Below are positions 1 through 28,130 of a DNA stretch of 28,130 bases, one piece after another. The translations under genes were made by a program, and so were the position numbers. The DNA comes from a virus. The stretch's first letter is position 1. Each line of letters opens with the position of its first letter. A model generated the notes under the pieces. That model did no database searches, was not told where the DNA came from, and worked only from the letters and a program-made list of their open reading frames with translations. Location of the stretch: positions 1 to 28,130 of the IMG/VR virus record IMGVR_UViG_3300031626_000014. One strand, given 5' to 3'.

Positions 1-233
1 GTGTTAATAGAGTTAAAGACTTTAAGCTTGTAGCTATTGATTGTGTAGCAGATCCATCTTTTCCGAAAGCTTTTGTTAATGGCATCTTGGAAAGTAAACA
101 ATACGTAGTAAATAAATATGGACAGTTCGAAGAAACGTATGATAAATTTGAAAATAATATTTCTACTATGCCTTTAAAAAATAAAGATCAATTTTTAAAA
201 GATAATATCATCAAATTCCTTAGAAGCCTTTAA
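1..233 (+). CDS. 21: Prohead core protease gp21, C-terminal end (5' truncated by window)
   Basis: The open frame enters from the left edge (first full codon at 3) and stops with TAA at 231-233, leaving 76 residues. The segment VADPSFPKAFVNGILESKQY is typical of the C-terminal half of the T4 gp21 prohead protease, a serine protease that degrades the scaffold and trims head proteins at (L/I)-x-E sites. The catalytic residues lie outside the window. The downstream order (small protein, gp22, gp23) matches the T4 head module and supports the call. The gene is followed 4 nt later by a 47-codon gene. Confidence 0.75.
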   Translation, partial: VNRVKDFKLVAIDCVADPSFPKAFVNGILESKQYVVNKYGQFEETYDKFENNISTMPLKNKDQFLKDNIIKFLRSL

Positions 234-237
234 TAAT

Positions 238-381
238 ATGAAAGAAATTAAAACAAATTTAAAAAAATTTATCGGTAACGTAATGAATCGTAACTATAAA
301 AAAGCTAGTACCGATTTATCTAACGCTATTAACAAGAAAATGGAACAAAAGATATTAAATAATAATATAAATATATTCTAA
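238..381 (+). CDS. Small prohead-core-like protein (47 aa)
   Basis: ATG at 238 lies 4 nt after the gp21 stop, and TAA is at 379-381. The product is a lysine- and asparagine-rich 47-residue protein beginning MKEIKTNLKKFIGNVMNRNY. The segment after it has the pattern K-A-x-x-x-L-x-x-A-x-x-x-K-x-x-x-K-I, which resembles short prohead core proteins of the gp67/gp68 type in T4-like phages. In T4 those genes lie upstream of gene 21; here the small gene sits between 21 and 22. No membrane segment or enzyme motif is visible. The context indicates a head-assembly role. The assignment to gp68 is an inference from size, composition and neighbours. Its 3' end contains the late promoter for gp22. Confidence 0.5.
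   Translation: MKEIKTNLKKFIGNVMNRNYKKASTDLSNAINKKMEQKILNNNINIF
366..373 (+). promoter_or_regulatory. T4-type late promoter for gene 22
   Basis: A perfect TATAAATA octamer, the T4 late promoter consensus read by gp55-type sigma with gp33/gp45, lies 10 nt before the gp22 ATG at 384. It overlaps the last codons of the 47-aa gene. Confidence 0.7.
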
Positions 382-383
382 TT

Positions 384-1247
384 ATGGACATTAAACAAAT
401 TTTATCTGAAGCAACTAATGGAGCACTTAACGACGAAGTGTTATCTGAAATTGAGAACGTTTTTGAACAAAAGATCAACGATAAGGTTGAAGTTCATGTT
501 GAGAGCGCTCTTAATGAACAAGACGAATTATATACTGAAAAGCTCAAGGAGTTAGTAGTAAAAATTGATGAAGATCATTCTAATAAACTTAAAAGTGTCG
601 TAAAAGCTATTGATAGTGATAGGTCTAATAAGTTAAAGTTAGTTATTGAAAAGTATGAAAGTTCATTAAATGGTGACGCAGAAGGTTTTCAAACTCAATT
701 AATTGAAAGTATTTCTGATTATTTAGATGTTTACTTGGAAGAAAAAATTCCAGCCGAAAGTGTTCAGGAAGCAGTAAAGAATACAAAAGCTAAGAAAATT
801 TTAGAAGGCTTAAGAAGCCATCTAGCAGTTGATAGTGCTTTAGAAAAACAAAGCATTAAAGAAGCCGTCATGGACGGTCATAATCAAATAAATGAAGCTT
901 CGAAGAAGCTTGAGTCTGTTGCAGAAGAAAATGCAGTTTTAAAAGAAGAATTAGATATAGCTAAGGCTAGTTTAGTACTTGAAGAAAAAACTGCAGGTCT
1001 TGATAAAAGAACAAAGCAATATGTAAACAAAGTATTAAAAGGTAAGGACGCTGAGTTCATTGCTGAAAACTTTGATTATACATTGAAGCTCTTTAAGAAG
1101 AAAGAAAGCAATAGGCTCGAGACTTTGAAAGAAGAAGCTTTAAGTACCAGAGATGATGTCGATAGAGTCATTTATGAAGACACTACACAAGAAATTGTTA
1201 GTGAAAGCGTAAATAACCCATATATGGACGAACTATCTAAGTACTAG
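384..1247 (+). CDS. 22: Prohead scaffold/core protein gp22
   Basis: This is a 287-residue, highly charged protein, almost all predicted helix and coiled coil, as expected for the major scaffold on which the gp23 shell assembles and which gp21 then digests. Residues about 52-96 hold three copies of a 15-residue repeat: EKLKELVVKIDEDHS, NKLKSVVKAIDSDRS and NKLKLVIEKYESSLN. The next region (DYLDVYLEEKIP around 120, then a helical segment ending in AVMDG) is characteristic of gp22 homologues. T4 gp22 is of similar size. The gene sits directly upstream of gp23, and its ATG is 10 nt after a perfect late promoter. No clear Shine-Dalgarno sequence precedes it. Confidence 0.85.
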   Translation: MDIKQILSEATNGALNDEVLSEIENVFEQKINDKVEVHVESALNEQDELYTEKLKELVVKIDEDHSNKLKSVVKAIDSDRSNKLKLVIEKYESSLNGDAEGFQTQLIESISDYLDVYLEEKIPAESVQEAVKNTKAKKILEGLRSHLAVDSALEKQSIKEAVMDGHNQINEASKKLESVAEENAVLKEELDIAKASLVLEEKTAGLDKRTKQYVNKVLKGKDAEFIAENFDYTLKLFKKKESNRLETLKEEALSTRDDVDRVIYEDTTQEIVSESVNNPYMDELSKY

Positions 1248-1306
1248 AATTTTCTATATTGTTTAGGAATTCCTGAGTTTCCTGGTTTTTTAAAACCTTG
1301 GGGTCG

Positions 1307-1316
1307 TATATAAAGG
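1307..1316 (+). promoter_or_regulatory. Probable late promoter variant for gene 23
   Basis: TATATAAAGG (1307-1316) contains TATAAAGG, a two-mismatch version of the T4 late octamer, ending 13 nt before the gp23 ATG at 1330. The AAGGA at its end could also act as a weakly placed ribosome binding site. The 82-nt gap between genes 22 and 23 also contains the palindrome AGGAATTCCT (1265-1274). Confidence 0.4.
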
Positions 1317-1329
1317 AAAAATACAAATT

Positions 1330-2808
1330 ATGAATACAATTAGACCTTCACAGGCTTATATTGATGAATCAAGAGCTTCTGCTCTTTTAGAAAAGTGGGC
1401 TCCAGTTCTGGATTACACATCTAAGAGTGTTGCTCCAATTGAAGATAGCCATACTCGTTTGAACACAGCTATGTTACTTGAAAACCAAGAAGCATGGTGT
1501 TTGAGAGAAGCTGGACCTAACTATGCTGGTAGCGGTAACGTTGCTGGTCGTGATGGTGCACTCGGTAATGCTACTTCAATCGGTGCTGCTGGTGGAGTTG
1601 CTGGTACCCCTGGTACTGACAGCTATGCAAGTGGTGACTATCGTCTACCAAAGATCTTGATTCCAATGATTAGACGTACTTTTCCCGAGTTAATTACAAA
1701 TGAAATCGTTGGTGTTCAACCAATGGCTGGTCCAGTTGGCCTTGCATTTGCTCTTCGTTATCGTTACAGTGGTGAAACACTTGGTGATGGTATCGATGGT
1801 AAGTCAGCTGCAGGTAATGCACCTGCAGGTCAATCAGGCGTCCTTGCTAATGCAAATGGCACTGAAGCTGGTTACCAAGAGCTTAAGACAGCTTACACAG
1901 GTACATCTGCTGGATTCTTATCCGGTAACGGTGAATTCGCTTTTAACGAAGCGGATGATGGTGTAGCAGCTCTTCTTAGAAACTTCGAAGTAACGGGTAA
2001 TATCCCTACTATGGAAGTTTCTTTCGAGAAGACAGCAGTTGAAGCAGGCACACGTCGCTTAGGCGCACGTTGGTCGGTTGAACTTGAACAAGATCTCAAA
2101 AACATGAATGGTATCGATATCGATACTGAATTGACAAACGCAATGTCGTATGAAATTCAGGCTGAAATCGACCGTGAAATGCTTATGAGAATGATTCAAG
2201 TTTCTCTTAACGCTGGCAGAGGAACAGGATTCTCCACATGGAGCCCTGCTTCTGCTGATGGCCGTTGGTTAGTAGAACGTAACCGCGACTTCTATCAAAG
2301 ATTAATCGTAGAAGCTAATCGTATCGCAGTGAGAAATCGCCGCGGTGCAGCTAACTTCATCGTTGCAACACCTCGTGTTTGCGCTATCTTGGAAATGCTC
2401 CCTGAATTCCAGTGGGTACCAGTCCAAGGTAATGTTAATACACAACCTGTAGGTGTTGGAAAGATCGGTAATCTTGGTGGTCGTTTCAACGTATATAGGG
2501 ACACACGCACAGAAGGTCAAACGATTGGTAACAGTCTTAATACCTCTGCAAATAATGCCCCAGAATACGCGTTGTTAGGTTATAAAGGTCCAGAGTTTTA
2601 CGACACTGGTATCATCTACTGCCCTTACATTCCAGTAATGGTACAGAGAACAATTGGACCGAATGACTTCGCGCCACGTGTAGGCTTGCTTACACGTTAT
2701 GGTGTCGTAGACAATATCTTCGGAGCAAATCTCTACTATCACGTTATCATTGTAACAGGACTCGGCGAAGCGTTTACACCAGGTACTAACTCGGTGTACT
2801 TCGGCTAA
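1330..2808 (+). CDS. 23: Major capsid protein gp23
   Basis: The 492-residue product is a T4 gp23-type major capsid protein (T4 gp23 is 521 residues). It forms the hexamers of the head shell. Typical gp23 stretches include the RTFPELITNEIVGVQPM region (about 114-132), the RWSVELEQDLKNMNGIDID region (about 247-265) and a C-terminal GPNDFAPRVGLLTRYGV region. A likely gp21 processing site is L58-R59-E60 followed by Ala61, close to the T4 cleavage after Glu65; the mature protein would start at about residue 61. Codon use differs from the neighbours, with more GGT, CGT, ATC and TTC and visibly higher GC, as expected for the most abundant virion protein. A strong terminator follows. Confidence 0.95.
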   Translation: MNTIRPSQAYIDESRASALLEKWAPVLDYTSKSVAPIEDSHTRLNTAMLLENQEAWCLREAGPNYAGSGNVAGRDGALGNATSIGAAGGVAGTPGTDSYASGDYRLPKILIPMIRRTFPELITNEIVGVQPMAGPVGLAFALRYRYSGETLGDGIDGKSAAGNAPAGQSGVLANANGTEAGYQELKTAYTGTSAGFLSGNGEFAFNEADDGVAALLRNFEVTGNIPTMEVSFEKTAVEAGTRRLGARWSVELEQDLKNMNGIDIDTELTNAMSYEIQAEIDREMLMRMIQVSLNAGRGTGFSTWSPASADGRWLVERNRDFYQRLIVEANRIAVRNRRGAANFIVATPRVCAILEMLPEFQWVPVQGNVNTQPVGVGKIGNLGGRFNVYRDTRTEGQTIGNSLNTSANNAPEYALLGYKGPEFYDTGIIYCPYIPVMVQRTIGPNDFAPRVGLLTRYGVVDNIFGANLYYHVIIVTGLGEAFTPGTNSVYFG

Positions 2809-2835
2809 TCTTGATATAAGATCTACAAACAGCTT

Positions 2836-2864
2836 GAGACCTGGTTCATTACGAGCCAGGTCTC
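2836..2864 (+). terminator. Intrinsic terminator after gene 23
   Basis: The arms GAGACCTGGTTC and GAGCCAGGTCTC can form a 12-bp stem with one G-U pair and a 5-nt ATTAC loop, followed by ATTTTGTTT. It lies 28 nt after the gp23 stop. On the other strand the stem is not followed by a T-run, so it acts mainly in the + direction. Confidence 0.85.
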
Positions 2865-2889
2865 ATTTTGTTTAATTATAAAATGCTAC

Positions 2890-2910
2890 ATAGTATGTAT
2901 AACATACTAT
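2890..2910. terminator. Stem-loop downstream of queF
   Basis: ATAGTATGT and ACATACTAT are perfect 9-nt arms around a 3-nt loop. The structure lies 36 nt beyond the queF stop on the minus strand and is followed there by an AT-rich stretch with a T4 run. It may end the minus-strand dpdA-queF transcript, although the stem is weak (mostly A-T). Confidence 0.4.
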
Positions 2911-2945
2911 ACACATAACCACACCCCATGTTATAAATGTATCCA

Positions 2946-3875
2946 TTATTGCTTAGAAGTCTTAATATGTACAGCTTCAGGATCAATTAGATTAGCAGCA
3001 TACTTCTCAATTAGATCTTGACTTGAAGCTCTTACAGGGTTAATATCGATACCACCTCTACGAGCATATAAACACATTACTAATAGCTCAGATGGATCAA
3101 AAGCATCTTTCAATCTCTTATAGAAGCATTCGCATATCTCTTCATGAAAATGGCACTCATCTCTATACGATACAACATAGTTCTTAATACTATGAGCATC
3201 AATAGCAGTCTTTGATTTAATATATATAAATACATCTCCCCAGTCAGGCTGAGAAGTAACACGGCAATTACTCTTTAGTAGACCTGAATAGAACCTTTGT
3301 TCTAATTCTCTATCGCGACTAATACCTTCTAACAAACTAGGATCTTCTGTATATTGTGTATATATAAAATCCTTATGATCTTCAAGTAGATCTACATTTT
3401 GATAATCTTCAATATCCCACGCATTATTAGGACTATCAACTTTATTATTTACCATATCACCGTCCTGGAATTTAACTTGTACATCGGTCTGTAATATTCT
3501 ACTTAGATCTTTACTTGCAGTATTTTCAAATGCAAGAACAGCTTTATCTTTATCAGCAGCCATTTTAGTCATATTAAAGGAGTTGAAGTATAACTTAATA
3601 CTTTTACTTTCAACAATATACTTACTACTACAAGAGTAAATACACTTTACAACACCAGTTACAGGTCGCCCATTATCAAGAAGGAATGAACACTCATATG
3701 CATTCCATGTATCAGATCCTACGAAAGGTAAATCATCATCGAATATATTTAAATATACTCGATTATTACTCCGAGGTTCTCTTACAAGCAATCCAGAATC
3801 ATACGCACTCTTATATTGAGACGTTTGACCTAAATGCTTACTAATTCTACTATTATCTAATTCTTTATTTGCCAT
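2946..3875 (-). CDS. queF: QueF, NADPH-dependent 7-cyano-7-deazaguanine (preQ0) reductase
   Basis: QueF reduces the nitrile of preQ0 to the aminomethyl group of preQ1. The 309-residue product is a complete long-form (two-domain, E. coli-like, 282 aa) enzyme. The QueF signature ESKSIKLY is at 89-96. The catalytic cysteine is Cys204 in SNCRVTSQPDWG, with the proton donor Asp211 seven residues later, the same spacing as E. coli Cys190/Asp197. The substrate-binding His/Glu are in HFHEE (242-246), and RRGGIDINP lies at 272-280. It is the last gene of a three-gene minus-strand operon, and its start overlaps the end of the kinase gene by 11 nt. Next to a DpdA-like gene, the product is more likely used for DNA modification than for tRNA queuosine. 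Confidence 0.93.
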   Translation of the reverse strand: MANKELDNSRISKHLGQTSQYKSAYDSGLLVREPRSNNRVYLNIFDDDLPFVGSDTWNAYECSFLLDNGRPVTGVVKCIYSCSSKYIVESKSIKLYFNSFNMTKMAADKDKAVLAFENTASKDLSRILQTDVQVKFQDGDMVNNKVDSPNNAWDIEDYQNVDLLEDHKDFIYTQYTEDPSLLEGISRDRELEQRFYSGLLKSNCRVTSQPDWGDVFIYIKSKTAIDAHSIKNYVVSYRDECHFHEEICECFYKRLKDAFDPSELLVMCLYARRGGIDINPVRASSQDLIEKYAANLIDPEAVHIKTSKQ

Positions 3876-4419
3876 AATTATCTACTATATTATAAATTGT
3901 TTTCATACGATTATCAACTGATCCATTCAACCTAATTACGTTTATTTCATAATGATCAATTGCTTCTTCAAATAAGTTAACTACTATATCACGGAACTCT
4001 TTATCTACGCTACGCACACCGTCATCTACTAAGGGGATGTCAGGTTCTGTATATAGTATAACATCTAATTCACCAATCAATTTCTTAAAGAGATACTCAC
4101 TATAATTATACACCTCTTTAGATACTTTCTTCATATGATATTGGTATGTAGTATAAATAAATCCATCTAAAATACACCTATCTAATACTACATCTTTACC
4201 TTTAAAATCGAAATAATTATACAAATGACTATTAATAGTTAGTAATTGGGTAAATTCATCACCATCTTGATTAATATCCAAGTTATATTTCTTTTTTAAC
4301 CCTCTAGTTATTTCCGGGACAAAATTAAACTTACGAAATCTTTCTTCAGTTTGCAGTTTTGCGAGTAAAGTAGATTTACCTGTACTTTGAGCTCCTGTAA
4401 AACTAATTACCATGACCAA
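3865..4419 (-). CDS. P-loop kinase-like NTP-binding protein (AAA_28/NadR-kinase type)
   Basis: The 184-residue product has a Walker A motif GAQSTGKST (9-17), an Asp-Arg pair in VVLDRCILDG (77-86) as in nucleoside/nucleotide kinases, and a lid-like DDGVRSVDKEFRD segment (132-144). This layout fits the small P-loop kinases grouped with the NadR ribosylnicotinamide kinase domain (AAA_28). The substrate cannot be read from the sequence. The start overlaps the dpdA stop by 17 nt and the end overlaps queF by 11 nt, which implies translational coupling with the two 7-deazaguanine genes. It could phosphorylate a nucleoside of that pathway, or be an independent nucleotide-salvage enzyme. ATG at 4419 was chosen; a second in-frame ATG lies 6 nt downstream. 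Confidence 0.7.
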   Translation of the reverse strand: MVMVISFTGAQSTGKSTLLAKLQTEERFRKFNFVPEITRGLKKKYNLDINQDGDEFTQLLTINSHLYNYFDFKGKDVVLDRCILDGFIYTTYQYHMKKVSKEVYNYSEYLFKKLIGELDVILYTEPDIPLVDDGVRSVDKEFRDIVVNLFEEAIDHYEINVIRLNGSVDNRMKTIYNIVDNYGK

Positions 4420-5194
4420 TAATATCTTTAAAACAATTAACGTTATATTCTATATCTTCCATTTGTGTATCTGTAACCTCATGATCAATTAAATCAGCTA
4501 ACATAATTGAAGGCTTTTCATTTAATCCTAGATTACCAGTATATCTAAGTTCCTTAATACCAGCCACCACCGGGTTAGAGGTATCTACTGACCTAATGGT
4601 TTTATCCCCTACGTAGTTTTTAAACTCTTTAGCAAATGAACAACCTAATAGATGGTGAGGTTTTTGATTATTCCAAATACCATCTTTCTTTAACTGTTCT
4701 ATCAATCTACGGCGACCATCACACCATCTTTCTAGTTTAGATTTACCTTTACCGGTTACAATATAATAGCTAAAGTCGAAACTAATTGCTATATAATCAG
4801 CATTTTCAGACATATAGTTATAACAATCTACTATTTCATCATATGTCTTACCTTGGATTGCACCTATCTTTAATCCAGGTAGCTTTGTATACTTATTGGT
4901 AAACTCATGAAAACTCTTAATAGTCGCATAACCGTCCTCCAATACATCTGGTACAATATAATAAGAAGGTTTTAATTCTTTAACATACTTTGCAAACTTA
5001 CCTGGTTCAAATGATTCACCAAGTTCAAAAATACTATTATCTAAGAGAACTTCTCTACCTAGTTTAACACTATTTTTAAAATAGTCATAATATTGAGGGT
5101 GAGTTTCAAATAGATGAACTAAAGCATAATCATAATCATTATACTCTTTTGATTTATCTAATATACTAATTGGACTTTCATGTGATACTAACAT
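4403..5194 (-). CDS. dpdA: DpdA-like 7-deazaguanine DNA transglycosylase (TGT superfamily)
   Basis: The 263-residue product has the landmarks of the tRNA-guanine transglycosylase fold in order. LLDNSIFELG (50-59) corresponds to LTDSGGFQ with the general acid Asp (D52). GAIQGKTYDE (111-120) corresponds to GIVQGG. HLLGCS (181-186) corresponds to YLMGVG. RSVDTSNPVV (201-210) corresponds to FDCVMPTR with the nucleophile Asp (D204). The C-terminal zinc site of tRNA-modifying TGTs (CxCxxC...H) is absent, and the protein is much shorter than bacterial Tgt (about 370-380 aa). Both features fit the phage DpdA family, which exchanges guanine for preQ0/preQ1-type bases in DNA. It is the first gene of the operon with the kinase and queF. 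ATG at 5194 directly follows two tandem TATAAT boxes. Confidence 0.8.
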   Translation of the reverse strand: MLVSHESPISILDKSKEYNDYDYALVHLFETHPQYYDYFKNSVKLGREVLLDNSIFELGESFEPGKFAKYVKELKPSYYIVPDVLEDGYATIKSFHEFTNKYTKLPGLKIGAIQGKTYDEIVDCYNYMSENADYIAISFDFSYYIVTGKGKSKLERWCDGRRRLIEQLKKDGIWNNQKPHHLLGCSFAKEFKNYVGDKTIRSVDTSNPVVAGIKELRYTGNLGLNEKPSIMLADLIDHEVTDTQMEDIEYNVNCFKDIIGHGN

Positions 5195-5228
5195 ATTATA
5201 ATTATATAGACAGAAATTGATATATCAA
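5195..5228 (-). promoter_or_regulatory. Sigma70-like promoter of the dpdA-queF operon with palindromic -35
   Basis: On the minus strand TTGATA (5223-5228), a 16-nt spacer and TATAAT (5201-5206) form a good sigma70-type promoter. A second TATAAT (5195-5200) abuts the dpdA ATG. From the first -10 box transcription would start at or next to the ATG, giving a leaderless message. The -35 lies in the 12-bp perfect palindrome TTGATATATCAA (5217-5228). Confidence 0.55.
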
Positions 5229-5235
5229 GTAAATA
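5228..5235 (+). promoter_or_regulatory. Late promoter variant for the 5241 gene
   Basis: AGTAAATA lies 5 nt before the ATG at 5241. It differs from TATAAATA at the first two or three positions but has the same spacing as the other octamers in the window. It shares the divergent 46-nt gap with the dpdA promoter. Confidence 0.35.
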
Positions 5236-5240
5236 TATAT

Positions 5241-6248
5241 ATGGCATTTGGACTTAATATAGATTTTAGTGGAATTATTGGTAGCCTTACCGGGAAGATT
5301 AGAGGTATAGTTGCTTCTAAAATAAAGGAATTATCTAATAAGGTGAAGACCACTTTAATTAATAAAGTTAATGAGGCAGCAGGTTTTAATTTAACTGGTA
5401 TGATCGGTACTAGTTTAAATTTAAATTTATCTAAATTAACTGGTGGTATTGATTTTGCAAATGCTTTAAAAGGTTTACCATTTCCTAATTTAGGTAGTTT
5501 AAATTTAAATGCTTTATATGGTATAATAGATGAAAATATTGGTGTAAATTTAAATGCTTTTACTAGCAGTATAGTTGCAAAATTTGAAAATATTAGCTTA
5601 GATGAACTTTCTTTAAATACCAAATTAACCTCTGTATTGGATACCCAATTAGATAGTATAGGTAGTGAAATAGAAGCAGGTATTATTACTGGTAAAAGTT
5701 CAATTGACGCATTAGGTAGTCTAACTAAACTTTCAAATACTAAAATAAGAGATTTTACTATTGATCCCAGTAAACAGTTAGCATTTGTCAATGATTTAGT
5801 TGAGCAACAAAAAAATAAAATATTTGATTTATCCTTTAATAGCATTCCAGAATCATCTATTTTCGATAATGAGATTAATAGTTTAAAAGAAGATAGTTTA
5901 GAAAGTTTTATAAGTACCCCTAATGCAGATTTTTCGTTTTTTGATAAAAATATTATAGATGAAGCTTCTATTTCAAAAGATGCAGTAGCTGATCAACAGC
6001 TTCAAATTACAAATATAACTGAAGTGATACCACCTGTAGCAAGAAATCTTGACATAGAAAATAGATATAATAAAGAAGAGGAAATGTTAGAGTATTTAGA
6101 AACATTTAATGATGAATTTAAAGTTGCTGATAATACCGACCCTGTACCAGTAGCACCAACACAAAGGTATGTATCTGTTCGAGATCCAGGTACCGGGGAA
6201 GTAATTGGTATTGAAGATCGGGTACAAGGGGTAATACGACCAATATGA
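5241..6248 (+). CDS. Unknown virion/baseplate-region protein with Leu-Asn repeats
   Basis: I do not recognise this 335-residue protein. The N-terminus MAFGLNIDFSGIIGSL is followed by a lysine-rich amphipathic segment, then repeated Gly-Ser-Leu-Asn-Leu-Asn motifs (around 65-115: SLNLNLSKL, LGSLNLNAL, IGVNLNAF). The rest is rich in Asp, Ser and Asn, with a proline-rich tail (PVPVAPTQ). No enzyme motif or signal peptide is seen. It is the first gene of the + strand baseplate module, 50 nt before the gp5-like gene, so a structural or assembly role is likely. ATG 5241 was preferred over a TTG at 5217 because the latter falls in the divergent promoter region, and because the -TATATATGGC- context matches the other late starts. 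Confidence 0.6.
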   Translation: MAFGLNIDFSGIIGSLTGKIRGIVASKIKELSNKVKTTLINKVNEAAGFNLTGMIGTSLNLNLSKLTGGIDFANALKGLPFPNLGSLNLNALYGIIDENIGVNLNAFTSSIVAKFENISLDELSLNTKLTSVLDTQLDSIGSEIEAGIITGKSSIDALGSLTKLSNTKIRDFTIDPSKQLAFVNDLVEQQKNKIFDLSFNSIPESSIFDNEINSLKEDSLESFISTPNADFSFFDKNIIDEASISKDAVADQQLQITNITEVIPPVARNLDIENRYNKEEEMLEYLETFNDEFKVADNTDPVPVAPTQRYVSVRDPGTGEVIGIEDRVQGVIRPI

Positions 6249-6286
6249 TTAAATTTAACATTGTAATAAGCGGTATTTAATTTAAA

Positions 6287-6294
6287 TATAAATA
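6287..6294 (+). promoter_or_regulatory. T4-type late promoter for the gp5-like gene
   Basis: A perfect TATAAATA is separated from the ATG at 6299 by only 4 nt. By the T4 spacing, transcription would begin at about the A of the ATG. Confidence 0.65.
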
Positions 6295-6298
6295 TAAT

Positions 6299-8605
6299 AT
6301 GGAAAAAGAATTTAATAGTATATATTTGGGTATAGTAGTTCAAAATAATGACCCTCAAAAAAGAGGTAGGGTTAAAGTATTTGTACCTCATTTATCACCA
6401 ACTGTATATGAAAATTGGGTAGGTGATAATAAAGATAAATTTTTTAAATCTATTGACGGTAATTTAGAGCCTATAATGGCTAAATTAAAAACTATACTAC
6501 CATGGGCTGAAGTTAGCTGTCCATTAACAAGTGAAAATACGTCCAAACGTTATAATAATTATACCAATAAAGCCACTGTATCTGATACAAATTCTTTTAA
6601 TAATTTGAGTAATGATAGTTCAGCTTCTTCTGGAGAAATATATGATCAAAGTATGTTTAGATTAAGTGATGCTTTTAGTGATAATAGTAATAATGTTAAT
6701 AATATAAATCCATATTCTTTTAATTATAAACCAAATACTTACTCTAATAAAGCAAAAGGCTCGTTTGGTATTCCAAGCGTAGGTGCACATGTATATGTAT
6801 TTTTTAGAGATGGTAATACCCAATTCCCAGTACTAATAGGTACATCATTTGGTAAAGACGATTGGCAAGGTATATACGATAATGAAGTTGATTACCCAGG
6901 TAAATATGAAAATTATGATAGTAGTTCTACTGAAGAAGATTATAACGTACAAACCTATAGGAACAAATATGTTTTAAATCAAAAAGGTGGTACTTTTGAA
7001 ATAAACAATACTGACCATAATGAAAAAATAAAATTAACCCATTATTCTGGTTCCTTTAAAGAGTTTAATAACAATACTAATTCGGAACTAGCTACTAAAA
7101 ATAATCAAAAGCTTGTAATTAATGATGAATTTAGCACCGTGAAAGGTTTTAAAAACGAATTTACGGGTAAAAATTATGACGAGGTAATCTTAAGAGATAA
7201 ATACAAAAAAATTGGTAACTTAAATGAACCTTTTTTCGATGATTGGAAGCAAGCTTTTTCAGTTATACAAGATAAAAAACAATTATTTGATATAAAGAGA
7301 GCTGAAAATAATAATATCAAATCTAATGGTGATATAATTTTAAAAGTTAATAGTATCGATCAAACCCGATCCGGTGGCTTTGCTGATTTTCCTGTAACGA
7401 AAACAAATGAATACCCTGCTGTAAATAATATAAATACATTTGCCGGGAGTGGTTACCCTAATTTAAATATTTCATCATCAGTCGCGACAGCCGGAGGGGC
7501 AGGTACACCTCTATTTGATAAAAACCTCGGTATACTGTCACTCGCTCCACCACTTGCAATTGAACCTAAAGAAGCTGCAAACTTTATTATCGGTACTACA
7601 CCCGAAGATTGGCCTAGTGAATCTGGTAAATCATTTGTTAATGGAGATGGTAAGAGTCCATCGACTCAAGACGGGGATTGGTCACCGGAAAATAAAAATT
7701 TAGGTGATGAGATTTTAGCTATACAAGCTGATTTAATGTTCAAAGAAAAGGATTTTGGTCTCGGTGGTAGTGAAATAATAGAAATAAGTAAAAATAAATT
7801 AGAAAATATTGGAACCGTAATGAATGATTACGGCAGTATAAGATTAGACCCAATTGGTAAATTAATTAATAACGAAGTACTTGTAGGTAATCAAGCCACT
7901 TATACGAATAGTGATTCAGGGCCGCTACTCGAGTATGTCGATGTTCAAGATTTACCTGGTGGTACATACAATTTAAATGTTAATAATAGATATAATGTTA
8001 TGGTAGGGGCTGGTGGTATAAATTTAAAGTCATATGGACCAACTAATATATCAGGCAGTATCACAAATATTGCAGGTCAACAAGTTAACATTGGTTCTGA
8101 AAATGAAGTTAATATAGATGCCAAAGTAATTAATATAAGTGCAGAAATTTTAAAATTACGCAATAAAAATCAAAGACAAGTTTTAGTTGATAGTGGTTTA
8201 GGGGTAAGTAAAAATGTTGTCATCGGTGGTGGTTTGTCGGTAGAGGGTGAAACATACTTACAACATGTTACTGCACCGGCAGAAACACAAATAACAAATA
8301 CTACGCAAACTTTAGGACAAACAGTGTTGGGTGAAATTATGGGAACTGTCTTGATAGCTGGTGTAACTTATCCTGTCTTAGGCAACGGCGCGCCGGATAC
8401 AATTGCAACATACCCACATACACATACGTTTCAAAATTTACCATTAACATTGACTGATTCAAATGAAAGTACTCGTATATCAGCAAAAAATCAAGGTATT
8501 AATAGTACAAATAGAGTAATTGCAACTCCTCAATTTAATACACAAAAAGATGGTATTCAAGTTGAGTCATATACATCCGAAGCAAAAGGGCTAGCCGCCC
8601 CATAG
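6299..8605 (+). CDS. 5: Baseplate hub/tail-spike protein, gp5-like, without lysozyme domain
   Basis: The N-terminus reads YLGIVVQNNDPQKRGRVKVF (about 9-28), the OB-fold start of T4 gp5-type hub proteins. The fold appears to finish after a long Asn/Ser-rich insertion at about 155-186 (FGIPSVGAHVYVFF...PVLIGTSFG). T4 gp5 is 575 aa with a lysozyme domain in the middle. This protein is 768 aa, and I see no T4-lysozyme-like catalytic region. The C-terminal half is repetitive and rich in Gly, Asn, Ile and Val (NVNNRYNVMVGAGGINLKSY and following), consistent with a trimeric beta-helix needle. A His-Thr-His motif is at 707-709. Its place ahead of the gp25 and gp6 genes supports the baseplate role. 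Confidence 0.8.
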   Translation: MEKEFNSIYLGIVVQNNDPQKRGRVKVFVPHLSPTVYENWVGDNKDKFFKSIDGNLEPIMAKLKTILPWAEVSCPLTSENTSKRYNNYTNKATVSDTNSFNNLSNDSSASSGEIYDQSMFRLSDAFSDNSNNVNNINPYSFNYKPNTYSNKAKGSFGIPSVGAHVYVFFRDGNTQFPVLIGTSFGKDDWQGIYDNEVDYPGKYENYDSSSTEEDYNVQTYRNKYVLNQKGGTFEINNTDHNEKIKLTHYSGSFKEFNNNTNSELATKNNQKLVINDEFSTVKGFKNEFTGKNYDEVILRDKYKKIGNLNEPFFDDWKQAFSVIQDKKQLFDIKRAENNNIKSNGDIILKVNSIDQTRSGGFADFPVTKTNEYPAVNNINTFAGSGYPNLNISSSVATAGGAGTPLFDKNLGILSLAPPLAIEPKEAANFIIGTTPEDWPSESGKSFVNGDGKSPSTQDGDWSPENKNLGDEILAIQADLMFKEKDFGLGGSEIIEISKNKLENIGTVMNDYGSIRLDPIGKLINNEVLVGNQATYTNSDSGPLLEYVDVQDLPGGTYNLNVNNRYNVMVGAGGINLKSYGPTNISGSITNIAGQQVNIGSENEVNIDAKVINISAEILKLRNKNQRQVLVDSGLGVSKNVVIGGGLSVEGETYLQHVTAPAETQITNTTQTLGQTVLGEIMGTVLIAGVTYPVLGNGAPDTIATYPHTHTFQNLPLTLTDSNESTRISAKNQGINSTNRVIATPQFNTQKDGIQVESYTSEAKGLAAP

Positions 8606-8667
8606 ACAGGCTGGTACTTTAGAAGAAGAATAACAATAGTTATAACCCATATTAAATATTATAGAAG

Positions 8668-11415
8668 ATGATGAGATTTACAGATTATGTAGTTAGCAAT
8701 AGTATCACCAATAATTTATCTGATGATAAATATGATGTTGGTAGCCCCTTCAATTTTATCGAATATTTAAATTATATTAAACTTATTGATACAAATGATT
8801 TTGAAAATTTTAAACTGTATAAAAAATATTTAAATAAGTGGCAAGAAACTAATTTTGAAAACAATAAAGATAATTCTATTAATATAAAAACAATTTATTT
8901 AAATTTTTTCAATGATTTAACTTTAAAATATTCAACTGAAGAACAAAGAAGATTTTTTAATACTGTAGATTTTTATGATGACGGTTCATTATCAAAAATT
9001 ATTCCTTTCTACAGGTCTAAAATAGTTGAAATTTTAAATTACTATAGAGAAAAAAGAAATACATTTCAAAGAGAATTAAGAGAAAAACAAGGTAAAGGAA
9101 GTAATTTTAGTGTTAAAGATCAAATAAAAAATAATATTGCTAATTTTTTTATTAGTCCTGATTATACTGGTAATATAGTTTCTTTGTCTTCTTTAAGGAT
9201 AGATGTCGAATTAGGTTATGATACCTTTAATGATTATTTTGATATAAATCCTGAAACTGTAGACTCAAATGAAACTTATATTACCAATGATATAAATGTA
9301 AATGCTTTCTTAGATTTAGATAGGGCTTTAGTACAAGTTTTAAATAATAATAAAATTTCTCTTTCTGAATTAAACCCTTATAAATTAGTTGTCGAGTTCA
9401 ATGAAGTTAATACAAGTCTATTACGTAGTGATGATTTTATCGATTATAAAATTACAAATAATACTGATACATATAGAGTTCTATTTGAAGCTGAATTATC
9501 AGAGCATTTAGTAGGTACAGATTATTATTATTTGAGCACTACAAATACAGGTTTTGTATCGGGTAAATTATTTGAAGCCAAAAATAAAGCAAAAAATTTA
9601 TTTAATATCAATTTTCCATCTGTTTTAGCCAAAGAAAAGGTTCCTTTAGAATTTGAAAGAAGCGTAGGTTTATTTTTTAATCCAACTAAATTTTCAATTT
9701 TAAAAGTTGATGGGGAATTTATAAAGAAAATTAAACCCCAATTGATTGAAAATTATGTTTACATATTTCCTGACCCAAGTGTATACGGTGACGTGGTTAA
9801 TTTAAGTAATACAAAGAGAAAAAATCCTTATAATTTTTACTTTGATCAAAATAGTTATAAAAATATTTCATCATCTTCATCAAGAAATACAGTAAAATCA
9901 GATGAAAGAAGTCATTATTTCCATTCATACCAATCGGTCGAAAATAGAAGAATCAATATTACCAATAAAGGTGTATTTTCAGATTCAATAACTGATTTAA
10001 TGAATTATGGTTCAGTTAATAAAATTGAAACCGACATATATGGTAATGAATATTTTCAACTAATACCAGATAAAGGTGTAATAAGAAATACATCCGATAT
10101 TGATATCGTACAAGATTCAGTTTTTGATTCAGGCAATACAATTGATATAACTGAAAATCGATACGGGGACGTTGAACCTTTAAAAGGGTTTTATAATAAA
10201 CTTAATTGTACTAAGCAAGTTTATATTAAAGATGCTGTTACAAAATCATTAGTACCGTTGGCTAATTCAAATTTTAATCAGATTTATAATAAGTTTGCTT
10301 TTAATAATACTTTATATAGTGAAATAACAGGTAACAGTATATTAGATATTAATGTGTATGAAGATACATATAGTATAGATCTAAGTTCTTTTTCAATTAT
10401 AGATTCATTTAAATATGACGGTAATTATATAGAACAGGTAAGTTCACCATTAATAATTGAAAAAGATAATTCTCATCCTAATTTATCTTATATTACCAAA
10501 GACTGCTTTAATAATGGTTCAGTATATAAATTTAATATCAGCTTATCTGGGGTTAGTACATCAAATATTTTTACTTATCAATTATATAAATTTGATACAA
10601 ATAAGAAAATACTAGAGGAAATTTGCACACTAAATACTGAAACGTCAACATTTTTTATAGATAATTTTAATTTTAATTCAAGTACTAATAATAAAACAAT
10701 AACAAAATTAGTTTATAGTGATTTAAATTATAATAGCTATGATGACTCATTTATTTTAACCACTACATTTGAAGATGAATTTAAATCATTAGTTTTACAC
10801 CATTTAAATTATAAAATTATTAACAATAAAATTTCTATTATTACTAATGATATATTTACGAATTTTAATAATACTGCAATAACTACAACAAGAAATTATG
10901 TTACTAATCAGTCTCTACGATCGAATGTTTATAGCTTTTTAAGCGGTTCAGGTGACTTAATTTTACCATCCCTTTCATTTCCAATAGAGAATTTTTCTAG
11001 GACAGTTACGTTAGCTTATTCAGGTTCAGTTTTTGTAAACTTTGATACCCGAAATGTTGTTCAAACATTAGACGGTATGAGTTTATATAAAGCAGAAATA
11101 GATTATGGAGATAATGCTACTGAAACAGTGTATTCGAAATTTCAAACCTCTACTGACACTTTAAATTTAACTAATTTTAATCATAATTATTCTTCATTTA
11201 ATAATACAGTATCATCCACCGGTTCAATAAAATTATATTATGAAAACGGAGGCATTACTACTTTAAATTTAGAAGTTATAAAATTAATTTCTGATCTAGC
11301 ACCTCTCGAAATAAAAGCTATTAACGGTCAAAAGACAAATAATGGTAAATTTGTTTTAAATTTAGTTGATAATACTAATACCTTATACAACTTTATTAGG
11401 TCGCGTTCATCCTAA
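8668..11415 (+). CDS. Large baseplate-region structural protein with C-terminal PKD-like domain
   Basis: The 915-residue product has no catalytic motif that I recognise. The first about 170 residues are helical and charged, containing LTLKYSTEEQRRFF and IPFYRSKIVEILNYYREKR, a style seen in large virion proteins of marine T4-like phages. The centre is Asn/Ser/Asp-rich beta sequence. Residues about 790-895 contain a PKD-like (Ig-fold) domain with the signature EIDYGDN (D812, D815) followed by FNHNYSS. It lies between the gp5-like gene and gp25, so a baseplate wedge or periphery role is likely. It could occupy the role of T4 gp7 or gp53, but the sequence alone does not show this. ATG 8668 is followed at once by a second ATG. 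Confidence 0.6.
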   Translation: MMRFTDYVVSNSITNNLSDDKYDVGSPFNFIEYLNYIKLIDTNDFENFKLYKKYLNKWQETNFENNKDNSINIKTIYLNFFNDLTLKYSTEEQRRFFNTVDFYDDGSLSKIIPFYRSKIVEILNYYREKRNTFQRELREKQGKGSNFSVKDQIKNNIANFFISPDYTGNIVSLSSLRIDVELGYDTFNDYFDINPETVDSNETYITNDINVNAFLDLDRALVQVLNNNKISLSELNPYKLVVEFNEVNTSLLRSDDFIDYKITNNTDTYRVLFEAELSEHLVGTDYYYLSTTNTGFVSGKLFEAKNKAKNLFNINFPSVLAKEKVPLEFERSVGLFFNPTKFSILKVDGEFIKKIKPQLIENYVYIFPDPSVYGDVVNLSNTKRKNPYNFYFDQNSYKNISSSSSRNTVKSDERSHYFHSYQSVENRRINITNKGVFSDSITDLMNYGSVNKIETDIYGNEYFQLIPDKGVIRNTSDIDIVQDSVFDSGNTIDITENRYGDVEPLKGFYNKLNCTKQVYIKDAVTKSLVPLANSNFNQIYNKFAFNNTLYSEITGNSILDINVYEDTYSIDLSSFSIIDSFKYDGNYIEQVSSPLIIEKDNSHPNLSYITKDCFNNGSVYKFNISLSGVSTSNIFTYQLYKFDTNKKILEEICTLNTETSTFFIDNFNFNSSTNNKTITKLVYSDLNYNSYDDSFILTTTFEDEFKSLVLHHLNYKIINNKISIITNDIFTNFNNTAITTTRNYVTNQSLRSNVYSFLSGSGDLILPSLSFPIENFSRTVTLAYSGSVFVNFDTRNVVQTLDGMSLYKAEIDYGDNATETVYSKFQTSTDTLNLTNFNHNYSSFNNTVSSTGSIKLYYENGGITTLNLEVIKLISDLAPLEIKAINGQKTNNGKFVLNLVDNTNTLYNFIRSRSS

Positions 11416-11423
11416 AATAAATA
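11416..11423 (+). promoter_or_regulatory. Late promoter variant for gene 25
   Basis: AATAAATA, one mismatch from the T4 octamer, ends 5 nt before the gp25 ATG at 11429. It overlaps and follows the stop of the upstream gene. Confidence 0.5.
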
Positions 11424-11428
11424 TTATC

Positions 11429-11905
11429 ATGGCTATAAAATTAAATATAATAGAAACAAAAAAAGATATAACCCAAGAAGGTATTATATACAGGGATATA
11501 AATCTTGATGTTAAAACTGGTATCGTTAGAGGGGATGACGCTAATAGCCCAGCAAATCTAAAAGATTTAAATACGTCAGTAAATTTTGAAGCTATTAAAA
11601 ATTCTTTAATAAATTTAATTACCACCTTTCCCGGTCAAAAAATTTTAAATCCAGAATTTGGTATGAACTTTGGAGACTTACTATTTTTACCGGTATCTAA
11701 AGCAAGAGCTAGAGTGATAGGGGAGACTATTAGTAATACTTTTGTTGGTTTTGAGCCAAGGATTGAAATAACAGAAATTGAGGTAGTATCGGATGTTGAA
11801 GTACAAGAGTATGAATTAAACATTACGTTAAATATACCTGAGTTTAATAATAATCCTCTAAATATAAAAGGTAGACTAAACAAATCTGGTTTTTATAGTT
11901 ACTAA
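11429..11905 (+). CDS. 25: Baseplate wedge protein gp25
   Basis: The 158-residue product belongs to the GPW/gp25 family, the wedge component related to the type VI secretion protein TssE. The signature is TTFPGQKILNPEFGMNFGDL (about 69-88), equivalent to the family pattern of pGE-x-x-x-x-P-x-x-G, followed by the R-x-R-V-I-G helix and a C-terminal beta segment. T4 gp25 is 132 aa. The start at ATG 11429 (MAIKLNII) is chosen over an upstream in-frame ATG at 11366, which would overlap the preceding gene by 50 nt; 11429 has the late-promoter-like octamer 5 nt in front. It is followed 12 nt later by gp6, the usual partner. Confidence 0.9.
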   Translation: MAIKLNIIETKKDITQEGIIYRDINLDVKTGIVRGDDANSPANLKDLNTSVNFEAIKNSLINLITTFPGQKILNPEFGMNFGDLLFLPVSKARARVIGETISNTFVGFEPRIEITEIEVVSDVEVQEYELNITLNIPEFNNNPLNIKGRLNKSGFYSY

Positions 11906-11912
11906 TTAAATA
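11905..11912 (+). promoter_or_regulatory. Late promoter variant for gene 6
   Basis: ATTAAATA ends 5 nt before the gp6 ATG at 11918 and overlaps the gp25 stop codon. It is a two-mismatch version of TATAAATA. Confidence 0.35.
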
Positions 11913-11917
11913 TATTT

Positions 11918-13741
11918 ATGGCAGAGAAAAATTTAACTGATTTTAGTTTATCGAGAGATAGTTATGCTGCTTTTGATGCGAAATCGCTAAAAGAATTAAT
12001 TCAAACGAGATTAAATGACGGGGGTATTTATACCGATCAGTCGTTTGAAGGTAGTAATATGTCGTCTATAGTAGATGTTATAGCATATAGTTACCATTTA
12101 CTTTTATTTTATTTAAATCAGACTTCTTCAGATGCAATGTTTACCGATACCAGCATATATGAAAATATGAATAGGATTGTTAAATTAATTGACTACAAAC
12201 CTAGAGGTTACCAAACTTCATTACTTGCATTTGATTTAAAAGCAAGTAGCTTATTACCAATTGATACATATACTATTAAAAGATATAGCTATTTCTTAGC
12301 TGGTGGTCTTTATTATTCATTTGTAGATGATAGCACGTTTAACAAGACAGTTAAAGGTGATCAATCTTTAGCAAACTTTTCAAGTGAAAATATATTAAGA
12401 GAAGGTCAATACTTTGAATACCCTGAAATTATAGCTTTAGGGGAGAATTTTGAAACCATACCATTAGCACTTCAAAGTAATGACGATAATGTAACAGTAA
12501 ACATAGATAGTGGTTCGATTGATATATATGTGCAAGATAGTAATACTAAGCAAATAATTGAATTTACTGAAACAACTAGTTTATTTTTAGAAAATTCAGA
12601 TTCCACTGTCTATGAAAAAAGATTAAATGAAAATGGTTTATACGAATTTAAATTTGGTAATGGTGTCTTTGGTAAAAAATTAAATGAAGGAGATTCAGTT
12701 TATATCTATTATATAAAATCTTCGGGAGATGCCGGGGTTATATCACCTGGTGTACTCGATGGTAATAATTTAAATTTATATATTACACCTCGATTTGATT
12801 TAATTAGCCGTAACATTTATAATGCTACATTTAATTTTATTGATGTACAAGAAATACAATACCTAGCGTTTAATAATACTTTACAATCGACTACACCAGT
12901 AGATATAGAAGATGTTGATAGTATAAGAGCTAATGCATCTAAAAACTTTCAACTACAAAATAGGGTTATAACTTTAAAAGATTATAATGATTTTTTAGAT
13001 GCTAATTTCTCTCAAATACTTAAGTCGTTTAGTGTATCAAATAATGACGAATATGTTGACCAATATTTAAATTATTTTTTAAATATCGGTTTAAATAGAC
13101 CTAATGATGATAGTAGAGTACTTTTTAACCAAGTTAATTTTAATTCTATAAATCAAGCAAATAACATATACTTATTTTTAGTTTCAAAATTTAATAATGT
13201 AGATGCAAATAATAATTTATCCTTTTTATCTACATCTCAAAAATCTTCCATTATAAATACTTTTAAAGAAAAGCAACAAGCAAATATTAATCTAGTACCT
13301 GTCGACCCAGTTTACACAGCTTTTGATCTTGGAGTTAGATCAGGTGTTAATGAAACTATAACGAAAGATATAGCAGAAGAATCATTTTTAGTTATAAAAA
13401 GAAACGTTTTAAGTAACACCAGTACTGAAGCTTTAAGAGAACGGATTAATAATATATTTATAAATTATTTCGAAAGCTTAAATTTAAATGATTTGGTGAG
13501 CCTTAAAGATATAAGCAATCAAATATTCGGTATTGACGGGGTTGAAAGCGTAATTACAAGACGTATTATTAACTCCACGACAATAAATGAAGTTGATGGT
13601 ATAAGTCTTGTTGTTTATAATCCTATTTACCCTGATAATGATATTAGAATTATTGGCAGCGATTTAAAGTTACCATTTTTCAAGTATCCATATTTATCAG
13701 ATAAATCAATACTAGCTAATATAATCATAGAGAACACATAG
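11918..13741 (+). CDS. 6: Baseplate wedge protein gp6 (baseplate J-like)
   Basis: The 607-residue product resembles T4 gp6 (660 aa), which forms the inner ring of the baseplate. The N-terminus contains LKELIQTRLN, GSNMSSIVDVIAYSYHLLLF and NMNRIVKLIDYKPRGYQTS (about 23-105), the standard start of gp6/Baseplate_J proteins. The middle has FKFGNGVFGKKLNEGDSVYI (about 242-261), and a later DVDSIRANASKNFQLQNRVI (about 330-349) is the family's conserved Baseplate_J segment. It lies between gp25 and a PKD protein and ends 1 nt before the next ATG. Confidence 0.9.
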   Translation: MAEKNLTDFSLSRDSYAAFDAKSLKELIQTRLNDGGIYTDQSFEGSNMSSIVDVIAYSYHLLLFYLNQTSSDAMFTDTSIYENMNRIVKLIDYKPRGYQTSLLAFDLKASSLLPIDTYTIKRYSYFLAGGLYYSFVDDSTFNKTVKGDQSLANFSSENILREGQYFEYPEIIALGENFETIPLALQSNDDNVTVNIDSGSIDIYVQDSNTKQIIEFTETTSLFLENSDSTVYEKRLNENGLYEFKFGNGVFGKKLNEGDSVYIYYIKSSGDAGVISPGVLDGNNLNLYITPRFDLISRNIYNATFNFIDVQEIQYLAFNNTLQSTTPVDIEDVDSIRANASKNFQLQNRVITLKDYNDFLDANFSQILKSFSVSNNDEYVDQYLNYFLNIGLNRPNDDSRVLFNQVNFNSINQANNIYLFLVSKFNNVDANNNLSFLSTSQKSSIINTFKEKQQANINLVPVDPVYTAFDLGVRSGVNETITKDIAEESFLVIKRNVLSNTSTEALRERINNIFINYFESLNLNDLVSLKDISNQIFGIDGVESVITRRIINSTTINEVDGISLVVYNPIYPDNDIRIIGSDLKLPFFKYPYLSDKSILANIIIENT

Positions 13742-13742
13742 A

Positions 13743-14522
13743 ATGTCTTACAGCTTTAATAAAGATTATAGTACATTATCAGGTATCAGCATACCTTTAA
13801 ATATCTATAATAGTAATAAAAACCAGGTATTAGGAACTGTGATACCGACGTCGCAAAGTTCTATATATACCGGTGAATTAGGTGGAGTATATGCAGTACC
13901 TGATTTTTTAACTGCAGATTCGACAATTTCTGATACAGACTTTTTTATTGATTTCGGAGACGGTACTATAATTGAAAATAATTTATCAGCCTTCCATACT
14001 TATATAACTTCTGGTAACTATCCGATTACTTTGGTAGTAACAAATAGCGCTGGTAGTTTTTTCAGAAGCAATAATAGTTACATAGTTAATATAACTGACC
14101 CAGTACCGGATAAAATTTATATAACCAATGATGGTGATAAAGTCCCACAACAAAATGCAAGTGAAAGTACTGTTAAATTTTATATAACGAGATTTAATAA
14201 TATAGTAACATCAAGAGATTTATCAGCAAACAATTATAGAATTAAATTAAGTGTTGATGGTAATTCTTCAAAATTGCAACAAGAAGAAGATTATTTGGAA
14301 AATGAAAACTTTCAATACCAACAAAGAAGTTTCTTTTTTACTGCTCCTAATGAAAACTTTAAAGTAATTAGTAATGTTGAAACTACTAGTGATTTTATTT
14401 ATGGTAGGTTAGATGAATCTGATAACCTGATATTATCAACGCTTTCAGCTAGTAATACTATACTTGTTGGTACATCAGGCTTTGGGTCATTTAGATATTT
14501 TGAACCTACTTTTGTTACTTAG
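13743..14522 (+). CDS. PKD-domain virion protein (baseplate periphery)
   Basis: The 259-residue product carries a clear PKD (Ig-fold) domain at about 44-117: IDFGDG (D70, D73), AFHTYITSGNYPITLVVTN and SYIVNI. The C-terminal half is beta-rich without recognised motifs. PKD and other Ig-like domains are common on phage virions and are thought to aid weak attachment to glycans. The start ATG is 1 nt after the gp6 stop, so it is probably translated as part of the gp6 message. It is the last + strand gene of the baseplate module. It could be a connector for the fibre proteins encoded convergently next to it. Confidence 0.6.
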   Translation: MSYSFNKDYSTLSGISIPLNIYNSNKNQVLGTVIPTSQSSIYTGELGGVYAVPDFLTADSTISDTDFFIDFGDGTIIENNLSAFHTYITSGNYPITLVVTNSAGSFFRSNNSYIVNITDPVPDKIYITNDGDKVPQQNASESTVKFYITRFNNIVTSRDLSANNYRIKLSVDGNSSKLQQEEDYLENENFQYQQRSFFFTAPNENFKVISNVETTSDFIYGRLDESDNLILSTLSASNTILVGTSGFGSFRYFEPTFVT

Positions 14523-14544
14523 TAAAAATTATATTTTTTTAAGT
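14517..14544. terminator. AT-rich stem-loop between convergent genes
   Basis: ACTTAGTAAAAA and TTTTTTTAAGT can pair (5 bp, a short mismatch, then A-T pairs) across the 6-nt gap between the convergent stops at 14522 and 14529. On the + strand a T-run follows. The stem is AT-rich, so it would be weak. Confidence 0.35.
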
Positions 14545-15329
14545 TTTTCTATTTCTTTACCGAGCCTTTTTACCTCTTCAATTAGTATTGGTATTAAACT
14601 AATATAATCTACAGATAGGTAACCTTCATTATTCTCTCTCACTAAACTGTCATCTAACTTGTATAAATCTTGAGCTATAATACCTTTACCTTTACCGGTT
14701 TTTTTGGATCTATCATTCCAATCAAACTCATAACCAGTTAAATTGCTTACAAAATTTTCCGAGTCTATAGGTGATAAATTATTTTTTAATCTACTATCTG
14801 ATGTACTGAACGCAATGATATCACCGGTACTATTAATAGTACCATTAACTTGTAAACCAGTTGTTGTTAATAAAGCACCGACACCAACAGTACCGTTAAC
14901 AGATAGAGTACCATCAATTGCAGTATTTTTTAAATTAGTAGTACCTAAAGTTGAAGTACCTGTTACTGTTAATGTGTTAAGTAAACTTAGAGGCCCGTTA
15001 AATGTACCACAACCAGTAAATCTATAATTACCCGCTGTTAAACCATTAGTAGTGGTGTCTCCACATGTGCTAATACTACCATCAAAAGCTCCTGCACCTT
15101 TTACGCATAAATTACCATTTGTAGTTAGGTCACCACCAGCAGTTACATTACAACTTACTACTAAAGAACTATCAAATGAAGAATTATTACCGGTCGAGCC
15201 TAGTGTTAATGCTGTGCTACAACCAAAACCATCGGTAATTAAAGTGCCGGTTCCAATTGGACTGCTATTAAAGGTTTTTAATAAACCAGGGTATGTTGTA
15301 TTGATGTTTTTTCCTTGTAAAGTTGCCAT
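14529..15329 (-). CDS. Tail fibre protein with C-terminal S74 intramolecular chaperone (copy 1)
   Basis: The 266-residue product ends in a Peptidase_S74 chaperone domain of the endosialidase type, about 175-266. Its features are the Ser-Asp dyad S177-D178 in STSDSRLKNN, YEFDWND, KGIIAQDLYK, GYLSVDYISLIPILIEEVK and a terminal helix. The domain drives trimerisation of the fibre and then cuts itself off before the Ser. The part in front is a Gly/Thr/Asn-rich repetitive beta stem with five cysteines (37, 60, 75, 89, 107). The N-terminus MATLQGKNINTTYPGLLK is related to the upstream neighbour, so the two are tandem paralogues. A GGAGG ribosome binding site precedes the ATG, and the ATG overlaps the neighbour's stop (TAATG). 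Confidence 0.88.
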   Translation of the reverse strand: MATLQGKNINTTYPGLLKTFNSSPIGTGTLITDGFGCSTALTLGSTGNNSSFDSSLVVSCNVTAGGDLTTNGNLCVKGAGAFDGSISTCGDTTTNGLTAGNYRFTGCGTFNGPLSLLNTLTVTGTSTLGTTNLKNTAIDGTLSVNGTVGVGALLTTTGLQVNGTINSTGDIIAFSTSDSRLKNNLSPIDSENFVSNLTGYEFDWNDRSKKTGKGKGIIAQDLYKLDDSLVRENNEGYLSVDYISLIPILIEEVKRLGKEIEKLKKI

Positions 15330-16210
15330 TATTTTTCCTCCAATATTTTAATTCTATTATTTAAACCTTTTACCTCTTCAATTAAAAAAGGTATTAGCTT
15401 TATGTAGTCGACAGATAAATACCCGTCTGCTCTTTTCTTAACTAATGTAGGAGCTACTTTTTCAACTTCTTGAGCTATAACACCGTAATCGTGACCTTCT
15501 CTATCTGTTTTATCATTCCAATCAAATTCGTAACCATTTATACTATTAATAACATTATTTGAATCAGTAATTTTTATGATGTTATTTTTTAAGTTTCTAT
15601 CGGATGAATGGAATGCAATAATATCAGCTTTTGATCGAATATTACCTTGAGCTTCTATAATACCGCAAACGTTTAAAGTGCCACCTGCAACTAGCGCTCC
15701 ACCGTTAAAGGTTGCACATCCATGTAAAGTAGAAGTAGTACAAACTTCTAATGTACTACAAAGCAATGCAGCACCAACTAAGGTACTAGTAGTATCGACC
15801 TTCAACGACGTTAAACATGAAAGCCCGCATAAATTATTGACCCCGCTACCACTATCAGACTTTACGAAAATATTATCATCAATACACGCACCACCATTGC
15901 AAACCTCTAAAAGGTTTGCAGCCACTCCGGCTCCACCTGCTCTATCACCTTCAATACATGTAGGACCAAAAATCTTAGCTCCGGCTAAGTTTTGACCAAT
16001 TGCTAATGAAGCTAAATTACCACTACCGTCACTTAATCTAGCTAAAGCACTAGGTGAGGCAGTACCTCTATTGTTATTTTTAAAAATAGCATTAAGAGTT
16101 CTATTACCTCCTTGGACTGTTGGTATAAATTGGTTGTCCGCAACCTTTATAAGTGATGGGTAAGTAAATGCTACTATTTCACCCGCTAAACCTGTAATCT
16201 CTGTTGCCAT
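15329..16210 (-). CDS. Tail fibre protein with C-terminal S74 chaperone, cysteine-rich stem (copy 2)
   Basis: The 293-residue product is a paralogue of the downstream gene. The S74 domain spans about 200-293, with S203-D204 in HSSDRNLKNN, YEFDWND, YGVIAQEVEK, GYLSVDYIKLIPFLIEEVKG and a C-terminal coiled helix. The stem (about 80-185) is rich in Gly, Ala and Thr and holds nine cysteines (85, 104, 109, 128, 132, 151, 157, 165, 182), many in Leu-Cys or Val-Cys positions that recur with the beta-turn repeat. That is unusual for a phage fibre. The N-terminal pattern MAT...TYPSLIK matches copy 1 and may be the shared attachment tip. The gene is preceded by GATAAATA, and its stop overlaps the ATG of copy 1, so the pair is translationally coupled. 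Confidence 0.88.
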   Translation of the reverse strand: MATEITGLAGEIVAFTYPSLIKVADNQFIPTVQGGNRTLNAIFKNNNRGTASPSALARLSDGSGNLASLAIGQNLAGAKIFGPTCIEGDRAGGAGVAANLLEVCNGGACIDDNIFVKSDSGSGVNNLCGLSCLTSLKVDTTSTLVGAALLCSTLEVCTTSTLHGCATFNGGALVAGGTLNVCGIIEAQGNIRSKADIIAFHSSDRNLKNNIIKITDSNNVINSINGYEFDWNDKTDREGHDYGVIAQEVEKVAPTLVKKRADGYLSVDYIKLIPFLIEEVKGLNNRIKILEEK

Positions 16211-16214
16211 ATTA

Positions 16215-18209
16215 TTATTTATCTAATAGTACTGTCTTTAAAAGAGGTATTCTTTCTCCAAGTCTTATTGTTTTTACAGATTCAATTACTTTACTTTGAT
16301 AATTAAAAATATTAGTTATTATTCTGTTTAAAGTATTACCATTTAAAGTTTCATTAATACCAGCAAAAAACTGCTTTTGGTCAGTTAAACTTAATATTTT
16401 TTTGTCTTCAAAACTTAATTCTAAAAATTCCTTAAACCTTAGATAACCATCAGTTTCAACGGTATCAAACTGTGCTAGTAATTGTTTGTTTAAATTTTTA
16501 CTTAGTAAATTTAAATTAAATAAATGCCTGTAAATCGTCGAATTTAGTGTTATATTATTAAAATATTCGTTTTTTATAAATATTTCGCTTTTTTTGTAAA
16601 AATTAGGTCTTGTTGTATTTAACATTGAAATATAATCATTATTTTCATTAAAACTAAATACTCTTCTATTAGACCACAACAATACTTTATCTGTTAAATT
16701 ATTATCATCCCCAATAATATTTAAACCATTACCAGCTAACGTAAACTTATCAAAATCAGGTAACTTATCCCATGTTTCTTCATAAGCAGAAAATCTACTA
16801 AATATTGTATTCCATAAAGCTAGCGAATCAAATTCTATATTAATTGTAAATCGTTCAATATTTTTACTCTGCGTATTGACAAAATATTTATATACGTTTT
16901 TAGTGGTCTGTAAATAGTATATATTGCTATCGTTTTCAGAAAAAACTATTTTACTGGGTTGTTCAAAAAATCCTATTAAAGGTATACTAAATTCGAACGG
17001 GTTGCTCGTTAGAGTGTACCTATCAACTTCAACAAAATTATTAGCGTTTAACACTAATACTGTATATGTATTAGTTAGTATATATAATAAATCAAAAGTA
17101 TTATTATACGTCATACTTACAAACTCATTTTCTTCAAATAATTGAGTATTACCATATTTGATTTTATATACGAACTTATCACTAAACTTTTTAATAGTTT
17201 TTTCTATTTGGTCATATATAAAAATATTTTTATTACCATATTCAATATATGTATTATCTGTAAAATTGGTTACATCATTACCTTGGGCACCAATTGTTTC
17301 TATTAGTTTAAATTTTCTGATTCCCGTTCTATCTTTATTAGTTATGGTTTTGGTTTCAGCTTTATAAATTTGATTTCTACCTCTATCATTTATATAAAGA
17401 ATGCTATTTTGTTTATCAGCTGCTATAGATGTAATATCTTTAAAGGTAATTTGATTATCGATACCAATTCCATTTGCACTTAAAACAAAATCAAACATTG
17501 TATCTTTATTATCTAATTGATAAGCATATAAAAATGAACTAGTTGAGACAAATAATGTATATTCATCTACCGCTTTAGTACTTTTTATTGTTACAGTATT
17601 AAGTTTTTTAACGTCAACAAATTGATGGTTATACCCTGATAATGGGACTAAACCAGAATCACTTTGAAAATTAGTACGGCCACCGCTACCACCAGAAATA
17701 AACCTAACATCAGAAGATACCCACTGCCATATTGTACCTTGGTCTGAGGCAGATAAAACTGCATAAGATTTAAACTCAGTTGGTATCAGCGGGTCATTAA
17801 TGTTACTAAATCTAAATAAGTCGATAAAATTTTCATACATTAAATTTAATTTAAAATTGATTGAATTTTTATTAATTAACTCATTTGGTTTGAATAATAC
17901 ATCATCCAATGTATATGATGTATCTAATTCTGTAAAAATCGTTCTATCGAAAAACTTTGTCGAACCAACAATATCGGTATATACCCCCTCGACGACAGTT
18001 AATTTATCTTTTTGAAGATTTTTTGTCTTGTAAAAACTTTCTCCATCGTAATTATAATAACCGATATATTTGGAACCTAAAAATGTAAAATCATTTCCAT
18101 TAGTATATCCTATTTTTTTTGATGTAGTAATAGATTTATACTCATCGCTAGATGTATTGTTTAAATCTTGACCTATATAAAATTTTGTTGCTATATCATT
18201 AACTGCCAT
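16215..18209 (-). CDS. Large virion protein with beta-propeller-like repeats
   Basis: I cannot assign this 664-residue protein to a family. Residues about 215-450 show repeated units typical of propeller/NHL-like folds: a hydrophobic strand, a turn with Asp/Asn, then a short Tyr/Ile strand. Examples are ITSIAADKQNSILYINDRGR, YIEYGNKNIFIYDQIEKTIK, TYNNTFDLLYILTNTYTVLV and KIVFSENDSNIYYLQTTKNV. A C-terminal helical region follows. It lies in a minus-strand block with the S74 fibres and a 1346-aa protein, so a receptor-binding or fibre-base function is likely. The ATG is 4 nt after the upstream gene's stop and no clear ribosome binding site precedes it. Confidence 0.6.
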   Translation of the reverse strand: MAVNDIATKFYIGQDLNNTSSDEYKSITTSKKIGYTNGNDFTFLGSKYIGYYNYDGESFYKTKNLQKDKLTVVEGVYTDIVGSTKFFDRTIFTELDTSYTLDDVLFKPNELINKNSINFKLNLMYENFIDLFRFSNINDPLIPTEFKSYAVLSASDQGTIWQWVSSDVRFISGGSGGRTNFQSDSGLVPLSGYNHQFVDVKKLNTVTIKSTKAVDEYTLFVSTSSFLYAYQLDNKDTMFDFVLSANGIGIDNQITFKDITSIAADKQNSILYINDRGRNQIYKAETKTITNKDRTGIRKFKLIETIGAQGNDVTNFTDNTYIEYGNKNIFIYDQIEKTIKKFSDKFVYKIKYGNTQLFEENEFVSMTYNNTFDLLYILTNTYTVLVLNANNFVEVDRYTLTSNPFEFSIPLIGFFEQPSKIVFSENDSNIYYLQTTKNVYKYFVNTQSKNIERFTINIEFDSLALWNTIFSRFSAYEETWDKLPDFDKFTLAGNGLNIIGDDNNLTDKVLLWSNRRVFSFNENNDYISMLNTTRPNFYKKSEIFIKNEYFNNITLNSTIYRHLFNLNLLSKNLNKQLLAQFDTVETDGYLRFKEFLELSFEDKKILSLTDQKQFFAGINETLNGNTLNRIITNIFNYQSKVIESVKTIRLGERIPLLKTVLLDK
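16216..16223 (-). promoter_or_regulatory. Late promoter variant for the S74 fibre pair
   Basis: GATAAATA on the minus strand, one mismatch from TATAAATA, ends 5 nt before the ATG at 16210. It lies in the end of the upstream 664-aa gene. Confidence 0.5.
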
Positions 18210-18213
18210 ATTT

Positions 18214-21200
18214 TTAATCCACGTTATAAATTAATTTTTGTTGTGAAGGGGTAGAAATTTCTACTGAACTTTGCAAGTACTCTACTAATTGTTTTTTAAT
18301 ATCATTATTTATATCAATATCTTTAATGTTAACCTTAATATGATTACTGGTATTACCTGGGATATTATAGGTAAATAAAGTATCAATTTCTTCATTACTG
18401 TTTCTGGTACCGCTTGGCACTCTAAAATATAGCGGGTCGATCGATTTAGTTTGCAGTTCTAAATAATTTATTAAACTCAGGTTAAACGATGTATTATGTA
18501 CTTTTAAATTTTTCAAAGTACCACCTGAACTATTATAAGAAGTATCTTTTATTATATTATCTATTGGTGTATTTCGTATATTTTGACTATTAATAAATAA
18601 CTCAGGGTATATTATTCTTTCTATAGGTATTAAATTCGGATTAAAACTTATACTCCCAATTATTATACCATTATTATAAAGTTGAATTTTACCTGCATTT
18701 AAATCTAAATCAAGATTAAAGTAATTTTTTATTGAAACATTAGGTACCCTAAATATTATCTCAACGTTGGTAACATCTTCAGTTATTATTGGTACAAGTT
18801 CACCATCCCAACCACTCAACGGTGCACCGGGGTGACTCCAAGTAAAGGAAGCATACCCAGTAGCAGATAGAGGAGGACCAGCTCGATCCCAACGTTCTGT
18901 TAAAGTTTTAATATCAAGTAATGAATTAAGATTAAACTTAAATATTAGCTGATCTCTATAACTGCTATATTTTTGATCCACTGCATAGTAATTTATAGGA
19001 TTAAAGAGAGGTGTATTATTACTTAACAGTTCAAATTTAGTAGTAAAACTACTATTGAAATTAATAATAGAATTAAACTCATCAATTTCAACTCTTCTGT
19101 ATTTGTATATACCTTTAGGGTACTGACTAGTTAGTGATTCGGTTGCATTGACTAATTGTGTGACCGGAATAGCTTCGTTAGCTACATATACTGTACGCTT
19201 AGTAGTATTGACACCTGTTAATATTAAGGTGTTAGTCGTTTCAATAGTACCGGTATTAGCGTTTATCTTATCTATTACGATATTAGAAGATAAATCTCTT
19301 GCAAATGACATTATTTTTAATTCTTTATTTTCTTCTAAAAAGTCAATCTTATAACCTGTATGTACTGTTTCACTAAGTTGAAAAGCTGATAATTTAAATC
19401 GTTCCGGTGTAAATTCTTGCAAAAAGCCTTGCCCTGCGGATACATTCACATACTGGACAAATAATCTATCGCCAACTGAATTAATATCATAAATTCTACT
19501 ATTAATACTATCTAAAATTGGATCTTCTTTATCAGATAAGGCTAAATTATCGAAAATAATCCTAGCTTTACCGTCTTGTATAAAGTCGAAAAATTGCAAA
19601 AAGGAACCATTGAAGTCACTGTCCCCAGTAGCTGATCTAATAAGTGACATATAACCTGCATCAAAAGATTGCCCTTTTATAATACCGGCTGACTGTGCAG
19701 ATAGACCAAGCTCTTTGTCGGTGACTCCGCTTAAGTCAGCTGATAAAGAAGGACTATTTAAAAAAGCTTCTGCTGGTATATTCTGTCTAGCTATAAATCT
19801 ATCATTAGTGTCTAATGAGCATGCAACATTTTCATTTAGTTTTTTCGGTTCTGTACCTATTAGATATCTATAACTACCGGTTAGTCCAGGTATAATACTA
19901 TGAAGCGATGCAGATAGCGGATTACTTTTATACTGACCCTGTAAAGATAAATTTTCAGTCGGTACAAGATTATTTAAATCTAAATCTACAATAAAATTTT
20001 CTGTAAGATACTGATTTGTTATTATGAATATATTATTATAACCGTGATAGGTTCTACTCTTATAACCCTTTATAATTTCTAATATTATATCACTAGTAAA
20101 ACCATCAACAACTGGAGTTCTTTCATTTAATGTTTCACCAAAGAAATTAGTTTTAATTATTTTATTATCACAAACTAAAACTATATTATTATTTTGTTCT
20201 AAATATAAAACATCAATAATATTGTCTGTACTATCATATTTGTTTGTTCTCAATAATTTTAAATTATTATCATAAATATGCAGCTCATTACCCTGCGGGA
20301 TAAAAATAAATGGTGTAAAATAGTGGTTATTTCTAAATGTAAACCCATCCTCATACAGGTTACCAAAAAGTTGAAATGAATTAAGAGACGATAATGTATC
20401 TAATTCTAACTCAAACCCAATATTAAAATCCCTATTTGGTATGGCTTCTATGTCTATATTATCAAAACCTTTAATTGTATTAAGATCAACTTGATTTATA
20501 TTCTGTAATTGTACTGATGATGTTTGGATTGTAAAGGAATCTACCAATAATTTATCACTTTGTGAATCAATAAAAGTGTCAATTTGCTTTTTATTGATAC
20601 GTTGATAACCGTAAGAAGCACTTGGTTCAAAAGTCAGATTACTTTTTAAATCAAAGTAAATTGAATCTGTTTGATTATCTTCAAAATGTTTAGCAGCTTG
20701 AGTCGAATTATTAAATTGATTTAATTCACCAGAAAATGGTAAAGTATACGAATTTTCTTTTGGTAAATAATATCTATCAAACCACACACCTTTTTGAATA
20801 CCATCACCTTTTAACCAAGTACATAAATAATCTCCAAATATATCATTATCTTCTATACTGTTTATAGTCTCAAAACCAAATAAATCACCGCTTTGTAATA
20901 CAAATAAACTTACATCGTTTTCCAATACTAAAAACTCTTCATCTTCAATAAAGCTACTTTGTAAATTATTTTTATTTTTATCAGTAAGTTTAAAGACTTT
21001 ATCACTAAAATAAGGGTTTGATGCTGCAAAAGAACCATTTAAAGCTAGACCTGTATCATTAATATTAATTTTTCTAAAGGGGAATAAATTATCTGGTAAA
21101 GTAAATTGTGTATAACCTTTAGAACCAATTTTATATTCTTTATCGAAAAATGTATAGTTTAAAGATATATTATCATAATCTTTTTCTTTACTGGTTTGAT

Positions 21201-22254
21201 TTGTAAAATTTTGATACTCTCTGCCTCTATATTCTAAATTATCGTCTCTATTTTCTAATGGTCCCCCATATGTAACATTATTGTCAGAAATATGATTTTT
21301 TAAATTAAAGAAATTTAAATTAGCAAAAGTTTTATCTGCACTAATAATATTTGAATAGGTATAATAAGTCAAGAAATCATAATTAATACCACTAAGTGTG
21401 TCCTCAGAAAGTTTATTACCTTCATTGTAATCGTAATATACAAACTGGTCTATATTATTAGTGTTTAATAAATTAAGTTCATTATCTACTCTTATCGTAC
21501 CATTACGTATAGTATTAGGATTAAGACCGCTTAATCCTAAAGTAGGTATAATTGTTGAAAGGGTTTTGGTTATAAATACATTTCCATCAGTCGCGTTTGT
21601 TGAAATCGCCCTTACATTAGTAGTAAGAATTGTTGTAATTGTTGTTACAATATTATTATCTTTATAAAGTCTTAATGCATTACTATTTGCGTCGTAAAAA
21701 TAATTAAAATAGTAATTAGCAGTTAATGGGATCTGGGTCGGGTTTAAAAATTTAAATATTAAATTCTCAGCACCACCAGCAAACATAAATTTAGGCACTT
21801 TACCATCGAATAATGAAACTGTACAAAAATTATTATCTATGAAATCTACTAAAAATTTATCACTAAAAGTCCGTGCAAGCTTAATAGAGGATAAATCTAT
21901 ATCAAAAATTATTATTGAATCTTTATCATCTCTTGAAGTTATAACTTGTGTAAAAAAGCCAGCACTTACTGAATTTTGTGTACTTTTAAAAACTAACCTT
22001 GTGTTTAAGTCTTGTGTATCTATTTTATTTGATAATGTAAATATATCATTAGAATTTTTATTTGTTATTAAATTATTGACTGTATAATTTTTTACAAAAC
22101 TATCATTAGCACTTTTATTAATATTATAAGTTAATAGGTTAAGGCCTTGTAAGGTGAATTTATCTTGATTAATAAATTCTATCTTATTATCCTCATCTTT
22201 AAAATAGATAGGTGTAAAAGCACTTAAATCGTGATATGTAGCTGATAAAGACAT
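18214..22254 (-). CDS. Very large virion protein (1346 aa), probable adhesin/tail fibre
   Basis: This is the largest gene in the window and matches no family I can name with confidence. It is Asn/Ser/Asp/Leu-rich and strongly beta. Segments near 179-206 (NYYFNYFYDANSNALRLYKD) and near 1160-1260 (LNAGKIQLYNNGIIIGSISF) look like the strand pair of LamG/concanavalin-type domains. The region around 645-700 (GNELHIYDNNLKLLRTNKYD and following) looks like a propeller repeat. Such mixed carbohydrate-binding-type domains suggest a host-recognition protein. It is preceded by a perfect late promoter and followed after 4 nt by the propeller-like gene. No signal peptide or transmembrane segment is visible. 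Confidence 0.6.
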   Translation of the reverse strand: MSLSATYHDLSAFTPIYFKDEDNKIEFINQDKFTLQGLNLLTYNINKSANDSFVKNYTVNNLITNKNSNDIFTLSNKIDTQDLNTRLVFKSTQNSVSAGFFTQVITSRDDKDSIIIFDIDLSSIKLARTFSDKFLVDFIDNNFCTVSLFDGKVPKFMFAGGAENLIFKFLNPTQIPLTANYYFNYFYDANSNALRLYKDNNIVTTITTILTTNVRAISTNATDGNVFITKTLSTIIPTLGLSGLNPNTIRNGTIRVDNELNLLNTNNIDQFVYYDYNEGNKLSEDTLSGINYDFLTYYTYSNIISADKTFANLNFFNLKNHISDNNVTYGGPLENRDDNLEYRGREYQNFTNQTSKEKDYDNISLNYTFFDKEYKIGSKGYTQFTLPDNLFPFRKININDTGLALNGSFAASNPYFSDKVFKLTDKNKNNLQSSFIEDEEFLVLENDVSLFVLQSGDLFGFETINSIEDNDIFGDYLCTWLKGDGIQKGVWFDRYYLPKENSYTLPFSGELNQFNNSTQAAKHFEDNQTDSIYFDLKSNLTFEPSASYGYQRINKKQIDTFIDSQSDKLLVDSFTIQTSSVQLQNINQVDLNTIKGFDNIDIEAIPNRDFNIGFELELDTLSSLNSFQLFGNLYEDGFTFRNNHYFTPFIFIPQGNELHIYDNNLKLLRTNKYDSTDNIIDVLYLEQNNNIVLVCDNKIIKTNFFGETLNERTPVVDGFTSDIILEIIKGYKSRTYHGYNNIFIITNQYLTENFIVDLDLNNLVPTENLSLQGQYKSNPLSASLHSIIPGLTGSYRYLIGTEPKKLNENVACSLDTNDRFIARQNIPAEAFLNSPSLSADLSGVTDKELGLSAQSAGIIKGQSFDAGYMSLIRSATGDSDFNGSFLQFFDFIQDGKARIIFDNLALSDKEDPILDSINSRIYDINSVGDRLFVQYVNVSAGQGFLQEFTPERFKLSAFQLSETVHTGYKIDFLEENKELKIMSFARDLSSNIVIDKINANTGTIETTNTLILTGVNTTKRTVYVANEAIPVTQLVNATESLTSQYPKGIYKYRRVEIDEFNSIINFNSSFTTKFELLSNNTPLFNPINYYAVDQKYSSYRDQLIFKFNLNSLLDIKTLTERWDRAGPPLSATGYASFTWSHPGAPLSGWDGELVPIITEDVTNVEIIFRVPNVSIKNYFNLDLDLNAGKIQLYNNGIIIGSISFNPNLIPIERIIYPELFINSQNIRNTPIDNIIKDTSYNSSGGTLKNLKVHNTSFNLSLINYLELQTKSIDPLYFRVPSGTRNSNEEIDTLFTYNIPGNTSNHIKVNIKDIDINNDIKKQLVEYLQSSVEISTPSQQKLIYNVD

Positions 22255-22261
22255 TTATTAA

Positions 22262-22269
22262 TATTTATA
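22262..22269 (-). promoter_or_regulatory. T4-type late promoter for the 1346-aa gene
   Basis: A perfect TATAAATA on the minus strand ends 7 nt before the ATG at 22254. It probably drives the block from 22254 down to the S74 fibres. Confidence 0.65.
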
Positions 22270-22329
22270 ATGAAAATTATATATCAATTTCCATATACAT
22301 GTATTTAAAACATAAGTACAATAATTCAA

Positions 22330-23805
22330 TTAAATTAATTTAGTTCCAGAATATATATCTTTAAGCAATATTTCATCAATACTATTGTTAATTGCACTTA
22401 ATGATGTTATATCACTAGTAGAGTTTATATTAGAATCATCATAAAATGCAAATAAATTACTATCGTTAGTAGTTGAAATATAACTATAAAATGTATAATA
22501 TTTTAATATTTCATCGGTCGATATACCATCAACTTCATTTAAAATTCTGAAACCATCTTGTAGTACTAAATTATTACCTGTAATATCTAACATGTATGTA
22601 AAATTAGCAATTTCTTTAGGTAATACTAATCCCCAACCCCAATTTTTATTATATGATGATATTTGAAAAGTTTTATTAGGTCCTAAATATCTAAAACCAA
22701 ATGAACTTGTTGGATCAGTATTAAGCATTATATACCTTTTACTAAATTTTTCATAAGCAACTATTGGTTTAAAATTATCTCCACCAGAAAGAGTATCGGA
22801 AAGTTTTACTTCAGTTCCAAGATTTTTACCCCTACCGGTATTAGGTCTATTTTTATTGTCAAAATCTTGATTAAAATTATTTTTTATAGGTATTAGTTTA
22901 GAACGATTAACACTAAAAAAGTCAACAATTCGCTTTAAACTTGCTGGGTATGCGTTTGAAAATTTATTTACATTACTATCAATCAATTTTAAATTACTAA
23001 TTAAATTATCTACATTAGCATAATCTATATCACCTGAATTTAAAAGGTAATTAGATATTTTTTCGTAAACTTTAACACCTAAAGTATTAGGGTTCTTTTC
23101 ATCCCCTACAATCTGACCTATTATATCAATAAAGAATTTAGGGTTATTTTTTAAATTTGGTTGATAAAGGTAATCTAAAAAGTTTTGTTTTTGATTATTA
23201 TCTTCATTTATTTTACGAAACTCTTTAGTATTTCCACTAGAAACTATATTAAATGTAGTACTTTCACCGGAGAGAGGACGTGCATCTGAATTTGCTTTTG
23301 CAATAACTTTAAGATTATTACCAATACCATTATAACTGAAAGCTCCTTTAAAAAACCCACCCGATGAAGAAGAAAGTAATCCAAAATCACTAGAAATTGT
23401 AGCTGCTAACGTATTATTGAAACTATCAACTAAATCTACTTTTATAGTATTGTCTTCAAAAATACCATCTCCTAAATTTAAAATATTAACGTATTTAGCT
23501 GGGTAATCAGTTAAAGTTTTAACCCTGACAGTAAAATATATAATTTGATTTGAAAAATAATTTTTATCAAAATTGAATGTTTGATCATCGTAACCATACC
23601 CATCGATACCTGTGGTAGAAAATTTCAATTGACCCATACCACTAAGGGGAGTAAGAGGGGCATTATTTCGAATCGTAAGTCTAGCCGCGGCTGTAATTTG
23701 ATTTACTACAGGTAAATTATTTCGAGGTAAATTATAATATTCTCTTTCTGGGTCAATTACTGCAGTTGTATCAAAATTTGCAAATATATTAATTTCGTTA
23801 GCCAT
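22330..23805 (-). CDS. Unknown virion structural protein (491 aa)
   Basis: The product is 491 residues with an N-terminal about 210-residue beta-rich part (LTDYPAKYVNILNLGDGIFE, Ser/Gly-rich loops). A central helical segment follows (YANVDNLISNLKLIDSNVNK, then YPASLKRIVDFFSVNRSKLI). The C-terminal part contains YEKFSKRYIMLNTDP and NKNWGWGLVLPKEIANFTYM. I do not recognise the family. The gene starts the minus-strand fibre block and has its own perfect late promoter, so it is a late gene and most likely a virion component such as a baseplate-to-fibre connector. Confidence 0.55.
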   Translation of the reverse strand: MANEINIFANFDTTAVIDPEREYYNLPRNNLPVVNQITAAARLTIRNNAPLTPLSGMGQLKFSTTGIDGYGYDDQTFNFDKNYFSNQIIYFTVRVKTLTDYPAKYVNILNLGDGIFEDNTIKVDLVDSFNNTLAATISSDFGLLSSSSGGFFKGAFSYNGIGNNLKVIAKANSDARPLSGESTTFNIVSSGNTKEFRKINEDNNQKQNFLDYLYQPNLKNNPKFFIDIIGQIVGDEKNPNTLGVKVYEKISNYLLNSGDIDYANVDNLISNLKLIDSNVNKFSNAYPASLKRIVDFFSVNRSKLIPIKNNFNQDFDNKNRPNTGRGKNLGTEVKLSDTLSGGDNFKPIVAYEKFSKRYIMLNTDPTSSFGFRYLGPNKTFQISSYNKNWGWGLVLPKEIANFTYMLDITGNNLVLQDGFRILNEVDGISTDEILKYYTFYSYISTTNDSNLFAFYDDSNINSTSDITSLSAINNSIDEILLKDIYSGTKLI

Positions 23806-23811
23806 TTATAA

Positions 23812-23819
23812 TATTTATA
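23812..23819 (-). promoter_or_regulatory. T4-type late promoter for the 491-aa gene
   Basis: A perfect TATAAATA on the minus strand ends 6 nt before the ATG at 23805. It shares a 69-nt divergent gap with the + strand late promoter at 23863. Confidence 0.65.
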
Positions 23820-23862
23820 ATCAGCACTGAAATCTATAGAAAAAACTATTAGTTAACATAAA

Positions 23863-23870
23863 TATAAATA
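23863..23870 (+). promoter_or_regulatory. T4-type late promoter for the 193-aa gene
   Basis: A perfect TATAAATA ends 4 nt before the ATG at 23875. Together with the octamer at 23812-23819 on the other strand it makes a divergent late promoter pair. Confidence 0.65.
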
Positions 23871-23874
23871 TATT

Positions 23875-24456
23875 ATGGCAAAGAAATTCTTAAATTTAAT
23901 AGAAAATATTCAAAAACAGATGAATAGCGGCTTCACTACCGGTGGTTTAGTTAAATTAGCTAGTGATTATAAATCTAAAGAGGGTTATAAGAATCAAAAT
24001 AAAGAACAGCAAAAATATATTGCTGATTATTTTAATTCAAATGGTAATTATAAAGTAAAAAATATATCTACTGAATACCCTTCATCGGCACCAGGTAACA
24101 GTGATAATAGGGGGAATTTTTTCTATATTACTGTTGCAAAGGAATTAGCTAATGGTTTAACAGATCAGCAAGGTCAAGTTACGGTCACGAGTGATATGCT
24201 TGAACCTATTGATGCCGATATCAATAGGACGCCAGTTGACCCTGATACAGTATACGACAACAAGGTACAAATTGATCCAAAAGAAGCAGAAGAGAATGAA
24301 GAGCAACAACAAACAATGACACAACAAGGGGATAGCCTTAAAAAGACAAACCTCTCCAACGCACGTCAAAATACTAAGATTCCTTCATCCCCAGCGACTA
24401 AATCACCCGCAGTTAATGAAAGTTATACTTCGCAGTATATACCAATTAAAGGTTAA
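23875..24456 (+). CDS. Small probable virion protein with N-terminal capsid-targeting-like motif (193 aa)
   Basis: Function is not recognised. The N-terminus MAKKFLNLIENIQKQ has L8-I9-E10, in the place of the T4 capsid targeting sequence (T4 IPIII starts MKTYQEFIAE and is cut by gp21 after Glu10). The rest has a short globular part to about residue 110 (KYIADYFNSNGNYKV, FFYITVAKELANGL). A low-complexity acidic and Gln-rich tail follows (DPKEAEENEEQQQTMTQQ) with Ser/Pro/Lys. It is a late gene by its promoter and is followed after 4 nt by another small protein with the same N-terminal feature. It could be an internal head protein or a minor tail protein. Confidence 0.5.
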   Translation: MAKKFLNLIENIQKQMNSGFTTGGLVKLASDYKSKEGYKNQNKEQQKYIADYFNSNGNYKVKNISTEYPSSAPGNSDNRGNFFYITVAKELANGLTDQQGQVTVTSDMLEPIDADINRTPVDPDTVYDNKVQIDPKEAEENEEQQQTMTQQGDSLKKTNLSNARQNTKIPSSPATKSPAVNESYTSQYIPIKG

Positions 24457-24460
24457 TTTT

Positions 24461-24736
24461 ATGAAAAATAAGGACACTCAACTAATAGAAGAAGCCTACA
24501 CACAAGTGCAAGAAGGTTTCGGTGACGTTGCTAAAAGCGGTGCTAAAATGGCTGGTAAAACGATTGGTAAAGTTGGATTAGCAGCAACTGGAGTAGCAGC
24601 AAAAACCGCCGGTATCGGACTTGATGGTTTAATGAAAGCTTTAAACTACCTTACATCAGAGCAGCTTCAAAAACTTGGACAAGCTGCTTTAAATAAAGCA
24701 GATCAAATAAAGATTAGCGACGAAGAAAATTGCTAA
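24461..24736 (+). CDS. Small candidate internal/virion protein with capsid-targeting-like N-terminus (91 aa)
   Basis: The start is set at ATG 24461, which has AAAGG 8 nt upstream and follows the previous stop by 4 nt. An upstream in-frame ATG at 24416 would overlap the preceding gene. The N-terminus MKNKDTQLIEEAYTQV contains L8-I9-E10 and I9-E10-E11, candidate gp21 cleavage sites placed as in T4 internal proteins. The middle (about 20-60) is a Gly/Ala/Lys-rich amphipathic stretch (KSGAKMAGKTIGKVGLAATG) that could touch membrane or DNA. The C-terminal part is helical. The function is unknown. It converges with the 145-aa protein, whose N-terminus is similar (LIAEQYDVV). Confidence 0.55.
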   Translation: MKNKDTQLIEEAYTQVQEGFGDVAKSGAKMAGKTIGKVGLAATGVAAKTAGIGLDGLMKALNYLTSEQLQKLGQAALNKADQIKISDEENC

Positions 24737-24790
24737 TTCTAGATATCGATACTATCTTGATCTGATTTTTCAGATTTAGAATTAGCAATT
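24728..24790. terminator. Long inverted repeat at convergent gene ends (bidirectional terminator candidate)
   Basis: AATTGCTAATTCTA (24728-24741) is repeated exactly as its reverse complement at 24777-24790. The 35-nt space contains a smaller hairpin (ATCTGA, T-rich loop, TCAGAT). The structure spans the stops of both convergent genes, which are only 2 nt apart, so the arms are also coding sequence. Confidence 0.5.
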
Positions 24791-25176
24791 CTCTCTAGTT
24801 TCTTTTTCGCACCGTATACTTTAGCAGCTCTACCTCCTACAACAGCTAACTTAGTTGCTGGCCTTGCGAGTTTACCTAATTTACGGAATTTTAATATTTT
24901 AATTACATCTGCAAATGGTATTAAAGATATAGCGGATATACCAGCGTTAACTATATGTTCTTTAGCTATATCATTCTCTTTTTTTGCTAAAGCTAATCCG
25001 GATCTGAGTGCAGATATTACGACATTTACTGTGTCTGCGGCAGGGCCGACACCTAATATAGGATCTAGACCAAGTACATCAAGAGCTGTTTGAAGATTGT
25101 CAACTGCATTGCGTTTTCTTCTTTCTTCACAAACTACATCATATTGTTCAGCTATTAGGTTTAAATCATGTTTCAT
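24739..25176 (-). CDS. Hydrophobic 145-aa protein with capsid-targeting-like N-terminus and pre-toxin-like segment
   Basis: The N-terminus MKHDLNLIAEQYDVV has I8-A9-E10, matching the T4 internal-protein targeting signal (FIAE then a gp21 cut) closely. Residues about 28-100 (LQTALDVLGLDPILGVGPAA, then VISALRSGLALA, then HIVNAGISAISLIPFADVIK) resemble the hydrophobic Gly/Pro segment found before toxin domains in polymorphic toxins (ALDxxGLxPxxGxxAD...NAGxSxxxxIPF). They could form two membrane-associated hairpins. The C-terminus is basic and helical (KLARPATKLAVVGGRAAKVY). The gene follows the clamp-loader gene by 12 nt on the same strand but is not the small clamp-loader subunit. An ejected membrane-active internal protein is one reading; function is unproven. 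Confidence 0.5.
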   Translation of the reverse strand: MKHDLNLIAEQYDVVCEERRKRNAVDNLQTALDVLGLDPILGVGPAADTVNVVISALRSGLALAKKENDIAKEHIVNAGISAISLIPFADVIKILKFRKLGKLARPATKLAVVGGRAAKVYGAKKKLERIANSKSEKSDQDSIDI

Positions 25177-25188
25177 TTAATTATTTAA

Positions 25189-26103
25189 TTAAATCTTCTC
25201 GAGATTGACCCAGCATGCAAACGCATTAATCTCTTTATCTAATACAAATACGTCTTTATACATATGATCTGAAATAGTAACTATATATTGACGTTTTTTA
25301 TTATCATCTAAACTAGAAGCGTATACATAATTTAAGTACTGCTTCATTAAGTTATGGTAATCACCCTGAAACTCGTTTTCATTTTCAATTAGATACTTTC
25401 TTAGCTTTAAAGAATCTTTAGATATAATGTGCTTATGTATAACAATAACTATATCTTTACTATCTACACTATGGTCAATTGTAAAGATATTACTAATAGT
25501 AGCTTTTTGAATACTATTTAATACTTTACGAATATCAGGGTAACTTTGTTTAATTACATTCACAAAATTAGGTTTCTGATCAGTTTCAATCTTAATACCT
25601 TCCTGCTTCACTATTTCAACAACTCTTTTAACTACATCATCAAACGGAGGCATTAAGTCGAAGAATTGTGTTCTACTTTGAATAGCAGGTATAATTTTAT
25701 GCTTATAATTTGCTGTAAGTATAAACCGAGTCATACCACTATATTCTTCCATTGTATTACGTAGTGCGCGTTGCCCGTCGAGGGTAATACCATCAGCCTC
25801 ATCTAAGATGACTACTTTATGTTTCCCATCAAGAGACTTAGTCTGACTAAAGCCAACTACCTTAGAGCGTATCGTATCAATACCATTTTCATCAGAAGCA
25901 TTAATATAAAGGTATTGACACTGTAAAATATCATTTACTAATATTCTAGCTAATGTAGTTTTACCTAAACCAGGTGTACCAACAAAAAGCAGATTTGGTA
26001 TCTCTTCAGTAATAGATTCAAAATACTTTCTATTACTATCAGATAATACCAAATCTGATAACGTTTTAGGTCTATACTTTTCTACGTATAATTTATTAAA
26101 CAT
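25189..26103 (-). CDS. 44: Sliding-clamp loader ATPase subunit, gp44-like
   Basis: The 304-residue product is an AAA+ clamp-loader subunit of the RFC/gp44 type (T4 gp44 is 319 aa). It loads the gp45 sliding clamp for replication and, in T4, for late transcription. Motifs: EKYRPKTLSDLV (8-19), Walker A GTPGLGKTT (42-50), Walker B VVILDEAD (97-104), a sensor 1 region FILTANYKHKI and the SRC-box position IQSRTQF (141-147), where Thr replaces the usual Cys. The C-terminal collar region is present. The start overlaps the upstream 35-codon gene by 1 nt (TAATG). The small subunit gp62 and clamp gp45 are not adjacent in this window. Confidence 0.92.
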   Translation of the reverse strand: MFNKLYVEKYRPKTLSDLVLSDSNRKYFESITEEIPNLLFVGTPGLGKTTLARILVNDILQCQYLYINASDENGIDTIRSKVVGFSQTKSLDGKHKVVILDEADGITLDGQRALRNTMEEYSGMTRFILTANYKHKIIPAIQSRTQFFDLMPPFDDVVKRVVEIVKQEGIKIETDQKPNFVNVIKQSYPDIRKVLNSIQKATISNIFTIDHSVDSKDIVIVIHKHIISKDSLKLRKYLIENENEFQGDYHNLMKQYLNYVYASSLDDNKKRQYIVTISDHMYKDVFVLDKEINAFACWVNLEKI

Positions 26104-26210
26104 TATTTTTTCTTTTTTGATGGCTTTGTAACAGTTACTGTTACCGTCTTTCTCACCTTCGCATTACCGACTCTTCTTTCGGTTATCTTTTGTCTTGTTA
26201 CTTTTCCCAT
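26103..26210 (-). CDS. Tiny basic protein (35 aa) overlapping its neighbour
   Basis: ATG at 26210 and TAA at 26103-26105 encode MGKVTRQKITERRVGNAKVR followed by a Thr-Val repeat (TVTVTVT) and a KPSKKKK end. The stop overlaps the clamp-loader ATG (TAATG), which would couple translation. The 5' end overlaps the 52-codon gene by 47 nt in another frame. A TATAAT box lies 5 nt before its ATG, the same arrangement as the dut and dpdA starts. It could be a nucleic-acid-binding peptide or chance coding in A-rich DNA. Confidence 0.4.
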   Translation of the reverse strand: MGKVTRQKITERRVGNAKVRKTVTVTVTKPSKKKK

Positions 26211-26322
26211 AATTAATTATATCAGAGTTCCTTTTTTTATTACCACCCCAGTCAATACCATCGTAAGAATCTCCGAACTTCTTCAAACTATGACCTTTTC
26301 GCCATTTATCTCCTTTACCCAT
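26164..26322 (-). CDS. Small basic hypothetical protein (52 aa)
   Basis: The ATG overlaps the dUTPase stop (TAATG at 26320-26324), and TAA is at 26164-26166. The product starts MGKGDKWRKGHSLKKFGDSY and continues DGIDWGGNKKRNSD, then a Lys/Arg/Asn-rich tail. Short proteins beginning GDKWRK are familiar from T4-like phages, where they are of unknown function. No domain is recognised. It is translationally coupled to dut and partly overlapped by the 35-codon gene. Confidence 0.6.
   Translation of the reverse strand: MGKGDKWRKGHSLKKFGDSYDGIDWGGNKKRNSDIINYGKSNKTKDNRKKSR
26216..26221 (-). promoter_or_regulatory. TATAAT box before the 35-aa gene
   Basis: TATAAT on the minus strand ends 5 nt before the ATG at 26210. 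No good -35 is visible, so an independent promoter is doubtful. Confidence 0.25.
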
Positions 26323-26789
26323 TACTTACCAGAGGAACCGAAACCTGCATCTCCACGTTGAGCTTCTTCAACACTATCAGACCACTCAATAGTTGTATCA
26401 TAAATTTTTTCAATTTTGATCTGAGCTACTTTATCACCTTTTTCGAATACATACTTTTCATCATTAAAATTATACATCTTAACTGCGCAATCCCCTCGAT
26501 AACCATTATCCACTTCACCTAAATGCGGTTGTAAATTATGTTTAAACCCAAGACCTGACTTTGGTTTGATTACGAAACCGTAACCTGGAGTTATATATGC
26601 TACTGTAATACCTACAGGTACAACACCGCTGGATATTTTAACATTACCTACTGCATCTGATTTACTTGGTCTAATAGTAGTACCTTGAACAGCATACAAA
26701 TCAAAGCAATTATCCCCATTATGAGCTTTAGTAGGTAGTTTAGCATCTGGATGCGTCTTAACAAATTTAATTATAACTTTTTCTTCCAT
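26322..26789 (-). CDS. dut: dUTPase (deoxyuridine 5'-triphosphate nucleotidohydrolase)
   Basis: The product hydrolyses dUTP to dUMP and pyrophosphate, keeping uracil out of DNA and feeding thymidylate synthesis. The 155-residue trimeric-type dUTPase has all five motifs in order: NCFDLYA (27-33), PKSGLG (76-81), LGEVDNGYRGDC (90-101, catalytic Asp94), GDKVAQI (118-124) and RGDAGFGSSG (145-154). The length is normal for the family. It is the first gene of the minus-strand nucleotide/replication operon (dut, 52 aa, 35 aa, clamp loader). ATG 26789 is preceded by AGG 5 nt upstream and by a sigma70-like promoter whose predicted start is at the ATG. Confidence 0.93.
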   Translation of the reverse strand: MEEKVIIKFVKTHPDAKLPTKAHNGDNCFDLYAVQGTTIRPSKSDAVGNVKISSGVVPVGITVAYITPGYGFVIKPKSGLGFKHNLQPHLGEVDNGYRGDCAVKMYNFNDEKYVFEKGDKVAQIKIEKIYDTTIEWSDSVEEAQRGDAGFGSSGK

Positions 26790-26797
26790 ATATACCT

Positions 26798-26825
26798 ATT
26801 ATAATATATTAGTTTAATTATTCAA
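26798..26825 (-). promoter_or_regulatory. Sigma70-like early promoter of the dut operon
   Basis: On the minus strand TTGAAT (26820-26825), a 16-nt spacer and TATAAT (26798-26803) precede the dut ATG by 8 nt. Transcription would start at about the ATG. The -35 falls inside the 20-bp palindrome at 26818-26837. Confidence 0.55.
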
Positions 26826-26837
26826 CTAGTTGAATAA
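26818..26837. repeat. 20-bp perfect palindrome between dut and gp16 genes
   Basis: TTATTCAACTAGTTGAATAA reads the same on both strands. It covers the -35 of the minus-strand dut promoter and enters the + strand late octamer at 26833-26840, so a bound dimeric regulator could affect both directions. Confidence 0.7.
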
Positions 26838-26840
26838 ATA
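26833..26840 (+). promoter_or_regulatory. Late promoter variant for the gp16-like gene
   Basis: AATAAATA, one mismatch from TATAAATA, ends 8 nt before the ATG at 26849 and overlaps the palindrome. Confidence 0.5.
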
Positions 26841-26848
26841 TTCTTACA

Positions 26849-27307
26849 ATGGATAATGATGTAGATATTGTTGTTGATGATTTACTTTCTCAATTAAAAG
26901 GGGTAAACGTTGCACAAAAAGAATTAGAAAACCAGGATTTTAACCTAGATAAAGAAAAATTAGAAGATTTTTTACTGCAATATTCTGGTAAGTTAATTAA
27001 AGGTAGTGTTGATTACGTTGAAGATGTTAAGCAATTTATTACTTCAGCTCCAGATTCTAGAGATGTAGATGCTTTAAGTAAATTAATAGGAGCATCTGCA
27101 TCAGCTATTGAGAGTTTAAATAAAATTCTTTTACAAAATAAAGCTAATGAAGCTAAAATACAAGTTAAAGAAATGGATATACAAAGTAAAAGGGAATTAC
27201 AAGATATCAATAACGAAAAGGCTGGTTTAACTATTAATAGAGAAGAACTACTTAAACAATTAATTGATGATGCTAAAATAATTGATGTCGACGTTAGTAA
27301 AGATTAA
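26849..27307 (+). CDS. 16: Probable small terminase subunit gp16
   Basis: The 152-residue product is helical and charged, close to T4 gp16 in size (164 aa). The central part, YSGKLIKGSVDYVEDVKQFI then DVDALSKLIGASASAIESLN and KILLQNK, follows the same plan as T4 gp16: two helices with A-x-x-x-L-x-x-A, an S/PR-type turn, then a long coiled-coil helix ending in L-x-K. The end, INREELLKQLIDDA, resembles gp16 SPTELMDEIGDA. gp16 recognises DNA for packaging with the gp17 motor. Here gene 17 does not follow; the next gene is on the other strand and overlaps it by 4 nt. The alternative is another coiled-coil virion protein. Confidence 0.6.
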   Translation: MDNDVDIVVDDLLSQLKGVNVAQKELENQDFNLDKEKLEDFLLQYSGKLIKGSVDYVEDVKQFITSAPDSRDVDALSKLIGASASAIESLNKILLQNKANEAKIQVKEMDIQSKRELQDINNEKAGLTINREELLKQLIDDAKIIDVDVSKD

Positions 27308-28130
27308 CCTCCTGAAAAGGGTTTATTAATAGTCGTAGTCGTGTATATATTATTGTTGAATATATCTAAAACGTTTTGTACTCCTTCAATATTATTTTGA
27401 TAGCTAACTAGGTATGATTTATTATCTGGTTGTTCTCTTATATTTAAATTTTTATAAAACGTAATAAGGTCTCCTAAATTTTCACCAAATACTTCAAATA
27501 TTTTACTTGTTTTTAAGTTTACTATATTACCCCTATTTAAAGATTCAAAATTATCGTAAACTAAATTTACACCATGTGGGGTTTTTGAAATATTTTCAAC
27601 ACTATAACCAGCGATATTTCTCATATTTCTTTTTAATAACGCATCAGTTTTAAGAGACATTTTTTTAAAGTTTTTTAGCACGTTTTTACTAACTTTATTG
27701 AACATTATAGGAGGTAAAGTAACTGGTGCACCGGATGCTTCTAAATTATAAAATGTATCAAATATTGGGGTATTGGTTAGTCCTAAATTATGATTAATCT
27801 CCAAAGTCATACCGATATCATCAGAATAGTTAGAAAAAACACTTTGGTCTATATTGCTAACATTTTTTAATATAACAACTTTGAATATGTATAGTAAATT
27901 TTGAAATTTTTCATTTAAATATAACTTATAATTATTTGGTAATTCGACACCATTTATTATCATATTCGCATTATTTAAGTTAATGTATTTTTGAGTTAAA
28001 TTCTTCAATACATTATCTGAACTTTTAGTTTCATCTAATTCAATAAAATAATTAACCACATCTAAAGAAACATCTTTAAAAATGTTTAATAATTCTTCAC
28101 TACTTTCATAGAAGCTTATACTACCATTAA
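27304..28130 (-). CDS. Unknown protein, 5' end beyond the window
   Basis: The frame is open from the right edge (28130) to TAA at 27304-27306. A GTG at 28059 could start it, but coding-like sequence continues upstream without a stop (SISFYESSEELLNIF), so the true start is probably outside. At least 274 residues are present. The visible part is helical and rich in Leu, Asn and Lys, with segments such as YLNEKFQNLLYIFKVVILKN and NTPIFDTFYNLEASGAPVTL, and a Thr-rich end (YTTTTINKPFSGG). I do not recognise a family. Its strand and composition match the minus-strand virion block, so a structural role is possible. Its stop overlaps that of the gp16-like gene by 4 nt. Confidence 0.6.
   Translation of the reverse strand, partial: NGSISFYESSEELLNIFKDVSLDVVNYFIELDETKSSDNVLKNLTQKYINLNNANMIINGVELPNNYKLYLNEKFQNLLYIFKVVILKNVSNIDQSVFSNYSDDIGMTLEINHNLGLTNTPIFDTFYNLEASGAPVTLPPIMFNKVSKNVLKNFKKMSLKTDALLKRNMRNIAGYSVENISKTPHGVNLVYDNFESLNRGNIVNLKTSKIFEVFGENLGDLITFYKNLNIREQPDNKSYLVSYQNNIEGVQNVLDIFNNNIYTTTTINKPFSGG

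Follow-up and report, generated by a model that had tools for sequence, protein, structure and literature searches.

A three-gene cassette between gene 23 and gp5

The window, that is, the whole stretch of DNA analysed (positions 1 to 28,130 of IMG/VR record IMGVR_UViG_3300031626_000014), belongs to a low-GC T4-like phage so far seen just as environmental sequence. Positions 2946-5194 of its minus strand hold a cassette of three co-transcribed genes. Their products are a TGT-like protein of 263 aa, a P-loop kinase and a QueF of the long form. These genes and the features around them are:

1330-2808, plus strand: gene 23-like major head protein, conserved flank (phrog_138, 6e-85)
2835-2865, plus strand: intrinsic terminator, 13-pair stem with T tail, 3' of gene 23 and between the convergent gp23 and queF
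2946-3875, minus strand: queF, predicted long-form preQ0 reductase, 309 aa (QueF_N, QueF, TIGR03138, V. cholerae QueF structure)
3865-4413, minus strand: P-loop nucleoside/nucleotide kinase, AAA_28, NadR-kinase/thymidylate-kinase-like (Pfam, profile matches, gene linkage)
4403-5194, minus strand: dpdA, predicted short TGT-fold DNA guanine transglycosylase, DpdA3-like, 263 aa (fold, invariant residues, homologues)
5201-5228, minus strand: promoter-like TTGATA-16-TATAAT, 11/12, just upstream of dpdA; such matches are no commoner than chance in this AT-rich stretch
5217-6248: orf between dpdA and the gp5-like gene
6299-8605, plus strand: gp5-like baseplate hub/tail lysozyme, the other conserved flank (phrog_430, 2e-14; synteny)

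The three overlapping minus-strand genes of the preliminary description are present, as is the terminator it placed after gene 23. Adjacent cassette ORFs overlap by ~11 bases. The kinase ORF extends over 3865-4419 (184 aa) if translation begins at a TTG; homologues begin at the ATG at 4413, which is the likely start, with the TTG at 4419 as an alternative. Matches to QueF_N, QueF, AAA_28 and PHROG 19058, together with dN/dS values of 0.03-0.21 for all three genes versus their relatives, argue that these ORFs are not due to chance, and all three are under strong purifying selection. An Rfam scan of the window revealed no element, and hence no preQ1 riboswitch there. The window shows no depletion of GATC, which points neither way. 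At the far end, a T4-like clamp loader (phrog_168) and a dUTPase (phrog_135) are encoded on the minus strand (25189-26789).

The arrangement is highly conserved. In 103/103 IMG/VR loci that extend 2 kb downstream of dpdA, that gene is followed by the kinase gene and queF, these loci being related rather than independent. In 62 loci where both flanks can be seen, some with a formyltransferase variant, the order is gp5, cassette, gp23, and a 185-kb relative contig (G002) has the same flanking genes, with 84% identity for DpdA and 92% for QueF. The cassette had been taken for a later insertion into the head/tail core. Occupancy of the same site in the 62 loci and in G002 speaks against this; the cassette is an old resident of the clade. 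Copies in host genomes are confined to four MAG contigs, possibly reflecting phage contamination. In formyltransferase-type contigs L038, L039, L042 and L044, ~6.5 kb separates dpdA from formyltransferase-kinase-queF.

Predicted functions of the three proteins

Searches of Pfam, NCBIfam and PDB sequences with the 263-aa protein returned no match, and its family, PHROG 19058 (1e-63), has no annotated function. Prediction from the single sequence gave a pLDDT of only 34.5, and an AF2 model built from an alignment of 39 sequences was used instead (pLDDT 92.5, pTM 0.90). This model is a TIM barrel of the type found in the TGT/DpdA superfamily. Every PDB match in the Foldseek listing is a tRNA-guanine transglycosylase (E 1e-8 to 1e-7), and VIA-align scored the model against archaeosine TGT (1iq8) at Z 17.9 and against the solved bacterial DNA preQ0 insertase DpdA (7ui4) at Z 17.3, each over ~230 residues. 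The structural check called for in the preliminary description thus yields a TGT barrel at high confidence. Comparison by hhalign with the single sequences of E. coli TGT or CAjan DpdA showed no significant match, so the link to TGT rests on fold and motifs. The isoelectric point (~5.2) does not discriminate, because E. coli TGT is likewise acidic.

Each TGT landmark noted earlier can be found in the sequence: D52 (in LDNS), D204 (in VDTSNP), GAIQGK and HLLGCS, along with the absence of the CxCxxC...H zinc site of tRNA TGT. D52, D204, a third aspartate (D83) and HxLG at 181-184 (HLLG) are invariant in the 39 sequences. They are also kept in homologues of 23-26% identity encoded by phages of Bacillus, Weizmannia, Cellulophaga and Chryseobacterium, and the invariance spans six phage lineages. 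Motif order and fold predict that D52 sits where TGT has the aspartate of TDSGG, and that D204 occupies the position of the nucleophile. Invariance of D204, D52 and D83 is what would be expected of a catalytic Asp nucleophile and Asp acid/base. The protein shares 48% identity with gp056 of Campylobacter phage CP220, which we take to be DpdA3, and both belong to PHROG 19058. Judging from these sequences, the 263-aa protein fits best in the short DpdA3 class. Cui et al. (NAR, 2023) reportedly gave the name DpdA3 to the Campylobacter phage protein, as a class permitting complete replacement.

The 309-aa protein contains both QueF halves (Pfam QueF_N 1e-30, QueF 4e-21), matches the V. cholerae QueF structure (6e-40), and keeps the Cys/Asp catalytic pair (C204, D211) as well as ESKS, FHEE (243-246) and RRGG. 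The long-form QueF with Cys204/Asp211 reported earlier is therefore borne out by the sequence. TIGR03138 scores 236.8 bits (3e-70) against an equivalog cut-off of 293.45, which is a curated score rather than a biochemical feature. With the Pfam domains well above cut-off and that of TIGR03138 missed, we file the protein in the QueF family, as a putative preQ0 reductase. QueF and QueF-L are hard to separate by sequence, and phage QueF homologues accompany dPreQ1 in the DNA of Dp-1 and HVTV-1 (PMC6884629).

The kinase matches Pfam AAA_28 (4e-15; 56.8 bits versus a cut-off of 27), and has the Walker A region (GAQSTGKS), DR motif and DGxRS lid of that family. Ten residues are invariant in 23 sequences (G8, G13, K14, T16, R80, D84, D132, G133, R135 and S136). 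Its profile is about equidistant from NadR ribosylnicotinamide kinase (3e-6) and thymidylate kinase (4e-6). The NadR equivalog score is 41 versus 341 bits, and the similarity covers the kinase domain only. A kinase gene is present in every relative of the cassette examined with enough sequence. Conversely, among the best 80 loci from a search with the kinase profile, all 66 of the 66 newly fetched carry a dpdA homologue; kinases scoring below these 80 may occur elsewhere. Remote kinase relatives (~28%) occur in Streptomyces phages, where the one neighbourhood read has no cassette. In four remoter phages, BSTP12 (Bacillus), Youna2 (Weizmannia), phiST (Cellulophaga) and MA9V-3 (Chryseobacterium), a P-loop protein of another family is encoded directly upstream of the short TGT-like gene. 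This recurring pairing of a TGT-like gene with a P-loop gene is the most informative result beyond the preliminary description.

One way to account for the pairing is base exchange by the TGT-fold enzyme on a free deoxynucleotide (e.g. dGMP), with the product then phosphorylated by the kinase and incorporated by the polymerase. Such a route would yield complete replacement without acting on DNA. It would fit the linkage of dpdA and kinase in all 103 loci and the 66 kinase loci, the different P-loop proteins adjoining the TGT-like gene in the four remoter phages, and the nucleotide pyrophosphohydrolase encoded nearby in immuto and phiST. However, enzymes that remove dGTP are expected from other whole-genome base-replacement systems (compare dZ phages), and the large contigs of the clade contain no HD or MazG/PRA-PH gene for dGTP removal, which weakens the idea. 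To our knowledge, all TGT-fold exchangers act on polymers, and the CP220 study reportedly saw no dADG phosphate in nucleotide pools. We consider this route unlikely for the cassette. The corresponding generalization, that short TGT-fold enzymes paired with an obligate kinase swap bases on free deoxynucleotides and the kinase yields the polymerase substrate, is if anything slightly more doubtful. If true, base swapping at the nucleotide level would add a reaction new to the TGT fold and would explain complete guanine replacement.

Supply of preQ0 and predicted fate of preQ1

Genes for preQ0 synthesis were thought to lie outside the window or in the host. In relatives, they are found elsewhere in the contigs. 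G002 carries FolE2 (1e-72; 69677-70729, L156:9677-10729), QueD, QueC and a radical SAM protein similar to QueE (PHROG QueE, 2e-43), and a 71.5-kb contig with 96% DpdA identity likewise has QueC. Seven further large contigs have the QueD-PhoH-QueE block in full or in part, and of these 5/7 carry FolE2 and 2/7 FolE1; in all, phage FolE2 (GTP cyclohydrolase IB) takes the place of FolE1 in six large contigs of the clade. Dependence on the host for preQ0, considered when relatives appeared to have no folE, was dropped once the ORF list proved to contain FolE2. Because near relatives encode FolE2, QueD, QueE and QueC elsewhere, this phage too probably supplies preQ0 itself rather than relying on the host alone.

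In three relatives (L156, i.e. G002 60001-80000, at 4404-6675; L251; L255), queE is followed by genes for a pair of SpeD-like SAM decarboxylases and for a spermidine synthase, and in G002 the speD, speD2, speE block overlaps queE. In G015, which is without spe genes, queE is joined directly to the gene that follows speE in G002. A link of the spe genes to base decoration is possible. Separately, conservation in the clade extends to another, longer P-loop protein resembling thymidylate kinase (PHROG 2107; G002 53553-54317; also L252, L253, L256 and L257), which is encoded a few kb from queE in several contigs.

The explanation we favour, with a probability of roughly 0.68, is that the cassette makes preQ1 from phage preQ0 and exchanges it for guanine in phage DNA. 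It draws on the fold, the residues, the gene linkage, the pathway in relatives and the homology with a protein from a phage whose DNA is fully modified. PreQ0 would be produced from GTP by FolE2, QueD, QueE and QueC encoded elsewhere, as they are in relatives. QueF, given its family and intact residues, would reduce free preQ0 to preQ1. The fold and residues of the TGT-like protein suggest that it would cleave guanine's glycosidic bond in DNA, D204 acting as the nucleophile and D52 as the acid/base, after which preQ1 would be joined to the covalent sugar intermediate and guanine released. The Gpt-like phosphoribosyltransferase of G002 could salvage the released guanine. As for the kinase, we propose that it acts as an obligate partner on a nucleoside or nucleotide of the pathway. 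The resulting dPreQ1-rich DNA would be expected to resist restriction. Replacement of dG is probably extensive, and possibly occurs everywhere, because the enzyme's class has a Campylobacter member with 100% dG replacement; the extent is in this sense borrowed from CP220. Counting against this explanation are the insignificant hhalign comparison with E. coli TGT and CAjan DpdA, the ever-present kinase, which a plain DNA-level swap leaves unexplained, and the score of QueF below the NCBIfam equivalog cut-off. The earlier proposal that the phage carries preQ1 or a derivative is supported by the fold, the residues and the homologues in 7-deazaguanine phages, while the identity of the base and its extent are what we infer from them.

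The base in DNA could instead be a further derivative, for example formyl-preQ1, dG+ or an aminopropyl adduct, rather than dPreQ1. The formyltransferase gene between dpdA and kinase in immuto and a sister group, the difficulty of telling QueF from QueF-L by sequence (PMC6884629), and the presence of speD, speD2 and speE after queE in three relatives are all compatible with this. On the other hand, G002 shows no formyltransferase match, unlike the immuto-type cassettes, ESKS and RRGG are intact in QueF, G015 has no spe genes, and the score of SpeE is that of an ordinary spermidine synthase. We regard a derivative as improbable. Far less probable still is that the cassette raises a queuosine precursor for host or phage tRNA and has no role in DNA modification. 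QueF and the preQ0 genes are common to the queuosine pathway, but the TGT-fold protein is without the zinc site of tRNA TGT and its relatives occur in phages with modified DNA.

If exchange of preQ1 into DNA is correct, a large environmental clade of T4-like phages joins those expected to have 7-deazaguanine DNA, probably dPreQ1, and virions of the clade should resist many restriction enzymes. The occurrence of the kinase in every relative, and in Campylobacter phages without any dG, points to a missing step in total guanine replacement, a directly testable question.

Comparison with known systems

Bacterial DpdA (PDB 7ui4) and tRNA TGT resemble the phage protein in their TGT barrel (Z ~17-18 over ~230 residues) and, by motif order, in the positions of the catalytic aspartates. 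They differ in that identity is 10-14% and the phage protein is much shorter, without the zinc domain. Phages known to have both a QueF-family protein and dPreQ1 in their DNA share that protein with the cassette, whereas they had a different DpdA or none in the 2019 analysis, which describes no kinase (PMC6884629).

Among isolates, the nearest homologues of the TGT-like protein come from Flavobacterium phage immuto (50%) and from Campylobacter Firehammervirus phages, CP220 among them (46-48%). In CP220 and CPt10, 100% of dG is replaced by dADG (PMC8306585); the 2019 grouping placed the Campylobacter phages with phages without any DpdA (PMC6884629). The dADG system of CP220 and other Firehammervirus phages (gp056, gp057) is similar to the cassette in its short TGT-fold homologue, with a kinase homologue directly downstream, and in having preQ0 genes elsewhere in the genome. 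Unlike the cassette, it has no QueF adjoining dpdA, and the phage matches to the cassette QueF do not include CP220. This fits with CP220 carrying an amide, as expected if QueF decides between amide and preQ1. Also unlike the cassette, CP220 uses FolE1 rather than FolE2 and has an extra HD-domain plus P-loop gene directly upstream of the dpdA homologue (L003 8868-9899).

Flavobacterium phage vB_FspM_immuto differs from the cassette in having a formyltransferase between dpdA and kinase, and in encoding FolE1, QueD, QueE and a pyrophosphohydrolase inside the cluster, whereas the window's closest relatives lack the formyltransferase and have a dispersed FolE2 pathway. Nonetheless, its dpdA, kinase and queF lie in the same order (50, 35 and 45% identity), and its DpdA and QueF are annotated as such.
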